In this document: piece by piece, positions 1 to 64,000 of the stretch
Numbering within the stretch: the first letter of the stretch is position 1
Layout: each line of letters begins with the position of its first letter
Assembly (NCBI RefSeq): GCF_008274585.1
Contig: NZ_VTRT01000002.1
Location: forward strand, 1-64,000
Direction of reading: 5' to 3'
Origin: Pedobacter sp. BS3
Lineage (GTDB): Bacteria; Bacteroidota; Bacteroidia; Sphingobacteriales; Sphingobacteriaceae
Length of the DNA: 64,000 nucleotides
The notes under the pieces: model-generated
Seen by the model: only the letters and a program-made list of their open reading frames with translations
The model's database searches: none
What the model was told of the DNA's origin: nothing
Made by a program: the position numbers and the translations under genes

Positions 1-56
1 TTGATAACTACTTCCCAGGCATTACGGTTTCCTATATAGCCTACTATTCCACACAT
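1..56 (-). CDS. glmS: glutamine-fructose-6-phosphate aminotransferase, N-terminal fragment at window edge
   Basis: Only the first 18 or so codons are present; the gene runs off the left edge. The translation begins Met-Cys-Gly-Ile-Val-Gly-Tyr-Ile-Gly, the N-terminus of class II glutamine amidotransferases, and the following residues fit GlmS better than asparagine synthetase or PurF. In this family the Cys after the initiator Met becomes the N-terminal nucleophile that hydrolyses glutamine. GlmS makes glucosamine-6-phosphate, the entry to UDP-GlcNAc, so its place at the tail of a polysaccharide operon makes sense. The structured repeat starts right next to the start codon. With so few residues, another class II amidotransferase cannot be fully excluded. 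Confidence 0.72.
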   Translation of the reverse strand, partial: MCGIVGYIGNRNAWEVVI

Positions 57-332
57 AGTGTTAAGTCAAAATTAAAAGTTGAGCGAAGCGAGATCCCCCG
101 GGTAATCCGGGGTTCGGGATTAAAAGTTAAAATTGTTAATGAATTTAAAATCAGAAACATACAGATGAATTTTCGAATCAGTTTATAGTTAACTAAGAAC
201 ATGTTTAAATTTCATAGATGTGACAATTGTGAATGGACGGTGAAGACACCGTCCATGGCTTCCTGCCGCTGCTGGTGTCCCCACCAGCAGCAATAAAACC
301 ATTGTTTCATGAAATTTAAACATGTTCTAAGT
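57..332. repeat. long structured repeat, copy 1 (direct repeat of 6438-6629)
   Basis: The stretch reads, in order, a heptad tract (63-83), a GC-rich hairpin made by CCCCGG and CCGGGG, the words TTCGGGATTAAAAGTTAAAA and AAATCAGAAA, and then the inverted-repeat element at 192-332. The same words in the same order and orientation recur at 6438-6629. The two copies bracket the block from fcl to the DUF354 gene. No protein is encoded. Confidence 0.8.
192..332. repeat. MITE-like element with 24-bp terminal inverted repeats and two internal hairpins
   Basis: The ends are inverted copies of each other: AGAACATGTTTAAATTTCAT near the left end and its exact complement near the right end, extending to 24 bp with one mismatch. 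Inside lie two perfect hairpins. One at 235-254 reads GGACGGTGAAGACACCGTCC. The other at 268-291 has a 10-bp stem GCTGCTGGTG with a TCCC loop. Right-half and left-half fragments of the same element occur near 6557-6625 and 30397-30471. There is no transposase, so if it moves it is non-autonomous. Confidence 0.8.
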
Positions 333-355
333 AATAGTTTGGCATATAATTAAGT

Positions 356-541
356 TAACGTGAGTCCGGGTTAAGGCGCAGGCTCGTCCCGATTTACAAC
401 CGGGATGCCAGAAAACGGCGTTTGCAACACTGCAATATTGCTTAAGACAATCAAAGGCAGCTGTTACCGGCATTACAAATGCCGGAGATTTATGCACTCG
501 TTTTGCAAACGAGCGCAAACAGGAAACGAGCGCAAACAGGA
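356..541. repeat. multi-hairpin dispersed repeat, copy 1 (second copy 30509-30707)
   Basis: This stretch matches 30509-30707 over most of its length. It starts with TAACGTGAGTCCGGG and holds a chain of short hairpins with TT-(TGC/ACA/TAC)-AA centres, for example CCGGCATTACAAATGCCGG and CTCGTTTTGCAAACGAG. The word AACGAGCGCAAACAGG is duplicated at its right end, and the right terminal inverted repeat seen in the other copy is missing. An 83-codon open frame here is a by-product of the repeat. Confidence 0.8.
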
Positions 542-565
542 TAACTTTTAAACCAAGGAGATCAA

Positions 566-1507
566 TTATATCATGCATTCAGGCAGCTTTTGGCTAATTT
601 CATCGTAGACCTGCCGTATGCCTTCTTCTAATGCAATGCCGGCTTTCCAGCCCAGCCGGTTAATTTTAGACACATCCAGCAACTTTCGTGGTGTTCCATC
701 GGGCTTGCTACTGTTAAAAATCAGCTTCCCTTTAAAGCCAACTATCTTCTGAATCAATAGAGCAAGATCACGAATAGAAATGTCAGCTCCGCAACCGATA
801 TTGATCTGCCCGGCTTCGTTATAATGCTGCATCAGAAAACAGCAGGCTTCTGCCAAATCGTCTACATGCAAAAATTCACGTAAGGGCGTTCCTGTCCCCC
901 ATATCTCCACTTCGCCGGCATTGTTTTCTTTAGCTTCGATCATTTTTCGCAGTAATGCCGGCAGCACATGCGAGTTATGCAGATCATAATTATCATTTGG
1001 GCCATATAAATTTGTTGGCATTACCGAAATAAAATTGCAGCCGTATTGTGAGCGATAGGCATCGCATAATTTGATCCCGGCAATTTTGGCTATGGCATAC
1101 GGCTCATTTGTATATTCAAGCGGGCCGGTCAGCAAGGCTTCTTCTGTTAACGGTTGCTCTGCCAGCTTAGGATAAATACACGACGACCCCAGGAAAAGCA
1201 ACTTTTTAACCTGTGCCTGGTAGGCGGCATCAATGATATTGCTCTGTATCATCAGGTTATCATACAGAAATCCGGCCCGGTAGGTATTGTTGGCCATAAT
1301 GCCTCCTACCTTAGCCGCAGCAAGAAATACATAATCAGGCTTTTCTGTGGCGAAGAACTGCTGTACGGCCTGCTGGTTCCTCAAATCCAGCTCACGGGAC
1401 GTACGGGTAATAATAGTTGTATACCCGTGCTTTTCAAGCACCCGGGCCAGTGCCGAACCAACCATTCCACGATGCCCGGCTATATAGATTTTACTGTCTT
1501 TTTCCAT
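566..1507 (-). CDS. fcl: GDP-L-fucose synthase
   Basis: The 313-residue product is a short-chain dehydrogenase/reductase of the epimerase type that converts GDP-4-keto-6-deoxymannose to GDP-L-fucose with NADPH. Seen in the protein: the N-terminal dinucleotide-binding motif GHRGMVGSA, the GSSCIYP segment carrying the catalytic Ser, and the YAIAK segment carrying the Tyr and Lys of the catalytic triad. Length is normal for the family. It is the last step of the manC-gmd-fcl pathway whose other two genes lie directly upstream in the operon. The gap of 58 bp to manC suggests cotranscription. Downstream lies the structured repeat and then glmS. Confidence 0.95.
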
Positions 1508-1565
1508 GTAAATTGTACGTTATTATAATTTGCCAACCGGCACTGTTAAACTAAACTCTTTTAGA

Positions 1566-2564
1566 TCAGGACAACAGAACAGGCTTTTCTATTTCAAGGC
1601 GCTCATATACCTTTTTTACATCCTGCGATGCGCTTTTGGGCAGAATAAGCAGGACATCTTCTGTATTTACCACAACAAGGTCTTTAACTCCTACAAATTC
1701 AACATGCTTATCTACCCCTAATACCATGTTGTTATGAACAAACCGGTGCTGCTGCACCTCTTTTTCAAAATATTCCCACATCGATTCAAATGAACCTAAA
1801 TCAGACCAGCCAAAAGCTGCCGGCACAACTTTGATCTTACCCGACTGCTCCATTACAGCATAGTCTATGCTTTTAGCGGGAATGAGCATGGATTCCTTTA
1901 GCGGGAGCATATTACCCCGCCGCTTGCTCCAGGCGTTTAGAACAGCCGTAAACAGTGCGGGCTCATAAGTACAAAGCTCTTCGAGATAAACACCTGCCTT
2001 AAAGCAAAACATCCCGCTGTTCCATAAAAAGCGGCCGCTTTGTACAAACTCTCCGGCATGTGTATAGGATGGTTTTTCACGAAAACTGATCACATTGTTG
2101 TTTGCGTATTCGATATAACCGTAGCCTGTTTCGGGGCGGGAAGGTTTTATACCAAACGTTACCAGGTAGCCGTCAAGAGCCAACGTTTCGGCCTCCTGAA
2201 CGGCCGCTATATAAGCATCCTGATCTTGTATAATATGATCGGAAGGGCAAACCAGCAATACATCTTCAGCATCAGCGGCAAAAGCTGCAAAAGCTATGGC
2301 TGCAGCAGTATTTCGCGGAGCCGCCTCAATAATTTCGGTATACGGCTTAATTCCCGCAGCTTCAAGAGCTCTTTGCGATAGCTGGTAGTTATCAATATTG
2401 CCAACTACAACGGTATGACCGGCTAAAACCGCATTACGTTCTGCACATAACTGGAACAGGGATCTTTGTTCAAATAAAGGGATATATTGTTTGGGACGGG
2501 ATTTGCGTGAAAGCGGCCACAAACGGCTGCCAACACCACCGGAAAGGATAACACTAATCATCAC
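1566..2564 (-). CDS. manC: mannose-1-phosphate guanylyltransferase
   Basis: This 332-residue protein makes GDP-mannose from mannose-1-phosphate and GTP. It shows the nucleotidyltransferase signature near the N-terminus (LSGGVGSRLWPLSR followed by PKQ), the CPSDH segment and the FREKP segment typical of the family. Length fits the single-domain GMP form; the phosphomannose isomerase domain found in bifunctional enzymes is absent, so mannose-1-phosphate must come from ManA/ManB encoded elsewhere. It starts with two adjacent Met codons, so the start may be 3 nt further in. Only 9 nt separate it from gmd, which points to a common transcript. Confidence 0.94.
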   Translation of the reverse strand: MMISVILSGGVGSRLWPLSRKSRPKQYIPLFEQRSLFQLCAERNAVLAGHTVVVGNIDNYQLSQRALEAAGIKPYTEIIEAAPRNTAAAIAFAAFAADAEDVLLVCPSDHIIQDQDAYIAAVQEAETLALDGYLVTFGIKPSRPETGYGYIEYANNNVISFREKPSYTHAGEFVQSGRFLWNSGMFCFKAGVYLEELCTYEPALFTAVLNAWSKRRGNMLPLKESMLIPAKSIDYAVMEQSGKIKVVPAAFGWSDLGSFESMWEYFEKEVQQHRFVHNNMVLGVDKHVEFVGVKDLVVVNTEDVLLILPKSASQDVKKVYERLEIEKPVLLS

Positions 2565-2573
2565 GATCTTTTC

Positions 2574-3689
2574 TTATTCAAACTGGTTGAGTACCTGGTA
2601 TCCTGCATCGTGTAAGAGCTTTTCTTTACGGAAAGTTTCTACATCTGCCCAAACCATATCTTTAACCAAAGCCAGCAGATCGTATTTCGGGATCCAGCTC
2701 AGTTGTTGCTTAGCTTTAGTTGGATCACCGATCAGCAATTCCACCTCGGTTGGACGGAAATACCGTGCATCTACTTCTACCACGACGGTTCCGGCTTCAA
2801 CCTGGAAATCAGGGTTTGAGCAGGCAGTAACTGTTCCTTTCTCATTCACACCCCCGCCGGTAAATACAAGCTCAATACCCAATTCGGCGAAAGCCATTTT
2901 TACAAAGTCGCGAACGGTGGTAGTATGACCGGTAGCAATAACAAAATCACCGGCTTTATCCTGCTGCAGGATCAGGTACATGGCTTCAACGTAGTCTTTT
3001 GCATGTCCCCAGTCGCGTTTGGCGTCTAAATTTCCCAGATATAGCTTTTCCTGTAATCCTGTTGCTATTTTAGCCGCAGCACGTGTTATTTTGCGTGTTA
3101 CAAAGGTCTCGCCCCGCAATGGACTTTCGTGATTAAACAATATGCCGTTTGATGCAAATATGCCATAGGCCTCCCTGTAATTTACCGTGATCCAGTACGC
3201 GTAAAGTTTGGCTACAGCATACGGCGAACGCGGGTAAAACGGCGTGGTTTCTTTTTGCGGAACTTCCTGCACCAGTCCGTACAGCTCTGACGTGGAAGCC
3301 TGATAGATCCTGGTTTTATCCTGAAGGTTTAACAATCTTACCGCCTCTAAAATGCGTAATGTTCCTATGCCATCGGCATTAGCGGTGTATTCGGGAACGT
3401 CAAAGCTTACCTGCACATGGCTCATGGCTCCCAAATTATAGATCTCATCGGGTTGTACCTGCTGGATAATGCGGATCAGGTTTGTTGAATCGGTCAGATC
3501 GCCGTAATGCAAAATAAAGTTCCGTTCAGGCTCATGCGGATCCTGGTACAGGTGATCGATTCGGTCTGTATTAAACAATGAGCTTCTGCGTTTAATACCG
3601 TGTACTTCGTAATCTTTTGAAATTAATAATTCGGCCAGATAGGCCCCATCCTGCCCGGTAATACCGGTAATTAGCGCTTTCTTTTTCAA
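2574..3689 (-). CDS. gmd: GDP-mannose 4,6-dehydratase
   Basis: The 371-residue protein dehydrates GDP-mannose to GDP-4-keto-6-deoxymannose, the committed step to GDP-fucose. Visible motifs are the N-terminal [16 protein letters not shown]-binding loop, KRRSS, the QASTSELYG segment with catalytic Thr/Ser and Glu, and the YAVAK Tyr-Lys pair. Length is usual for the family. It stands upstream of manC and fcl in the same orientation, so substrate supply and both later steps are clustered. GDP-4-keto-6-deoxymannose can also feed rhamnose or perosamine, but the presence of fcl points to L-fucose. Confidence 0.96.
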
Positions 3690-3695
3690 TGGATA

Positions 3696-3765
3696 TTTGT
3701 TGTTTGTTGTTCGTCTTTCGTTGTTAGTTGTTAGTTGTTCGTAAATCGTAAATCGTAAATCTGTT
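3696..3765. repeat. heptad tandem repeat between gmd and the sugar transferase gene
   Basis: About ten consecutive 7-nt units follow each other without slipping. They begin with TTTGTTG twice, pass through TTAGTTG twice, and end with three CGTAAAT-type units. The tract fills nearly all of the 78-bp gap inside the operon. The unit differs from tracts at other loci but the period is the same. Confidence 0.85.
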
Positions 3766-3767
3766 TG

Positions 3768-4886
3768 TTATTTGCTTCTTGCTCCTTTAAATAAAATGTT
3801 GTTAAAGGCTTTGAACAAATAAGTAAGATCCGTTTTTAAAGGATGTTTGATGTAAGATTCGATATACCGCATTTCAGAGTCAACCAGTTCCGGGAAACTG
3901 TCGGGCAGATCGGCATAAAAAGGAGGAATAAGCCCGGGCTTGCTTAAGCACCTTTTTTCCTGTGCTTCTTTAGGGTACATGCTAAATTTATGGTTGCTCA
4001 GGGGGCGAACGCCCACAATTTTTATATCGCCTTTTATCAGGTTGATGAGCATGGGTAGCTCATCAATCCAGAATTTCCTGCAAATTCTGCCGGCAGTGGT
4101 TACCCTGAAGTCCTCATTGGCCTTATCACCATTTGCAGTGCCATATTTTTCGTAAACATACTGCTGCAGATATTCTGAATAAGCATACATTGTTCTCAGC
4201 TTATATACATTAAATACTTGGCCTCCCTTGCCAACCCGTTTAAGCCGGATAAGCAATCCGTAGTGCGGATCTTTGCCCAATACCGGTTCCTTTATCTTAC
4301 GGGCAACAAAGTAAAAGCGGTTGTTTATGTATCTTTCGGCCAAAACCTCAAACCCACAATAATAAAGGCGTCCCAGTATCTCTGTTTTAGAGTATATCTG
4401 CTTTTTTCCCCTGGTAATGAAGTTATAGAAGCTTTTGGTAAGCCTGAACATGGGAAATATCCTGTGAAACAGCGTATCAAACAGGTAATGTACCCGGTTT
4501 AGCGGCCATGGCATGGTATTTAATATCCGCTCTTTACGACTGGCAAATACTTCGGCGCTGTTAACGTATAATCCCCCGGTGGCTATTTTAGCATTTACCG
4601 AGCGGAAAAAGTCATTAAGCGCCGGGATATCATTGAGGTTTCTAAGGTTAATGATGTGGCGATACCTGTTCCTGTTCAGCCAGTCGATATTAAAGGGCGA
4701 GCTTGTGGCAGTAAGAAATACCGAGTCGTCCAGATCTATGTGTTCTGCAATAAAATTATACGTACCGTCTCCGGCCAATTCTGTAATAAAATCCCTGACC
4801 GGGGAGATACGCCAGGGATAATCTATTGATTTTAATGAAGTTAATTCATCGGGAAATGAATGTCCCGGCAATTCAGCTAATTGCAT
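3768..4886 (-). CDS. bacterial sugar transferase with a methyltransferase-like N-terminal domain
   Basis: The C-terminal part (about residues 205-372) matches the bacterial sugar transferase family, which moves a sugar-1-phosphate from a nucleotide sugar to undecaprenyl phosphate and starts the repeat unit. Key features are YKLRTM (228-233), the catalytic Asp-Glu pair in WIDELPML (D275, E276) and GVRPLS (292-297). The usual hydrophobic re-entrant helix in front of the catalytic core is not visible. Instead residues 1-200 resemble the later half of a class I methyltransferase: an FFRSV...GGLYV segment near 94-108 and a GRLYYCGFEV...YFVARK segment near 172-197, with no glycine-rich SAM motif. 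This is a fusion, or a degraded methyltransferase fold reused as a scaffold. It is the only candidate initiating transferase in the cluster. Confidence 0.8.
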   Translation of the reverse strand: MQLAELPGHSFPDELTSLKSIDYPWRISPVRDFITELAGDGTYNFIAEHIDLDDSVFLTATSSPFNIDWLNRNRYRHIINLRNLNDIPALNDFFRSVNAKIATGGLYVNSAEVFASRKERILNTMPWPLNRVHYLFDTLFHRIFPMFRLTKSFYNFITRGKKQIYSKTEILGRLYYCGFEVLAERYINNRFYFVARKIKEPVLGKDPHYGLLIRLKRVGKGGQVFNVYKLRTMYAYSEYLQQYVYEKYGTANGDKANEDFRVTTAGRICRKFWIDELPMLINLIKGDIKIVGVRPLSNHKFSMYPKEAQEKRCLSKPGLIPPFYADLPDSFPELVDSEMRYIESYIKHPLKTDLTYLFKAFNNILFKGARSK

Positions 4887-4981
4887 AAACAGAAATATTA
4901 AGCGTAATCAAAGACTGAGATGTATGATTTGAGCTCAGATACAAGCTCTTATAAGAATTTTATGCCATCCGGCAGCTAAGC

Positions 4982-5350
4982 TTAGCGGGTATGTTTCATG
5001 GTAAGCCTGTAAAACACCGCCCCTGTTAACATACCGGCCACATTAGCCCTGATATCATTTACATTAAAGGTGCGGTAGGGAATACCAAGCTGGATATATT
5101 CTGCCAGTACGGTAATTACCAAACCTATTGCAAGCCAATAACCTGCTTTCAGCCTGTTGTTCTTAGCTGGTTGTAAAAACATCCACGGTACAAATAATGA
5201 ACCATGAAAAATATGATCAAGGCGTATGTGAAAAATAAATACATTATTCATTGCCTGCTTAAGGGGCGTAACGGGAACACTTAACGCAAGAATTACCAAT
5301 ACCAGATAAGCGGTTATGAACAGCCCTATCTGTTTAGAGCAACGCCCCAT
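4982..5350 (-). CDS. VanZ-like small membrane protein
   Basis: The 122-residue product has about three to four hydrophobic segments: residues 8-28, one around 45-62 containing HIFHGSLFVPWMF, one near 70-90 and a C-terminal one. The LDHIFHG and E-x-x-Q-L-x-x-P...D-x-x-x-N-x-x-G pattern is typical of VanZ-family proteins, including many stand-alone Bacteroidota members. The function of such stand-alone VanZ proteins is not settled. It shares one base with the end of the upstream DUF354 gene, so the two are translationally coupled. Its position in the polysaccharide operon suggests an envelope role, which is inference. Confidence 0.75.
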   Translation of the reverse strand: MGRCSKQIGLFITAYLVLVILALSVPVTPLKQAMNNVFIFHIRLDHIFHGSLFVPWMFLQPAKNNRLKAGYWLAIGLVITVLAEYIQLGIPYRTFNVNDIRANVAGMLTGAVFYRLTMKHTR

Positions 5351-6420
5351 TATTTAAACCTGTTCTGATACATCCGGTTAATGCGCATGCTCAATATACT
5401 ACGCGGATAATTTTCAAACGTATCTACCAGCATTTTGGTAGGATTGATCATTTCTGATAGCATAATATCCCGTTTTTGTTTTGTTGATTCACTTAAATCT
5501 TCCCCGGACAGCAGCTCGTCTATTTTGTCCAATACCCCGGCAGAGCTTCTGAAGCCGCAGATCAACCCCCGTTTTTCCTGCTCTTTCATATAACCCAGCT
5601 CTAACGAGTTTACATAAATAGCGGGTGTGCCCAACATGGCGCATTCGGAAGCCATTGTTGCGCCCTCGCCTATAAACAATGTTGCGCAGGCTAACACATC
5701 GTGTATTTGCGAAGGAGAAATCTTTATCCGGTACTGTTCTAAATCCTGGGGCATGGAGCCTTCGGCACAGATAAAAACCCGGTATTTGTCTTTCAGCCGT
5801 TCAATAATTGCTCTTTTGGTTTGTAGATCCAGTCCTGACTGGCCGATGTCGTGATTGGCATTCCATGATACAAAACGCAGCAATACATACGGCTGACCGG
5901 GCTCAATCCCGAGCTGCTTATAAATGTCCGGATCGGGTTTAAAGTAATCTTTATGCAGGTAAAGTAACTCCATGAATCCGTTAAAGGATATTTGCTTGTA
6001 ACCCAGCTGCGACATAAAGCAAAACGGTGTAAATACTACGTTAGAAAATGGCAGGTAAAATTTCCGGGCCGTGTTTGCGTGCTCGGTATCGTCAAACGTG
6101 ATATGCGGCTTACGTAAAAGCCATGAAACCTGCGCCGCATAGGGCGAAACAAAGCTTAAAAAATAATCGGGCTTGAATTTCCGGGCTTTTTTATACAAAA
6201 ACCAATCGGCTTTGAGCATATAAATGAGCTTGCCTATTGCACTGTTTTTGCCCCGGCCCCGCGAATAATAATCCAGTTTATACTCATTTAATAACTGATG
6301 GGTTACTTCCTTATCACGGGCAGTGATCAGTATATCATGCCCCTTATTTCGCATAATGCTTATAAAATTCTTAAAATAGTGAACATGTGCCGGATGGCCG
6401 ATATCGATCAGGATTCTCAT
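5350..6420 (-). CDS. DUF354 family protein (GT-B-like fold)
   Basis: The 356-residue protein begins MRILIDIGHPAHVHYFKN, the typical N-terminus of DUF354 proteins, which resemble UDP-GlcNAc 2-epimerase and GT-B glycosyltransferases. A C-terminal segment, GEGATMASECAMLGTPAIY (around residue 255), corresponds to the nucleotide-sugar binding region of that fold. No biochemical activity is firmly established for the family. In this cluster it could act as a glycosyltransferase or an epimerase. It overlaps the vanZ-like gene by one base, and the upstream gap holds the second copy of the structured repeat. Confidence 0.82.
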   Translation of the reverse strand: MRILIDIGHPAHVHYFKNFISIMRNKGHDILITARDKEVTHQLLNEYKLDYYSRGRGKNSAIGKLIYMLKADWFLYKKARKFKPDYFLSFVSPYAAQVSWLLRKPHITFDDTEHANTARKFYLPFSNVVFTPFCFMSQLGYKQISFNGFMELLYLHKDYFKPDPDIYKQLGIEPGQPYVLLRFVSWNANHDIGQSGLDLQTKRAIIERLKDKYRVFICAEGSMPQDLEQYRIKISPSQIHDVLACATLFIGEGATMASECAMLGTPAIYVNSLELGYMKEQEKRGLICGFRSSAGVLDKIDELLSGEDLSESTKQKRDIMLSEMINPTKMLVDTFENYPRSILSMRINRMYQNRFK

Positions 6421-6437
6421 TGTAAAATTGACGGAGG

Positions 6438-6629
6438 CAGTGTTAAGTTAAAAGTTGAACGTAGTGAAACTCCCCCGGGTAATTGGGGGTTCGGGATTAA
6501 AAGTTAAAACCAGTAATACATTAAAAATCAGAAATATACGGATGAATTTCCGAGTAAGCTTCAGCCGCTGCTGGTGTCTCCACCAGCAGCAATAAAACCA
6601 TTGTTTCATGGAATTTAAACCTGTTCTTA
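6438..6629. repeat. long structured repeat, copy 2 (direct repeat of 57-332)
   Basis: This copy shares with 57-332 the words GTGTTAAGT, CCCCCGGGTAAT, GGTTCGGGATTAAAAGTTAA, AAATCAGAAA and GATGAATTT. It ends with the hairpin of 10-bp stem GCTGCTGGTG (loop TCTC) and an AATTTAAAC-TGTTCT right end. The left inverted repeat and first hairpin of the inner element are missing, so this copy is internally deleted. It fills the gap between the DUF354 gene and the glycosyltransferase gene. Confidence 0.8.
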
Positions 6630-6647
6630 GCAGCAGAACAGGTAAGC

Positions 6648-7793
6648 TTATTGAAACCCATTGTAAATTGCTTCCAGTAGTTGCTCTTTTTTTGAAACAT
6701 CCAGGTGTTCCATAGCGTATTGCTGCCCCTGCCGGCCTAAATTTTTTCTCAGACCTGGATCATTTGCTGTTTTAAGGATGGCCTGGCATAATGCATCAAC
6801 ATCATTTTCATGAACCAGCAAGCCTGTTTTGCCGGTTTCAATGATATAGGGAATGCCGGCATGAAAGGTTGAGATCACGGGTAACCCGGCAGCCATTGCC
6901 TCAACTATTGCCCCCGGGATACCTTCCTTATCGGCGTTTTTATGGACTATGCTGGGATGTATAAAAACATCTGCCTGCTTTAAGTAAGTTAGATGCTGCT
7001 GCGATGCATAGGCTATTTTGCCAAATACAGAGACATAGCGCTGCATATTGTTCAGCTTTATAAAGCGCATGATATCATGCCATTGTAACCCGGAGCCAAC
7101 AATGGTCAACTGAATTGCCGGATTGATACTTTGAGCTTTTTTAAACGCTTCCAGCAAAAAGAGATGCCCTTTTTTGGGCGTCAGGCTGGAAATAATGAGG
7201 TACGATACATGCTTACCTGACGGATCATAATTATGCCGGCCGTAAAATTTGGCCAGGGGGATCCCGTGGTAATGGATCTTAATTTTTTCTTCCGGACACC
7301 CCAGTTTCAGCAGGTCTTTTTTCATATCCTCAGACATTGCTAAAACAACATCGGCATGTTTAAAAACCCTTTGTTTAAGATAATATTTACCATATCCGCC
7401 TAAGCGCTGCGGAAAACTGCTGCAATCGTAACCGTAAAATGAAACTACTTTAGGCTTTGCAATGTGCCTTAGCAACGGAAGATAGATCCCGGCATCTGTT
7501 CCGTAATGAAAATGCAATATATCAGCATCATTTACAAATTCACGTATCTTCCGGGCTTCCCGCGTGGTGATCAGCTTAACCAGCTTAAATTTTATTTTAC
7601 CCCAAAAATTGCCTGCCCCTGATAAATCTAATGTTTTAAAACCGGTGTTATGGAATGTGCTGAAACCTCCGCCCTGATCGGTTTTAATTTTATAAACAAT
7701 ACCGGGAGTATATGCTATATGATTTACTACCTGGTTTTGAATAAAGGAAGCCTTTAACTGGCTGGATTTTCTGACAAAGTGTATAACTTTCAT
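6648..7793 (-). CDS. glycosyltransferase family 4 protein
   Basis: A roughly 380-residue GT-B retaining glycosyltransferase. The C-terminal half carries the donor-site pattern: ISSLTPKKGH after the linker, then HPSIV...EGIPGAIVEAMAAGLPVISTFHAGIPYII with the E-x7-E motif. The N-terminal half includes HFHYGTDAGIY and SFYGYD. The sugar it adds cannot be read from sequence. The start chosen is the fourth codon of the longest frame (Met-Lys-Val-Ile-His-Phe), because family members begin with this beta strand; the longer start would be 7802. It is one of three consecutive glycosyltransferases that presumably build the repeat unit on the cytoplasmic face. Confidence 0.9.
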   Translation of the reverse strand: MKVIHFVRKSSQLKASFIQNQVVNHIAYTPGIVYKIKTDQGGGFSTFHNTGFKTLDLSGAGNFWGKIKFKLVKLITTREARKIREFVNDADILHFHYGTDAGIYLPLLRHIAKPKVVSFYGYDCSSFPQRLGGYGKYYLKQRVFKHADVVLAMSEDMKKDLLKLGCPEEKIKIHYHGIPLAKFYGRHNYDPSGKHVSYLIISSLTPKKGHLFLLEAFKKAQSINPAIQLTIVGSGLQWHDIMRFIKLNNMQRYVSVFGKIAYASQQHLTYLKQADVFIHPSIVHKNADKEGIPGAIVEAMAAGLPVISTFHAGIPYIIETGKTGLLVHENDVDALCQAILKTANDPGLRKNLGRQGQQYAMEHLDVSKKEQLLEAIYNGFQ

Positions 7794-7863
7794 AAAATGC
7801 ATTACCTGCTGTGCAGGATCTTTGATTATGCTGTAGCGTTAAAAAATTTAATATCCCAACAAC

Positions 7864-9018
7864 TTATACACCGGCTACCTGCTTATAAAAATCCAATGTT
7901 TGCCCGGCTATTTTTTCAGGCTTGTACTTTTTAAAAGCCTCCTTTCTGGCCTGTGCACTTATTTTATGATAGTACTCAGCATTCAGATATAATTCTGATA
8001 AAATACCGGCCAGCTCCGGCACATTGCCTTTTTCGTATAAAAACCCGGATGATCTGTGCGTTATCATTTCAGAAACACCGCCCACTTTGGCTGCTACCAC
8101 TACCCGTCCGGCTGCCATAGCTTCTGAGATACAGACCGGCAAAACTTCCTGGTACGATGGCAATACCAAAATGTGGACATCGTTATATAGTTTTATAATG
8201 GCATCCTGGTTAAGCCAGTTATGAAATACAACCTGGCCAGTTAACCGGTTAGCGGCAATAAAATCATTAACTTTCTTTGCATATCCGGGCTCAACTACCC
8301 CGCCTACTACCTCAAGCCGGAAGTGCTGCCGCCTGTCTGCAGTTATTTTCAAAGCCTCTAACAGATCTAACAGGCCTTTAAGCTTCTTTATGCCTGCGAT
8401 GTAAATTAACCGGTTAACCGGTTTTTCATTTTTTCTTACGTTGAAAAATCCGGGGTTTACCGGGTTATGGATCAAAGCGGTTTTACATCCCGGCAGATCA
8501 TCGCGATCTAATATTTTTGCGTTGTAACGCGAAATACATATAAAGTTCCTGAGGCGGGGCATCAGGAGCGTTTCAATACAGATATTTACCAGGAAATTGA
8601 GCTTTGATCGTAACGTAAGCTGATTTTTAAGCTCTTCGGCTAAAATTCCATGCGGCGTTACAACCAGGTTATTTTTATCTATTTTACAGGATAACAGCAA
8701 ATTGGAGCCGTTTCCCTGAATATGAACAACATCTGGCTTATATGCTTTAATAAGTCGTCTGAGCTGTTTTCTGTAATGAAAAAAAAGCCGGTATTTGGTT
8801 GACCGCACCGGCCCGCAACCCGCATGATGAATGGTTATATGTTCGCTGTATCTTATTACCTGATCTTCCTTATTTTGCCCGTTAATGGCAAATATTTTAA
8901 GATCTATTCCGGGAACGGAGAGAAAGCCATTGATCAGGTTTACTGATACGGCTTCTACCCCACCCTTAATATTATCGGGATTAAGAGGGTAGTGTGCTAC
9001 CATGAGCGCTTTGATCAT
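7864..9018 (-). CDS. glycosyltransferase family 4 protein
   Basis: A 384-residue GT-B enzyme. It opens with MIKALMVAHYPLNPDNIKGGVE, with the glycine-rich acceptor-side loop GGVEAVS, followed by DVVHIQGNGSN. The donor site reads LVLPSYQEVLPVCISEAMAAGRVVVAAKVGGVSEMI near residues 285-325, with the E-x7-E pair. Donor and acceptor are unknown. It lies 20 nt after the next upstream gene (9039-10208), so the two are likely cotranscribed; a 61-bp gap separates it from the following gene. A fucosyltransferase role for one of the three enzymes is expected from the manC-gmd-fcl block, but which one is not decidable here. Confidence 0.9.
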   Translation of the reverse strand: MIKALMVAHYPLNPDNIKGGVEAVSVNLINGFLSVPGIDLKIFAINGQNKEDQVIRYSEHITIHHAGCGPVRSTKYRLFFHYRKQLRRLIKAYKPDVVHIQGNGSNLLLSCKIDKNNLVVTPHGILAEELKNQLTLRSKLNFLVNICIETLLMPRLRNFICISRYNAKILDRDDLPGCKTALIHNPVNPGFFNVRKNEKPVNRLIYIAGIKKLKGLLDLLEALKITADRRQHFRLEVVGGVVEPGYAKKVNDFIAANRLTGQVVFHNWLNQDAIIKLYNDVHILVLPSYQEVLPVCISEAMAAGRVVVAAKVGGVSEMITHRSSGFLYEKGNVPELAGILSELYLNAEYYHKISAQARKEAFKKYKPEKIAGQTLDFYKQVAGV

Positions 9019-9038
9019 AAATGTAGTTAAGCTTGTTT

Positions 9039-10208
9039 CTATATATCGGCTAAAAAAGTAAACAACCGGCCTGCTATAGTTTCGTAATGAAAATTCTGCC
9101 TTCCCAACTGGTATGCCTGTCGGGCTATTTTATCAGATAAGGCCCGGTTGTTAAGTCCTTCTTCTATTTTTGAGGCAAATGCTGCTACATCATATTCTGT
9201 AGCAACAAAAGCATTTTGTCCATCGGTAAAATACCGGCTGATCTCTCCCACGGCAGTAGTTACTATGGGCGTTTTTGAGGCGGTGTATTCGGCTATCTTA
9301 TGCGGAAAGCGGGCAATATCACGCTGGTAAGGCTTTAAGGGGATCAACAACAGGCCGGCTTGTTTGTATGCTTTGAATAATTCTTCGTTACTGAGATTTG
9401 ACAACACCTTAATGCTGTTTTTTTTAGCAGATTGACCGATGTAGTTATGAACCCGTTGATTTTGTACGGCATTGCCATGAATGATCAGAACCAGGTCTAC
9501 CGCTACATTTTTTACCTTGTTAAAAGCATCGATAATAAAGCTGATGTTTTCAAAATAGGCTGAAGCACCGCAAAATAAAATGTTGGTATTTAACTTATCT
9601 GCAGCCACAATTGCATCTACCTTATTAAAATCGGTTAATGCGGGTATCCGGAACAGGGATACGTTAGGATTTATTTTTTTCTGGTAATCTTCCAGGAAAA
9701 CGCTTATTGGAATTATTGCATCGCTATACCGATGCGCTATGTCGTCAAACTTAAGGTGTAAGCCACTTTTGTTTTTACCTGCATTGATATCTTTAACAAA
9801 TTCTTCGTAGCTGAGCACGATCTTATATCCCGCCAGACGGAGAAGATAATAGTAATAAATTAAAGCATAGCTGTTTTGCGTGGAGAGAATAGCAACGTTT
9901 TTCTGTTTCCTTTTCCGCAAGGCAAGGATATGGAACACTTCGCTGATCTTGCCCAGTACCTTGATGCCATTTCTGAATATAAAATTTGCCGGCTTATAGG
10001 CATAAAATGAGGTATAAACGTAATTTATCTGCTCTATTTTCCCCTTATAGGGAATATCAGGATGATCTTTTTTGCTGAAGATACCTTTAGCATTAATGAT
10101 GGTTACTGCCGCTCCGGCCTTTACCAGCGCTTTGCTTACCATCTTTTGCTTTTGCACCTCGGCAAAACCGTACGGAAAGCCGTTACACCCTAAGTAAATA
10201 ATATTCAT
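9039..10208 (-). CDS. glycosyltransferase (GT4-like)
   Basis: A 389-residue protein with a GT-B layout: an N-terminal Rossmann half starting MNIIYLGCNGFPYGFAEVQK, a linker with NILFCGAS, and a C-terminal half with LLLIPLKPYQRDIARFPHKIAEYTASKTPIVTTAVGEI. The donor-site region is divergent from classical GT4 (PHKIAEY in place of SEAMA), as seen in several Bacteroidota exopolysaccharide clusters. Donor specificity is unknown. It starts one base after the end of the acetyltransferase gene upstream, so it is almost certainly translated from the same message. Confidence 0.83.
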   Translation of the reverse strand: MNIIYLGCNGFPYGFAEVQKQKMVSKALVKAGAAVTIINAKGIFSKKDHPDIPYKGKIEQINYVYTSFYAYKPANFIFRNGIKVLGKISEVFHILALRKRKQKNVAILSTQNSYALIYYYYLLRLAGYKIVLSYEEFVKDINAGKNKSGLHLKFDDIAHRYSDAIIPISVFLEDYQKKINPNVSLFRIPALTDFNKVDAIVAADKLNTNILFCGASAYFENISFIIDAFNKVKNVAVDLVLIIHGNAVQNQRVHNYIGQSAKKNSIKVLSNLSNEELFKAYKQAGLLLIPLKPYQRDIARFPHKIAEYTASKTPIVTTAVGEISRYFTDGQNAFVATEYDVAAFASKIEEGLNNRALSDKIARQAYQLGRQNFHYETIAGRLFTFLADI

Positions 10209-10209
10209 G

Positions 10210-10833
10210 CTATTTTAACGCTCTGATAACAACACACGGATTGCCTGCTGCAATTACATTTGCGGGGATGCTTTTAGTCACCACACTGCCGGCGCCTATC
10301 ACCGAGTTTTTCCCGATGCTGACATTTTTTAAGATAATTGAACCATAACCAATGAACACATTATCGCCTATATAAACTTCCCCGGGCAAAGGATCTGCGG
10401 TATGCCTTAAATGCGGGTCTATGTTGTGCCAGTTGGTATCTGTGATCAGTGAATTGGCTCCAACCATTACGTTTGATCCAATAATAATTTTATTTGCAGC
10501 GCCTATGGCAGTACCACTCAGACCTGAATTATCGCCAATTTCGATACGGGAATTTTTTCTGAGCGTTGCAATCAAGCAGGGCTTATTTAAGCCAATGAGG
10601 TTTGAGGTTTTATCCGACCGGAATTCTACATTTTTACCTATGGTTATTGATGAATAAGGCGCCCGGCAGAAATAGGTATATCCAAAACAGACAAGCCCAC
10701 TGCCATATCCTATCTTTTTAAATCTTAAATTCAGCTTAACGTACGCCGTATAAAATAGCTGGTTATACTTTAACCTCAACCGCCTGATCTTTCCGCATAC
10801 ACGGCCGTTCCGGTCATTAGTTATGGTGCTCAT
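10210..10833 (-). CDS. left-handed beta-helix O-acyltransferase
   Basis: The 207-residue protein has the hexapeptide-repeat pattern of left-handed beta-helix acyltransferases from about residue 85 onward: GDNSGLSGTAIGA, GSNVMVGANSLI, GDNVFIGYGSIILKNVSIGKNSVIGAGSVV and a C-terminal AAGNPCVVIR. The TDTNWH segment with its His near residue 135 corresponds to the catalytic His region of the maltose/galactoside acetyltransferase group. It probably acetylates (or acylates) a sugar of the repeat unit. Its start overlaps the polymerase gene by 17 bp, a sign of translational coupling. Confidence 0.86.
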   Translation of the reverse strand: MSTITNDRNGRVCGKIRRLRLKYNQLFYTAYVKLNLRFKKIGYGSGLVCFGYTYFCRAPYSSITIGKNVEFRSDKTSNLIGLNKPCLIATLRKNSRIEIGDNSGLSGTAIGAANKIIIGSNVMVGANSLITDTNWHNIDPHLRHTADPLPGEVYIGDNVFIGYGSIILKNVSIGKNSVIGAGSVVTKSIPANVIAAGNPCVVIRALK

Positions 10834-12106
10834 TGTTTTGATATGAGTAAGCCGGCATTAATTGTCTGATGCTCTGTTGCTTACCGGCCTTCAGGTAAAT
10901 ACCGGCCAGTGCCAGAACCCACATGATAATGTTAGATTCAAATGGATTTGAAAAAACGGGGAACAGGAGGATAAGCACCAGTACGGCCTCTTCTAAAACC
11001 ATACCTTTTTTTGAATAAGATACAAAGGAATACAGGCCATAAACTAAAAATGCAACGCCTAAAATCCCAAATTTCCCTAAAACAGATGCCAGGCCGTTCG
11101 GGTTAGACCATTTATCGCTAAGCCCCAGATCTGAATAATCATTATCCCAGCCGTTGCCCACTACCGGGCTTTTTTCAAGCCGTTTCATTACGATCAGCAA
11201 ACCGGCAAAACGCCCTATTGAAGACCCTGTGGTATACCCGCCATTAATGTTTTCATCTATGGTTGTATAATCGGTATTGTTGTTTAAGTAAGAATTGATC
11301 TTACTGCCCATAAACGGCAGATTATAGGTTTCTATAGCTGCCAGCACAAAAACTGACAGAGACACGAAGAGAACTACCGGTTGCTTTCTGTTTTTCTTTA
11401 ACAGGATCAGGCAGGCAAACAATAATAACGCTAAATAAGTGGTTGTAGAAATTGTTGTCAGGGCGTACAGCGATAGTACTACGATCTTTCTGTTGATCTG
11501 CTTATCGTTTCTAACATACTCGTAAATTATCAGGAAAAGCAGGATACCTCCAAAGGCGCCGGGCTCCCACATAAAACCGCTATTTCTAAACAGCGTAAAA
11601 GGGTTGAGATTAAAAAAGAACACATAAATTCCGCCCGATCTTGCCTGTTCTGCAAATGAAAAATTGAATGGGGCGAGCAGGCTTTTCAAAAGGCCAGGGT
11701 CTAATAACTGAACAATATAAAAAGGAACAGTGATGAGCACCAGGCCATAAACAACCTGCATTAAAGATTCCATAAAATAGGCTTTATACTCCCTGATCAT
11801 GTAATACACAACCGTAAGAATAAGAATGAATTTTACAGAGCCTAACATAAATACGCCGGTAATTGTATACTGAATGCAGATCACCGCCAGGCAGAGAATA
11901 AGAAACCCTATACCAAAGCGATCTTTTATCCAATAGCTATTGTTTCTTATCAACAGAATCACGCTGAATGCAATAAATAGTAGCTGAGCAGCTAACGTTT
12001 GCGAAAAATTGCTGCAAGCCGCTATCAAAAGAACAATATAAAGGCTGTAAACCGTAAACAGCCAATTGGTTTTATAGCAGGCATGTGTATACTGTATGCC
12101 GTTCAT
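10817..12106 (-). CDS. wzy: Wzy-type polysaccharide polymerase
   Basis: The 429-residue protein is an integral membrane protein with about ten to twelve hydrophobic segments and a long periplasmic loop around residues 265-330 that holds SSIGRFAG and a VVGNGW-like segment, as in O-antigen ligase/polymerase family members. Sequence conservation is low, as usual for Wzy. It would join repeat units at the reducing end in the periplasm. Gene order (flippase, acetyltransferase, polymerase) supports the call. It overlaps the upstream acetyltransferase by 4 bp (ATGA) and the downstream one by 17 bp. Confidence 0.82.
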   Translation of the reverse strand: MNGIQYTHACYKTNWLFTVYSLYIVLLIAACSNFSQTLAAQLLFIAFSVILLIRNNSYWIKDRFGIGFLILCLAVICIQYTITGVFMLGSVKFILILTVVYYMIREYKAYFMESLMQVVYGLVLITVPFYIVQLLDPGLLKSLLAPFNFSFAEQARSGGIYVFFFNLNPFTLFRNSGFMWEPGAFGGILLFLIIYEYVRNDKQINRKIVVLSLYALTTISTTTYLALLLFACLILLKKNRKQPVVLFVSLSVFVLAAIETYNLPFMGSKINSYLNNNTDYTTIDENINGGYTTGSSIGRFAGLLIVMKRLEKSPVVGNGWDNDYSDLGLSDKWSNPNGLASVLGKFGILGVAFLVYGLYSFVSYSKKGMVLEEAVLVLILLFPVFSNPFESNIIMWVLALAGIYLKAGKQQSIRQLMPAYSYQNNEHHN

Positions 12107-12798
12107 GTACCTTGTTCTACGTGATGAATAAATGCCTCTGCATCATGAAACAGCAAATGGTTTTTCCGGAGCCATTCCTCATCTTTTTCCCACCACTTAC
12201 TTTCGTGTATAATTTTCCGGGTTCTTTCATCAAATCTGTATCTGATGATCTTAGCCGGCACTCCTCCTACAATGGCATACGGCTCAACATTCTTTGTTAC
12301 CACTGCGCCGGCTGTTATTACGGCACCGTCGCCAATGTTTACTCCCCCGGGTATCAGTACATTTTCACCGATCCATACATCGTTTCCAATAATAACCTGC
12401 CTGTACTCTTCAAAACAGGTGTTTTTGGCAAACGTATCAAACGGTTTATTATTGGCATAAAAAGCCGGATGACTGGAAACAAAGTGTACAGGATGATTCC
12501 CCAATTCTATTTTAACCCCGGGCCCGATACTGCAAAATTTACCAATGGTGGTATTTTTAATGCTAACATGAGCATTAATGTATGAGTAGTCGCCTATCTG
12601 TGAATTGATCAGGCTGCTATCACTCCCAATGTACACGTTAAAACCAATTGCGGTGTGAGCAATTTGCGTCCGTAAACCTGTTTTCAGCTTCTTTTGCTGA
12701 TATTTTTTCAATAATTTATATCGTTTGTATTCCTGGTATACTACCGAAGATGAACACATTCTTTTCAGAGCATCAAGCATTCCAGATACCTTTCGCAT
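12103..12798 (-). CDS. CatB-related O-acetyltransferase
   Basis: A 231-residue hexapeptide-repeat acetyltransferase of the CatB/xenobiotic type. The beta-helix runs from about residue 50 (GFNVYIGSDSSLINSQIGDYSYI) to NDVWIGENVLIPGGVNIGDGAVITAGAVVTKNVEPYAIVGGVPAKIIRYRF, which ends with the family's conserved GVPAK-IRYRF segment. The catalytic His is probably in ELGNHPVHFVSSHP near residue 95. It likely modifies one sugar of the polymer. The start lies inside the 3' end of the flippase gene (26-bp overlap) and the end overlaps the polymerase start. Confidence 0.88.
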   Translation of the reverse strand: MRKVSGMLDALKRMCSSSVVYQEYKRYKLLKKYQQKKLKTGLRTQIAHTAIGFNVYIGSDSSLINSQIGDYSYINAHVSIKNTTIGKFCSIGPGVKIELGNHPVHFVSSHPAFYANNKPFDTFAKNTCFEEYRQVIIGNDVWIGENVLIPGGVNIGDGAVITAGAVVTKNVEPYAIVGGVPAKIIRYRFDERTRKIIHESKWWEKDEEWLRKNHLLFHDAEAFIHHVEQGT

Positions 12799-14134
12799 TA
12801 TTATTGATGATCTTCCGGGTTTGAATAAAAAAAACTATCCCGATACCGATAAACGTAATGCTGTTTGCTAAGCTGATACCTGCCAACCCAATGGTTTTAC
12901 CCAACAAAAAGGCTAAGGGAATATTAACTAAAGCGCTTGCTACAACCAGGTAAAGCTGAAGCTTTATCTTCCCGATACCATTAAGCAGGGATACGTGAAT
13001 GGTTTGCCAGGTATAGGTTATTACGTATAGTACCATAGCTAATGATAAGCTGAACGGAATAGAAACACTATCGCCGATCCACAGGTGAAAGACGAAAGGC
13101 GATACAACCAAAAGCAATACCGATGAAAAAATAATACCTATCCAAAACAGCTGTAGTTTTTGCAGGCTTCGTTGTATCCAAACAATGTCGTTGCGGGCAT
13201 AGGCATCTGTATAAGCGCTCCACAACGGGGTACTTACAATTGTAAATATCATTAGTATCACAGAAAAAAGCTTATACGCCACATTAAAGGTTGTAACTTC
13301 TTTAGCTCCGAACACTTGTGTAACAATAATGTTATCTGTCTGGAAAAGAACCAGGGCCCCGATCTGGATAATAAAAAATTTCCCGCCCAGATTCAATAAA
13401 TCTTTTGAGAATTTAAAACGAACATAGCTGAATGAAGGGGCGTATCTTTTATATTCATGGCTGTAAAACCAGCTACTACTTGCCAGCAATACCATAATGG
13501 GCATTGCACCCAAACTCAGCCCCAGTGCAATTAAATTGCCACGGGTAGTTTTGGTGAGGATAAAAATGACCAATAATGACAAAACATTGCCCAGCAATTT
13601 AAAGAATGCAGCCTTTGCAGGCTGCTGATCGGCTGTCAGGATAATGGTTATCAGTTGCAGCACGAATTGGATACAAAAGCATACAAATACTACCAGGGCA
13701 AGTAATTGCAGATCTGCATTCAGGTTGCCGGGAGTATTCAATATCCGCGACCAGTTAAGGTAATGGTTCAGAACAAAGAATATCGCAATAGCACCTGTGC
13801 TTATCAATGCTAATATTGCATACGTGGTACTAACGTAGATCCTGGCCAGCTTATATTTCCCTTTTGCTACTGATTCTGCAAACTTATTTCTTAAGCCATG
13901 TCCGAAACCGATATCGAAAAAGTTAAACCAGGCTATAATTGAGCTCAATGTTAGCCAGATGCCGTACTGAACTACGTTAACATAATGAATGGTTAACGGC
14001 ACTACCAGCAGACTAACGCCAATACTTGCTACTTTTGTAATAAAAGAGGAGACAATGTTTTTTTTTGCATTAATGCTCCGGGTATCTCCCTTTGTAAAAA
14101 AGGCATTGATTATAGTAACGGCTTTGCTTATCAT
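12773..14134 (-). CDS. wzx: Wzx-type lipid-linked oligosaccharide flippase
   Basis: The 453-residue protein has about twelve to fourteen predicted membrane segments and the N-terminal pattern of the polysaccharide/MOP transporter group: a conserved stretch near residues 25-80 with SLLVVPLTIHY...YGIWLTLSSIIAWFNFFDIGFGHGLRN. It would move the undecaprenyl-linked repeat unit to the periplasmic side for Wzy. Its gene overlaps the acetyltransferase gene by 26 bp and follows the dehydrogenase gene after 32 bp. Confidence 0.88.
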   Translation of the reverse strand: MISKAVTIINAFFTKGDTRSINAKKNIVSSFITKVASIGVSLLVVPLTIHYVNVVQYGIWLTLSSIIAWFNFFDIGFGHGLRNKFAESVAKGKYKLARIYVSTTYAILALISTGAIAIFFVLNHYLNWSRILNTPGNLNADLQLLALVVFVCFCIQFVLQLITIILTADQQPAKAAFFKLLGNVLSLLVIFILTKTTRGNLIALGLSLGAMPIMVLLASSSWFYSHEYKRYAPSFSYVRFKFSKDLLNLGGKFFIIQIGALVLFQTDNIIVTQVFGAKEVTTFNVAYKLFSVILMIFTIVSTPLWSAYTDAYARNDIVWIQRSLQKLQLFWIGIIFSSVLLLVVSPFVFHLWIGDSVSIPFSLSLAMVLYVITYTWQTIHVSLLNGIGKIKLQLYLVVASALVNIPLAFLLGKTIGLAGISLANSITFIGIGIVFFIQTRKIINNNAKGIWNA

Positions 14135-14166
14135 TTTAACGGCAGATCTAAAACAGCGGGAATTAA

Positions 14167-15528
14167 TTATAGCCTTCCGCTAACCAGATCACGGTTAAAG
14201 AACGCCTTGGTATCAAAAATTACTGTTTTCTCGTTTTCTTTCAGCTCATGAAGGTTTAATGCGTGAAATTCATTGTGCGCTACAGCAAGAATAATGGCGC
14301 TGTATTTTTTATTAAGCACAGGCGTCAATGTTATTCCGTACTCATCTTTTACTTCTTCTGCATCTGCATAAGGGTCATACACATCTACCTGCAACCCAAA
14401 CTGGCAAAGCTCCTGGTAAATATCAACCACTTTTGAGTTGCGGATATCCGGGCAGTTCTCTTTAAATGATACGCCAAGAACCAAAGCATTTGCGCCTTTA
14501 ATAGCCAGCTGGTTATCTATCATTAATTTAATGACCTTATTGGCTACGAACTGCCCCATAAAATCATTTACCCGCCGCCCGGACAGGATAACCTGCGGAT
14601 GATAGCCCAACGATTCGGCCTTGTGCGCCAGATAATATGGATCAACCCCGATACAATGCCCGCCAACCAAACCGGGTGCATACTTTAAGAAGTTCCATTT
14701 ACTGCCCGCAGCATCCAATACATCGTTGGTATCGATACCCATTTTCTCAAAAATCAGGGCCAGCTCATTTACAAAAGAGATATTCACATCACGCTGGGCG
14801 TTTTCTATAGCCTTTGAGGCTTCCGCCACTTTCATGCTGGGCGCTTTGTGCGTACCGGCTTCAATAATCTGGTTATACAGCTTATCTACAATGGCCGCTA
14901 TTTCGGCTGTTGACCCCGAGGTTACCTTTTTTATTTTAGTTAGTGTATTCACCTTATCACCGGGATTGATACGCTCAGGCGAATATCCGCAATAAAAATC
15001 CTGGTTAAACTTTAACCCGCTATAAGCCTCAAGTACAGGTACGCAATCTTCTTCTGTACAACCGGGATATACCGTACTTTCATAAATTACAATGTCGCCG
15101 CTCTTTAATACTTTTCCTACGGTCTCGCTTGCTTTTAACAGCGGCGTCAGATCAGGCTTTTTAAAACGGTCTATGGGCGTGGGAACAGTAATAATATACG
15201 TATTAGCGTACCTTAAATCATCTGCACTATCTGAAAACCATAATCCCTTTTCAATACCATCTGCTTTCAATATTTCTGCCGTTGTACCAGGATGCCCCCA
15301 GGTATCTTCTATTTCTGCTACTGCCAGCTCCTGCTTTTTGAGCGCCAGCAATTCTTTTAATTGTTTGGTATCCGCTTCCAGCGTACGATCCTCTCCCCGG
15401 TTCAGCTCTGCAATACGCTCTTTATTGATATCAAAGCCAATAACCGGATAATGCTTACTAAATTCCATGGCAAGCGGCAAACCTACATAGCCGAGTCCGA
15501 TAACAGCAATACGATGATTGTGATTCAT
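14167..15528 (-). CDS. nucleotide sugar dehydrogenase (UDP-HexNAc 6-dehydrogenase, TviB/WbpO-like)
   Basis: The 453-residue enzyme oxidises C6 of a UDP-sugar twice to a uronic acid using NAD. Features seen: N-terminal Rossmann motif VIGLGYVGLPLA, TPIDRFKKPDLTPL, YESTVYPGCTEEDC, the central lysine/asparagine segment, and the catalytic Cys in GLVGGHCIGVDPYYLAH (about residue 290). The GGHCIGVDPYYL form and the YPGCTEE segment are typical of the WbpA/WbpO/TviB branch acting on UDP-N-acetylhexosamines rather than UDP-glucose. UDP-GalNAc is a likely substrate, but UDP-GlcNAc or UDP-ManNAc cannot be excluded. It implies an acidic aminosugar in the polymer. Confidence 0.9.
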   Translation of the reverse strand: MNHNHRIAVIGLGYVGLPLAMEFSKHYPVIGFDINKERIAELNRGEDRTLEADTKQLKELLALKKQELAVAEIEDTWGHPGTTAEILKADGIEKGLWFSDSADDLRYANTYIITVPTPIDRFKKPDLTPLLKASETVGKVLKSGDIVIYESTVYPGCTEEDCVPVLEAYSGLKFNQDFYCGYSPERINPGDKVNTLTKIKKVTSGSTAEIAAIVDKLYNQIIEAGTHKAPSMKVAEASKAIENAQRDVNISFVNELALIFEKMGIDTNDVLDAAGSKWNFLKYAPGLVGGHCIGVDPYYLAHKAESLGYHPQVILSGRRVNDFMGQFVANKVIKLMIDNQLAIKGANALVLGVSFKENCPDIRNSKVVDIYQELCQFGLQVDVYDPYADAEEVKDEYGITLTPVLNKKYSAIILAVAHNEFHALNLHELKENEKTVIFDTKAFFNRDLVSGRL

Positions 15529-15656
15529 AATGAATAAGATTTATGTGCGTTGTTTAAATGCTTTTAAAAATTTTAAGATGACTACGGAAGAGCCGGGCAA
15601 CGTGCCGGCTAAGCAATACCGGCCCTGTACCGTAATCAATAAAGTTCAAAACTTTT

Positions 15657-17963
15657 TTATTGGTAATATCCGTAGCCATAGCCGTAACCGTAGCTATAGC
15701 CTCCATAGCCATAACCGTATTTACCGCCTTCTTTAATGGCATTAAACACCAGGTTAAGGTTTTTAAACCGTTTTTCCCTGAACAGGCTATCGGCAAGCTT
15801 AAGCCTATCGCGTGGCGTAAAGTCATGACGAACCAGGAATATTGTTGCATCTGCGTACTGTTCAAGCACTTGCGCATCTGTAACAATACCTACCGGCGGA
15901 GCATCGATAATGATCTGATCAAAACGTTCTCTCAACTGCTCGAACAGCTCACCTAACCGTCCATTAATCAGCAGCTCTACCGGATTAGGCGGAATAGACC
16001 CGCAGGTAATAATATAGTAGTTCTCCTGACCGGGAATTTCCTGTATAACTTCATCCAGCTGAGCCGAACCGATCAGGAAATTGCTTACTCCTTTAACATT
16101 AGCCATTTTCAGGGCCGAATGGAGCTTAGGCTTACGCATATCCAACTCTAAAATGACGGTTTTTTTCCCTATCATGGCTAAGCTGGCACCTAAGTTTAAC
16201 GAAACAAAAGATTTGCCTTCACCACTCATACTTGATGTAAAAAGCAGGCTCTGGATACCTTTTCCCGGTGCAAGAAATGAAAGATTAGTGCGCAACGCCC
16301 TGATCTGCTCGGCAAGGATGCTCCGGCTTGCCCCGTTTATAACTATTGCATCCTCATGCTCTGAGTAGGCAATATCGGCAAGTACGGGGATACGGGTAAA
16401 CCGTTCTATATCTTTTCTGCTTTTAATTTTATTGTTTAACAGGTCAATAATATAAATAATGCCTACCGGAAGAAACAGTCCCAATAAGCCAAATGCTAAA
16501 TAAATATTCCGCTTAACCGGCTTAAAAGGCTGGCTGCTGCTCCTGGCCTCGTCAATAGTACGGCTGTCTGAAACGGCCGATGCATACGAAAGCGCCGTTT
16601 CTTCGCGTTTCTGTAACAGGAATACATAGATATCATTTTTAATTGCCTGTTGCCTGGTTATATCTACTAAAGTTCGCTCTTTGCCGGGAATGGTTTTTAT
16701 CAGGCTTTCTTTCAGGGCGTTCTGCTTTTCCAGCTTTCGCCGGGTTATTGCAAGGCTTTCCTGTAATGTTTTGATATTATCCCTGATATTCTCTTTGATC
16801 GTTATGATCTGCTTGTCGAGCGAAATGATAATAGGGTTATCAGCTTTCATCAGTTTTATATTCTGCTCCCGCTGCCCCTGCAACTCTGATAAACGGCCAA
16901 TGAGCGCCAGTAAAGTCGGATCGCTTACACCCAGGGTTGCCGGCGTTGTGCCTTCATTTTTTTTACTGCTTACATATTGACGAATATTTTCCAGTATGCC
17001 TTCCTGTATTTTTACCTGGTTAAGCTGCAGATCATTTTGCTGCACACTTTCAAGAAACAGCTTAGATTCGGCACTGATATCGGTAATACCTTCGCGTGAT
17101 TTATAACTTTCTACTTCCTTCTCCACTTCTTTCAGATCTGAAGATACCAGCTTAAGCCGCTTATCAATAAAAGCCAGTGTATTATATGCCACGCGGTTTT
17201 TATCTTCAAGCCCGGCCGTATTATACTCTTCTATCAGTTTATTCAGCAGGTCTTTTCCTTTTTGCGGAACGGTACTCTCAAAACTCATAAGCAATACGGA
17301 CGACATCTTGCTGCTGGGTTCTACCTTTAGTAAGCTCATGTAGTTCTCGGTTACATCCGAAACGGGAAACAGCCGGACCTTAACTTCATTAACTTCGGGA
17401 TTATAACCGGTTAGCTCAACACGCAATGTGCCGTATAACGTATTTATTTTCCGGTTAACAGGAATAATCTCCCCGTTTAATGCAACCTGGCTTTTATCCC
17501 TGATTTCAATGGTGAAGGGCTCCTTGTACGATAAGGCTCCCGGTTTAAATAAGGTTAACCGTACGGGACAGGTTTCACCGTATAGTTCCGTATCCCTGAA
17601 GTTACCGGCAGTGAAATAGCTCACCTGTAAATTGAGACTGCTTACTGCTTTCTTCATTAAAGTGTACGATTTTAACACTTCGATCTCGTTATCTACAACC
17701 TTGGTTCCTGAAAAAATATCAAGCTGTTTCAGCATATCACCCTGGTCGAGGCCTTTACTATCGTCCTTTATCAGGATACTTCCCTGTATATCGTATAAGG
17801 GTGGCTGGGTTTTCAGATAAAAAAAAGCCAGCACTACTGCTAAAACTAAAGACAGGGCAAACCATTTCCAATAAGCCAGGTATTTATAAAATAAACTGGT
17901 CAGGTTAAATTCGGTATCCGGCACCGGCTCAAATACAAACGGATCCTTCGGTATATTATTCAT
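15657..17963 (-). CDS. wzc: Wzc-type polysaccharide co-polymerase and tyrosine autokinase
   Basis: The 768-residue inner-membrane protein has the full Wzc layout: a membrane segment near residues 32-50, a Wzz-type chain-length domain, a long coiled-coil periplasmic part (about 250-450), a second membrane segment near 490-510, and a BY-kinase domain. The kinase shows Walker A TSSMSGEGKSF (about residue 575), Walker A' LELDMRKPKL and Walker B IIIDAPPVG. The C-terminus is a Tyr-Gly-rich cluster with about eight Tyr in the last 20 residues, the site of autophosphorylation. Its phosphorylation cycle controls chain length and export with the outer-membrane pore encoded upstream. It starts 33 nt after wza. 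Confidence 0.96.
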   Translation of the reverse strand: MNNIPKDPFVFEPVPDTEFNLTSLFYKYLAYWKWFALSLVLAVVLAFFYLKTQPPLYDIQGSILIKDDSKGLDQGDMLKQLDIFSGTKVVDNEIEVLKSYTLMKKAVSSLNLQVSYFTAGNFRDTELYGETCPVRLTLFKPGALSYKEPFTIEIRDKSQVALNGEIIPVNRKINTLYGTLRVELTGYNPEVNEVKVRLFPVSDVTENYMSLLKVEPSSKMSSVLLMSFESTVPQKGKDLLNKLIEEYNTAGLEDKNRVAYNTLAFIDKRLKLVSSDLKEVEKEVESYKSREGITDISAESKLFLESVQQNDLQLNQVKIQEGILENIRQYVSSKKNEGTTPATLGVSDPTLLALIGRLSELQGQREQNIKLMKADNPIIISLDKQIITIKENIRDNIKTLQESLAITRRKLEKQNALKESLIKTIPGKERTLVDITRQQAIKNDIYVFLLQKREETALSYASAVSDSRTIDEARSSSQPFKPVKRNIYLAFGLLGLFLPVGIIYIIDLLNNKIKSRKDIERFTRIPVLADIAYSEHEDAIVINGASRSILAEQIRALRTNLSFLAPGKGIQSLLFTSSMSGEGKSFVSLNLGASLAMIGKKTVILELDMRKPKLHSALKMANVKGVSNFLIGSAQLDEVIQEIPGQENYYIITCGSIPPNPVELLINGRLGELFEQLRERFDQIIIDAPPVGIVTDAQVLEQYADATIFLVRHDFTPRDRLKLADSLFREKRFKNLNLVFNAIKEGGKYGYGYGGYSYGYGYGYGYYQ

Positions 17964-17996
17964 TAAAAGCTATGCGATAATTGTGAGAGAAACTTC

Positions 17997-18824
17997 CTAT
18001 TTGGCCAGGTTAACCAGAATTACGGTTAGTAAACTTAGTCCGCTCAAAATCATAGGCGCCAGTTGCACACTGCGATCTCTTGCTGTTGCCTTACTTTTAG
18101 TAGGTTCAACATATATCACATCGTTGGTTTTGAGATAGTAACAGGGCGACCTGAACACATCGCGTTTAGTTAGATCAATGCGGTTAAACTGCTTTTTACC
18201 GGCCGTTTCCCTGATAAGCAGGATATTATCCCGTTTGCCGTATATGGTCAGATCGCCAGCCATCGCTATAGCTTCGGGCAGCGTTACCTGCTCATTAGGG
18301 ATAGTGTAAACGGCAGGCCTGGAAACTTCTCCCAATACGGATATCTTAAAGTTTAAAATGCGTACGTTCACGGTTGGCTGCTCCAGGTATTTGTTAAGCT
18401 GCGCTGTAATCCTACCGGTAACCTCTGTAGTAGTAAAGCCTGCAACCTTCAATTTTCCGATCAATGGTATGGTAATGTCACCGGCCTCATTAACCAGGTA
18501 CCCGGTTGCGGGGCCGGGCGAGTTACTTTGAACCGTTTGCTGAGAGGTTATATTGGTGCTAAATGGCAAATAAGGATTAAACATGGCGCTGGCTTCAGGA
18601 CTTATACTGCTTACCAGTATAGAAAGTATATCTCCCGGCTGTATTGTTGCAATATATTTTTCGCACGAATCTATACTTTGTTTGTCTTTTCCGGGTTCAC
18701 CGGCCTGAAAATAAGTTACTTTTTTCTGGCTTACGCAAGATGCCAAAGCAAAACCCACACATACAAGCCCAACTATGTTAAGGTATAGATACCTCTTTCT
18801 TTTACTCATTATAATTCTATTCAA
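17997..18824 (-). CDS. wza: Wza-type polysaccharide export lipoprotein
   Basis: The 275-residue protein starts with a basic N-terminus and a hydrophobic stretch ending in LASC (Cys about residue 30), a lipoprotein signal. Then comes the export domain (YIATIQPGDILSILVSSISPEA) and SLBB-type segments (LVNEAGDITIPLIGKLKVAGFT; FKISVLGEVSRPAVYTIP). The C-terminus is hydrophobic. It would form the outer-membrane export channel that pairs with Wzc. It overlaps the upxY end by 8 bp if the first Met is used; starting at the sixth codon (18809) gives a cleaner signal peptide and no overlap, so the start is uncertain. Confidence 0.93.
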   Translation of the reverse strand: MNRIIMSKRKRYLYLNIVGLVCVGFALASCVSQKKVTYFQAGEPGKDKQSIDSCEKYIATIQPGDILSILVSSISPEASAMFNPYLPFSTNITSQQTVQSNSPGPATGYLVNEAGDITIPLIGKLKVAGFTTTEVTGRITAQLNKYLEQPTVNVRILNFKISVLGEVSRPAVYTIPNEQVTLPEAIAMAGDLTIYGKRDNILLIRETAGKKQFNRIDLTKRDVFRSPCYYLKTNDVIYVEPTKSKATARDRSVQLAPMILSGLSLLTVILVNLAK

Positions 18825-19323
18825 TTATTTTCACCAGCGAGGTATTGACCACATCTGTTGCAATTAACGCCAATCCCAAACTTGTTATATTAAGCACTAT
18901 TTTCTGCCCTTTTCGTGAAGTTACTTCGGCCTCTAAATCTTTAAACACGCCACTGTTAATTTTCACCTTATCCCCCGCGTTAATGGTTGCCTCGCCAACA
19001 CGTACATACTCATGCCTATTTAAAAAACGCTTGATCTCCTCAATTTCCTGGGGACGTACAATTGCCGGTTTACCCAAATAATATACATAATCAATAACGC
19101 CCATATTGTTCACCACTTCCCATTTCTGCTTTTCGGCCACCCGCACAAAAACGTACGATTTAAACAGCGGCTCAATTATAATTTTTTTCCTATCGCTCCA
19201 CTGGCGCTTTACCCGGGTTGTCGGACAATAGTTTTCTATATCAGCTTTTGTCAGCAGATCAGCTACTTTTTTCTCCCAACGGGGCCTGGTGAACACCACA
19301 TGCCATTTCTTCTCTAACGTCAT
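18817..19323 (-). CDS. upxY: NusG-family transcription antiterminator (UpxY-like)
   Basis: The 168-residue protein has an N-terminal NGN domain (about residues 6-105; KKWHVVFTRPRWEKKVADLL...NYCP) and a C-terminal KOW domain (about 112-145; INAGDKVKINSGVFKDLEAEV). This is the layout of the NusG paralogues that head capsule and exopolysaccharide operons in Bacteroidota, where they keep RNA polymerase from stopping in the long operon. As first gene of the 19-kb transcript it fits that role. Housekeeping NusG would normally sit with secE and ribosomal protein genes, which are absent here. Confidence 0.93.
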   Translation of the reverse strand: MTLEKKWHVVFTRPRWEKKVADLLTKADIENYCPTTRVKRQWSDRKKIIIEPLFKSYVFVRVAEKQKWEVVNNMGVIDYVYYLGKPAIVRPQEIEEIKRFLNRHEYVRVGEATINAGDKVKINSGVFKDLEAEVTSRKGQKIVLNITSLGLALIATDVVNTSLVKIIE

Positions 19324-19856
19324 CTTTTGTAAACCGATTTTGTCCCATGCCTTTTAAGCGTAAACATTACCTGTATTCCTATCTGGACTATATCCGGGAG
19401 TTAAAAGGACATGGCTTCGCCGCTCTAAACTACAGTGATCGCTCTTTTGAAAATGAAATATCCTTTTCTAACTCACAGATTAATCGGCATCAAAGGTATA
19501 GCCATGCATTTGATCTGCTCTCGTTGTTTTGTATAGTTTTTAAACCAGTTTACCCCGGAATAATTACAGGTACTACCGTATAAATTCTTTTGAGGAAGCT
19601 ATGATATCGCGTTTCCGGCTTTGGTTGGCGGGCTGACCAAAAAGTCAAAGGCGGCTATCTTCATTTCGACGATCCCGAAGTCTCGCAAGCGTCAAGCTAA
19701 TTTTAGATATTTACTATCAATTTATTGACTTTTAGATAGTTATGAATAAAAGGACAGTGAGTGAAGTGGCAGCATAGACAGAACTAAAAAGCCCGGAACC
19801 CCGTCACCCTGAACTTGATTCATCCCGAGACTTCGGGAGTAAAGCAGCGCTTATGC
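19324..19856. other. non-coding leader region of the polysaccharide operon
   Basis: This 533-bp stretch lies between upxY and the IS element and holds no convincing gene; a 78-codon plus-strand frame has no family features. It must contain the operon promoter and the untranslated leader on which UpxY would be loaded. Seen within it are the word GGGCTGACCAAAAAG (19630-19644, also at 30473-30487), a hairpin CCCGAGACTTCGGG (19824-19837) and a half copy of that hairpin (19674-19685). No invertible-promoter repeats were found. Confidence 0.6.
19491..19498 (-). promoter_or_regulatory. candidate -7 element for the polysaccharide operon
   Basis: On the minus strand this reads TACCTTTG, an exact match to the Bacteroidota -7 consensus TAnnTTTG. 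It would give a leader of about 160 nt before upxY. No TTG is seen at the right distance upstream for a -33 element, so the call is weak. Confidence 0.3.
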
Positions 19857-19905
19857 TGTATATTACGGAGAAGTTGACCATGTAATTCCGTTCCAAACTG
19901 ACCAT
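19857..19905 (+). repeat. terminal inverted repeat of the IS21 element, istB side
   Basis: It begins TGTATATTACGG and contains TTGACCATGTAATTC and AAACTGACCAT. It aligns without gaps to the complement of 22373-22421, about 38 of 49 positions equal. Confidence 0.8.
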
Positions 19906-19973
19906 TGATTTAGGTTCCGGACAGATGCATCAGATGCTGTAGAAGCGTTGTCAAAAGTAGTTAATTAATCGTA

Positions 19974-20688
19974 TTATTTGTAGGTGTTTTCCGGTTGTTC
20001 CTGCTTGCGTTTTTTTCTCATCGATTCACCTTTCAATTCTAAGCGGTGCGCATCATGAACTATACGGTCCAGGATGGCATCGGCAATAGTTTTTTCGCCA
20101 ATTACTTCATGCCATTTATTAACAGGCAGCTGCGAGGTAATAATGAGAGATGCCTTACCATGCCTGTCTTCAATGATTTCCATCAGGGCAGCTCTGTTCT
20201 GTGCGTCAAAAGGCTGTATACCAAAGTCATCAAGTATCAGCAACTGCTGACGTTCAATTTTCGCAATCTCTTTGATATATGAGCCGTCAGCTTTTGCCAT
20301 TTTTAGTTTAGCGAACAGTTTGGGTGTACTTGCATAGAGCACGTTATAACCCATAATGCAGGCCTGGTAACCAATAGCTGAGGCCAGGTAGCTTTTACCT
20401 ATGCCTGTACTTCCCGGTTATCAGCAGGTTTTCATTACGTGGGATAAACGTACAATCTGCCAGCCTCATGACCTGGTTTCGGTCAATGCTCCTTTCTGCA
20501 TGGTAATGCAGATCTTCAATAGAGGCTTTGTAGCGGAAACGGGCATAGAGGATCTGCCCGTCAACACGCCTGTTCTCCCGGTAGTCCGTGTAATCATTTG
20601 TTTTGCCTGTTTCCAGGCTGCTTTTAAAGGCGTGGAACATGCCAAAGAACTTCAGCTTTCTTAGTTTGTCTAATGTGTCAGTATTCAT
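19974..20688 (-). pseudogene. istB: IS21 helper ATPase, frameshifted in the P-loop
   Basis: IstB is the AAA+ helper that assists IstA in target capture. The N-terminal part is encoded from 20688 and ends early at 20395; the rest is in another frame from about 20410 to 19974. One extra A at about 20411-20412 shifts the frame exactly inside Walker A: removing it restores GSTGIGKSYLASAIGYQ. The joined protein is 237 residues, close to the family norm. Walker B follows as LLILDDFGIQ. The 3' part alone lacks an ATP-binding loop. A programmed shift is possible in principle but there is no obvious slippery run. Confidence 0.88.
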
Positions 20689-20728
20689 CTGGTTACTGTT
20701 TAAAGTTATTTTGTAAATGAGTTAACAG

Positions 20729-22262
20729 CTATTGGTAATAATCTTCCCCACGGATATTGTCATGGCTTGGCATGGGCAGCTCGTCTGCGAACAGGCTTTC
20801 TTCATAGTTGTCCATATTGTTTTCCAGTATGGACTGTATGGTTTTATAATTATAGATGCCATAGCCCAGTGCTCTCCTGCAGGCAATGGCGAGCCTGTCA
20901 TTCCCTGCTTTTTTCGCAAAGCTTAAGATGCCCAGACAGGATTTATAGGCCTGTTCCGGGTGTTGCTTACGTTCAAGGGTCTTGAGGATGTATAACCTTA
21001 CATCTTCATGGATGGAAGTTGCCCATTCCAGAAACTTATCAGGGGTACAATCTGTCATAAAGCGATGTGTACTGGCCATATGGTCTTTGTCTGTAGTATA
21101 ATTATAAGGACTGTTCACACGTTTATGCAATGCTATCCTTTCATAATTGAAATATATTTCCACAACAGATTTTGAGAAAAGCAATTTTACATGTTTACCG
21201 ATAAACCGGTAAGGAACACTGTAATAATGTTTGTCTATGCCTAAACTAACATGCCCGTTCTTCATTACCTTGGCGTGGGATTGTTTCTTGAACTCATAGC
21301 GCAGTACGGGCAAAGGAGCTAATGTCCCGCGTTCAATTTCCTCGAACTGTAACCTACGGCTATAATTCCTGCCCTTCAACAGTAAACTGTTATGTCGCTC
21401 AAGCTCTTTACGGATAGCATTATTGAGCTCGCCCAGAGAATGATAGACAGCTCTTTTAACGGGTACATAAATACGGTTGTAAATGATTTTTACAGCACCC
21501 TCTACCAAAGCCTTATCACGCGGCCGATAGGCTCTTGCGGGTAATATGGTAGTGCCATAATGATCTGCAAAGTCTGCAAATGTCTCATTAAGTTTGGGCT
21601 CGTAACGGTTACTTTTAGTAACTGCAGCTTTCAGGTTATCGGGAACGATAGCAGCAGGTACGCCCCCAATATAGTGGAGCGTGTTTTCACAGGCACTGAT
21701 GAAGTCTTCCTTTTGCTGGCTCAGTACGGCCTCTACGTAGGTGAGCTGACTGGCTCCCAGTATAGATACAAATACTTCTACGGGAATAACCTCGCCAGTT
21801 TCCTTATCTATGATACTTAACTTTTCTCCCGCAAAATCCACATATAGCTTGTCTCCAAACTTGTGCTCCAAATGCATCACAGGGTTGACCCTGGCTTTCC
21901 ACTGGGCATAGTAAAAGCAAAACTGACTGTACTGGTAACCTTCCGGAAATTCTTTACGATAAGCTTCCCACAATATATAACGGGTCATCCCCGTACGTTT
22001 AAGCTCCTTGTCAACGTGGGGGAAACAACGCTGCATTGCCTGCATACGGGCATTGGGAGCCAAAGAAATCTTCCAACTCCCTGTCATTTAAGGCATTTAC
22101 CTCTTCAAAGGTAAATCCACTGCTCTTAAAAGAGGCAACATACTTCTTTACTGTATTTCGGGACGTATCAGTTTGTGCGGCTATAAACATTATGCTGCGC
22201 TGCTGGTGGTACATCCTGAGAATCTGTCTTATCTTACTCATGCTGATCGTAGTGTTGGCCAT
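20729..22262 (-). pseudogene. istA: IS21 transposase, frameshifted near the N-terminus
   Basis: The N-terminal helix-turn-helix part is read from 22262 (SKIRQILRMYHQQRSI; TDTSRNTVKKYV). The catalytic part lies in another frame down to 20729 and includes the DDE core: LYVDFAGEKL, VPDNLKAAV and KALVEGAVKIIYNR. One extra T on the coding strand at about 22062-22064 separates them; removing it joins ELEDFLAPNARMQ and gives about 510 residues, normal for IstA. The stop lies 40 bp before istB. As written, the DNA-binding and catalytic parts are separated, so the copy is probably dead. Confidence 0.88.
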
Positions 22263-22372
22263 GCTTTTGAAGGTTTTATTACTTCAAATGTATGGTTGCT
22301 TCTACAACATAGGCTGCATGACAGGGTGGTCAGTTTCATGCGGAATACCCTGGTCAATTTCCGCCGCAATAG

Positions 22373-22421
22373 ATGGTCTGTTTAAAACAGAATCACATGG
22401 TCAATTTCATCGGAATCTCCA
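22373..22421 (-). repeat. terminal inverted repeat of the IS21 element, istA side
   Basis: On the minus strand it begins TGGAGATTCCGATG and contains TTGACCATGTGATTC and AAACAGACCAT. Two more inward motifs, AAATTGACC and AAACTGACC, follow on the element side within the next 70 bp. Confidence 0.8.
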
Positions 22422-22627
22422 ATATGGACTTATATGGATATTTCTCACATTCCTCCAGAAATAGCAGTTTACAAACATCGCTTTAATGTGTTTAAAACTA
22501 TAAGTTGCTTTTCTTTTTTCCTTCCTATCTTCCCGTAGTTTTTAAACTTTTATGTATTTCTATAAACTACCGCTTACGCGAAGATTCGGGGCTACCAATA
22601 CTATACCTAAAGGGGTCTGGTGAGCTT

Positions 22628-24997
22628 TTAGCTTAAGTAAACATACGTAATACCATCGCCGCCACGGTCGGGATGCTCATCTTCCATGCGGCTCACCTGC
22701 GAATATTTTCTGAGGTAATCGCGAATGAGCTTGCGCAGGATGCCGTCTCCTTTTCCGTGTATGATTTTAAGGTTATCAAAACCCATCATGATGGCTTTAT
22801 CGAGGTATTTTTCTATTTCAAAAAGCGCTTCTTCACCACGCATGCCGCGTACATCTATTTCAGGATTGAAACTGGCAATACCGTCGGTAATTTGCGTAGC
22901 ATACGAGGACTTTCGCACTGCTTTGGGCACTTGTTTATTGGATACGCGTTCTACCCGCTTACGTTTCACTACCGAGCGTAAATCGCCTATGGCCAGCACC
23001 ACATTGTCTTTATGAATATCAAGCACCCGGCCCAGGGTTCCCGAATCGGTTACCTTAACCCAATCGCCTTTGGCTATTTCTTCATTCTTTACAGCTGCCT
23101 GTGCAGGCTGATTATCCTTAACCTGATAGCTTTGTAATTGCTGGTTAAGCCTGCCCCTGAGCTGCTGTGTTTTTTCCTTATCAGCCTTACTTTCCTTGAT
23201 TTGCGATATGGTATTTTCTATCAGCTTGTTAGCACCTTTCAGGATATTCTGCGCTTCGAGCTTTGCTTCTTTTAAAATGCTTTTCTTGTTTTCTTCGAGA
23301 TAGGCTTTTAACCGCTCGTTCTCTTCTATGAGGGTGCTGACTTTACGCTCTTGTTTTTCTATCGCTATTTTTGATTCGAGCAGTTGCTTTTTATCGCGTT
23401 CGAGCTCCACCAGCAGCGTGTCTACCTTTTTTTGCTGTGCGCCAACTTTGTTTTTGGCGGCATGAAGCACCTGTGCCGGTAAGCCGGTTTTCTGAGCAAT
23501 TTCAAACGCGTACGAGCTGCCGGGTTTACCCATTTCCAGGATGTACATGGGCTTCATTTCGGCATTATTGAACAGCATAGAAGCATTTTCAAGACCTTCG
23601 GCAGCACTGGCAAATACTTTGAGATTTGAATAATGCGTGGTGATAACACCCCGTATCTTCCTCTGATTCAGCGCTTCCAGAACGGCTTCGGCGATGGGGC
23701 CGCCAAACTGAGGGTCAGTTCCGGTTCCAAACTCGTCAATTAAAACCAGAGTTTTGCCGTTGGCCTGCTCTACAAAATATTTCATCTTGGTAAGATGAGC
23801 GCTGTAGGTGCTTAAATCGCTTTCAATAGATTGGTCGTCGCCGATATCGGCAAATATCTGCTTAAAGATGCCTACTTTAGAATGTGTGCTTGCCGGTATC
23901 AGCAAGCCTGCCTGCACCATCAGTTGCAGCAATCCAACCGTTTTCATGCATACGGATTTCCCGCCGGCATTAGGGCCCGAAACCACGATAACGCGGTCGG
24001 TATCATCAATTTTAATGTTGAGCGGTACAACGGTTTGCTGCTCTTTTTTAAAGTTGAGATATAACAGCGGATGCCTGGCATTGACCAGGTTTACTCCCGC
24101 CTGAGTTATTAATTCGGGCATTTCGGCTTCTATGGAAATGGCAAACAGGGCTTTAGCCTGCACAAAATCGAGCTTAGTTAATAAACCATGATAACTGATA
24201 AGCAAGGGCACAAACGGACGCAATTTATCCGTTAAAGCGGTAAGTATTTTAATAATCTCGCGACGCTTTTCAAACTCCAGGTCACGCACCAGGTTATTGA
24301 GGTGAAAAACTTCTTCGGGCTCTATGTAAACGGTTTGCCCGGATGCCGATTCATCGTGAATGAAGCCTTTGAGCTTGCGTTTATTTTCCGCCAGAAGCGG
24401 GATACATAAACGGCCATCACGTATGGTAAGATTACCGTCGGCAGTCCAGTTATTGTTTTGTGCGGTTTTAAATATCTGGTCAACCTTTCTGCGGGATTCG
24501 GACTCGGCTTTGGCGATAGCATAAATCAGCTCCTGCAACTCCCGCGAGGCATTCTGCCGGATTTTCCCTTTCTCATCGATTACCTGCTCAATATCCTTTA
24601 CTATCTGCTTTTCTACGGGCAAATGTTCAAACAGGGCTTCGAGATAGGGATACTGGCCTTCGCGTTCTTTGAAATAGTAAATTACGCCAAAAACGGTTTG
24701 CAGCGACAGCAATACATGAAACAGCTCTTCCTCTGTCAAGAACATGCCTTCAATTGCGGCCTTATCGGCAATGTGTTTAATGTTGTACAGATTCCTTATA
24801 GGCAGCGGCTCATCATTCTGCACAATGGTTTTAAACTCGTCCGTTTGGCGCAGGAATTTATTAATCTGCTCAAAATTGCTCATCGGGCGGATTTTATCTA
24901 CTAAGTCCCGCCCCATTTCGCTTAAGCAGTATGCTTTTATCAGTTGCCTGATTTCTGTAAATCCAAGTTTTTCGGTAGCGTTATCCGGATAAATCAT
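22628..24997 (-). CDS. mutS2: MutS2 family ATPase/endonuclease
   Basis: The 789-residue protein has the MutS2 layout: MutS core and lever, ATPase domain with Walker A VVSGPNAGGKSVCMKT (about residue 340) and Walker B TLVLIDEFGTGTDP, a long charged coiled coil (about 520-640), and a C-terminal Smr domain with IDVRGMRGEEAL and IIHGKGDGILR. The N-terminal mismatch-recognition domain of MutS is absent, as expected. MutS2 proteins suppress recombination or act in ribosome rescue depending on species. It overlaps the DUF4296 gene by 4 bp. Confidence 0.95.
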   Translation of the reverse strand: MIYPDNATEKLGFTEIRQLIKAYCLSEMGRDLVDKIRPMSNFEQINKFLRQTDEFKTIVQNDEPLPIRNLYNIKHIADKAAIEGMFLTEEELFHVLLSLQTVFGVIYYFKEREGQYPYLEALFEHLPVEKQIVKDIEQVIDEKGKIRQNASRELQELIYAIAKAESESRRKVDQIFKTAQNNNWTADGNLTIRDGRLCIPLLAENKRKLKGFIHDESASGQTVYIEPEEVFHLNNLVRDLEFEKRREIIKILTALTDKLRPFVPLLISYHGLLTKLDFVQAKALFAISIEAEMPELITQAGVNLVNARHPLLYLNFKKEQQTVVPLNIKIDDTDRVIVVSGPNAGGKSVCMKTVGLLQLMVQAGLLIPASTHSKVGIFKQIFADIGDDQSIESDLSTYSAHLTKMKYFVEQANGKTLVLIDEFGTGTDPQFGGPIAEAVLEALNQRKIRGVITTHYSNLKVFASAAEGLENASMLFNNAEMKPMYILEMGKPGSSYAFEIAQKTGLPAQVLHAAKNKVGAQQKKVDTLLVELERDKKQLLESKIAIEKQERKVSTLIEENERLKAYLEENKKSILKEAKLEAQNILKGANKLIENTISQIKESKADKEKTQQLRGRLNQQLQSYQVKDNQPAQAAVKNEEIAKGDWVKVTDSGTLGRVLDIHKDNVVLAIGDLRSVVKRKRVERVSNKQVPKAVRKSSYATQITDGIASFNPEIDVRGMRGEEALFEIEKYLDKAIMMGFDNLKIIHGKGDGILRKLIRDYLRKYSQVSRMEDEHPDRGGDGITYVYLS

Positions 24998-25491
24998 TTT
25001 AATCTCATGTCTCGTATAAATGGCCTTAATAAGGGCCGGCGTGTTCTTCCGGCGGTATCAATACCAATTGCCTTCTTTAATGAGTCGGCTTTACGCACCC
25101 GCTCAATAGAATCTTTGCGGGCAATAATGGCAGCCTCTTTCCGGCGCTTTTCTTCTTCCCGCTTTTGCTCTTCCGACTGCATTTTGTCAATCCGGGAAGA
25201 TACCTGCTTATATATCGTGTCCAGTATATCCGGTTTTTCCGAATAATATTTCAGGCTGTTCACAAAACGCAACGAATCTGTGCCATGCTTTTTAAAAACC
25301 GTACCGTATAATGATGGAGCCACTTTATTGGCACTATCTGTGTTCAGTTGCATTAAATATCCATCGGCCAAATGAATATCAACCAGCAAATCGGTCATCT
25401 GTTTTTGCTTCATAATACCGCCTGGCGTTCTGTCAGAACTACAGGAGATTATAAAATTGACCAGTAAAAACAATACGATTAAACGCCTCAT
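24994..25491 (-). CDS. DUF4296 domain lipoprotein
   Basis: The 165-residue protein begins with a signal sequence ending in FIISC, giving a lipidated Cys near residue 17. It continues with the DUF4296 pattern MTDLLVDIHLADGYL and YGTVFKKHGTDSLRFVNSLKYYSEKPDIL, and a charged helical stretch (EEQKREEEKRRKEA) near the C-terminus. The family is largely confined to Bacteroidota and has no known function. The start of mutS2 overlaps its end, so the two are cotranscribed. It is divergent from yggS with a 43-bp gap. Confidence 0.83.
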   Translation of the reverse strand: MRRLIVLFLLVNFIISCSSDRTPGGIMKQKQMTDLLVDIHLADGYLMQLNTDSANKVAPSLYGTVFKKHGTDSLRFVNSLKYYSEKPDILDTIYKQVSSRIDKMQSEEQKREEEKRRKEAAIIARKDSIERVRKADSLKKAIGIDTAGRTRRPLLRPFIRDMRLK

Positions 25492-25534
25492 TTGTTAATT
25501 TCGCGGTAAATTCAAATCCCAAAACTACACATTA

Positions 25535-26212
25535 ATGAGCATTACAGCCAATTTATTACAGCTTAAGAAAGAATTAGATACGGTGCATGTGAAGCTGATA
25601 GCTGTTTCTAAAACCAAACCGGTACAGGATATCCGCGAGGCTTATGATGCCGGACAGCGAATATTCGGCGAAAACATGGTTCAGGAACTGGTTGAAAAAC
25701 AGCCACAGTTACCACAGGATATTGAATGGCATTTAATTGGTCACCTGCAAACCAATAAAGTAAAATATATAGCGCCTTTTATTAGTTTAATACATTCTGT
25801 AGACAGCCTGAAACTTTTGCAGGAGATTAATAAGCAAGCCGAAAAGAACAACCGTGTAATTGATTGCCTGTTACAGGTTTACATTGCCGATGAGGAAACC
25901 AAATATGGATTAGGCTTTGATGAAGTTATCGAGCTTCTTCGTTCTGAGGATTTTGCAGCCTTAAAACATGTACGCATCACCGGCCTGATGGGTATTGCCA
26001 CTAACACGGAAAACCCCAAGCAGCTTAAAGAAGAGTTTTATGAATTAAAAACGCTGTTTGACGGCATTAAGCAAAGCTTTTTCCGCAAAGCGGATTATTT
26101 TAAGGAAATTTCTATGGGTATGTCGGCCGATTACAAAATTGCCATTGAACAGGGCAGCACTATGGTACGCATTGGAAGTACTATTTTTGGTGGAAGACCG
26201 AAGAAAGGTTAA
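25535..26212 (+). CDS. yggS: YggS family pyridoxal phosphate homeostasis protein
   Basis: A 225-residue single-domain PLP-binding TIM barrel. The PLP lysine lies in LIAVSKTKP (residue about 26), followed by IFGENMVQEL, WHLIGHLQTNKVKYI, HSVDS and GLMGIAT, and the phosphate-binding part SMGMSADYKIAIEQGSTMVRIGSTIFG. These proteins keep free PLP low and affect amino-acid balance. Length is typical. The gene is divergent from the DUF4296-mutS2 pair. Its last residues and stop run into a heptad repeat tract. Confidence 0.94.
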   Translation: MSITANLLQLKKELDTVHVKLIAVSKTKPVQDIREAYDAGQRIFGENMVQELVEKQPQLPQDIEWHLIGHLQTNKVKYIAPFISLIHSVDSLKLLQEINKQAEKNNRVIDCLLQVYIADEETKYGLGFDEVIELLRSEDFAALKHVRITGLMGIATNTENPKQLKEEFYELKTLFDGIKQSFFRKADYFKEISMGMSADYKIAIEQGSTMVRIGSTIFGGRPKKG

Positions 26213-26240
26213 AGGAAGGTTTAAGGCGAAAGGCTTAAAG
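26203..26240. repeat. heptad tandem repeat at the 3' end of yggS
   Basis: Degenerate 7-nt units of the AAAGGTT/AAGGCGA type start just before the yggS stop and run for five units. The rest of the gap holds CTCCCTCCCTTTGGGAGGG-type sequence common in genomes of this group. Confidence 0.6.
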
Positions 26241-26340
26241 AAATAACAGAAACAAGAACATAGACGCAAGAAACAAGACAAGGAGCAGAAATCAAGCTCC
26301 CTCCCTTTGGGAGGGTTGGGGTGGGCTTAACAAACTAAAA

Positions 26341-26802
26341 ATGACCATACGCATAGCTGAAAAACAGGATTGCAAACGATTAATGGAGCTGGTTCATGAG
26401 CTGGCGCATTATGAGCACATGCCACATGAGGTGACTATTACGCTTGAGGAATTTGAGGAGGCTGGCTTCGGCGAAAAACCGGTATGGAAAGCGTTTGTTG
26501 CCGAAGTCGACGGAAAAATTGAGGGTTTTGCCCTATATTACATCCGTTTTTCTACATGGAAAGGCTGCCGTTTGTACCTTGAAGATTTTATTGTGACCGA
26601 GCGGATGCGAAAAAAAGGTTTGGGCAAACAATTATTCGATGCTATTATCCAGGAAGCGAAAGCACACCATTTTAACGGTATAAGCTGGCAGGTACTGGAT
26701 TGGAACGAACCGGCATTGCGGTTTTACAGCAAATACCACTCAAGCACAGAAGCCGGCTGGCTGAACGCGTCGTTATCTAAAGAACAATTGGATAATTATT
26801 GA
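26341..26802 (+). CDS. GNAT family N-acetyltransferase (SSAT-like)
   Basis: The 153-residue protein has the GNAT fold: N-terminal IRIAEKQDCKRLMELVHELAHYE, the central strand RLYLEDFIV followed by the acetyl-CoA loop RMRKKGLGKQLF (Q/RxxGxG/A type), and the C-terminal WQVLDWNEPALRFYSKY. The LYLEDF and WNEPA-FY segments resemble the diamine/thialysine acetyltransferase group, so a small amine or diamine may be the substrate; this is inference. It stands alone between two repeat-filled gaps on the plus strand. Confidence 0.88.
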   Translation: MTIRIAEKQDCKRLMELVHELAHYEHMPHEVTITLEEFEEAGFGEKPVWKAFVAEVDGKIEGFALYYIRFSTWKGCRLYLEDFIVTERMRKKGLGKQLFDAIIQEAKAHHFNGISWQVLDWNEPALRFYSKYHSSTEAGWLNASLSKEQLDNY

Positions 26803-26867
26803 AGAAGGTAGAAGGCGGAGGGTTGAAGGCGAATTACGAATTACGATTTTAGATTTACGAAATAAAC
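26801..26867. repeat. heptad tandem repeat after the GNAT gene
   Basis: Units of the GAAGGYR type are followed, still in 7-nt register, by units of the ACGAATT/ACGATTT type. The word changes mid-tract but the period holds. Further right lies the palindrome CCGCCAACTGGCGG (26921-26934). Confidence 0.75.
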
Positions 26868-26964
26868 AAAGAAAGCAACTAAGGATAAACCGAACAAATA
26901 GCACTACCTAACTCCCCTCTTCCGCCAACTGGCGGAGGTTGGGGGTGAGGCTAATTAAACACAC

Positions 26965-27810
26965 ATGAAAAACATCTGTAAAACCATTTTAATCTTGTCA
27001 TTTTTTGCGGCTTGTACATCGCCGCAGAAAGAGCAGAAAAGTGCCGACAGCACTACAACTCAGCAACCGGACAGTAGCCGGGCTACCACTGATACGATAA
27101 CTTATACATACACTCATTACCGGAAAGAAAGCAAAAATGTGGTTAAAGCGAACAATGTTACCGATACCTCGTATGTACAGGTGAGCTACCCTAAATTTGC
27201 ATCTGCCGAGCTGAACGCGTTTGTAAAAAGTCTGGTCATTAACGAGGATGAACCGGATGCAAAATACATTACCGTTGAAGATATGGCAGCTGATTTTATC
27301 AAAAACTTCGACAACTTTTTCAACCAGGAAAAACGTTACCGGACATCCTGGTATCGCGAAACGGCTGTAAAAGTCGCCACACAACAACCCGGCATTATTG
27401 GTTTTGAAACATACAGTTCCGAATATACCGGAGGCGCTCATCCCAACTATAATTACAGCTATGAAAATTACGACCTGAGCCGCCATAAAAACATGCTGCT
27501 GGACGACCTCTTTACGCCTGAAAACAAGTTAAAATTAGACAGCATAGCAGAAGCTATCTTCAGAAAACAGGAAAAACTATCGCCTGATGCCAGCCTGAAA
27601 GACGATTATTTTTTTGAGAACGGCAAATTCGCCTTGAACCAGAATTTTCTCATCACCGATAAGGGATTGCTGTTTTTATACAACCCTTACGAAATTAAGG
27701 CTTACGTGTACGGCGTTACCAAACTGCTCATTCCATACAACCAGATTGAAGATTTACTAAAACCCAATACGGCTATTGCCGCATATATCAAACATGATCA
27801 ACGTATATAA
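26965..27810 (+). CDS. DUF3298 domain lipoprotein
   Basis: The 281-residue protein starts with a lipoprotein signal (ILSFFAACTS, Cys about residue 17), then a low-complexity Ser/Thr/Gln/Asp linker to about 50. The remainder matches the DUF4163-DUF3298 pair seen in RsiV-like and other exported proteins, with the typical SSEYTGGAHPNYNY segment and DLFTPENK near residue 180. Function is unknown; membrane-anchored, periplasmic or surface exposed. The following lysC start lies inside its last codons (17-bp overlap), which suggests translational coupling. Confidence 0.83.
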   Translation: MKNICKTILILSFFAACTSPQKEQKSADSTTTQQPDSSRATTDTITYTYTHYRKESKNVVKANNVTDTSYVQVSYPKFASAELNAFVKSLVINEDEPDAKYITVEDMAADFIKNFDNFFNQEKRYRTSWYRETAVKVATQQPGIIGFETYSSEYTGGAHPNYNYSYENYDLSRHKNMLLDDLFTPENKLKLDSIAEAIFRKQEKLSPDASLKDDYFFENGKFALNQNFLITDKGLLFLYNPYEIKAYVYGVTKLLIPYNQIEDLLKPNTAIAAYIKHDQRI

Positions 27811-29068
27811 ATTTGGCGGAGCCTCTGTAAAAGATGCGGCCGGCGTTAAAAACCTGGCAAACATTATCAGGAACAATCAGCAAAAAGAGCTGCTGATTGT
27901 GGTTTCGGCTATGGGCAAAACCACCAATGCCCTGGAGAAACTTACGTTCGCCTATCTGGATAAAACTGATACAGAAGCCATTTTTGACGAAATTAAGGCT
28001 TACCATACGGCTGTTATGAATGAGCTTTTTGAAGATAAGCAGCATCCCGTTTTTAACGATGTAGCCAATACATTCGTTGAAATTGACTGGATACTGGAAG
28101 AAGAGCCGCAGGATAACGCCGATTATATTTACGACCAGATTGTATCCATCGGCGAGCTGATTTCAAGTAAAATTGTAAGCGCCTACCTGAGCACAAGCGG
28201 TATTCCAACGCAGTGGATTGACGCCCGCAGCTACATCCATACGGACAATACGTATCGCGAAGCTAAAGTGGACTGGGATAAAACCTGCGCAGCCATCGCA
28301 TCCCGTGTACCGGGAATTATAGCTAACGGAGTTGCTGTTACCCAGGGATTTATCGGCGGAACATCAGAGAATTACACCACTACCTTAGGTCGCGAAGGCT
28401 CGGATTATACCGCCGCTATATTTGCCTCATGCCTGGACGCGGAATCGGTTACCATCTGGAAAGATGTTCCCGGCGTGCTCAACGCCGACCCGAAGTGGTT
28501 CGATGAAACCGAAAAGATTCCCGCCCTCTCCTACCATGATGCTATTGAGCTTACCTATTACGGCGCAACGGTTATCCATCCAAAAACCATTAAGCCTTTA
28601 CAAAATAAAGGTATTCCTTTGTATGTTCGCTCGTTTATCCAACCTGACGGCGTTGGAACAAAAATCAGCAGCCAGAATAACCCCTTGCCCATTCCATCCT
28701 TTATCTTTAAAGTTAACCAGGTGTTGATTTCCATCTTCCCCAAGGATTATTCGTTCATTATTGAGGAAAACCTGAGCGACATTTTCAATATCTTCCATGA
28801 GCACAAAGTCAAAATCAATACCATGCTGAACAGCGCCATCAGCTTTTCGGTAAGTGTAGATTACGACGACCACAAGCTCGGAAAACTGCTCAACAGCCTG
28901 CGAAAAAATTACAATATCAAATACAATAAAGACCTGGAACTGGTAACTATACGCTATTATAACCAGCAAACCATTGACCGGGTAACCCAAAACAAGGATA
29001 TTTTACTGGAGGTAAAAAGCCGTTACACCTGCCAGATGGTGATGAGAGATAAGGGTAGTGAGTTATAA
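27794..29068 (+). CDS. lysC: aspartate kinase
   Basis: About 425 residues. It phosphorylates aspartate in the first step of the lysine, threonine and methionine pathway. The N-terminal ATP/Asp site reads VYKFGGASV, then VVSAMGKTT, FIGGTSENYTTTLGREGSDYTAA and WKDVPGVLNADPK. The C-terminal third carries ACT-type regulatory repeats (FKVNQVLISIFPKDYSFI). No homoserine dehydrogenase domain is fused. The start at 27794 (Met-Ile-Asn-Val-Tyr-Lys) is preferred over an earlier Met six codons upstream because the family starts one strand before KFGG. Confidence 0.93.
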   Translation: MINVYKFGGASVKDAAGVKNLANIIRNNQQKELLIVVSAMGKTTNALEKLTFAYLDKTDTEAIFDEIKAYHTAVMNELFEDKQHPVFNDVANTFVEIDWILEEEPQDNADYIYDQIVSIGELISSKIVSAYLSTSGIPTQWIDARSYIHTDNTYREAKVDWDKTCAAIASRVPGIIANGVAVTQGFIGGTSENYTTTLGREGSDYTAAIFASCLDAESVTIWKDVPGVLNADPKWFDETEKIPALSYHDAIELTYYGATVIHPKTIKPLQNKGIPLYVRSFIQPDGVGTKISSQNNPLPIPSFIFKVNQVLISIFPKDYSFIIEENLSDIFNIFHEHKVKINTMLNSAISFSVSVDYDDHKLGKLLNSLRKNYNIKYNKDLELVTIRYYNQQTIDRVTQNKDILLEVKSRYTCQMVMRDKGSEL

Positions 29069-29161
29069 GTTGTATAGATTTAAGTGTAAAAGATGGCTTA
29101 TAGTTCATGGTTCATAGTCGGAAAATCCGGAAGTCCTGAGAGCCTGTCACGAACTTCACAA

Positions 29162-29206
29162 TCTTATATCTAAAATCTCACGTCTCATATCTCAATACGC
29201 AATACT
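29162..29206. repeat. heptad tandem repeat upstream of the THUMP-like gene
   Basis: About six units of the ATCTYAN type (for example TCTCACG, TCTCATA) run in 7-nt register and end a few bases before the next start codon. A shorter TTCATGG/TTCATAG pair lies near 29107. Confidence 0.7.
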
Positions 29207-29212
29207 AACAGT

Positions 29213-30388
29213 ATGAACAACCTGATTTTACAGCCGGAAGTGCAAGAGTACATCAACAGTCATTTACATGCTGATGAGCACCAGATAGCTTTGGCTAAAA
29301 GTCCGTTTGCCGGGATAAGTGCAGCGGAGCTGGCAGGTCAGGTTGCTGCTAAAAAACGGGCGGAGAAAAAATTGCCACTATGGTTCAGTACACCGGGAAT
29401 CTATTATCCTGCAAAGCTTTCAATAGAACAATGCTCTTCGCAACTTACCGCCCAATATAAAAGCGGACTGCTAAAGGGAAAAGAGGTTATTGACTGCACC
29501 GGCGGTTTCGGCGTTGACAGCTTTTATTTTTCAAAGGTTGCCGAAAAAGTTATCCATTGTGAGCTGAATGAGGATTTATCAGTGATTGCCCGGCACAACG
29601 CAAATATTTTGGGTGCTTCTAACATCCGGTTTTTAACCGAAGACAGTTTTACGTGGCTCAGTCGGCATAATGATACGTTCGGAACTATTTACATTGACCC
29701 TTCGCGACGTGTAAATACCCAGAAAGTATTTCGCCTGTCCGATTGCCAGCCTGATGTTCCGGCAAATCTGGATATGCTGTTACGTAGATCGCAACGAATA
29801 CTGGTTAAAACATCTCCTTTGTTGGATATCCAGGCCGGCTTACGGGAGCTGAAATGTGTTTCTGCCATTCACATTGTCAGCGTAAAAAATGATTGTAAAG
29901 AATTGCTTTGGGTAATAGACCGGGACTTTACCGGTGAGCCTGAAATTACCTGTATGCTCCTGACAGATACACAACAACAGCAGTTCTCGTTTTACCTTTC
30001 GGATGAAAGGAATACCCAAATAGAAGCATATTCAAATCCCCTGACCTATTTGTACGAGCCCGATGTTGCCCTGCTCAAAGCAGGTTGCTTTAAAAGCATC
30101 AGCAAACAATTTCAGATTAGTAAACTACAAATTAACAGCCACTTATACACCTCCGATAATTTAATTCCTGATTTTCCGGGAAGAATATTCCGGATACAGC
30201 AAATACAAACTTACAAGGACTTCACAAAAGCTCCTCTGACTAAAGCCAACATCATTGTTCGCAATTTCCCCCTGACGACCGAACAATTAAAGAAAAAACA
30301 TAAGCTTACTGATGGCGGCGAACAATACCTGTTGTTTACAACCGCTCCAAACGGTCAGATGGTTATCGCCGCAGAACGGCTTAACTGA
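29213..30388 (+). CDS. THUMP-like domain class I methyltransferase (PG_1098 family)
   Basis: The 391-residue protein carries a Rossmann methyltransferase core: VIDCTGGFGVDSFYFS (motif I, about residue 95), an acidic end of strand two (HCELNEDLSV), and IYIDPSRR in place of a standard motif IV. The C-terminal third, with FPGRIFRIQQIQTYKDF and NIIVRNFPLT, fits the PG_1098 ferredoxin-like and THUMP-like domains. Such proteins are suspected RNA methyltransferases; the substrate is unknown. It is widespread in Bacteroidota and stands alone here. Confidence 0.87.
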   Translation: MNNLILQPEVQEYINSHLHADEHQIALAKSPFAGISAAELAGQVAAKKRAEKKLPLWFSTPGIYYPAKLSIEQCSSQLTAQYKSGLLKGKEVIDCTGGFGVDSFYFSKVAEKVIHCELNEDLSVIARHNANILGASNIRFLTEDSFTWLSRHNDTFGTIYIDPSRRVNTQKVFRLSDCQPDVPANLDMLLRRSQRILVKTSPLLDIQAGLRELKCVSAIHIVSVKNDCKELLWVIDRDFTGEPEITCMLLTDTQQQQFSFYLSDERNTQIEAYSNPLTYLYEPDVALLKAGCFKSISKQFQISKLQINSHLYTSDNLIPDFPGRIFRIQQIQTYKDFTKAPLTKANIIVRNFPLTTEQLKKKHKLTDGGEQYLLFTTAPNGQMVIAAERLN

Positions 30389-30396
30389 TATCTTAG

Positions 30397-30487
30397 AAGC
30401 TGTTTAAATTTTAAGGTTTTGCAGGTTTAATTAATAGGCGGTGAGGACACCGTCCATGGTTTCCTGCCGGGGCTGACCAAAAAGCTC
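30397..30487. repeat. fragment of the MITE-like element of 192-332
   Basis: The left part AGAAGCTGTTTAAATTTTA resembles the left inverted repeat of 192-332. The following hairpin GGCGGTGAGGACACCGTCC and TGGTTTCCTGCC match its first hairpin region. It breaks off into GGGCTGACCAAAAAG, a word also seen at 19630-19644. The right half of the element is missing. Confidence 0.7.
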
Positions 30488-30508
30488 CCGTCATCCCCGC
30501 TATATAAC

Positions 30509-30707
30509 TTAACGTGAGTTCGGGTTAAGGTGCAGGCTCGTCCCGATTTGCAATCGGGATGCCATGAAACGGCGTTTGCAATGCCGGAATGTTGCTTAAA
30601 ACAATCAAAGGCAGCTATTACCGGCGTTACAAACGCCGGAGATCTATGCACTCGTTTTGCAAACGAGCGCAAACAGATTGTGCGTTTCCTATCCCGAACT
30701 CACGTTA
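30509..30707. repeat. multi-hairpin element with 15-bp perfect terminal inverted repeats
   Basis: The element starts TAACGTGAGTTCGGG and ends with the exact complement. Between them is a chain of hairpins: CCCGATTTGCAATCGGG, CGGCGTTTGCAATGCCG, CCGGCGTTACAAACGCCGG and CTCGTTTTGCAAACGAG, each with a TT-NNN-AA centre. It is the complete relative of 356-541. Compared with that copy, the third hairpin has changed G:C to A:T on both arms, so pairing is conserved. A frame of 81 codons across it is a by-product. Confidence 0.83.
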
Positions 30708-30755
30708 CTTTATTAATTTTTTGTCTTGAACTGTTCGCTGATAAGCCATAAATAG

Positions 30756-30782
30756 CCCCAGCCTGTTAGGGACAGGCCGGGG
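30756..30782 (-). terminator. probable terminator hairpin of the BspA-like gene
   Basis: On the minus strand an 11-bp stem (CCCCGGCCTGT with ACAGGCTGGGG, one G-T pair) closes a 5-nt loop. It is followed by CTATTTAT, so the T-run is weak. It lies 53 bp after the stop of the BspA-like gene. Confidence 0.55.
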
Positions 30783-30834
30783 ATCGGCAACGGCTCTTTT
30801 ACATGGAAAGATAAAAAGCTTAAACAGCCACACG

Positions 30835-32313
30835 CTATTGCTTCACTAACTTTTTAACGGCATTTTCCTGCCCGGACAGGCGGATGAAATACATACCGGC
30901 TGGTAAAGCTGCTGTTTCTATGCCGATACTTTGTTGTTGAGCATTGATCAAGATGGTATGTATGGTTTTACCAGTGATATTAGTAAGTTCTGCTTTATTG
31001 TAAATGCCCGCCGGAAAATTAACCGATGTACTTTGACTTGAAATTGCAGGGTTCGGATATATTTTCACAGCTGTCGACTGTACTGAGAAATTCACCGGCC
31101 GTACTCCACAATCTGTTGAAGCTCCATCGTTATCAAGCTGGGTTAAACGATAATAATTCACGCCATAGACAGGCTGTCTATCATAAACCTCGTAAGTTCC
31201 GGCTCCTTTTGCATCAGCTTTAGCTAAGTTCCGGAAATGTATACCGTCGGTACTTTTTTCTACAATAAAATGGCTGTTGTTAGCTTCCGACGCGGTTTGC
31301 CAAGTTATTTTCACTGTATTTTCCTGTACTTTAGCTGTAAACGAAACAAGAGTCACGGGCAGCACACCACCATCGGTAATTGTCCAGCCCTTATTGGTCA
31401 AAATATCCCGGTATTGTTGTGCATCTGCATTATATTTTAAATTGTTAGCTCCCAGGGCTCTGCCTGTTGGTATATTGGGGTTTTGTGCCCAGCCTTTAAG
31501 GGTAAGGCCATAGTTTTCGGCGCTTAAACCGGCGAAGCCTATCATAGATTTAAGATCCACATTCGCATTTAGCTGCCATGTACCAAGGTTTTGGTTAAAG
31601 CTCGTGGCACCATAGAACATGGTATTCATATTAATCACTTTGCTAACGTTCCAGGTGCTTATATCCTAGTTAAATTTTAGAGCGCTGGCAAACATCCAGG
31701 TCATATTAGTTACATTGCTGACATTCCAGCCGCTTATATCCTGGTTGAAATTTGCTGCGTTAAAAAACATGGTACTCATATTGGTTACGTTGCTAACGTT
31801 CCAGTTACCTATATTATGATTGAAGCTGGTAGCCTGCCTAAACATATTTGACATATCGGTTACCAGGCTCAGATCCGGAGCCGAGGTGGGTAATTTAGTT
31901 AAATTTGCACATCCTTGAAAAGAGCCTTTCATAGTTGTCCATTTCATATTCCCCCAGCTCTCCACCTCAGTTAAAGCTTTTGCAGAATTAGGATCGCTAC
32001 TCATGAATATCCCGGTAAAGTTCCCTTTGATATAAACCTTATAAATACCACTTTTTGCTGTAATGGCGGTTATGAAAAGAATTCCGGAGGCAGGCTGGTA
32101 CGAGCCGGAATTGGCATTGCCTTCGTCACCAACTTTTTCCCAGTAATATTGGTAACTGGTTCCTGGTGACGTCGGGATAGTTAACGATATGCCTGCGTCC
32201 ATTTTATCGGTATCCCATACGGTAATAAACGCATTGGTGTGGTCTGGTGCTGCTTTTGATAATAATCCTGTAAACAGTCCCAGCATTGTAGCAAATAGTC
32301 TTAGTGTCTTCAT
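30835..32313 (-). pseudogene. BspA-like surface protein with type IX sorting domain, interrupted by an in-frame TAG
   Basis: Read through, this is one 492-codon frame. It begins with a signal peptide (MKTLRLFATMLGLFTGLLSKA), has a domain to about residue 120, then four 25-residue BspA-type repeats (FNQDISGWNVSNVTNMTWMF and variants), and ends with a fibronectin-like segment and a C-terminal type IX secretion sorting domain (KIYPNPA...GMYFIRLSG...KKLVKQ). The third repeat has TAG at 31666-31668 where the neighbouring repeat has CAG (Gln) in the same FN-Q-DIS context, so one C-to-T change splits the protein. The product would be truncated without its sorting signal. A sequencing error or recoding is not excluded. 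Confidence 0.87.
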
Positions 32314-32727
32314 GTTTTTGTGCTTTTACAGATTTTTATTTTAGGGGGGAATTTACGATAGCTGCATTGCAAAGGTTTCGATAGCAAGGCGTTAATTTGT
32401 CCGGAATATTGTAATCCGGACAAACTCATCAGCATATAATTCAAAGAAAAAAAACAACAAAAACTACTGATAATCAATACATTGAAAAAAACACACAATA
32501 ACCGATCTCTTCTAAAATACCTTTTACCTGTAAATAATGTATATCTCTGCCAGAATGCTTATTTATCTACCGGAAAACAGGCTGCCGGAGGTGGAAAAGA
32601 TAAGAGCCTGTTAAAATGAATATATTGAAATATACCAAGACTGCTTTTCCGGAATATCTCCTAACCGGCATTAGAGAAACTTCGTGATGATACAAAGCCC
32701 GCCACTGGTTGAAATGGGAGCTGATTT
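32314..32727. other. intergenic region with no recognisable gene
   Basis: About 410 bp between the BspA-like gene and the AraC-type regulator. A 62-codon minus-strand frame is present but has low-complexity Phe/Ser-rich sequence and no family features. It presumably contains the promoter of the BspA-like gene; no strong consensus was found. Confidence 0.5.
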
Positions 32728-33831
32728 TTATACCGTTTTGCCGACGTTCCTGGCAATATATTCGGCAGGGGTTAGTCCTGTATTTTTCTTGAATGCAGCG
32801 TAAAATGTACTTCGCGAAGAAAAGCCGGCATCTTCAGCCAGTGCTTCTATGGTGAGATTCCGCCATTCGCCCTTCTTTATCTGGTCTTTCACAAAATTTA
32901 CCCGGTAACCGTTAATAAAATCGTTAAATTTTAGCTGATAATATTGTTTTAACAAAACAGATAAGTGCCTATTGGGGATATTTAATTTTACCGCCAGTAC
33001 GGGCGCTGTTATGCCCTTTTCTTTAAAACACTCATTAACAACAAGCTTTCTTTCTAACTTTTTAGTATAAATGGCAATTTGTTCAGGACTAAGTTTTAAT
33101 TCTTTATTATTTCCTTTTTCTTCATCGCTGATATCTAAGCCCGCGGGTATTCGCCCGGTTGACAATACCGGTTGATAGGGCATACTGCTTCCGGCAGCCA
33201 GATCCAGGCCATACAATTGTTCGGGCTTAAAAAACAACAAGATGCAAAATATAAAAATGCCAATGCTAGCAAATATCGGAAGCATACCTTCTTTTAACGC
33301 CGATGCCGAGTATAGTAATGATCTCGCCAGCACTATAATTACAACTAAGGTAAGCGCTGTAACCATGATATTATATGTAAACAGCCAATTCCTTTGATTG
33401 CTGTTGATCCTGTTTCGCCGATACTTTACTAACAGATACCACTGAAAAATAATATAAATGATCTGTTGTATACTGCGAATGATATTATGACCGGCCTGTG
33501 TGATAAAGGCATATTTATACTGAAAATTCCACTTGGTATCCTGGGCAACCAGGTTGACGATATACTGTTTTTCTTCAGCACTCTTAAGCATATACGGAAC
33601 AATATCTACCAAGGCAATTATTGCGGGGGTAAAATGCAGCCAGTCATAGCGTTTCAGGTGGTTATTTCCGGACAGTGATAACCTGAGGTATAAATAACTA
33701 CAGGGTGCAAAAAGATAATATAAGGGGTTGCCTTTGTTGTACAGGTTTGGATAATTCCTCACCTCTCCGCTAACCATCAAATAGATCATTAGCGAATACC
33801 AGGCAATGGCAGCAAGCACCGTACAAAGCAT
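32728..33831 (-). CDS. membrane-anchored AraC-family transcriptional regulator
   Basis: The 367-residue protein has an N-terminal membrane part of about six to seven hydrophobic segments (to about residue 205), a charged linker, and a C-terminal AraC DNA-binding domain (about 255-360) with two helix-turn-helix units, ending FSSRSTFYAAFKKNTGLTPAEYI. Such membrane-bound AraC proteins are common in Bacteroidota; the signal is unknown. The longest frame starts at a Met inside a hydrophobic segment, so one more segment upstream might be lost through a missed start. Nearby target genes are not obvious. Confidence 0.88.
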   Translation of the reverse strand: MLCTVLAAIAWYSLMIYLMVSGEVRNYPNLYNKGNPLYYLFAPCSYLYLRLSLSGNNHLKRYDWLHFTPAIIALVDIVPYMLKSAEEKQYIVNLVAQDTKWNFQYKYAFITQAGHNIIRSIQQIIYIIFQWYLLVKYRRNRINSNQRNWLFTYNIMVTALTLVVIIVLARSLLYSASALKEGMLPIFASIGIFIFCILLFFKPEQLYGLDLAAGSSMPYQPVLSTGRIPAGLDISDEEKGNNKELKLSPEQIAIYTKKLERKLVVNECFKEKGITAPVLAVKLNIPNRHLSVLLKQYYQLKFNDFINGYRVNFVKDQIKKGEWRNLTIEALAEDAGFSSRSTFYAAFKKNTGLTPAEYIARNVGKTV

Positions 33832-34133
33832 AATGTTTATCCACTACTTTCTGCGTAAATAGTATAGCAGAATAACAAACAGCAACCCGTTTACAAAGAA
33901 AACCGCTAATAAAAAAATATGCTGTACCTGACTCAAAATATAGACCTTATTTGAGTCGCAAAAGTAAGTAATTGCTTATTGTTAGGAAATAAGACTATTA
34001 AAAGAGTGTATCTAAAAGATTATGTCATCCTGTTCAAAGAACTCCTATGGAGAGCTATCGAAGGGTAGGCTCATTGTGACTGAAGAGAAGCTTCGTGAAG
34101 ACACGAAGCCTGGTTCGTGGACATTCTCTTCTG
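33832..34133. other. intergenic region with a perfect hairpin at 34090-34109
   Basis: About 300 bp without a gene. It contains GCTTCGTGAAGACACGAAGC at 34090-34109, an 8-bp stem with an AAGA loop whose GTGAAGACAC centre is the same as in the hairpin at 235-254. It may serve as the end of the flavodoxin-reductase transcript, but there is no T-run. Confidence 0.6.
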
Positions 34134-34802
34134 CTAAAATCCCTCCTTTACAACACGCTCATCAGGGATATCCAGGTTCTTTAAGTGTGATTCTACTGCA
34201 TCCATCATGGGTGGCGGGCCGCACAGGTAAACGTACGGGGCATTCTCCGGCATATTTTCCTTTAAAAAGGCTTCGCTGATGTAGCCATAGGCGCAATCTT
34301 CCGCCTGCTCGTGAGATAATATATTGATAAAGTTTTTGCCCAGCAGGCGTTTAAAGTCAGCTTCGTGTATAATATCGGCCCTGGTTTTATTGGCAAAGAT
34401 CAGCTTATTATTTCCTACCTGGTTATTTGCCTGTAAGTATCTGAAAATGGCAATAAAGGGCGTAACCCCGGCTCCGCCGGCAATAAATACCCCTTCGCCT
34501 TTGTAGGCAATATCTCCAAAAACATCGTGCAGTATCAGCTCATCGCCATGCTTAAGCTGAAGCAGCTGATTGGTAACACCATCCCGTTCGGGATAGGTTT
34601 TAATGGTAAACTCGATATAATCTTTGTCGGGCAGTGAGGTAAACGTAAATGCCCGCAGCTCATTTTCCCAGCCGGGTTTATTAACAGATACATCGGTAGC
34701 TTGTCCGGGTGTATAGACGTACCCGGCAGGTTTTTCTGTTACCACCTGAAGCACATCATGAGTGACGTGATCTATGGATTTTATTTTTACAATATGTGAC
34801 AC
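34134..34802 (-). CDS. FAD-binding ferredoxin/flavodoxin reductase-like oxidoreductase
   Basis: The 222-residue protein consists of an FAD-binding barrel and an NAD(P)-binding half. Seen are RAFTFTS (FAD phosphate loop, RxYS/T type, about residue 50), GEGVFIAGGAGVTPFIAIFRYL (NAD(P) loop, about 105-125) and the C-terminal YLCGPPPMMDAV. There is no 2Fe-2S domain, so it must pass electrons to a separate partner, or act as a flavin reductase. The partner is not apparent in the neighbourhood. Length is short but complete for the family. Confidence 0.88.
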   Translation of the reverse strand: MSHIVKIKSIDHVTHDVLQVVTEKPAGYVYTPGQATDVSVNKPGWENELRAFTFTSLPDKDYIEFTIKTYPERDGVTNQLLQLKHGDELILHDVFGDIAYKGEGVFIAGGAGVTPFIAIFRYLQANNQVGNNKLIFANKTRADIIHEADFKRLLGKNFINILSHEQAEDCAYGYISEAFLKENMPENAPYVYLCGPPPMMDAVESHLKNLDIPDERVVKEGF

Positions 34803-34810
34803 CTTGATAA

Positions 34811-34845
34811 AATTAAAAAGTTAAAATTCAAAATTCAAAAATTAC
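34811..34845. repeat. heptad tandem repeat upstream of the oxidoreductase gene
   Basis: Five 7-nt units of the AAAAGTT/AAAATTC type fill most of the 54-bp gap between folE and the oxidoreductase gene. Confidence 0.7.
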
Positions 34846-34856
34846 CCAACAGACTT

Positions 34857-35516
34857 CTATCCGGTTACCAGGGCAATAAACTCTGATTTGAGCTTTTCAT
34901 CCCGGAAACGGCCGGAATAGCTTGCCGTAATGGTGCTGCTGTTGGTATCGCCGATACCGCGGGATGAAACGCAAAGGTGTACTGCATCTACCAGAACAGC
35001 AACATGGTTTGTTTGAAGGGCTTCCTTTAACGCTTCGGCTACCTGGTTGGTTAAACGCTCCTGCACCTGCGGTCGTTTAGCGTAATACTGTACCAGCCTG
35101 TTGATTTTCGATAAACCGATTACCTGTCCGCTTGAAATATACGCCACATGAACCTTGCCGATAATGGGCACAAAATGATGCTCGCAATACGAAAACAACG
35201 TAATATTTTTCTCGATCAGCATTTCATTATACCGGTATTTGTTTTCAAAGAGCTTCACATCGGGTTTATTTGCGGGATTTAATCCGCTAAAGGCTTCTTT
35301 TACATACATCTTTGCTACTCTATAGGGCGTTCCGCTCAGGCTATCGTCTGTTAAATCTAAACCCAGGATATGCATTATTTCCTTAACATGGTTTTGGATA
35401 AGCTCAATTTTTAAATCATCGGTCATGGTAAAGGCATCGGCTCGCAGCGGTGTTTCTAACGAAGTTCCGATATGCTCATCGTCAATAATATCCAGGGTTT
35501 CTAACGGATTATTCAT
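34857..35516 (-). CDS. folE: GTP cyclohydrolase I
   Basis: The 219-residue enzyme converts GTP to dihydroneopterin triphosphate, the entry to folate (and biopterin) synthesis. Family motifs are complete: YCEHHFVPIIGKVHVAY with the zinc-binding Cys and His, IGLSKINRLVQYYAKRPQVQERLT, and the second zinc Cys and catalytic part HLCVSSRGI followed by SSTITASYSG. Its start overlaps the end of the ECF sigma factor gene by 8 bp, so the two are coupled, an unusual pairing. Confidence 0.96.
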   Translation of the reverse strand: MNNPLETLDIIDDEHIGTSLETPLRADAFTMTDDLKIELIQNHVKEIMHILGLDLTDDSLSGTPYRVAKMYVKEAFSGLNPANKPDVKLFENKYRYNEMLIEKNITLFSYCEHHFVPIIGKVHVAYISSGQVIGLSKINRLVQYYAKRPQVQERLTNQVAEALKEALQTNHVAVLVDAVHLCVSSRGIGDTNSSTITASYSGRFRDEKLKSEFIALVTG

Positions 35517-36165
35517 GTTTTCTTTTTAATTTGCTCATTACGCGGTTCACCATCGCATCGCAGTAAACCAGGTTAAATTCAAAAATATCGGCGGCAGTAT
35601 ATGATTTTTCTATTTCCCTACGCAACATGCTCTTTGCCCGGTTAAGACGTACTTTTACATTGGCTTCGCTGATGTTAAGCGTATGGGCAGTTTCGTGTAC
35701 GTTTAGCTGGTTCATCTCCCGTAAGGAAAACACTATCCGGTAATCGAACGGGATTTGCTGTAAGGCATCTTCAATTACAGCATTCAATTCTTTGCGCATC
35801 ACTGTTTTTGTTGTGTGTTCATTACCTGCTGCGGAGAACATCGGCACTGATCTGTCATCAATTTCGGCAGATATTTCATTTTTAAAGCTAAATTTCTGAC
35901 GTTTCCGGTAGCAGTTATTCAGCATTATTTTTATGATCCATGTTTTAAACGATGAGCGGTTCTCAAACTGTGATAAGTTATTGTACGCATCAATAAAGGT
36001 GTCCTGCATGAGGTCCTGCGTATCTTCGTGACCATAATTATAGCTTCTGCCGGTTTTGTACAAAAATGGGTTATAGCGCCGGATCAGTATCTCAAACAAG
36101 GCAGAATCGCCCTGCAATATTCTGCGGATAATTTCGGCATCGGTATATTGCTCAGATCCCTTCAT
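35509..36165 (-). CDS. ECF-type RNA polymerase sigma factor
   Basis: The 218-residue protein has region 2 (residues about 20-90: FEILIRRYNPFLYKTGRSY, DLMQDTFIDAYNNLSQF, FKTWIIKIMLNNCYRKRQK) and region 4 (about 130-180: ALQQIPFDYRIVFSLREMNQLNVHETAHTLNISEANVKVRLNRAK). It is longer than the usual ECF at the C-terminus by about 25 residues. No anti-sigma gene is adjacent; folE follows with an 8-bp overlap. The control signal is unknown. Confidence 0.93.
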   Translation of the reverse strand: MKGSEQYTDAEIIRRILQGDSALFEILIRRYNPFLYKTGRSYNYGHEDTQDLMQDTFIDAYNNLSQFENRSSFKTWIIKIMLNNCYRKRQKFSFKNEISAEIDDRSVPMFSAAGNEHTTKTVMRKELNAVIEDALQQIPFDYRIVFSLREMNQLNVHETAHTLNISEANVKVRLNRAKSMLRREIEKSYTAADIFEFNLVYCDAMVNRVMSKLKRKHE

Positions 36166-36218
36166 TATTTAGTACAACGAGTAGAAAGTTGAAAGTTAAT
36201 TGTTAAAAATACGAACAA

Positions 36219-36611
36219 CTAATCACTAACAACAAATAACGCGGCTATACGTGCGAAAGAAAACGCTGAAATAGCCATTACCAGATCGCGAACGGCAACA
36301 TCTAAAAAATTTCCACTGGCCAGCAGGGTAAGTGCGATCAGGGTAAGCCAGGCGGCAACAATACGTCCTCCGACAACCGGTTTTACCAGCACAATAATAC
36401 CCGCTATGATCTCGATCACACCTACTATCATCATAAACGTGTGTGCCGCGATGGGAAGCATGCCTGCAATGGCCGGATGTAAATACTGTTGCCAGTCGGT
36501 AAGTAAATTGGTGAATTTGTCTAAGCCCGCAACAATGGGCACAATGCCAAACGTTAATCTCAATAAATTGAACGTAGGCGCAATAGCTTGTTTTGAAAGT
36601 GTAGTTTCCAT
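36219..36611 (-). CDS. DoxX-like membrane protein
   Basis: The 130-residue protein has four hydrophobic segments, beginning after a short N-terminus with FNLLRLTFGIVPIVAGLDKFTNLL and continuing with MMIVGVIEIIAGIIVLV and GRIVAAWLTLIALTLLA. This four-helix arrangement with an early Gly-x-x-Lys-Phe is typical of the DoxX/DoxD family. Physiological role is not known from sequence. The C-terminal codons overlap a stretch rich in AACAA words belonging to a heptad tract. Confidence 0.72.
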   Translation of the reverse strand: METTLSKQAIAPTFNLLRLTFGIVPIVAGLDKFTNLLTDWQQYLHPAIAGMLPIAAHTFMMIVGVIEIIAGIIVLVKPVVGGRIVAAWLTLIALTLLASGNFLDVAVRDLVMAISAFSFARIAALFVVSD

Positions 36612-36684
36612 TTTTTTAAATTTCTGGTCAATACTACCATAGAGTAAACGAGAAATGGAAAGGTTACAAGCAAGTTAAAAGTGG

Positions 36685-36808
36685 AACAATGGACAGTGGA
36701 CAATGGACAGTGGACAGTGGACAGGTGACAATGGACAATGGACAATGGACAGGTGACAATGGATAATGGATAATGGATAATGGATAATGGATAATGGACA
36801 ATGGATAA
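36685..36808. repeat. long heptad tandem repeat upstream of the DoxX-like gene
   Basis: About 17 consecutive 7-nt units, mostly ATGGACA, GTGGACA and ATGGATA, with GGTGACA twice. The homogeneous ATGGATA run (five copies) at the right side suggests recent expansion. There are no spacers, so it is not a CRISPR array. Confidence 0.92.
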
Positions 36809-36838
36809 ATCCCTGCCGGTTGAAACAGCTATTTCAAT

Positions 36839-37933
36839 TTAAAACAATTCCATTTGTCCGGGCAGATCAGGTTTTCGTGACCGGACTACAGCCTCGCCAA
36901 AATTCGATAATGAGACACCGAGCAAACGTATTTTAGGACTATCAGGAAGCGCATCCGCAAGCAATTGGGTTACCGTACTGAAAATAATATTCTTGTCGTT
37001 AACCGGCTGAGAGAAAGAACGGCTCCGGGTAACCTGCTTAAAATCGCTGTATTTTATTTTCAAGGTGACGGTGCGTCCTTGCAGGTTATAGCGTTGCAGC
37101 CGCTCACAAACAGTATGCGTAATTTTATCCAGTTCGGCATGCATTTCATCCGTTTGTTCCAGGTCGTATGGAAAGGTATCTTCCGCTCCCAGCGATTTTG
37201 TTTCGCGGTGCGGCTGTACTTCACGCTCATCAATGCCCCGCACAATGCGATAATAAAAGCGACCGGGTTTACCGAAATAACGCACCAGCTCTTCTTCGGT
37301 CAGCTTTTTCAGGTCGGCGCCGGTGTATAACTGCATATTCTTCATTTTTTCGGCCGTTACCTTACCAACGCCAAAAAACTTCTCTACCGGCAGCTTCTCC
37401 ATAAAGGCTTCTACTACCGACGGGGCGATGAACGTCAGGCCATCGGGCTTGTGCATATCTGAGGCAATTTTTGCTACAAATTTGTTTACCGATACACCGG
37501 CAGATGCTGTAAGCTGCAGCTCGTTCTTAATGGCCAGCTTTATTTGCTTAGCAATATCAATGGCCGACCCGATGCTCAGCTTATCCTGCGTAACATCCAG
37601 GTAAGCCTCGTCCAGCGAAAGCGGCTCGATCAAATCGGTGTAACGCCTGAATATTGCCCGTATCTTTTGCGATACCTGTTTGTAAACCTCAAACCTTGGC
37701 CGCACAAATATAGCCTGCGGACAAAGCTGAAATGCTTTTTTAGACGGCATGGCCGAGTGAACACCAAATTGCCTGGCTTCATAACTCGCGGTAGCTACCA
37801 CTCCTCCCCGGCCTTCCGGAGAACCGCCCACCACAACCGGTTTTCCCCGGTACTCCGGGTTGTCCCGTTGCTCTACGGAAGCATAAAACGCATCCATATC
37901 AATGTGTATGATCTTTCGGTAGCCCTTATTCAT
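36839..37933 (-). CDS. dinB: DNA polymerase IV
   Basis: The 364-residue Y-family polymerase carries out error-prone translesion synthesis. Catalytic acidic residues are in HIDMDAFYASVEQRD (residue about 11-25) and SLDEAYLDVT (about 103); the helix-hairpin-helix part with FFGVGKVTAEKM follows and the little-finger domain occupies about 245-350. The last residues QMELF form a beta-clamp binding motif. Length is normal. It is separated from the GlxA-type regulator by only about 20 bp and on the same strand. Confidence 0.96.
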   Translation of the reverse strand: MNKGYRKIIHIDMDAFYASVEQRDNPEYRGKPVVVGGSPEGRGGVVATASYEARQFGVHSAMPSKKAFQLCPQAIFVRPRFEVYKQVSQKIRAIFRRYTDLIEPLSLDEAYLDVTQDKLSIGSAIDIAKQIKLAIKNELQLTASAGVSVNKFVAKIASDMHKPDGLTFIAPSVVEAFMEKLPVEKFFGVGKVTAEKMKNMQLYTGADLKKLTEEELVRYFGKPGRFYYRIVRGIDEREVQPHRETKSLGAEDTFPYDLEQTDEMHAELDKITHTVCERLQRYNLQGRTVTLKIKYSDFKQVTRSRSFSQPVNDKNIIFSTVTQLLADALPDSPKIRLLGVSLSNFGEAVVRSRKPDLPGQMELF

Positions 37934-37954
37934 TGCTTTGCCTTTCGGGATCTG

Positions 37955-38935
37955 CTAACCGGCTACTGCCTGTTTGTTGTATTTATTGCGATATTCAATG
38001 GGAGTTAAACCGGTAATCTTTTTAAATACATCCCTGAAAGCCTTGGTATCGGTATAGCCGATGTCGAACATTACTTCGCTGATGTTACGTCTGCTGGATT
38101 CAAAACTTCGCTTGGCGGCTTCAATTTTTACCCGCTGGATGTACTCCACCACGGTATTCCGGGTAGCTTTTTTGAACCGGCGCTCAAAGCTTCTCCGTCC
38201 AACGGCACACAGGTCAGCCAGTTGATCGACCGTTATTTTGTCCTGGTAATTGGCTTCGATAAACTGCTGCGCTTTTTTGATCTCGGTATCTTCATGGTCT
38301 TTCTGACCGTTGAACATCATAAATGCGGCCTGGCTATCGCGGTCGATATCAATAGCAAAATACTTGGAAGCCAGTATAGCAATATCCCGGCTGGTATATT
38401 TTTCGAGCAGGTACAGCAGCAGGTTCCAGTATGAACTGGCGCCCCCGCTTGAATAAATGCCCTGTTCATCGGTAATGATGCTGCCATCAACCAATTCTAC
38501 ATCCGGGAACATCGCTCTGAATGTAGCCGCATGCAGCCAGTGTGTTGAACATTGCTTTTCTTTTAATAAGCCGGTTGATGCCAGCAGAAATGCACCGATA
38601 CACAATGAAGCCAGCTCAGCGCCATTCTGATAATGCTCTTTTATCCACGGAAGCAGATCTTTATTCAGCTCTAAAGCCACAGAAATATCTCCGCTAACGG
38701 GAGGAATGATGATCAGGTCTGTTTTCTTCACATCCTGCAATAAGGCATCTGTATGAACCGAAAACAAGCTGTTGCTGAGCCTTATTTCCTTACGGGCCCC
38801 CACAAGCTGCACCTGGAATAAAGCCGGTTTCCCGGATGCTTCCAGAAACTGGTTAGCTGCCGTAAAGAAATAACGTGGGTCTGAAATGGTGCCCATTACA
38901 GCAGTTTCAGGCACAAGAATAGAGACGTGTTTCAT
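37955..38935 (-). CDS. GlxA-type AraC-family regulator with DJ-1/PfpI domain
   Basis: About 326 residues. The N-terminal half is a class I amidotransferase-like (DJ-1/PfpI) domain: VSILVPETAVMG, TDLIIIPPV, and the nucleophile-elbow-like ASLCIGAFLLASTGLL. The C-terminal half is an AraC DNA-binding domain with two helix-turn-helix units ending DTKAFRDVFKKITGLTPIEYR. Start chosen at Met-Lys-His-Val-Ser, since a longer frame (to 38965) adds ten residues with no homology. It diverges from the DinB-like gene at 39064, a possible target. Confidence 0.9.
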   Translation of the reverse strand: MKHVSILVPETAVMGTISDPRYFFTAANQFLEASGKPALFQVQLVGARKEIRLSNSLFSVHTDALLQDVKKTDLIIIPPVSGDISVALELNKDLLPWIKEHYQNGAELASLCIGAFLLASTGLLKEKQCSTHWLHAATFRAMFPDVELVDGSIITDEQGIYSSGGASSYWNLLLYLLEKYTSRDIAILASKYFAIDIDRDSQAAFMMFNGQKDHEDTEIKKAQQFIEANYQDKITVDQLADLCAVGRRSFERRFKKATRNTVVEYIQRVKIEAAKRSFESSRRNISEVMFDIGYTDTKAFRDVFKKITGLTPIEYRNKYNKQAVAG

Positions 38936-39063
38936 CTGAAAGTTTTTGTATAGCAAATATATCATTTCTTACCTGTCGTAATCAACCCCGCACATTGTCG
39001 CTTTTGCACGCTTTCTGTTTTACGCAACGGATGTATGTTTGTAAGCGTAAAATCTAACAGTTT

Positions 39064-39579
39064 ATGGAAACCAATCTTTTAATGGGTTCGATTCAAAGTA
39101 CATTCAACGAATTGTACCTTATTTTATCCCAATTTGACGAAGATGAACTGAATAGGACTCCGTTCGAGGGTAGCTGGACGGCCGGTCAGGTTACAGACCA
39201 TATTATCAAGGCAGTAAAAGGTGTACCTGCCTTATGCGATGGCTCTACACAGGAAGCAAATCGTCAGCCGGATGCTAAAGTTGAGGATATTAAGGCTTTA
39301 TTTCTTGATTTTACCATCAGGATGCAATCGCCAGAATTCATTCTTCCAACAGAGGATAGCTATACTAAAGATGATTTATATGCTTCTTTAAAGCGCATAG
39401 AAAACAACCTTACAACGATGATTCAAACCCAGGATTTAACACGGCTTTGCCTGGATTCTGAGCTTCCCGGCTTTGGCCTGCTTACCCGGTATGAATGGAT
39501 TTATTTTGGCATTATTCACACACAACGGCACATACAACAATTGAAAAATATATTATCAAAGTTAAAAGTGAAAGGTTGA
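39064..39579 (+). CDS. DinB superfamily (four-helix) protein
   Basis: The 171-residue protein is a helical-bundle protein of the DinB/YfiT-like superfamily, with the metal-ligand pattern: His in TAGQVTDHIIKAV (about residue 43) and two His in GIIHTQRHIQQLKNIL near the C-terminus. It is unrelated to polymerase IV despite the name. Members act as thiol-dependent transferases or detoxifying enzymes. The last codons (Lys-Val-Lys-Gly-stop) are encoded by a heptad repeat tract that continues downstream. It is divergent from the GlxA-type regulator. Confidence 0.82.
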   Translation: METNLLMGSIQSTFNELYLILSQFDEDELNRTPFEGSWTAGQVTDHIIKAVKGVPALCDGSTQEANRQPDAKVEDIKALFLDFTIRMQSPEFILPTEDSYTKDDLYASLKRIENNLTTMIQTQDLTRLCLDSELPGFGLLTRYEWIYFGIIHTQRHIQQLKNILSKLKVKG

Positions 39580-39632
39580 AAGTTGAATCCCGAATCGTTC
39601 CTCTCGGGACAGGCAGTACGGAAAAAACCGTG
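39558..39632. repeat. heptad tract plus dispersed repeat, copy A
   Basis: Four AAAGTTA/AAAGTTG-type units overlap the end of the DinB-like gene and supply its stop. They pass into CCCGAATCGTTCCTCTCGGG-ACAGGC-GTACGG, which recurs at 47690-47740 and, inverted, at 58423-58493. Confidence 0.75.
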
Positions 39633-39702
39633 ACTATCCGGTTCAAAAACTGTCCAACACTATTATAAGTCCTGTCAAAATATATATCAAGATAACAAAA
39701 TA

Positions 39703-40125
39703 ATGACCTCCGTTTACGCGTATTTAACTTTTAACGGCAATTGCCGCGAAGCCATGACCTTTTACCAACAATGCCTGGGCGGCGAACTGCATTTTCAGAC
39801 CATAGCGGAATCGCCCTTAGCAGAAAAAATGCCGTCGCAAATGAAAAAACACATTTTACATGCTACCTTAACACAGGAAACATTAACTATTATGGCTTCG
39901 GATATGGTAAGCGATCAGGGGCTGATACGGGGCAATACCATTTCGCTAATGCTGAATTGCAGTAATGAAGATCAGATAAAAGCGTATTATAACTGCCTTT
40001 CGGCCGGTGGAGAAGCTACTCACCCCTTGGAACTTACTTTTGGGGGCGCCTTATTCGGCGATTTAACTGATAAATTTGGGAATAACTGGCTGCTGCACTG
40101 TAACCAATTCAAAAGTAAAAAGTAA
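39703..40125 (+). CDS. VOC family protein (PhnB-like glyoxalase fold)
   Basis: The 140-residue protein has the paired beta-alpha-beta-beta-beta layout of vicinal oxygen chelate proteins of the PhnB type: YLTFNGNCREAMTFYQQCLGGELHFQTI at the start, HATLTQETLTIMASD in the middle and FGGALFGDLTDKFGNNWLLH at the end. The conserved GNCREAM-FY segment is typical of PhnB-like proteins with no fixed catalytic function. The C-terminal residues Phe-Lys-Ser-Lys-Lys are written in a heptad-type AAAAGTA tract. A small-molecule resistance or detoxification role is possible. Confidence 0.85.
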   Translation: MTSVYAYLTFNGNCREAMTFYQQCLGGELHFQTIAESPLAEKMPSQMKKHILHATLTQETLTIMASDMVSDQGLIRGNTISLMLNCSNEDQIKAYYNCLSAGGEATHPLELTFGGALFGDLTDKFGNNWLLHCNQFKSKK

Positions 40126-40137
40126 GAATTCAAAATC

Positions 40138-40151
40138 CCGCCAGTTGGCGG
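40138..40151. repeat. dispersed palindrome CCGCCAGTTGGCGG
   Basis: The same 14-nt palindrome occurs at 26921-26934 (complement form in the centre, CCGCCAACTGGCGG) and at 63616-63629, each in intergenic DNA. Confidence 0.7.
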
Positions 40152-40255
40152 ATTCCTTGATACCTTATTAAAAAAATCAAAACACATCAATAATTCAAAA
40201 AGTAGAAACCGAATATCTTAAATTGAAATAAAGACATATTAATCACTTAAAAATC

Positions 40256-40630
40256 ATGAAACGTATTAAAACTATTTACTGGGTGTTCACCATCATCTTT
40301 GCCATCATGATGCTTTTAGATGGCTATGGTGGCGTTACACAACAGGAAGCCGGAAAAGAGGCATTCAGGCAATTGGGTTATCCGATATATTTATTGTCCT
40401 TTATCGGTATAACAAAAATTTTAGGAGCCGCTGCTTTAGTTCAGCCTATGTGGCCGCGGCTTAAAGAATGGGCTTTTGCCGGATTTGCATTCAGTTTTAT
40501 TGGCGCCGCCGTCTCATGGGCATGCAGCAACGGGCCCGTCGGGTTCATCATTTTCCCGCTGGTTATGCTGACTCTTCTGATAGTGTGGTATGTATTATGG
40601 AAAAAGTATGAGCGTGTACGCATAGAATGA
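40256..40630 (+). CDS. DoxX family membrane protein
   Basis: The 124-residue protein has four hydrophobic segments (about 6-22, 48-66, 72-90 and 97-116) and the DoxX-type pattern with GVTQQEAGKEAFRQLGYPIYLLSFIGITKILGAAALV. It is close in layout to a subfamily of small DoxX proteins frequent in Bacteroidota. Function is unknown. The following small gene starts 7 nt after its stop, which suggests cotranscription. Confidence 0.82.
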   Translation: MKRIKTIYWVFTIIFAIMMLLDGYGGVTQQEAGKEAFRQLGYPIYLLSFIGITKILGAAALVQPMWPRLKEWAFAGFAFSFIGAAVSWACSNGPVGFIIFPLVMLTLLIVWYVLWKKYERVRIE

Positions 40631-40636
40631 CACATT

Positions 40637-40852
40637 ATGGCCGTTGAAGTATTTAAAACCAATGTCGTGGAAGCCTGCGATTCAGCGTTTATTGTGCAAA
40701 TGCTTCTGAGCTGTTTTCCCGGAAGCTGCATTAACTTTGACCTGGACGATTGCGATAAAATTTTACGGATAGAGGGAACCAATATTTCGCAGGCTACAGT
40801 CATTAGCCTGCTGGGCGCCAACGGATATCATTGCGAAGTTCTTCCTGATTGA
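40637..40852 (+). CDS. small protein with a ferredoxin-like (HMA-type) pattern
   Basis: A 71-residue protein beginning MAVEVFKTNVVEACDSAFIVQMLLSCFPGSCINFDLDDCDKILRIEG and ending ISLLGANGYHCEVLPD. The strand-helix-strand-strand-helix-strand order and the C-terminal GY-CE-LP segment resemble heavy-metal-associated domains, but the usual CxxC is not in place. It is a frequent type of small gene in Bacteroidota without known function. It follows the DoxX gene by 7 nt and is probably on the same transcript. Confidence 0.68.
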   Translation: MAVEVFKTNVVEACDSAFIVQMLLSCFPGSCINFDLDDCDKILRIEGTNISQATVISLLGANGYHCEVLPD

Positions 40853-40894
40853 CAGCCATTGGCACTATTCTTCATAATTTTCTGCTTTTCCATC

Positions 40895-40925
40895 TTTGAA
40901 ATCCGGCGTAAATGTTGTAGAATTG
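40895..40925 (+). promoter_or_regulatory. promoter of the CAT tRNA gene
   Basis: TTTG at 40895-40898 and TAGAATTG at 40918-40925 are separated by 19 bp. They match the Bacteroidota -33/-7 pair (TTTG, TAnnTTTG) with one mismatch, and the tRNA starts 28 bp further on. Confidence 0.62.
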
Positions 40926-40953
40926 CACTCGCAAATCGGAAAACGGTTTAGCG

Positions 40954-41027
40954 GCTCCTATAGCTCAGTTGGTTAGAGTAGAAGACTCATAATCTTTTGG
41001 TCCCTGGTTCGAGCCCAGGTGGGAGCA
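40954..41027 (+). tRNA. tRNA with CAT anticodon (Met, or Ile2 if lysidine-modified)
   Basis: The 74-nt gene folds into a full cloverleaf: acceptor GCTCCTA/TGGGAGC, D-arm GCTC...GAGT, anticodon stem GAAGA/TCTTT with loop CTCATAA (anticodon CAT), T-arm CCTGG/CCAGG with TTCGAGC loop, discriminator A. CCA is not encoded. It lacks the initiator GGG-CCC anticodon stem. Elongator Met and Ile2 both have CAT; the choice depends on TilS recognition. Confidence 0.9.
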
Positions 41028-41038
41028 CAAAGCAAAAA

Positions 41039-41067
41039 GCCTCAAATAATATGTTTGAGGCTTTTTT
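41039..41067 (+). terminator. Rho-independent terminator of the CAT tRNA
   Basis: An 8-bp perfect stem GCCTCAAA/TTTGAGGC with a 7-nt loop is followed by six T. It begins 12 nt after the tRNA. Confidence 0.9.
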
Positions 41068-41112
41068 ATGTCTCAAAGGTTACATTCCACCTTTTACCTT
41101 CTTTACAAAAAC

Positions 41113-41149
41113 AAAAAAGCCGGTCTACAAAATTGTAAACCGGCTTTTT
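41113..41149 (-). terminator. terminator between the two tRNA genes (bidirectional form)
   Basis: A stem of AAAAAGCCGGT with a near-complete complement ACCGGCTTTTT closes an A/T-rich loop; A-runs and T-runs flank both sides. It lies right after the 3' end of the His tRNA on the minus strand and would also stop plus-strand transcription. Confidence 0.82.
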
Positions 41150-41151
41150 AT

Positions 41152-41229
41152 TGGGGTAAGCAATGGGGCTCGAACCCACGACCCTCAGAACCACAATCTG
41201 ATGCTCTAACCAACTGAGCTATGCCTACC
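41152..41229 (-). tRNA. tRNA-His (anticodon GTG)
   Basis: The minus strand folds into a cloverleaf with acceptor GTAGGCA/TGCTTAC, D-arm GCTC...GAGC, anticodon loop TTGTGGT (GTG) and T-loop TTCGAGC. The extra G at position -1, opposite discriminator C, is the tRNA-His identity element. CCA is encoded at the 3' end. Confidence 0.95.
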
Positions 41230-41339
41230 GTGTTGAGACCGCAAAATTATAAATCTTATTGCTAAAATCAAGTATTTTTTATCGGGTATTTGGCTTTATA
41301 TGCAAACATTTTGATTTACAAGCGGATGAGTTATAAAAT

Positions 41340-41358
41340 GAGCGGCGGTTTGCCGCTC
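41340..41358 (-). terminator. probable terminator of htpG
   Basis: On the minus strand a 7-bp stem GAGCGGC/GCCGCTC with loop AAACC, followed by ATTTTAT. It starts 17 nt after the htpG stop. The T-run is short. Confidence 0.65.
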
Positions 41359-41375
41359 TTAATTCAATAACTATT

Positions 41376-43265
41376 TTATATCAAACTTACGCTTCTGCTT
41401 ACAAAAGCGGTAAGCTCCGGTCCTTCCAGCATACCTTGAGCCAATAAAGCCAGATCAACGGCCTGCTTAGCCAATGTGCCTTGCTCCTCTTCATTTTCGG
41501 TTTGCAGAATACGGCTGATCAGCTTATGATTACCGTTTACAGCTACTTTATAGTTATCGGGCATTGAACCGTAAAAGCCCATACCTCCGCCCATTTTGGC
41601 CATATCTTTCATCCGGCGCATAAACTCATCCATAGTTACGGTTACGGGCAATTCATCCGGATTAAGGGCAACTACTTCAACATGCATACCCGGTTTGTTG
41701 ATGGCTTTTTCAAACACTTCCTTCACTTTTGCAGATTGCTCTTCGGTTAGCACATGTTCGTTATTTTCATCTTTCTCAATGAGCTTATCGGCCACAGCCG
41801 AGTCCACACGTTTGAGCGAAGTTTTTTCCAGCTTCTGCTCCAGGTGACTGATAAAATGCCCGTCGATAGGCGAATCCATCAGCAATACATCGTAATGTTT
41901 TTTAACGGCCGATTGTATAAAGCTATCCTGCTTAGCCGGGTCGGTAGTATACAGGTAAACCACTGTATCGTTCTTATCGGTTTGCACCGCCTTTACTTTC
42001 TCCCGATATTCATCCAGTGTATAATACTCATTCTGAGTGTTTGATAACAACGCGAAATCTTTAGCCTTTTCGTAGAACTTATCTTCGCTCACCATGCCGT
42101 ATTTAACAAACAAGCCAATATCTTTCCATTTCTCCTCATAAGCCTTGCGATCTTTATTAAACAACTCCTGCAACTTATCGGCAACCTTTTTGGTGATATA
42201 GGTGTTGATTTTCTTCACATTGCTATCGGCCTGTAAAAAGCTCCGTGAAACGTTCAGCGGAATATCCGGCGAATCAATTACACCGTGCAGCAACATCAAA
42301 AATTCAGGAACAATATCTTTTACCTCATCGGTAATGAATACCTGCCGGGAGAACAGCTTGATCTTATTACGCTGCAAATCGAAATCATTTTTGATTTTCG
42401 GGAAATACAGCACACCGGTCAGGTTGAACGGATAATCTACATTGAGATGGATCCAGAAAAGCGGGTCTTCCGAGAACGGGTAAAGCTCTTTGTAAAATGC
42501 CAGGTAATCCTCGTCCTTTAAATCGGCAGGCGCCTTTGTCCAGATAGGATTAACGGTGTTGATGATATTATCAACTTCAACCGACTTATATTTCGGCTTG
42601 CCGTCCTTATCCTCGCCATCCGGTGCCTGCTCTGTTTTGGTGCCAAACTTAATGGGCACAGGCAGAAATTTGGCGTACTTATCCAGTATCTCCTGTAATT
42701 TGTATTTACTCAGAAACTCTTCCGAATCCTTGTTAATGTAAAGAATAACATCGGTTCCACGTGTTTTGCGTTTACCGGCAGAAATTTCAAACTCGGTGCT
42801 GCCATCGCATACCCAACGGGCGGGCTCTGCTCCATCCTGGTAAGAAAGCGTCTGGATTTCCACCTTATCGGCTACCATAAAGGCCGAGTAAAATCCCAGG
42901 CCAAACTTACCGATGATCTCATTGGCATCTTTAGCATCTTTGAACTTCTCTACAAACTCGGTAGCGCCGGAGAATGCCACCTGGTTGATATATTTCTTGA
43001 TCTCGTCGGCTGTCATTCCCAGACCGTTATCCGAAACCGTTATGGTCTTCTTTTTCTCATCAAAAGCGACTTCCACCAGCGGATTGCCCAGTTCGCCCTG
43101 GTATTGTCCCAACGCTGCCAGTCGCTTAATTTTCTGTACCGCGTCTACCGCGTTAGATACCAGCTCTCTTAAAAATATCTCGTTGTCTGAGTAGAGGAAT
43201 TTTTTAATAATCGGGAAAATGTTCTCCGTGTGTATTGAAATGGTTCCTTTTTCTTTTACGCTCAT
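41376..43265 (-). CDS. htpG: molecular chaperone HtpG (Hsp90)
   Basis: The 629-residue Hsp90 homologue has the GHKL ATPase N-terminal domain with ELVSNAVDAVQK (ATP Glu/Asn), VSDNGLGMTADEI, and GKFGLGFYSAFMVADKV, a middle domain from about residue 230, and a C-terminal dimerisation domain. It is complete. The charged linker of eukaryotic Hsp90 is absent. No CIRCE element is seen upstream. It precedes the probable terminator and the tRNA-His gene on the same strand. Confidence 0.97.
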   Translation of the reverse strand: MSVKEKGTISIHTENIFPIIKKFLYSDNEIFLRELVSNAVDAVQKIKRLAALGQYQGELGNPLVEVAFDEKKKTITVSDNGLGMTADEIKKYINQVAFSGATEFVEKFKDAKDANEIIGKFGLGFYSAFMVADKVEIQTLSYQDGAEPARWVCDGSTEFEISAGKRKTRGTDVILYINKDSEEFLSKYKLQEILDKYAKFLPVPIKFGTKTEQAPDGEDKDGKPKYKSVEVDNIINTVNPIWTKAPADLKDEDYLAFYKELYPFSEDPLFWIHLNVDYPFNLTGVLYFPKIKNDFDLQRNKIKLFSRQVFITDEVKDIVPEFLMLLHGVIDSPDIPLNVSRSFLQADSNVKKINTYITKKVADKLQELFNKDRKAYEEKWKDIGLFVKYGMVSEDKFYEKAKDFALLSNTQNEYYTLDEYREKVKAVQTDKNDTVVYLYTTDPAKQDSFIQSAVKKHYDVLLMDSPIDGHFISHLEQKLEKTSLKRVDSAVADKLIEKDENNEHVLTEEQSAKVKEVFEKAINKPGMHVEVVALNPDELPVTVTMDEFMRRMKDMAKMGGGMGFYGSMPDNYKVAVNGNHKLISRILQTENEEEQGTLAKQAVDLALLAQGMLEGPELTAFVSRSVSLI

Positions 43266-43446
43266 AGTAATTTATTTTTAACCAACGGCACTTCATCAAG
43301 GTATGTTCCAAAAGGCACCAGGTTGTCAAAATGGCAGAGATAGATAACCTTACCTGCCCTTTTGGTTTAACACTTTTTAACAATCGTGTTTTTAAACTAA
43401 TCGCCACGAATACCCCTCTTACCTACAAAACTTAAAATTAGAAAAC

Positions 43447-43842
43447 ATGAAAAAGTTAATTTTAGCATTAGCGCTGATAACCGGTTTTTCAACAATAACC
43501 TTTGCGCAGCAAGACAGTGTTCATCACAGAATGCATCGTACACCCGAACAAATGGCCCAGTTTAAAACAGATGCCATGAGTAAAAAATTATCGCTTACCG
43601 CAGACCAAAAGGCAAAAATTTATGACATTAATTTAGCCGCTGCAAAAAATGTTGCCGAACGTGCAAAAGGCGCTAAAAGCGATTTTAAAACTCAGATGAA
43701 AGAAACTGACCAGAAAATCAACTCAGTATTAACAGCAGAACAGCAAAAAACTTATGCTGACTGGAAAGCTGAACGGGCAAAAAAAATGCACAACCATTTT
43801 AAGGGACACGGAACTGAAAAGGGTAATACAAAAAGTGAATAG
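43447..43842 (+). CDS. small exported Lys-rich protein, DUF4890/Spy-like
   Basis: The 131-residue protein has a clear signal peptide (MKKLILALALITGFSTITFA, cut before QQD) and then a helical, Lys-rich periplasmic part. Repeated segments MSKKLSLTADQKAKIYDIN and KINSVLTAEQQKTYADWKAE have the L-T-x-x-Q pattern of Spy/CpxP-like and DUF4890 proteins, which act as periplasmic chaperones or stress factors. The assignment rests on this pattern. It is followed by a strong terminator and is divergent from htpG. Confidence 0.8.
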   Translation: MKKLILALALITGFSTITFAQQDSVHHRMHRTPEQMAQFKTDAMSKKLSLTADQKAKIYDINLAAAKNVAERAKGAKSDFKTQMKETDQKINSVLTAEQQKTYADWKAERAKKMHNHFKGHGTEKGNTKSE

Positions 43843-43860
43843 TAAGTTTTGATTTCAGTG

Positions 43861-43890
43861 AAAAGCGGCCTTATATCGGCCGCTTTTTTT
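43861..43890 (+). terminator. Rho-independent terminator
   Basis: A 10-bp perfect stem AAAAGCGGCC/GGCCGCTTTT with a 7-nt loop is followed by further T. It ends the transcript of the DUF4890-like gene, only about 14 bp before the bioF start, so bioF may have its own promoter or rely on read-through. Confidence 0.88.
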
Positions 43891-43903
43891 ATTTTTGGCA
43901 GCA

Positions 43904-45031
43904 ATGGAAATACATCCCGTAACCGGTTTTATGCAGGAAAGATTGCGTGAACGCAGTAAAAGTAAGGCACTACGGGAGCTACAGGTAAACACCAGCCGCA
44001 TAGATTTCTGCTCTAATGATTATTTAGGGTTTTCCCGATCGCCGGTACTGAAACAGCTTATCAGCAATGAATTGAAACGTTACCCCGACTATCCCAACGG
44101 ATCAACCGGTTCAAGGCTTATATCCGGCAACGACCGGTACACCGAACAGTTGGAACAGGAGATCGCCGGTCTCCATGAGGCCCAATCCGGATTGTTATTC
44201 AACTCCGGTTACGATGCCAACATCGGGTTATTTTCGGCCATCTTACAACGTGGAGATACCGTTATTACGGATGAACTGATCCACGCGTCTATTATTGATG
44301 GCATTCGCCTGAGCCATGCTAACCGTTTTACGTTCAGACATAACGATTTAACTCACCTGGAAGACAAGCTCAAAGCAGCTAAGGGAAACATTTTCATTGC
44401 CGTGGAAAGCATTTATTCTATGGATGGCGATGAAGCTCCGTTACTGGAAATTGCACAGCTTGCCGAAAAATACCAGGCCGCATTAATTGTTGATGAAGCG
44501 CATGCCACAGGCATTTTAGGCCCAAATAGCTGCGGATTGGTTCAACAATACGGTTTAAGCAAGCGGATTTTTGCCCGTGTGGTCACTTTCGGGAAGGCGA
44601 TGGGCGTTCACGGGGCTATTGTTTTAGGGAGCGATGTTTTAAAAAGCTATCTTATCAATTTCGCCCGTTCATTTATTTATACCACCGCGGCCCCTTTCTA
44701 TACCCATGCAGCCATAAAAGCAGCGTACCGATTGCTCCGGGAAGAAAATTTGCAGGACGTGTTACAGCAAAAAATCCGGCTGTTTAAAGAAAACATTCGT
44801 GCTAACATATCGCTTATACCGTCCCGATCGGCTATTCAGAGCATTATTATTGGTGGTAACGCACAAACACGACATACGGCTTTACGATTACAGGAAGCTG
44901 GATTTGATGTCCGGGCGATATTGCATCCCACTGTCCCGGAAGGTAAAGAACGGTTACGGATTTGTCTGCACCTGTTTAACAGCGATACCGAGATTATTTC
45001 GCTTACGCAGGCGATTAATGAGCTGATATAA
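43904..45031 (+). CDS. bioF: 8-amino-7-oxononanoate synthase family enzyme
   Basis: About 375 residues; PLP-dependent enzyme that joins pimeloyl thioester and alanine in biotin synthesis. It shows RIDFCSNDYLGFS, GSTGSRLISGN, LFNSGYDANIGLF, the PLP Asp in LIVDEAHATGILG, and the Schiff-base Lys in VTFGKAMGVHGA (about residue 230). The frame could begin at TTG 43895, but ATG at 43904 is a better start. bioD follows 84 bp downstream. KBL (glycine C-acetyltransferase) shares the fold, but bioD next door favours BioF. Confidence 0.9.
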   Translation: MEIHPVTGFMQERLRERSKSKALRELQVNTSRIDFCSNDYLGFSRSPVLKQLISNELKRYPDYPNGSTGSRLISGNDRYTEQLEQEIAGLHEAQSGLLFNSGYDANIGLFSAILQRGDTVITDELIHASIIDGIRLSHANRFTFRHNDLTHLEDKLKAAKGNIFIAVESIYSMDGDEAPLLEIAQLAEKYQAALIVDEAHATGILGPNSCGLVQQYGLSKRIFARVVTFGKAMGVHGAIVLGSDVLKSYLINFARSFIYTTAAPFYTHAAIKAAYRLLREENLQDVLQQKIRLFKENIRANISLIPSRSAIQSIIIGGNAQTRHTALRLQEAGFDVRAILHPTVPEGKERLRICLHLFNSDTEIISLTQAINELI

Positions 45032-45115
45032 ATAATGGCCCCATTTTAGCTAAAACCAGTTGGCTTGCGAGTCTGGCCTTTTGAATTTTTATTTTTGAAT
45101 TTTGACTTATTTGAT

Positions 45116-45727
45116 ATGAAACGCTTCTTTATTACCGGCATTGATACAGGCATCGGAAAAACCATTGTGTCGGCTATTGTTACCGAAAAACTACAGGCAG
45201 ATTACTGGAAACCGATACAATCTGGCGATTTGGATAACAGCGATACGCTCACCATCAAGCAACTGGTAGCTAACCCGGTAACCGTATTTCACCCCGAAGC
45301 ATACCGGCTTACACAACCTTTTTCACCCCATAAATCAGCCGCAATTGACGGCATTCAGATTGACCCTGACACGATCAGGCTGCCCCAAACCACGAACAGC
45401 CTGGTTGTTGAAGGCGCTGGCGGACTAATGGTTCCACTTAATGAAAAGACATTGATCATTGACCTGATCAAAAAGCTGGAACTGGAGGTGATACTGGTTG
45501 CAAAAAATTACCTGGGCAGCATTAATCACACCTTGTTATCCTTAGAAATGCTTCGCCTGAAACATATTCCCTTAGCAGGAATTGTGTTCAATGGGCCTAA
45601 TGATAGTTCTTCGGAAAATTATATTCTTAACTACAGTAAAGCACCGTTATTGGGCCGGGTTCCCAACCTGGAAACGCTTTCACACCGGGTAATAACCGAT
45701 GCGGGAAAATATATCAGCTTAAGTTGA
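45116..45727 (+). CDS. bioD: dethiobiotin synthetase
   Basis: About 203 residues. It closes the ureido ring of dethiobiotin using ATP and CO2. The N-terminus MKRFFITGIDTGIGKTIVSAI holds the P-loop G-x-D-T-x-x-G-K-T of the family, YWKPIQSGD follows, then VEGAGGLMVPLNEK and GIVFNGP. The start at 45116 is chosen because it leads directly into the P-loop; the longer frame from 45065 would add residues encoded by a heptad repeat tract. Other bio genes (bioA, bioB) are not in the window. Confidence 0.93.
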   Translation: MKRFFITGIDTGIGKTIVSAIVTEKLQADYWKPIQSGDLDNSDTLTIKQLVANPVTVFHPEAYRLTQPFSPHKSAAIDGIQIDPDTIRLPQTTNSLVVEGAGGLMVPLNEKTLIIDLIKKLELEVILVAKNYLGSINHTLLSLEMLRLKHIPLAGIVFNGPNDSSSENYILNYSKAPLLGRVPNLETLSHRVITDAGKYISLS

Positions 45728-45755
45728 AAGTAAAAATTCAAAAGTAAAAACCTGG
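45724..45755. repeat. heptad tandem repeat after bioD
   Basis: Units of the AAAGTAA/AAATTCA type start at the bioD stop codon. A related tract (TTTTGAA units) lies at 45084-45115 before bioD. Confidence 0.65.
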
Positions 45756-45832
45756 AAAGCTTCTTATATAAGAACGTAAATAATTTCATTCCAAAAAAAC
45801 GCTATCTTTATATTATAAACGGAGATACAGAT

Positions 45833-46066
45833 ATGAGCACTGCAGAATTGAAAATAGATTTAATTAATCAAATAACCAATATCACAGAGAAAAGCAGGCT
45901 TGAGGAAATACGACAATTACTCAGGTTTCAGTCTGATAATAGTGTTTTTGAAACCACAGAAGAAGAAAAGGATGCAATCCACGAAGCAAGAAACCAGATT
46001 GCTAACGGGAACTTTTTCACACATGAAGAAGTACAAAATGAAATCCGTGAATGGTTGAAAAAATAA
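45833..46066 (+). CDS. antitoxin of a type II toxin-antitoxin pair
   Basis: A 77-residue acidic protein, rich in helix (LKIDLINQITNITEKSRLEEIRQLLRF), with a C-terminal tail (HEEVQNEIREWLKK) typical of antitoxins that wrap around RelE/ParE toxins. It overlaps the toxin gene by 16 bp. No classical DNA-binding domain is evident, so its type is uncertain. Related small proteins next to ParE-like genes are frequent in Bacteroidota. Confidence 0.8.
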   Translation: MSTAELKIDLINQITNITEKSRLEEIRQLLRFQSDNSVFETTEEEKDAIHEARNQIANGNFFTHEEVQNEIREWLKK

Positions 46067-46347
46067 TCTGGTCGTCCAGAGCGAGCAAAGAATTTATCGA
46101 AATCCTTCAATATGGGGTCAACAGAAATAAATCCAAAACTTATAGTTTAAAACTTAATTCCCTTATCAATGTACAATTGAACCTGATATTGAAATTTCCT
46201 AAAATTGGCAAAAAGACAGACCTCCCAAATGTTTATGTAAAAGTCATAAAGGATTATTTGCTGTATTACGAAATCGTCGAAAACAGTTTGTATATTTTAA
46301 CCATTAGAGATGGAAGAAGAAATCCCCAAACGCTCAAAATAAAATAA
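46051..46347 (+). CDS. RelE/ParE family toxin
   Basis: A 98-residue protein of the RelE/ParE superfamily: N-terminal EKIIWSSRASKEFIEILQY (W-S-x-x-A motif), NLILKFPKIGKKTD, and the C-terminal KDYLLYYEIVENSLYILTIRDGRRNPQTLK with the conserved R-x-Y-x-x-x-Y-x-x and D-x-R-R/Q-x-P pattern. ParE types hit gyrase, RelE types cut mRNA at the ribosome; the absence of clear RelE catalytic residues leaves both open. The start is inside the antitoxin gene. Confidence 0.88.
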   Translation: MVEKIIWSSRASKEFIEILQYGVNRNKSKTYSLKLNSLINVQLNLILKFPKIGKKTDLPNVYVKVIKDYLLYYEIVENSLYILTIRDGRRNPQTLKIK

Positions 46348-46372
46348 AAAGCCAGAGTTCTATTGCAGCATC

Positions 46373-47053
46373 TTAATTCAGATTATAATCATGCTGCACT
46401 TTACCCGTAATTTTAGAAGACAACACCAGAGCCATAATAATAGCGCCAATAACCATAGCCAGCACAATTTGTATAAAAAATAACAGGTTGGCAGTAGCTG
46501 CTATTCCGGCCGAATCTTTGATCAGCTCATTGCCAACCAAAGCCTGTATATCAGTCAATTCGGCAAGTTGCTTTATAATCTGTTGATGCGCCGGTTTCCC
46601 TTCCGTTTTATACAGATTCGCTCCCGCTTCCTTGTAATTATCCCGGCTTAGCCGGATGATGGCTTGCTCTAACTGCGAATAATTACCAAGTAACCGTTTA
46701 AAGCGATCAAGCGATTGGGATTCACGGTCTACCAGGTATGTTTTTTCGTATTTTGTTACCAGGGTCGCGATATGCCTGTTGTGTTCATCCAGCTTACCCG
46801 CCACTGTATGAGCATCGGTATTTTCAGAAAAAAGCAGATCCTCAATCAGGAAACGCTTATGGTATAAGTTTTCTGTCAGGTGAAAAATATCCGTTGCAGG
46901 CACCAGGCGATCATTGTAAATAGCAGAAAATGAACGACTGAAATCGCCAACACTTTTACGCCCCAGTAAATTGGTTATCACGATGAGCGCCATAATGCAG
47001 GCCAGCAATGCAGCAACCTTAAGTTTTTGCTGAATAAAAAAAGTCCAACGCAT
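46373..47053 (-). CDS. four-helix-bundle (MCP-type) sensory membrane protein
   Basis: About 226 residues with a membrane segment near the start (VAALLACIMALIVITNLLG) and another at the end (ANLLFFIQIVLAMVIGAIIMALVL), enclosing a periplasmic helical domain of about 150 residues. This is the layout of the 4HB_MCP ligand domain without the signalling part. The start is placed at Met-Arg-Trp-Thr; the longer frame adds residues from a heptad tract (47054-47098). Ligand and partner are unknown. Confidence 0.8.
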   Translation of the reverse strand: MRWTFFIQQKLKVAALLACIMALIVITNLLGRKSVGDFSRSFSAIYNDRLVPATDIFHLTENLYHKRFLIEDLLFSENTDAHTVAGKLDEHNRHIATLVTKYEKTYLVDRESQSLDRFKRLLGNYSQLEQAIIRLSRDNYKEAGANLYKTEGKPAHQQIIKQLAELTDIQALVGNELIKDSAGIAATANLLFFIQIVLAMVIGAIIMALVLSSKITGKVQHDYNLN

Positions 47054-47101
47054 AATGGAGTTGAAAGTTAAAGGTTTAAAGTTTAAAGTCAAATCCGGCG
47101 A

Positions 47102-47590
47102 CTACTTCTTCGGTGTATTCTCCTCAATATAACCATTAAAAGATATAGCCTGACGGTTATTGCTGTTTACATTGAGCGAGGCGTAACCATCGTCAGAAAT
47201 ACTGAGCTGCAGCTGCCTGACATCCTCGGTATCATTGGGTGTAATAGTAATATCCCACCCTCCTTTTCTGCCCTTTACACTCTTATAATCAAACTTTTTC
47301 GATTTAAACTCAATGCCACCTTTAGTCGGATCCATAGGCGCAACATACGCCCGGCCGAAATAAGGCAGGTAGCACATTATCGAATCTTTGGTAACCGTTA
47401 AGGTATACTCTGTGGTCAGGTTCCAGGTACGCCCGCTTGTTGGTATAGCCGTTTGAGCTATAAAGTTATAGTTCCGTTTATCAATCATATTTTTTACGGC
47501 AACCTGCTTATCTTTTTTCTGTGCCTGTACACTGAAGCAGCTTAGCATAATCAGCAGCATTATCCAAAGCCGGATCTTATATGTTTTCAT
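47102..47590 (-). CDS. DUF4251 domain exported protein
   Basis: The 162-residue protein has a signal peptide (MLLIMLSCFSVQA), then the DUF4251 pattern: an N-terminal part with YNFIAQTAIPTSGRTWNLTTEYTLTVTKDSIMCYLPYFGRAYVAP, and a core with GIEFKSKKFDYK and WDITITPNDTEDVRQLQLSISDDGYASLNV. The family is restricted to Bacteroidota and uncharacterised. It shares a strand with the MCP-type gene (9-48 bp gap depending on start). Confidence 0.85.
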   Translation of the reverse strand: MKTYKIRLWIMLLIMLSCFSVQAQKKDKQVAVKNMIDKRNYNFIAQTAIPTSGRTWNLTTEYTLTVTKDSIMCYLPYFGRAYVAPMDPTKGGIEFKSKKFDYKSVKGRKGGWDITITPNDTEDVRQLQLSISDDGYASLNVNSNNRQAISFNGYIEENTPKK

Positions 47591-47591
47591 G

Positions 47592-47630
47592 GTGAAAAAT
47601 TAAAAAGTCAAAATTAAGAATTAAAAAAAC
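47592..47630. repeat. heptad tandem repeat upstream of the DUF4251 gene
   Basis: Units of the AAAATTA/AAAAGTC type in 7-nt register directly upstream of the start codon. Confidence 0.7.
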
Positions 47631-47689
47631 AAAGCTTATTGAAGTCTTGCAAGACAATAAAAACACATCAACAATTAAAAAGTTGCGTC

Positions 47690-47740
47690 CTGTAACCCGA
47701 ATTGTTTCTCCCGGGACAGGCTGTACGGAAAAATCCCGAC
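47690..47740. repeat. dispersed repeat, copy B
   Basis: Shares CCCGAATTGTTTCTCCCGGG-ACAGGCTGTACGGAAAAATCCCG with 39585-39632 and with the inverted copy at 58423-58493. Confidence 0.72.
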
Positions 47741-47825
47741 ATTAATACTCTTGTTTTATTCTACTGCATAAAATAAATCGACCGGCAAATTTGTTTTTAT
47801 AGTGATGATTTTGTCGCTGTCACTA

Positions 47826-47860
47826 TTTTGACTTTTAACTTTTAACTTTTGACTTAAGAA
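47826..47860. repeat. heptad tandem repeat upstream of the patatin gene
   Basis: Four units of TTGACTT/TTAACTT in strict 7-nt register. Confidence 0.8.
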
Positions 47861-47897
47861 TAGTCGCCTGTTTTAGCTATTTTAGTTGCATCCTGTT

Positions 47898-50195
47898 ATG
47901 AAGTACGTTTTAGCTGTAGTTTTGCTCTTCACCACCTTTTCTATCCGGGCCCAGAAAGTGGGGCTGGTTTTTAGCGGAGGCGGGGCCAAAGGATTAGCGC
48001 ATATCGGTGTACTCAAGGCATTGGAAGAAAATCATATTCCCATAGATTATATTGTTGGCACATCAATGGGCGGCATTGTAGGAAGTATGTATGCTGCCGG
48101 TTATTCGCCGGAACAGATTGAGAAGATAGCGCTCAGTCCCGACTTTCAGAACTGGGTAAGCGGACGTTTTTCAAGCAATTACTCTTATTTTTTTCGTAAA
48201 AAGCCGGATAATCCTTCGTTTGTTACCGCCAAGCTTCAGCTCGATTCCGGATTTCAGGCCAAAATACGCTCGAACCTGGTGAATGATATCCCGCTCAATT
48301 TTGCGTTGCTTGAATTACTATCGCGGGCATCCGCAACAGCGCACGACAATTTCGACAACCTGTTTGTCCCCTACCGTTGCATTGTTGCCGATATCTTGTC
48401 GCAAAAAATGATTGCTGTTAATAACGGCAGCCTTCCCGAAGCCGTAAGGGGAACCATGACCGTTCCGCTGGTTTACCGGCCAATTAAAGTAAACGGACGC
48501 TATGTGTTCGATGGCGGATTGTATGATAACTTTCCTGTGGATGTGATGAAGAAAGAGTTTAAACCCGATTATATTATTGGCACCAATGTTTCATCCAAAG
48601 TGTTCAATGAGTATCCAAAAAACAGCGATGAGCGCCTGATGAACCGTTTTTTAATTTACATGTTCCTTTCTAAAAGCGATTCTACATCCATCGGTAAAGA
48701 GGGTACTTACCTGCAACCCGACCTGACGGATTTCAGCGTCGCCAACTTTACACCGGTAGCCGAACTGATCAAAAAAGGATACGATGCTACCATGGCCGAA
48801 ATGCCTGCCATTAAGGCGGCTGTAAAACGTCGCACCAGCGCCAAGGAGCTACAGGAGCGCCGGGAACGGTTTAATACACAGATCCTTGACCTGCAGTTTG
48901 ATAAAGTGCAGGTTACCGGACTCAATTCAAAGCAACGATATTATGTAGAGCACGTGATCAGACACGACAGCAGACACATTGATATTGAAGATATCAGAGA
49001 AGGTTATTATCGCCTGGTTGCCGACGATAACTTTGAAACGGTATATCCCCGGATGGTATACCGTCCGAATAAAAACGTGTATGATTTTGAGTTACAGGCA
49101 CAGCCGCAGCGCACATTTAAGGTTGACTTTGGAGGCAACATTTCGTCGCGACCGATCAGCAATGCTTATGTAGGTTTACAGTATAATTACCTCCACCGGA
49201 AATCGTACACCTTTAACACTAATTTTTATTCCGGACGTTTCTATGAATCCATACAAGCCCTGTCCCGTGTAGATTATCCGCTGAAAACGCCGTTATATCT
49301 CGAAGGTGAATTCACCTATAACCATTGGAATTTTTACAGCACCAGCCAGATCTTCGTGGAAAACGTAAAACCTATTTATGTGGAGCAATCTGATTTAAAG
49401 GCAGCCATCAAAGCCGGGATGCCCATATACAAACACGGAAAGGTTGAAGCGTTAGCCGGATATATCAATTTTAAAGACAAGTACAGTCCCAATAATACGT
49501 TTACTGCCGGTGACATTCTGGATTTTACCCGTTTTAACGGGTTCCTGGCCAGCATCAGCATGGGGAAAAACACACTAAACCGCAAACAATATGCCAGCGC
49601 CGGGATCAGTTTTCAGGCCAGCGCCAGCTATTATAACGGGCTTGAACGTTACCGGCCCGGTAATATCCTGATCAGTACCAGCCAGCCTGAGCAATCAGCG
49701 CACCGGCAATGGTTCACCTTAAAAGCAAGCGCCGAGCATTATGTGTACAGGCGCAAATGGTACACGTTTGGTTACCTGGCCGAGGCCGTTGCCAGCAATA
49801 AGCCAGCCTTTAGCAATTACATGTCGACCGTGCTAAGCGCACCGGCATTTTATCCTTTACAGGATTCAAAATCACTGTTGTTAAAGAATTTCAGGGCGGA
49901 TAGTTATGCTGCTTTAGGGATTAAAAATGTTTTCCGGCTGGAAAAACGACTCGATTTCCGGCTGGAAGGTTATCTCTTTGCGCCGTTCAAAGAATTTCAG
50001 CTCAATAATATACAGGATGTCAGCTATAGTTCTATTTTTGCTAACAGGCATTACGCTGCTACTGCCGGGTTAGTTTATACCACATTTCTTGGCCCCATAT
50101 CGTTAAGCATTAACCATTACGATGATAGCCAGAAGCGATACGGCGTAATGTTTCATATCGGGTATTTGTTGTATAATAAACGTTCTATCGAATAA
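47898..50195 (+). CDS. patatin-like phospholipase with outer-membrane beta-barrel domain
   Basis: About 765 residues: signal peptide (KYVLAVVLLFTTFSIRAQ), a patatin domain (oxyanion-hole GGGAKG, nucleophile elbow GTSMGG, catalytic Asp in DGGLYDN), a POTRA-like part around 330-400, and a C-terminal Omp85/BamA-type beta-barrel of about 350 residues ending with an aromatic-rich strand (YGVMFHIGYLLYNKRSIE). The layout matches autotransporter-like patatins such as PlpD, frequent in Bacteroidota. It would be a lipase exported to the outer membrane. ATG at 47898 is preferred over TTG at 47886. Confidence 0.93.
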   Translation: MKYVLAVVLLFTTFSIRAQKVGLVFSGGGAKGLAHIGVLKALEENHIPIDYIVGTSMGGIVGSMYAAGYSPEQIEKIALSPDFQNWVSGRFSSNYSYFFRKKPDNPSFVTAKLQLDSGFQAKIRSNLVNDIPLNFALLELLSRASATAHDNFDNLFVPYRCIVADILSQKMIAVNNGSLPEAVRGTMTVPLVYRPIKVNGRYVFDGGLYDNFPVDVMKKEFKPDYIIGTNVSSKVFNEYPKNSDERLMNRFLIYMFLSKSDSTSIGKEGTYLQPDLTDFSVANFTPVAELIKKGYDATMAEMPAIKAAVKRRTSAKELQERRERFNTQILDLQFDKVQVTGLNSKQRYYVEHVIRHDSRHIDIEDIREGYYRLVADDNFETVYPRMVYRPNKNVYDFELQAQPQRTFKVDFGGNISSRPISNAYVGLQYNYLHRKSYTFNTNFYSGRFYESIQALSRVDYPLKTPLYLEGEFTYNHWNFYSTSQIFVENVKPIYVEQSDLKAAIKAGMPIYKHGKVEALAGYINFKDKYSPNNTFTAGDILDFTRFNGFLASISMGKNTLNRKQYASAGISFQASASYYNGLERYRPGNILISTSQPEQSAHRQWFTLKASAEHYVYRRKWYTFGYLAEAVASNKPAFSNYMSTVLSAPAFYPLQDSKSLLLKNFRADSYAALGIKNVFRLEKRLDFRLEGYLFAPFKEFQLNNIQDVSYSSIFANRHYAATAGLVYTTFLGPISLSINHYDDSQKRYGVMFHIGYLLYNKRSIE

Positions 50196-50197
50196 AA

Positions 50198-50734
50198 ATG
50201 AAGCTGATCAATTATTTTCTATGGTGTTTCGGATTGCTGGTAAGCGTGCCGGTAATGGCACAGCAAATGGCAATTAACAACTTTATTGTTAAAGAAAACC
50301 TGTTAAAAAACAACAAGCTGGCCATTATTGCCACCGATGCCGATGAAAAACCACTCGAAAACATCAACGGTACATTCCAATTCTCCCTCAACGGTTTTGA
50401 GCAGGAACTGAAATTTAACGACGGAATTGCTGTTGCCCCTCAGGTTATAGACAAATCTACATTTGTTTATATCAGGCATCATAACGATACCGGTACACAT
50501 GCCAAATTATACTACGTTATCAAAAAGGATAACGACCTGAATCCCATAAAAATAAGCTGGCTGCTGCTTATCGCCATTCCGCTGATACTGATTGTTATCG
50601 CTATGATGTTCAGGCGGTTTATCGTTATAGCCGCCATACTGATCATCGTGATGTTATTTTTCAATCAAAGCAACGGCTTACATTTTTCAACCTTTATTGA
50701 AACCGTTTTTGATGGGTTGAAATCGCTGGTGTGA
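50198..50734 (+). CDS. conserved exported membrane protein of unknown function
   Basis: The 178-residue protein has a signal peptide (MKLINYFLWCFGLLVSVPVMA), a soluble region of about 100 residues, and two hydrophobic segments near the C-terminus (SWLLLIAIPLILIVIAMMF; FIVIAAILIIVMLFF). No family is recognised. It begins 2 nt after the patatin gene stop, so it is probably part of the same transcript and may support that protein; this is inference. Confidence 0.72.
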   Translation: MKLINYFLWCFGLLVSVPVMAQQMAINNFIVKENLLKNNKLAIIATDADEKPLENINGTFQFSLNGFEQELKFNDGIAVAPQVIDKSTFVYIRHHNDTGTHAKLYYVIKKDNDLNPIKISWLLLIAIPLILIVIAMMFRRFIVIAAILIIVMLFFNQSNGLHFSTFIETVFDGLKSLV

Positions 50735-50930
50735 GGGTACATATACTATGTTGAGACCAAAGTATTCCATTCTCTTTGTACTATTGATTGGTATTGAATT
50801 TATGTCTCACATCTAAAGGCAAAGCTTTCGCCATAAGGGTACAGGTATTCCTTTCTTACCTTAATCTCGGAAGACAATATTAATTTTTTTCGGTAAATTA
50901 GCTTCGTTAGTTTTTAAATTTCATTTTAAA

Positions 50931-51200
50931 ATGCCCGTTATATCAATGTTTTACGGTTTAATTGTAGCCATGTATTATTTGGATACAAAAAAGCATCATT
51001 TGCCCCATATCCACGTAAAATACGGAGAACAAGAAGGGGTTTATGAGATTCCTAACGGAAGGTTATTAGAAGGATCTTTGCCGAAAAACAAAGAAAAATT
51101 GGTACTGGCATGGATTGAAATCCACCAGGAAGATTTAATGGCAAATTGGCAACTGGCAGTTACCGGGAACAAAGTGTTTAATATAGACCCTTTAAAATAA
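50931..51200 (+). CDS. DUF4160 domain protein
   Basis: The 89-residue protein has the DUF4160 pattern: PVISMFYGLIVAMYYLDTKKHHLPHIHVKYGEQEGVYEI, with the conserved H-x-P-H-x-H near residue 30, and a C-terminal LAWIEIHQEDLMANWQLA. The family usually stands next to DUF2442 genes, as it does here with a 10-bp gap, and such pairs have been suggested to be toxin-antitoxin-like; function is unproven. Confidence 0.87.
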   Translation: MPVISMFYGLIVAMYYLDTKKHHLPHIHVKYGEQEGVYEIPNGRLLEGSLPKNKEKLVLAWIEIHQEDLMANWQLAVTGNKVFNIDPLK

Positions 51201-51210
51201 TTGTTGTAAT

Positions 51211-51468
51211 ATGAATCCAAGAGTATCTTTTGTAAAGTATAAGCCTCACCATAAGCTAATAGTAACTTTCAACAACAATGAAATAAAAGAATTCGATTTG
51301 TGCAAATACCTCGATTATCCAGTTTACGAGCCATTAAAAGATGAGGCGTTTTGCAGCAAGGTGACAGTAAAAAATGGAATAGTGCAATGGGATGATGTAA
51401 TTGATATTGATCCAGATATCGTCTACATAGAAAGCACTCCAGTATTAACACACCCATTTCATGTGTGA
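51211..51468 (+). CDS. DUF2442 domain protein
   Basis: The 85-residue protein shows the DUF2442 layout: VKYKPHHKLIVTFNNNEIKEFDL, YPVYEPLKDEAFCSKVTV and the C-terminal VQWDDVIDIDPDIVYIESTPV (the W-x-x-x-x-D-x-x-P/D-x-x-L/I-Y motif). It is a small mixed alpha/beta protein that partners DUF4160 in many genomes. The start lies 10 bp after the DUF4160 stop. Confidence 0.87.
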   Translation: MNPRVSFVKYKPHHKLIVTFNNNEIKEFDLCKYLDYPVYEPLKDEAFCSKVTVKNGIVQWDDVIDIDPDIVYIESTPVLTHPFHV

Positions 51469-51518
51469 CCTACCTCTGGATTAGATAATTGTCTTCTGGA
51501 TCCCAGAATAAAACCGCT

Positions 51519-52121
51519 CTAACCCCTGCTCCGCTTAATACTACATCCTACCGCTTTAGTGAACGTAATAGCAGGCTTCTTACCATTTAACAACGCATCA
51601 ACAGCCTGCTCAGCATAAGTTATTTTATCCGGGTTGGCATTCTCAGTATCGTTATCAATAGCGCCAATATATTGAATAACACTTTTGCCATCTTCCTTTG
51701 AGATAATATACACGTGTGGCGTACGGGTAGCGCCGAAGCGGTCGGCAACCTGGTTACCGGTATCTTCCAGGTAAGCAAAGGAATAACCCTTAGTCTTAGC
51801 CCGTTTCTGCATTTCGGAAAATGAATCCCCGGGTTGAGTGTTTGGATCGTTCGGGTTAATGGCAATTACCGGATAACCCTTAGGCGCATACTTATTGTGA
51901 AGCGCAATAATCCGGCTTTCATACGCCTGCGCTACCGGACAGGTATTACAGGTAAAAATAACGATAAAGCCTTTCGCTGCGGGATAATCGGCCATAGCCA
52001 CCGTTTTATTATCCACATTCTTCAGGCTGAAATCAGCCACGGCATCGCCAACCTTATAACCGCCCTGTGCTTTTGCAAAAGCTGCTAATGCAATAAAGCA
52101 AGTGATCAAATACCATTTCAT
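51519..52121 (-). CDS. exported thioredoxin-like/peroxiredoxin-type protein
   Basis: The 200-residue protein has a signal peptide (MKWYLITCFIALAAFAKAQ) and a thioredoxin fold with FTCNTCPVAQAYE (C-x-x-C at the start of helix 1), then YPVIAINPNDPNTQPGDSFSEM and the cis-Pro region TRTPHVYII. It fits the AhpC/TSA-redoxin group of periplasmic proteins from Bacteroidota. A short C-terminal tail with one Cys (AVGCSIK) is typical of the group. It lies 5 bp after the TlpA-like gene. Confidence 0.88.
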   Translation of the reverse strand: MKWYLITCFIALAAFAKAQGGYKVGDAVADFSLKNVDNKTVAMADYPAAKGFIVIFTCNTCPVAQAYESRIIALHNKYAPKGYPVIAINPNDPNTQPGDSFSEMQKRAKTKGYSFAYLEDTGNQVADRFGATRTPHVYIISKEDGKSVIQYIGAIDNDTENANPDKITYAEQAVDALLNGKKPAITFTKAVGCSIKRSRG

Positions 52122-52126
52122 AGCTA

Positions 52127-52633
52127 TTATTTTAGTGATAAATATGTTTGTTCCAGTTCCGGATACGTAAATTCCCGTTCAAAAAACTGACGCAGATTCC
52201 TGGTGGTATTTACCATTAAGGTAGCCGGTAAAGCTCCCGACCAGCTTTTATCTACCCGGTCAATATATTCCTGCTGATTGGTTTCATTCAACACATAAAC
52301 CTCATTACGAAGGTGCTGCTTCTTTATAAACGGAATAACCGTGCTGTTAACTTTCGACTTAAAATCAAGACTTACCAGCAATACTTTCAGTTTGTTACCG
52401 GAATAAGTTGCTTGTAACTTTTCAAAATCGGGCAATTCTGCCACACAAGGCACACACCAGGTGGCCCAGAAATTAACGATAAAGGTGGTATCTTTTCCGG
52501 CAGCAAGGCGGCTTTCTAATTGGTTCAGCGTTAATAACCGGATATTCTGCGCCTGTGATGTTGAGGGATTTAACCACAGCCAGCAGGTAAGAATGATCAG
52601 TACGTTACGTAAGCCCATCTTTATATAACGCAT
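52127..52633 (-). CDS. TlpA-like thiol-disulfide oxidoreductase
   Basis: About 168 residues with a hydrophobic N-terminus (VLIILTCWLWLNPSTSQA) followed by a thioredoxin domain. The active site reads NFWATWCVPCVAELPDFEKL, with PATLMVN as the cis-Pro segment. It likely keeps or resolves thiols in periplasmic proteins. The start chosen is Met-Arg-Tyr-Ile; the full frame reaches 52669 and would overlap the peptidase gene. It is followed by another thioredoxin-fold gene, so the two form a small redox cluster. Confidence 0.88.
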   Translation of the reverse strand: MRYIKMGLRNVLIILTCWLWLNPSTSQAQNIRLLTLNQLESRLAAGKDTTFIVNFWATWCVPCVAELPDFEKLQATYSGNKLKVLLVSLDFKSKVNSTVIPFIKKQHLRNEVYVLNETNQQEYIDRVDKSWSGALPATLMVNTTRNLRQFFEREFTYPELEQTYLSLK

Positions 52634-52665
52634 GTTACAGCATTTTATATAAAGATACAACAAAG

Positions 52666-53220
52666 TCAATTCCGCAATGTTCCGCCGCGTGAGAAATATT
52701 TATAGTACCAGGGGTCTTTTAAATCGCTGATAATAACCCCTTTACTACTGGATGCATGTACAAATTTGTTATTCTGGAGATACACGCCTACATGGCTGAA
52801 TTTTTTGCCGTTAAAATCGAAAAACACCAGATCGCCTTCCTCTAACTGATCTTCGTATTTACGTTTTACATTATCGGCCATTACCCGTGCAATACGGGGT
52901 ACATCGGTATTAAACACCTCTTTTTCAAGAATAGATGTAAAGCCGGAACAATCCACACCACGTTTATCCATCCCGTTATCCCGGTAAGGCACACCCATCC
53001 AGTCGTCTACAAAGCGATATAATCTTTCATTCCTGATTTGCCGTTCGGGAACATTGAGCAATTCGGCATATCGCTCACGTACATTGCCCGACACCTTTTT
53101 CTGTCCGCGGAGACTGCTGGCATCAGACAATACCTTCTTTGATTTACATGATGTAAATAGTATCGATGCTGCAAGGCACAAACCTGCGCCACGCAACAAT
53201 GCTGTTCTAATCCTCATCAT
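52666..53220 (-). CDS. NlpC/P60 family cell-wall peptidase (C40), lipoprotein
   Basis: The 184-residue protein has a lipoprotein signal (LCLAASILFTSCKSKK, Cys about 26) and a C-terminal NlpC/P60 domain: GVPYRDNGMDKRGVDCSGFTSIL with the catalytic Cys, EEGDLVFFDFNGKKFSHVGVYL with the catalytic His, and NKFVHASSSKGVII with the third residue. It would cut peptide bonds in peptidoglycan. Its position upstream of two thioredoxin-fold genes suggests a shared transcript. Confidence 0.93.
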   Translation of the reverse strand: MMRIRTALLRGAGLCLAASILFTSCKSKKVLSDASSLRGQKKVSGNVRERYAELLNVPERQIRNERLYRFVDDWMGVPYRDNGMDKRGVDCSGFTSILEKEVFNTDVPRIARVMADNVKRKYEDQLEEGDLVFFDFNGKKFSHVGVYLQNNKFVHASSSKGVIISDLKDPWYYKYFSRGGTLRN

Positions 53221-53433
53221 CCCGCAATGGTATCACGAAACGACCGGCTCAGCAAGCGGCAGTTTTCAACATGTGGTTAAAAACTGTCGTTAAGTAAAAA
53301 TTCAAAACCTGCAATCAGCTTAGAATCAACAACATGAACCATGTAACAATTAAAGAAAAACATAGCGTTTGCATTCGCAACATGGCCTATGTTATTTCTA
53401 TGCTTCTATGTGGTTTGTCCACACAATAGTTTA

Positions 53434-54681
53434 TTAGCGCACCTGTCCGTTACCACGTACAAACCATTTCTCGGTTACCAGCTTTTCAAGCGCAAACGGG
53501 CCGCGGGCATGAAGTTTTTGTGTAGAAATTCCTATTTCGGCGCCCAGACCAAACACACCGCCATCGGTAAACCGGGTTGAAGCATTGGCATAAACGGCAG
53601 CGGCATCCACGGCATTCAGAAAACGCTCCTGCAAGTCGGGATTACCCGAAACAATAGCCTCCGAATGTTTGGAAGAATAAGCGGCAATGTGTGCAAGCGC
53701 TTCATCAATACCATCAACCACTTTTACCGAGCATTTAAAATCCAGGAACTCACGACCATAATCTTCGGCGCTGGCTTTTTGCAGGTAAGGATAATTATTT
53801 TGCCGGAGCGCCTCGTACGAAGCCTCATCCGCAAATATCTCCACATCATAGGCAGCCAGCTTTGGAGCCACCAGGCCCAAAAAGTCGCCGGCAACGGCCT
53901 TATCAACCAACACAGTATCCAGGGCATTACAAACCGAAGGTCGCGAAACTTTGGCGTTGGTCACAATATCCGCGGCGCTGGCCAGATCGGCGGAAGCCTC
54001 AACATAGGTATGACAAACACCGGCGCCGGTTTCAATAACCGGAACAAGGGCATGTTCACGTACATAATCAATCAGCTGCTGCGAACCGCGGGGAATCAAA
54101 ATATCAACATATTGAGTTGCGGTTAACAGTTCCGCTATAAACTTCCGGTCAACAGGCAATAGCTGTACCGTGTTTACATCCAGGTTAAACTCTTTTAACG
54201 CCTCGTGTATAATAGAAACCAAAACAGTATTGGTATAAAAAGCGTCGCTTCCACCCCGCAACACACATACATTACCCGAACGGATGCATAAAGCAGCCAC
54301 GTCAATGGTTACATTGGGCCGCGATTCATAAATTACCCCTACTACACCCAATGGCGCTGTTTTTTTCTGAACTTTCAACCCGTTAGCCAGCGTTTTCTCC
54401 ACCAACACCTGGTTCGATGGGTCTGGCAACAGCGCAATATCTTCCAGGCTTTGGGCCAGATCCTCAATACGCTGTTCGTTCAGTAACAAACGGTCTTTTT
54501 TAGGGTCGGCATCATCCATTCTATCCAGATCCTTTTTATTCTCTGCGATAATATGCTGCACATCGCGACGCAACTTTACAGCCAAACTGCGTAACAGTTG
54601 CTGCCTGGAGGCATCATCTAACAACTTAATGCCAGTTGTGGCCTGCGCCGCGTCCTTCAGAAGTGGTAAAATACTTTCCAT
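53434..54681 (-). CDS. proA: glutamate-5-semialdehyde dehydrogenase
   Basis: About 415 residues; it reduces gamma-glutamyl phosphate to glutamate-5-semialdehyde in proline synthesis. Family segments: VIYESRPNVTIDVAALCIRSGN, VLRGGSDAFYTN, the catalytic Cys in ETGAGVCHTYVE, and the C-terminal NASTRFTDGGVFGLGAEIGISTQKLHARGPFALE. The start is placed at Met-Glu-Ser-Ile-Leu (54681), immediately after the proB stop; a longer frame to 54720 would overlap proB. Confidence 0.95.
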   Translation of the reverse strand: MESILPLLKDAAQATTGIKLLDDASRQQLLRSLAVKLRRDVQHIIAENKKDLDRMDDADPKKDRLLLNEQRIEDLAQSLEDIALLPDPSNQVLVEKTLANGLKVQKKTAPLGVVGVIYESRPNVTIDVAALCIRSGNVCVLRGGSDAFYTNTVLVSIIHEALKEFNLDVNTVQLLPVDRKFIAELLTATQYVDILIPRGSQQLIDYVREHALVPVIETGAGVCHTYVEASADLASAADIVTNAKVSRPSVCNALDTVLVDKAVAGDFLGLVAPKLAAYDVEIFADEASYEALRQNNYPYLQKASAEDYGREFLDFKCSVKVVDGIDEALAHIAAYSSKHSEAIVSGNPDLQERFLNAVDAAAVYANASTRFTDGGVFGLGAEIGISTQKLHARGPFALEKLVTEKWFVRGNGQVR

Positions 54682-54682
54682 C

Positions 54683-55714
54683 TTACAATAATACGATATC
54701 ATTTGCATGAGCGACTTCAACGCCCACGGTTTTTAAACTCTCACCCAGTTTTTGTGACGAAATTCTGGCTTTTGCCACGGCAACCGCCTCGCCTTTCTCG
54801 TCCAATATCTCAAATACCTCGCCCGCCTCAAAATCGCCGGTAATGGCTTTTACACCTACAGCAAGCAAGCTATGCCTGTCCTGCAGGGCCTTACAGGCAC
54901 CGGCGTCAATCTTCACCCGGCCCTTGGCAATGCTTCCACTGGCCAGCCAGCGATTACGGGCCGGTATTGTGCAAGGCTGCGGCATACAAACCGTTCCGGT
55001 TTCGCCTTTTACCGCTTTTAATATCCCATCGGGGGTTTTTATCCCGAAAATTACCGCCTTAATACCCATCTGGTTTGCCAGTCGTGCAAAAGTCAGCTTC
55101 GAGGTCATTCCGCCCAGCCCGGAAGCCGATTTTTCTTTGTTAGCCAGCAGCAAACTGTTCTTATCGGAGGTATCCAGCAGCGGCACAACCTGCTTATCTT
55201 TATCCAGCACACCCGGAACCGACGTACTGAACAGCAATACCGAAGCCTTAAATCCAACGGCAATCAGCGTAGCCAGCTCGTCGTTATCCGAAAATTTAAG
55301 CTCCAGATTGCTCACCACATCATTCTCGTTCGCTATCGGAATAATGTTGTTATCCCACAGTTTTTCGTACGTTTTTTTAAGCTGCAAAAACTGTCCGCGG
55401 TTAGAAAAATGATGCCGTTCGCACAGGCTTTGGGCAATGGCAATCCCGTAAGGCGCAAATTCATGCGCATATTTGGTAATCAGCAGCGGGTTACCAATGG
55501 CCGCCGCCGCTTTACGCTCGCTTAACGTACGACTGTACTTGCTCAGGTAACTTTTCCCGGCCGCAACCGCCCCCGACGATACCATAACGATATGATACTG
55601 CCGGTGCAATACCGACACCTGACGGGCAATATCACGTATAACATCCTCGTTAAGCTCCCCTTTCTCGGTGGTGATGGCAGCTGTACCAAATTTTATAACA
55701 AGTATCGGCTTCAA
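54683..55714 (-). CDS. proB: glutamate 5-kinase
   Basis: The 343-residue protein carries an amino-acid kinase domain (KPILVIKFGTAAIT, VSSGAVAAG, ANENDVVSNLELKFSDNDELA, GLGGMTSKLTFARLANQMG) and a C-terminal PUA domain (about 255-340: GRVKIDAGACKAL). It phosphorylates glutamate in the first proline step and is usually feedback-inhibited by proline. It lies directly before proA with almost no gap, so the two form one operon. Confidence 0.95.
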   Translation of the reverse strand: MKPILVIKFGTAAITTEKGELNEDVIRDIARQVSVLHRQYHIVMVSSGAVAAGKSYLSKYSRTLSERKAAAAIGNPLLITKYAHEFAPYGIAIAQSLCERHHFSNRGQFLQLKKTYEKLWDNNIIPIANENDVVSNLELKFSDNDELATLIAVGFKASVLLFSTSVPGVLDKDKQVVPLLDTSDKNSLLLANKEKSASGLGGMTSKLTFARLANQMGIKAVIFGIKTPDGILKAVKGETGTVCMPQPCTIPARNRWLASGSIAKGRVKIDAGACKALQDRHSLLAVGVKAITGDFEAGEVFEILDEKGEAVAVAKARISSQKLGESLKTVGVEVAHANDIVLL

Positions 55715-56052
55715 TGCAAATGGCGTTAAGCAGGCAAATTTATAAAAAAGTATGGTGTAATGCAGATTGAGATGTGAGATGTGAGATGTGAGATATGAGA
55801 CTTAAGATTTGAGAGAGTCTGATAATTTTCAGAAAAGCAACTGTGGCAAAACATCGGTCAGGATAGTCCTGTGTTTCGCTTATACGCCTGCAAAGCCTTA
55901 AGCACAGGCCGGTATCCGCTTCTCCCAGGTTTATATAACAACGGCAAATGTTACTGTTTATCTTTTAAGCCTGCTTATGCTCCGGTTCGTGCCCCCTTGA
56001 ACCGGTTTAAAGAATATCTTCGTGAAGACACAAAATCCGGCATGGGAGAAAA
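55715..56052. other. intergenic region between proB and the M1 peptidase
   Basis: About 340 bp with a heptad tract at 55763-55816 (GATGTGA-type units, three identical in a row) and a 7-bp hairpin CCGGTTC/GAACCGG (55983-56006). A 77-codon plus-strand frame is not convincing. The proB promoter must lie in the left part. Confidence 0.65.
55763..55816. repeat. heptad tandem repeat upstream of proB
   Basis: Seven units of GATGTGA, GATATGA and related words in 7-nt register. Confidence 0.85.
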
Positions 56053-57915
56053 TCACAACCTCACCTTATACACATTATCCCGTTTATTCACATCGGGAAC
56101 ATAGGTGCTGCCCAACACAACCTTATCTACTTTTTTATCCGAGGAGAACTCAATCGTAACCTGTTTATTGCCAGCTTTCCAGCAGGCTATGCTTCTATGA
56201 ATTTTCTGCACCGTCTGGTCTGAAAAATATACGGTAACATCTATGGGCACGGGCTTCCCGCCTACCGATTCTATAATCACCGTATATTGACTGCCTGCTT
56301 TTTTCACGTTGCGTATGGCCAGATCCGGGAAACCGTTATCAAAAAACCAGCGCTTCCAGAACCAGTTCATATTTTGCCCGGCGCCGGTATTCATACAGTT
56401 AAAAAAGTCGTAAGGCATGGGGTGTTTGCCATTCCACTGCCGTATATAATAATGCAGGGCTTTAGTAAAGAGCTCATCGCCCAGCATATCTTTTACATAC
56501 AAATATCCGAAAGCCGGCTTGGGATAAGAGTTGAGGTAAAACGCCGGGTCTTTTTGCTGGGTTGTCAGCGTCATAATGGGTAAATCACGTTCGCTTCCGG
56601 CATTTTTCTCGTAGGGTTTAACTCCATAATCATCTACAATAGCCGGATCAATACAGGGCGATATCAGCCATTCGCCAATGGTGGCCCATCCTTCGTCCAT
56701 CCAGCCGTACTTGGTTTCGTTAACACCCATATAAAACGGGAACATCGTATGGAAGATCTCGTGATCTGTAAGCGTTATGGTCGCTTCCTTATCGGCCAGC
56801 GGATTATCGTTCACCATCATGGGATATTCCATCTGGTCAAGGCCGTCAAATATGGTTTCATGCGGATATGGGAACGGCCATTTCGGGAAGGTATAGCTCA
56901 TTACTTCCACCGTTTTACGGGCGTAGTTCACCACTTCGTTATAATCATTATGCCGGGGATTGAATACGACGTCTACCCGGGTCCGCCGGCCACTTTGTTT
57001 ATCCACCACCAGGCTACCGGCCTTCCATACGTAATGGTTGCTTATCGCAAAAGCAAAATCGGTAACATTAGAAGCGGTAAATTTCCAGGGGGATGCCCCG
57101 GTAGTTACAGCAGATTGCTGAAGATCGGCTTCTGTAATAACATTCACCACGCTATCGCTCTGCCCTGCCTGTTGCACACGTTTGTAAATTCCGGGCTGCA
57201 ATACATCGGCAGCGTTGTCCAGATCTCCGGTAGCCCAAACCGCGTAATCTTTAGGAACTGAAATTTCCACGTTAAACGAGCAAAAATCATTATAAAATTC
57301 GGCCGAGCCCAGATAAGGGTTTTCGTTCCAGCCGTCAATATCATCGTAAACGGCTATCCGCGGAAAGAAATAAGCGATAAAAAACGCCCCGGTATCAACC
57401 TGCCCGGTACGTACATGCGAGCCTTTATTCAGCGTATAAGACCACGCGATCTGAAAATGCGTGGTTTGTCTGGACAATATCTCTGCCGGCACAATCATAT
57501 TTGTACCGTCAATGTTCAGCCGGGATACATCCAATGCCTTATTATTCATTACAAACTGCTGAATGGCAACGCCGTCTGTAAAATCCGACGCGGATACTTT
57601 TGTTTCGCGTGGCGAATCTTTTTTGTAAAGATTGGGATAGAGCTTAAACCATACCTCATGCAAGGTATCGGGACTATTATTGATATAACGAATAGCCATC
57701 GTTCCTTTAAGTAACCGTGTTGATGGGTCAAAGTCTACCTTGATGGTATAATCTGCGGTATTTTGCCAGTAATTCTTTCCCGGACTACCATCCGGACTGC
57801 GGGTTTGTTGATTATACGCCGCTGCAATATTTAAGGGAACCGGTAATTTTACCTGCGCATAAACAAGCTGAGAAAGGAATAACGCTACCAGCGCTATATA
57901 TTGCCTGAACTGCAT
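56053..57915 (-). CDS. M1 family metallopeptidase
   Basis: About 620 residues with a signal peptide (MQFRQYIALVALFLSQLVYAQ) and an aminopeptidase N-like domain. The zinc site is complete: DHEIFHTMFPFYMGVNETKYGWMDEGWATIGEW with HExxH and the distal Glu. The exopeptidase motif region (MEYPMMVND) lies before it. It probably trims peptides in the periplasm or outside. The start is placed at Met-Gln-Phe-Arg because this gives a normal signal peptide; the longer frame reaches 57942. Confidence 0.92.
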   Translation of the reverse strand: MQFRQYIALVALFLSQLVYAQVKLPVPLNIAAAYNQQTRSPDGSPGKNYWQNTADYTIKVDFDPSTRLLKGTMAIRYINNSPDTLHEVWFKLYPNLYKKDSPRETKVSASDFTDGVAIQQFVMNNKALDVSRLNIDGTNMIVPAEILSRQTTHFQIAWSYTLNKGSHVRTGQVDTGAFFIAYFFPRIAVYDDIDGWNENPYLGSAEFYNDFCSFNVEISVPKDYAVWATGDLDNAADVLQPGIYKRVQQAGQSDSVVNVITEADLQQSAVTTGASPWKFTASNVTDFAFAISNHYVWKAGSLVVDKQSGRRTRVDVVFNPRHNDYNEVVNYARKTVEVMSYTFPKWPFPYPHETIFDGLDQMEYPMMVNDNPLADKEATITLTDHEIFHTMFPFYMGVNETKYGWMDEGWATIGEWLISPCIDPAIVDDYGVKPYEKNAGSERDLPIMTLTTQQKDPAFYLNSYPKPAFGYLYVKDMLGDELFTKALHYYIRQWNGKHPMPYDFFNCMNTGAGQNMNWFWKRWFFDNGFPDLAIRNVKKAGSQYTVIIESVGGKPVPIDVTVYFSDQTVQKIHRSIACWKAGNKQVTIEFSSDKKVDKVVLGSTYVPDVNKRDNVYKVRL

Positions 57916-57942
57916 AACTATGAAATAGGAAAAAGCAGGCAT

Positions 57943-58486
57943 CAGTTAAATTTACTAACCCAAAACTGCTTTTTATGGTTAAAGATACGATGAAATATGA
58001 AAGTCCAAAGAATACTAAATTATTCCTGCAGGGAGATCGCTGTTATAGGTCATTTTTTAATCTCAATGGGATGATGTATTCATAAAAAGCCTATTTCCTG
58101 TAAAAATCCCGGGAACAATATAGTATAGGCTAAACTTTATGTCTCTACGAAGCTTCCATACGATGACCCATGAAGATACCAGCCAGGGCGTTAGTCCCTC
58201 TCATGCAATTTCAATTGGTTATGTTCCGGATTATAAATCCGAAGTTAGCACCGAGGGTGTCTCAAAAGTCAGTAAAACCATCTATTTACAGCCACGCTGA
58301 CCCCGAAGTCTCGGGGGAAGCGCCTGTAGCCATAATGAACCAATCCTTCGACAGGCTCAGGATGACCATAGGGGACTTTTGAGACACCCTCGAGCAAAAG
58401 GAACTTTTTACTTTCAATCCCCGGGGGCGGGATTTTCCCGTACAGCCTGTCCCGGGAGGAACGATCCGGGATACGGGACTCAACTT
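57943..58486. other. intergenic region between the M1 peptidase and trpA
   Basis: About 540 bp without a gene. It carries the MITE-like element at 58252-58392, dispersed repeat copy C, and otherwise nothing recognised. Confidence 0.7.
58252..58392. mobile_element. MITE-like element with 19-bp perfect terminal inverted repeats
   Basis: The 141-bp element begins CGAGGGTGTCTCAAAAGTC and ends with the exact complement. The inside holds a hairpin CCCCGAAGTCTCGGGG (58301-58316) and no frame for a transposase. AGCA stands next to both ends (58247-58250 and 58393-58396), a possible short target duplication. It looks like a non-autonomous transposable element that needs a transposase from elsewhere. 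Confidence 0.83.
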
Positions 58487-58493
58487 TCAACTC
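58423..58493 (-). repeat. dispersed repeat, copy C (inverted), reaching into trpA
   Basis: On the minus strand it reads AGTTGAAAGTTGAGTCCCG, then CCCGGATCGTTCCTCCCGGG and ACAGGCTGTACGGGAAAATC, matching copies A and B. The stop codon of trpA (TGA at 58487-58489) lies inside the AGTTGA part. Confidence 0.75.
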
Positions 58494-59272
58494 ACCCCGC
58501 TCCCTTTTATCTTCCGTATAAATTCCGGGATTTTTTCCAGATAACCATCGCCTGAACCCAATAATTTTACAAAAGCACTGCCTACGATAGCGCCATTAGC
58601 ATATTGATTGGCTTTTTGAAAACTTTCGTGGTCTGAAATACCGAATCCTATCACTACGGGGTTATCAAGGTTCATAGATTTGATCCGCTTAAAATAATCT
58701 TCCACATTTTGCGAAACCGAAAGATTTTTGCCCGTTGTTGACGATGACGACAGCAGGTAAATAAAGCCATTGCTTAAACTGTCTATTTTACGGATACGCT
58801 CTTCTGACGTTTGCGGCGTTACCAGGAAAATATTGCTAAGCTGGTGCTTTGCAAAACATTCGCTGTACAACTCCTCGTATTCATACATCGGTAAATCGGG
58901 TACAATTACGCCATCCACACCCGCTTTGGCGGCATCGCGACAGAAATTTTCAACGCCATATTGCAGCACCGGATTTACGTATCCCATAAGCATCACAGGT
59001 ATGGTTACCCGTTTACGCAGATCCTTTAACTGTTTAAAAAGTATTTCCAGTGTCATGCCATTATCCAGGGCTTTTTGCGAGCTTTCCTGTATCACAGGGC
59101 CATCAGCTACAGGGTCTGAATATGGAAAACCTATTTCCAGGAAATCAGCCCCGGCTTTTTCAAGGGCTTCGGCGATATCCAGTGTTGCATTCAGCTCAGG
59201 GTAACCCGCAGTGAAATAAATGGATAACGCGGGGCCTTTTTTATGTTCGAAAAGATGTTTTAATCGGTTCAT
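58487..59272 (-). CDS. trpA: tryptophan synthase alpha chain
   Basis: The 261-residue TIM-barrel subunit cleaves indole-3-glycerol phosphate to indole. Motifs: SIYFTAGYPELNATLDI, ADFLEIGFPYSDPVADGPVIQ (catalytic Glu and Asp), GVDGVIVPDLPMYE, IFLVTPQT and GAIVGSAFVKLL. It follows trpB after 17 bp. The last two to three codons and the stop come from dispersed repeat copy C. Confidence 0.96.
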   Translation of the reverse strand: MNRLKHLFEHKKGPALSIYFTAGYPELNATLDIAEALEKAGADFLEIGFPYSDPVADGPVIQESSQKALDNGMTLEILFKQLKDLRKRVTIPVMLMGYVNPVLQYGVENFCRDAAKAGVDGVIVPDLPMYEYEELYSECFAKHQLSNIFLVTPQTSEERIRKIDSLSNGFIYLLSSSSTTGKNLSVSQNVEDYFKRIKSMNLDNPVVIGFGISDHESFQKANQYANGAIVGSAFVKLLGSGDGYLEKIPEFIRKIKGSGVS

Positions 59273-59289
59273 TACGCTAAATCAATAAT

Positions 59290-60471
59290 TTACAATCCAA
59301 AATACCTGATATACGTATCCAGGTCTTTATCTCCACGCCCTGAAAGACAAACCACTACGGTTTCGCCGCCTTTAAAGCTCATTTTTTCCAGATGAGCCAG
59401 CGCATGCGAGCTTTCTATGGCGGGAATAATACCTTCAAGCCGGGTTAACAATAAACCTGCCTGCATGGCTTCATCGTCGGTGGCGCTAACATAGCTGGCC
59501 CGTTTTGACTTGAACAGGTGAGCATGCTGCGGCCCTATTCCCGGATAATCCAATCCGGCAGAAATAGAATACGGCTCTACCACCTGCCCATCGGGCGTTT
59601 GCATCAGAATAGACCGGCTTCCGTGTAAAACGCCCTCTTTACCTAAAACGGTAGTTGCCGCTGATTCTCCCGAATCCACCCCCAAACCGGCAGCTTCCAC
59701 GGCTATGAGCTTCACATCCTCATCATCTAAAAAATGATAGAACATGCCAATAGCGTTACTTCCGCCACCCACACAAGCCAATACGTAATCGGCGGTTTCT
59801 TTGCCGGTTTTTTCTTTTAACTGCCAGCGGGTCTCTTCGGAAATAATGGATTGAAAACGGGCAACCATATCCGGGTACGGATGCGGCCCAACCGCCGAGC
59901 CTATAATATAATGCGTATCAACCGGGTTATTGATCCAGTCACGCATGGCCTCGTTGGTAGCGTCTTTTAATGTTTTACTGCCCGAAGTTGCCGGTACTAC
60001 GGTTGCGCCCATCATTTTCATGCGGGCTACGTTAGGAGCCTGGCGCTTAATGTCGATCTCGCCCATATAAACCACACATTCTAACCCTCTTAACGCACAA
60101 ACGGTTGCTGTAGCTACGCCGTGCTGCCCGGCGCCGGTTTCGGCAATAATACGTTTCTTGCCCAGACGTTCGGCTACCATGATCTGCCCGATGGCGTTGT
60201 TAATTTTATGGGCGCCGGTGTGGTTCAGATCTTCGCGTTTCAGGTAGATGGTTGCACCGTACCGTTCTGAAAGCCGCCTGGCATGATATAATGGCGATGG
60301 CCGGCCTACATAATCCTTTAACAACAGCTCAAACTCCTTTTTAAAGGATTCATCGTTAATGATCTGCAGGTAGTTACGCCTCAGCTCTTCCACGTTAGGA
60401 TACAGCATTTCGGGAATATAAGCTCCGCCAAAATCGCCGTAATAACCCTTTTCATTTACATGATAACTCAT
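59290..60471 (-). CDS. trpB: tryptophan synthase beta chain
   Basis: The 393-residue PLP enzyme joins indole and serine. It shows [14 protein letters not shown], the PLP-binding Lys in [20 protein letters not shown], the [11 protein letters not shown] loop, [13 protein letters not shown] and the C-terminal CLSGRGDKD. Length is normal. It lies 20 bp after trpF and before trpA, so the alpha and beta chains are made together. Confidence 0.97.
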
Positions 60472-60491
60472 TTTATGTATCGCTTTATATT

Positions 60492-61124
60492 TTACTTTCT
60501 TACTCGTTCAAAAACAGCTTTCAGCCGGTCTGCATCTTTTAACCCCGGCTCCGTTTCAAACCGGCTGTTCAGGTCAATGGCATGCAAGCGTTCATCGTTC
60601 AGGGTATAAACGGATTCAAGCAACGCTTCGTCCAGACCGCCACTTAAAAAATACGGTTTATCCAGTGTATAGTTATGCAATAAGTCCCAGTTAAATGCCT
60701 GCCCTGAACCTCCATACAGCGTGGTTTTGGTATCAAACAGGAAATAATCAACGTTACCGGCATAATCCTTCAACCTATCGAAATCAAAATCAGTATCTAT
60801 TCCGAACGCCTTTATTACGGTTATACCGGATACTTTAACACGCCCGCAAAAAGGCGCATCCTCATTGCCATGCAGTTGTACCGCATGCAATCCCAAATCC
60901 CTGACCTTTTCAACTATTTCATTGAAAGACGCATTAACAAAAACGCCCGTTTTGCGCACCGTTTCCGGAAGCTGCGCTAATGTTTTAGGGTCAAGGTTAT
61001 CCGCATAACGCTTGGATTGCGGATAAAATATAAAACCCATATAGTCAGGCTGCAATGCGGCAACTGAAAGGATATTATCCGGGTTGCGCATACCGCAAAC
61101 CTTTATTTTAAGGGGACGTTCCAT
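60492..61124 (-). CDS. trpF: phosphoribosylanthranilate isomerase
   Basis: The 210-residue TIM-barrel enzyme isomerises phosphoribosylanthranilate. Seen are [11 protein letters not shown] at the start (catalytic Cys), [30 protein letters not shown], the catalytic Asp in [20 protein letters not shown], and [11 protein letters not shown]. It shares one base with the trpD end, a sign of translational coupling. No trpC (indole-glycerol-phosphate synthase) stands between trpD and trpF. Confidence 0.95.
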
Positions 61125-62110
61125 CAGGCTACCAAAACGTTAAAGCTGGCCAATGCCTTTTTGCTTAGCAACGATTCCTCGGCTTCGTAAAAGCAATCGG
61201 CAAAAGATGTTTCGGGCTTTATGGTGTGAATAGCCGCCGCCGCATTGCACAACACCACGTTGTTCTGTTCGTCGGTACCGTTTCCGTTCAATACGGCTGT
61301 AAAGATGTCTGCCGATTCTTTTACGGTGCTTCCGCCGCCAATAGCTTCGGGATTGATTTTTTCAAATCCTATTTCCGATAAGCGGTAGATCTTCTCGCCA
61401 TCATTGGTAAAAGTTTTAAAATCGCTGGTCAGCGAAATTTCATCATATCCCGCAAGGGCATGCAAAATGGTATATTTTTTTGCCGATTTCTGGTACAGGT
61501 AGGCATATAAGCGGGCAAGCTCAAGACTGTAAACGCCCACTACCTGGTTTTTGGGCTTCGCGGGATTAACCATAGGCCCAAGCATATTGAAAAAGGTTTT
61601 CACGCCAAGCTCTTTGCGGATAGGCGCCACATTCTTCATGGCCGGGTGAAACAAAGGCGCATGCAAAAAGCAAATCCCGGCTTTGTCCAGGTTGCTTCGT
61701 AAGGTATCCGGGTTATTGGTAAACGTATGGCCCAGGTATTCCATCACATTGGATGAACCACAACCGGACGAAACGCCATAATTACCGTGCTTGGCTACCA
61801 TGTATCCGGCACCAGCCACCACAAACGATGCCAGCGTGGATATATTAAAGGTGTCCTTTCCATCGCCGCCGGTACCGCACAAATCAATTAAATCATATCC
61901 TGCCAGGCCAGGGTCTATACAAAGCTCCAGCATGGCTTCGCTGAAACCTTCCAGTTCATCAACCGTTATGCTGCGCATACAGTAAGCTACCATAAAAGCG
62001 GCCATTTGCGAGGCATTATATTTACCTAATGTAATATTGGTTAAAATTTCCTTAGCCTGCTGGCGGCTATATGTTTTATGCTCAAATAAGTAATTTAATA
62101 TCTGCTTCAT
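61124..62110 (-). CDS. trpD: anthranilate phosphoribosyltransferase
   Basis: The 328-residue enzyme joins anthranilate and PRPP. The family segments are present: DLCGTGGDGKDTFNISTLASFVVAGAG, AKHGNYGVSSGCGSSNVMEYLG, FLHAPLFHPAMKNVAPIRKELGVKTFFNMLGPMVNPA and YDEISLTS. It is the first structural gene of the operon and lies 24 bp after the attenuator T-run, so its expression is controlled by that leader. trpE and trpG are not in the window. Confidence 0.95.
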   Translation of the reverse strand: MKQILNYLFEHKTYSRQQAKEILTNITLGKYNASQMAAFMVAYCMRSITVDELEGFSEAMLELCIDPGLAGYDLIDLCGTGGDGKDTFNISTLASFVVAGAGYMVAKHGNYGVSSGCGSSNVMEYLGHTFTNNPDTLRSNLDKAGICFLHAPLFHPAMKNVAPIRKELGVKTFFNMLGPMVNPAKPKNQVVGVYSLELARLYAYLYQKSAKKYTILHALAGYDEISLTSDFKTFTNDGEKIYRLSEIGFEKINPEAIGGGSTVKESADIFTAVLNGNGTDEQNNVVLCNAAAAIHTIKPETSFADCFYEAEESLLSKKALASFNVLVA

Positions 62111-62134
62111 TTTAGTTAAGCGAAAGTATTGTAT

Positions 62135-62162
62135 AAAAAAAGGGGCTGCTTATGGCAACCCC
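62135..62162 (-). terminator. attenuator terminator of the trp operon
   Basis: On the minus strand an 8-bp stem GGGGTTGC/GCAGCCCC (one G-T pair) with a 5-nt loop is followed by seven T. It lies after the leader peptide and just before trpD. Confidence 0.9.
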
Positions 62163-62215
62163 TGCTTATTTTTTATTATTTCCTTTAAAAACAGAACATA
62201 CTATAGCGGATTGCC
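62154..62215 (-). promoter_or_regulatory. predicted antiterminator pairing of the trp leader
   Basis: GGCAATCC (62208-62215), overlapping the Gly-Asn-Pro codons near the end of the leader peptide, can pair with GGGGTTGCC (62154-62162), the left arm of the terminator (8 bp, one G-T). Both structures cannot form together, as required for attenuation. A short 1:2 hairpin CGG-AAT/ATT-CCG lies within the leader peptide region. The folds are inferred by eye. Confidence 0.65.
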
Positions 62216-62269
62216 GGAATTAACATTGCCGTGCCACCACCAGGTAATATGTTTGCTTGTATTGCTCAT
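62201..62269 (-). CDS. trpL: trp operon leader peptide with three consecutive Trp codons
   Basis: A 22-codon frame starting ATG and ending TAG lies between promoter and terminator. Its centre reads Ile-Thr-Trp-Trp-Trp-His-Gly-Asn (TGG TGG TGG). Trp is the rarest codon, so three in a row in a 22-residue peptide in front of trp genes is the hallmark of ribosome-mediated attenuation: scarcity of charged tRNA-Trp stalls the ribosome and lets the antiterminator form. It was too short to be picked as a gene. Confidence 0.88.
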   Translation of the reverse strand: MSNTSKHITWWWHGNVNSGNPL

Positions 62270-62279
62270 CACTTTGCGA

Positions 62280-62310
62280 CAAATATGAAAATTCTTTTTA
62301 TTGCCTGCAA
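62280..62310 (-). promoter_or_regulatory. promoter of the trp operon
   Basis: On the minus strand TTG (62308-62310) and CATATTTG (62280-62287; consensus TAnnTTTG, one mismatch) stand 20 bp apart. The transcript would begin only a few bases before the leader peptide ATG. Confidence 0.6.
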
Positions 62311-62394
62311 GTTATTTCTGATTTTTTCTAATATTTAAAAACAGATTCAGGCCCTGAATTCTTAAAAGAGTGAACCCACATAAATAAAGCATTC

Positions 62395-63279
62395 ATGAAA
62401 ATCAACAAACGCTACAAACGTTATCTTAATTTAAAACGCGAAACAGTCCGTATCAGCTTTGTACTGGCAGGCATATTTCTGGCTGCTTTTGGGCTTAAAG
62501 GCTTTTTAGTTCCTAACGGCTTTATTGATGGTGGTGTTACAGGTATTTCCCTGCTGATGCACCATATTACTCATCTTTCGGTTTCATTTTGGCTTGTTAT
62601 TTTAAATATACCATTCATTGTACTGGCTGTTAAACAGATCGGGAAACGCTTCGCCATTACTACGCTATCTGCTATTTTGGTGCTGGCTACGCTGATATAT
62701 TTCCTGGATTTCCCGGTTATTACCAATGATAAATTGCTGATAGCTATTTTCGGCGGATTTTTCCTGGGAGCCGGCGTAGGAATGTCTATACGCGGTGGTG
62801 GCGTACTGGATGGCACCGAAATTATGGCAGTTTATATTAACCGCAGAAGCGTGCTTAGCATTGGCGATATTATTCTGGTGATCAATGTGCTGATCTTTAT
62901 TTGTGCCGCCTTTGTTCTGAGCCTTGAAACGGCGCTCTACTCCATCCTCACCTATCTTTCGGCTTCAAAAACCGTAGATTTTATTGTGCAGGGTATTGAG
63001 GAGTACGCCGGTGTTACCATTGTATCAACCAAAAGTAACGAGATCCGCGAAGCTATTATCAATAACCTGGGTCGTGGTGTAACCATTTACAAAGGTGAAC
63101 GCGGATTTGGCGGAACAGGCGTAAAAAAGGAACTGGATATTGTTTTTACCGTAATTACCCGGCTGGAAGCCTCGCGATTGCGCCAGGAAGTTGAACGTAT
63201 TGACCGTAAAGCGTTCATCGTGATGAATGTGATCACTGATATCAGGGGCGGCATGGTTAAACGGCGACCGCTGCATTGA
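62395..63279 (+). CDS. YitT family membrane protein (DUF161/DUF2179)
   Basis: The 294-residue protein has five to six membrane segments in its first 190 residues, beginning VRISFVLAGIFLAAFGLKGFLVPNGFIDGGVTGISLLMHHIT, the YitT N-terminal pattern, followed by a C-terminal cytoplasmic DUF2179 domain (VDFIVQGIEEYAGVTIVSTKSNEIREAIINNLGRGVTIYKGERGF...KKELDIVFTVITRLEASRLRQEVERID). Function of the family is unknown; a transport role is often assumed. It is divergent from the trp operon. Confidence 0.92.
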   Translation: MKINKRYKRYLNLKRETVRISFVLAGIFLAAFGLKGFLVPNGFIDGGVTGISLLMHHITHLSVSFWLVILNIPFIVLAVKQIGKRFAITTLSAILVLATLIYFLDFPVITNDKLLIAIFGGFFLGAGVGMSIRGGGVLDGTEIMAVYINRRSVLSIGDIILVINVLIFICAAFVLSLETALYSILTYLSASKTVDFIVQGIEEYAGVTIVSTKSNEIREAIINNLGRGVTIYKGERGFGGTGVKKELDIVFTVITRLEASRLRQEVERIDRKAFIVMNVITDIRGGMVKRRPLH

Positions 63280-63751
63280 GGGAAGGCCTGAAGGTGGAAG
63301 GTGGAAGGTGGAGGGCGTGAAGGTGGAAGGTAGAAGGTTTAAGGTGATATAATCTATAGTTATCGATTCTTATCATGACCAGTCAAATTTAAATTTAGTA
63401 CAAGGTAAGCCATGCTACAGGCAACTGCTTAACCCTGCACCAGGCTGTAAAATTTTTACCACCGAAGGGTCGGGGGTTCGCTTCGCTCAATCCCGGATAG
63501 TCGTATTCGTGTCAATTTAAGGGTAAATCCTCCCCCTACCCCTTCCAGCGGGGGACACGATCGACAACGGTATTGCTGACTTTTGTAAAAATTAGTGGCC
63601 AACTATGCCCGTTCTCCGCCAGTTGGCGGAGGGCGTGTTGGCAATGTGCGCAGGAAGGGGCAGGTATTTTTGCCTTTGTTGAACGTATTCTTTCTTAACT
63701 TGACGCCTGTGCGAATAGTCGGGATTTCACCACGTTCAACTTTTTACATTG
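63280..63751. other. repeat-rich intergenic region
   Basis: About 470 bp without a convincing gene. It holds a heptad tract of GGTGGAA/GGTAGAA units (63281-63345), a TCGGGGGTTCGCTTCGCTCAA stretch related to the GC-rich hairpin words near 80, a CTCCCCCTACCCC string and the palindrome CCGCCAGTTGGCGG (63616-63629). Confidence 0.7.
63281..63345. repeat. heptad tandem repeat after the YitT gene
   Basis: About nine units of the TGGAAGG/TAGAAGG type run in 7-nt register, with one 1-nt slip at GGGCGTGAAGG. Confidence 0.82.
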
Positions 63752-64000
63752 CTAATATATGGCAGGATATTTACCGGGATTGCTCTCGTTCATCATGGCG
63801 TAAACAACCTCAATAACATCATCTACCGATGGTTTACTGAAATAATCGCCGTCTGAACCGTAGGGAGGCCGGTGAGCCTGTGCGGTCAGGGTACGCGGCT
63901 GCGCATCGAGGTAATAGTAACCCTTCTGCTTTTCAAGCACCTGCTGCAATATAAATGCCGACGCTCCGCCGGGGACATCTTCATCAACTACCAACAGCTT
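63752..64000 (-). CDS. 2-oxoacid dehydrogenase E1 component, C-terminal fragment
   Basis: Only the last 82 residues are in the window; the gene continues beyond 64000. The fragment starts in the C-terminal transketolase-like domain ([22 protein letters not shown]) and continues with [31 protein letters not shown] and [15 protein letters not shown]. This matches the beta-type E1 part of branched-chain 2-oxoacid dehydrogenases, which in Bacteroidota are often a fused alpha/beta E1 of about 650-700 residues. The frame stays open to the window edge. Confidence 0.85.

Follow-up and report, generated by a model that had tools for sequence, protein, structure and literature searches.

A family of phosphoglycosyl transferase-like proteins that lack the re-entrant membrane helix and carry a pseudo-methyltransferase domain

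The re-entrant membrane helix (RMH) of monotopic phosphoglycosyl transferases (PGTs) is treated, in the accessible parts of PMC10519829 and PMC6133551, as part of the definition of these enzymes and as important for binding of the lipid acceptor. In particular, the available text of PMC10519829 describes the RMH as present in all members of the superfamily, that of PMC12802240 describes a D-x12-P motif within it as strictly conserved, and that of PMC6133551 describes the RMH of PglC as essential for structure and function. PglC (PDB 8e37, 8g1n) is a small monotopic PGT, whose residue R88 binds UndP according to the accessible part of PMC10519829 and whose D168 is said, in that of PMC12802240, to stabilise the RMH. 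The large monotopic PGTs, represented by WbaP (PDB 8t53), carry four transmembrane (TM) helices and a PF13727 DUF in addition to the core, and the available portion of PMC6133551 describes the four N-terminal helices of WbaP as dispensable for activity. Finally, the bifunctional monotopic PGTs, a class that appears in the accessible part of PMC10942596, have an extra domain fused to the core.

The protein described here is encoded in a window of 64,000 nucleotides from Pedobacter sp. BS3 (contig NZ_VTRT01000002.1, positions 1 to 64,000), where a gene on the minus strand (3768..4886), delimited by its open reading frame and a Pfam match, specifies 372 amino acids. It shares with PglC the fold of the core, the Asp-Glu dyad and, by spacing, the K59- and R88-like residues; unlike PglC, it has no counterpart of the PglC residues before 38, which include the RMH, and it possesses a PPxYxDxP motif and a fused N-terminal domain. 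With WbaP it has in common the core and a Wzx/Wzy gene context, and sister forms of its family bear a four-TM bundle in front, whereas the protein itself has neither RMH nor TM bundle and the middle domain of the family is methyltransferase-like instead of a PF13727 DUF. The fusion of an extra domain to the core recalls the bifunctional enzymes of the accessible part of PMC10942596, but here the extra domain is devoid of its catalytic motif and the RMH is missing. Similarly, residues ~35-200 have the fold of class I SAM-dependent methyltransferases (PDB 3cc8, 4htf; CMAS, PF02353), from which the family differs in lacking the glycine-rich SAM motif in 102/102 members and, as far as the model of the query indicates, the strands after b1. 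The family thus lacks the RMH and retains the catalytic features, and it should therefore work like a monotopic PGT while standing outside the definition of that class as written.

Between its two flanking stops the open frame of the query has just 379 codons, so that no helix can be hidden by a mis-called start. Its sole Pfam domain is the bacterial sugar transferase PF02397, which covers residues 211-365 and matches positions 35-178 of the 179 of the profile (E 3.6e-23); the missing first 34 positions are the RMH region of canonical members. An AlphaFold2 (AF2) model built from 80 sequences, with a mean pLDDT of 87.8 for the whole protein and a pTM of 0.79, predicts two domains on either side of a short polar linker (residues 198-210, 4257..4295, minus strand), which on the evidence of Pfam, the model, VIA and HMM matches occupies the place of the RMH in canonical enzymes. 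The initial annotation had claimed that no hydrophobic re-entrant helix is present and had named a predicted structure with a normal one as what would refute it; the AF2 model and its VIA comparisons show none. Indeed, residues 198-211, directly before the core, are coil in the model, and the alignment of the core to PglC begins at PglC residue 38. Searches of PDB sequences with the query matched WbaP and PglC, in the core only.

The same loss is seen across relatives. Among the ~97 PF02397 genes of 40 genomes of the same class (100 rows sorted by hand, two of which are fragments), 86 begin at profile position 1-2, one is split over two rows, three begin at 8-15 and seven begin at 35, and all seven are members of the query's family, being the query itself or matching it over most of its length. 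When an HMM built from 30 canonical large PGTs is used instead, 81/81 loci start at positions 311-323, and the hydrophobic RMH lies there at ~284-311. On the Kyte-Doolittle scale, the best 19-residue window of the query reaches 0.91 (residues 279-297), and those in the last 345 residues of the 102 family members have a median of 1.01 and a maximum of 1.71, as compared with a median of 2.64 and a minimum of 1.96 for the RMHs of canonical relatives (18/30 caught by the pattern). In 24/29 canonical large PGTs, the D-x12-P motif falls in the stretch of 75 residues that precedes the KxR[ST]M-type motif, while the query has none in the corresponding 75 residues. By letters alone it occurs in 21/102 family members, in stretches such as DNKLYFVARKIKEP, whose counterpart in the model of the query is a strand with the linker and no hydrophobic helix. 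The loss of the RMH is thus genuine and family-wide. D353 (3828..3830, minus strand), which by its distance from the limits of the VIA ranges is the positional equivalent of PglC D168, is kept in 76/80 of the best 80 of at least 563 relatives.

The catalytic core (residues 208-368, 3783..4265, minus strand), supported by the PF02397 match, is superposed by VIA on PglC 8e37 (residues 208-368 against PglC 38-183, Z 13.9, rmsd 3.1 over 139 residues) and on WbaP 8t53 (residues 206-366, Z 14.1, rmsd 3.0 over 122 residues). Both the YKLRTM motif (residues 228-233, Y228 to M233; 4188..4205) and the Asp275-Glu276 pair (4059..4064), which had been called intact at the outset without mention of a strand, are present as stated, and lie on the minus strand. 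The Asp-Glu dyad is retained in 102/102 family members, three of which read Asp-Glu-Thr-Pro. Among the best 80 of at least 563 relatives, K229, R231, T232 and M233 of YKLRTM are found in 80/80, as are D275, E276, R294, P321, P322, Y324, D326 and P328, and R270 is kept in 79/80. On the basis of VIA ranges and of spacing to the dyad, K229 and R270 correspond to K59 and R88 of PglC. R294, conserved in 80/80 of the same best 80 of at least 563 relatives, lies in a VGVRP motif and may be the equivalent of PglC R111, although the spacing to the dyad is one residue off. A counterpart of the UndP-binding Arg145 of PglC, which presumably belongs to a GRN motif, was sought in residues 319-345, where no position is Arg or Lys in at least 90% of the family. 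In this region the motif after KPG is rebuilt as an invariant PPxYxDxP, which in the query reads PPFYADLP (residues 321-328, 3903..3926, minus strand) and serves as a family signature. The rebuilding would count against an active enzyme, but Gly-Arg-Asn after KPG is likewise present in 0/26 of the canonical large PGTs compared, so its absence does not single the family out.

The N-terminal half of the protein (residues 27-200, 4287..4808, minus strand) is assigned to a pseudo-methyltransferase domain on the evidence of the AF2 model, Foldseek, VIA and weak CMAS profile matches. With residues 32-200, Foldseek retrieves class I methyltransferases (best E 3.8e-5), and VIA aligns the domain with 3cc8 (Z 11.3, rmsd 4.1, 137 residues) and 4htf (Z 10.8, rmsd 2.7, 140 residues); the model shows a Rossmann-like fold with a C-terminal hairpin. 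These matches bear out the methyltransferase likeness proposed by the initial annotation, for which an N-domain unrelated to methyltransferases would have been fatal, but its comparison with the latter half of the fold was too narrow, as a b1-like strand remains. In particular, DSSP of the model gives a strand at 56-59, then only a five-residue helix, then a strand at 77-83; the first of these seems to be b1, after which the glycine loop and the next strands seem to have been lost, and the strand and the site expected for the glycine-rich SAM loop fall at residues 56-68 (4683..4721, minus strand; model and motif I search). The suspected loss of the cofactor loop extends to all homologues inspected, the query included, since neither the strict GxGxG form of motif I nor a loose one occurs in any of the 102 family members (0/102 each). 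In control methyltransferases the loose motif is found in 50/65 (UbiE 16/20, CMAS 14/15, Methyltransf_23 20/30) and the strict one in 37/65 (UbiE 0/20, CMAS 14/15, Methyltransf_23 23/30). Given a methyltransferase fold with motif I absent throughout, SAM binding of the usual kind is not expected of the domain.

As to the source of this domain, the CMAS profile (PF02353) is weakly matched in 12/80 members, again of the best 80 of at least 563 (best E 0.0013), and hhalign gives 16.8% for CMAS and 9.0% for Methyltransf_23, both weak. UbiE/MenG enzymes act on prenylated lipids and would be an appealing origin, which is left unsupported by an hhalign probability of 0.3%. The middle domain of canonical large PGTs was likewise unsupported as a source (hhalign 0.5%), and PF13727 is matched neither by the query at E ≤10 nor by the best 80 of at least 563 members at E ≤1. 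A profile of the N-domain gives 23 matches in 21 of 198 genomes of the phylum at E ≤0.01, and a stand-alone or SAM-competent relative was sought among them; 22/23 coincide with family members, and the exception (G250, E 1.9e-4) covers 45 positions in a 103-residue frame. Against PDB sequences the same profile retrieves nothing significant, the best hit being the SAM methyltransferase 1y8c (E 0.049). Residues R142, P145, Y154, G172, R173, L174, G178 and F179 are invariant in the best 80 of at least 563 relatives, and close pairs give dN/dS values of 0.01-0.15 for the N-domain (8/11 pairs) and of 0.02-0.08 for the core (6/11 pairs), the remaining pairs and several of those with values having dS at or near saturation. 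Both domains are maintained by constraint.

The family was studied through the best 80 of at least 563 confirmed relatives, and a tree was computed for 102 members; L088 was omitted from A2 and L082 and L088 from A3, as their translations contain unknown residues, and L125 and L130, which both have an Asp-Glu-Leu-Pro dyad, failed the motif filter and lie outside the 102 tree rows. Three architectures are found in the tree: 40 members, including the query, are free of TM segments, and the other 62 carry TM bundles in front, a single four-helix bundle in 54 and apparently two bundles in eight. The loci of the best 80 of at least 563 relatives were divided into 53 long ones, in which about four TM helices precede these two domains, and 27 short ones, of which L075 was called short from a wrong start and is four-TM in the tree. 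The fewest architecture changes on the quick tree are eight, and the well-supported branches alone force four (four-TM) or five (TM-less). The two-bundle form is one clade on this tree, and the TM-less members cluster. The four-TM bundle gives 21% with canonical large PGTs in hhalign, over only 69 columns. The two-bundle branch (L117-L124) consists of proteins of ~650-680 residues with five to eight hydrophobic segments before the pseudo-methyltransferase domain, apparently two successive TM bundles. Some members depart from these layouts: L126 (3153-4550) and L127 (2900-4285) have ~100 extra N-terminal residues, which in L126 resemble a transposase-type HTH (HTH_Tnp_1, E 3.1e-4, below the curated cut-off) and in L127 matched nothing in the same search. 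L125 (minus strand, 432-residue frame) is a divergent relative with GRL and the catalytic motifs and a different N-terminal half, and L100 and L130 each contain a pair of neighbouring family copies, the second L130 copy being cut by the contig end.

A candidate element for membrane docking of the TM-less form is the amphipathic stretch at residues 129-158 (4413..4502, minus strand; model and conservation), which in the AF2 model consists of two helices, 129-146 and 148-158. The initial annotation had put this stretch at 131-160 and suggested it as a possible route of membrane association. In the best 80 of at least 563 members this pair has a mean charge of +3.5 and is 30% aromatic, and R142, P145 and Y154 are invariant in 80/80 of them. 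Moreover, a reduced member (L128), in which the first half of the methyltransferase domain is largely gone, retains the helix pair and the GRL motif. Both the invariant residues and this retention are compatible with a docking role. The hydrophobic moments of the two helices (0.52 and 0.71) are, however, unexceptional, since helix 264-271 reaches 0.82 and other helices are as amphipathic or more, and the mean conservation of the pair is 0.64, as against 0.86 for the next helix and 0.67-0.79 for the core; docking through the pair is therefore put forward here as a hypothesis, in which the anchor candidates left in the TM-less query are residues 129-158 and the C-terminal helices. For L046, a four-TM form modelled with a pLDDT of 86.6, the VIA match to PglC begins as early as PglC residue 19 and draws on the model from residue 111 onwards, so that a portion of TM helix 4 may occupy approximately the place of the second arm of the RMH; the match is judged from the ends of the VIA range and has an rmsd of 4.3 over 150 residues.

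The gene stands in a polysaccharide-type locus. Just upstream on the minus strand is a gene for a small VanZ-like membrane protein (4982..5350; PF04892, E 2.4e-10), and glycosyltransferase-like genes are also found upstream on the same strand, followed by profile matches to Wzy-like (weak, E 0.0011), hexapeptide transferase, Wzx-like, nucleotide-sugar dehydrogenase, Wzc-like and Wza-like genes (10820..18809, minus strand). Downstream, a GDP-mannose dehydratase, a mannose-1-phosphate guanylyltransferase and a GDP-fucose synthase were recognised by eye. The query is the only PGT-like gene found in this Wzx/Wzy-type locus. Elsewhere in the genome there are one further PF02397 gene, whose match is canonical and which lies on the same contig at a distance of ~490 kb, and three PF00953 genes (polytopic type) on other contigs. 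Among the 81 loci, which extend at most 10 kb to each side and are in many cases shortened by contig ends, another canonical PGT-like gene is present in one (L048), and L100 has its second family copy. A canonical PF02397 gene is also present in each of the seven family-bearing genomes of the 40-genome census; another enzyme could thus prime in these genomes, which makes a non-priming role of the family possible.

The missing RMH, the catalytic motifs, the predicted fold, the loss of the SAM motif, the constraint on both domains and the three architectures are computational results, and from them we infer the enzyme activity, its acceptor and the route by which the TM-less form reaches the membrane. 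The explanation that we prefer, with a probability of roughly 0.55, is an active PGT of the PglC/WbaP type without RMH, the TM-less form of which is docked by the helix pair of the pseudo-methyltransferase domain together with the C-terminal helices. According to this mechanism, the RMH would have been lost from such a transferase while activity was kept; the N-terminal methyltransferase fold without SAM motif would stand in for it in the TM-less form, the core being docked on the inner membrane face via the amphipathic helix pair and its own C-terminal helices, and the sister forms would be anchored by one or two TM bundles. The invariant D275, E276, K229, R231 and R294, with the near-invariant R270, argue for activity. 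The position of the gene as the sole PGT-like one among Wza-, Wzc-, Wzx- and Wzy-like genes argues for an initiating role, and the enzyme probably starts the building of a surface sugar polymer. The essential RMH of PglC, as described in the accessible part of PMC6133551, counts against an active enzyme without this element. A stronger and more tentative proposal is that the dead methyltransferase fold took over the job of the RMH, binding the membrane and perhaps the polyprenyl chain, to give a peripheral PGT without any hydrophobic segment.

The absence of the helix could also have another meaning, namely that the protein actively transfers phosphosugars to a soluble or other acceptor that is not polyprenyl phosphate, so that a membrane helix is unneeded. 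This would suit a query with neither RMH nor TM segment, the rebuilding of the stretch after KPG to PPxYxDxP, and the canonical PGT elsewhere in the genome. It agrees poorly with relatives of the same core that bear one or two TM bundles, as expected for a membrane acceptor, with the lack of another PGT-like gene in the Wzx/Wzy-type locus, and with the retention in 79/80 (best 80 of at least 563) of R270, the equivalent by dyad spacing of the R88 that binds UndP in the accessible part of PMC10519829, and we regard it as unlikely. Recruitment of the TM-less form by a partner such as the Wzc/Wza export complex, in place of its own helices, is suggested by gene neighbourhoods: where a row extends 4 kb or more downstream, Wzc or Wza is nearby in 13/23 TM-less and 1/37 four-TM loci (Fisher p 2.5e-6), the former count including the window, whose Wzc lies beyond the 10 kb of the other loci, and being 12/22 without it. 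Yet only four independent pairs fall on well-supported branches, where a sign test is not significant, 10 TM-less loci have no Wzc/Wza nearby, and the association may merely mark the pathway type. The association is therefore suggestive only, and such recruitment is rather unlikely.

A regulatory or scaffold protein without catalysis would account for the loss of an element called essential in the available text of PMC6133551 and for a second domain that has lost its own catalytic motif, but the Asp-Glu dyad in 102/102 members, the invariant core motifs (best 80 of at least 563) and a core dN/dS of 0.02-0.08 (6/11 pairs) make a non-catalytic protein very improbable. The gene can hardly be a decayed fragment of the four-TM form either. 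The smallest well-supported clade of the query (four rows) does include one four-TM member, L078; on the other hand, the TM-less members make up 40/102 and group together in the tree, the frame is intact, and the gap of 95 bases to the upstream VanZ gene is too short for a TM bundle.

A conserved RMH-less branch with an intact active site amounts to a natural experiment on the need for the RMH. Members without TM segments may prove soluble and simpler to purify or crystallise, and the lipid-binding step would then be open to direct tests; if replacement of the RMH by the pseudo-methyltransferase domain proves true, the defining helix would be replaceable, with TM bundles swapped in and out around an RMH-free core. 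In a literature search, no title or opening of an abstract dealt with an RMH-less PGT; the superfamily network study (O'Toole et al. 2021) and Entova et al. 2019 lay outside its coverage, and prior notice of such proteins is possible.

The family is patchily distributed. It was detected in 26/395 genomes of the phylum (E 1e-40 or better), and a near full-length match is present in 0/60 other genomes of the window's own family and in 6/39 genomes from other families of the class. By title, the 80 records kept, the best of at least 563, are mostly from Bacteroidota, the others including a few Ignavibacteria and one Chlorobiota. Such a scattered occurrence suggests that polysaccharide loci have moved horizontally.

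Several genes recur beside the transferase. The TM-less loci in the Wza/Wzc comparison include L035, L037, L039, L070 and L105. The neighbour seen most often belongs to cluster c1 (36 genes in 35 loci, e.g. L033:2164-3813) and encodes a protein of ~550 residues with an apparent signal peptide, which by eye resembles an outer-membrane Wzi-like barrel; one member gave nothing over cut-off in Pfam (Jacalin, E 0.0065, is below it), NCBIfam or PDB. An exosortase-family gene is found near the transferase in L034 (12684-13289) and in eight other loci, with XrtX as the best NCBIfam match, below cut-off, and a literature search on the XrtX exosortase returned no paper. FemAB-like genes recur in 26 loci, and their presence with exosortase genes beside the transferase is an arrangement that we take to be that of PEP-CTERM polysaccharide loci. 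In the window itself, two open reading frames, at 41379-43265 and 56056-57942, are of equal length (629 residues).
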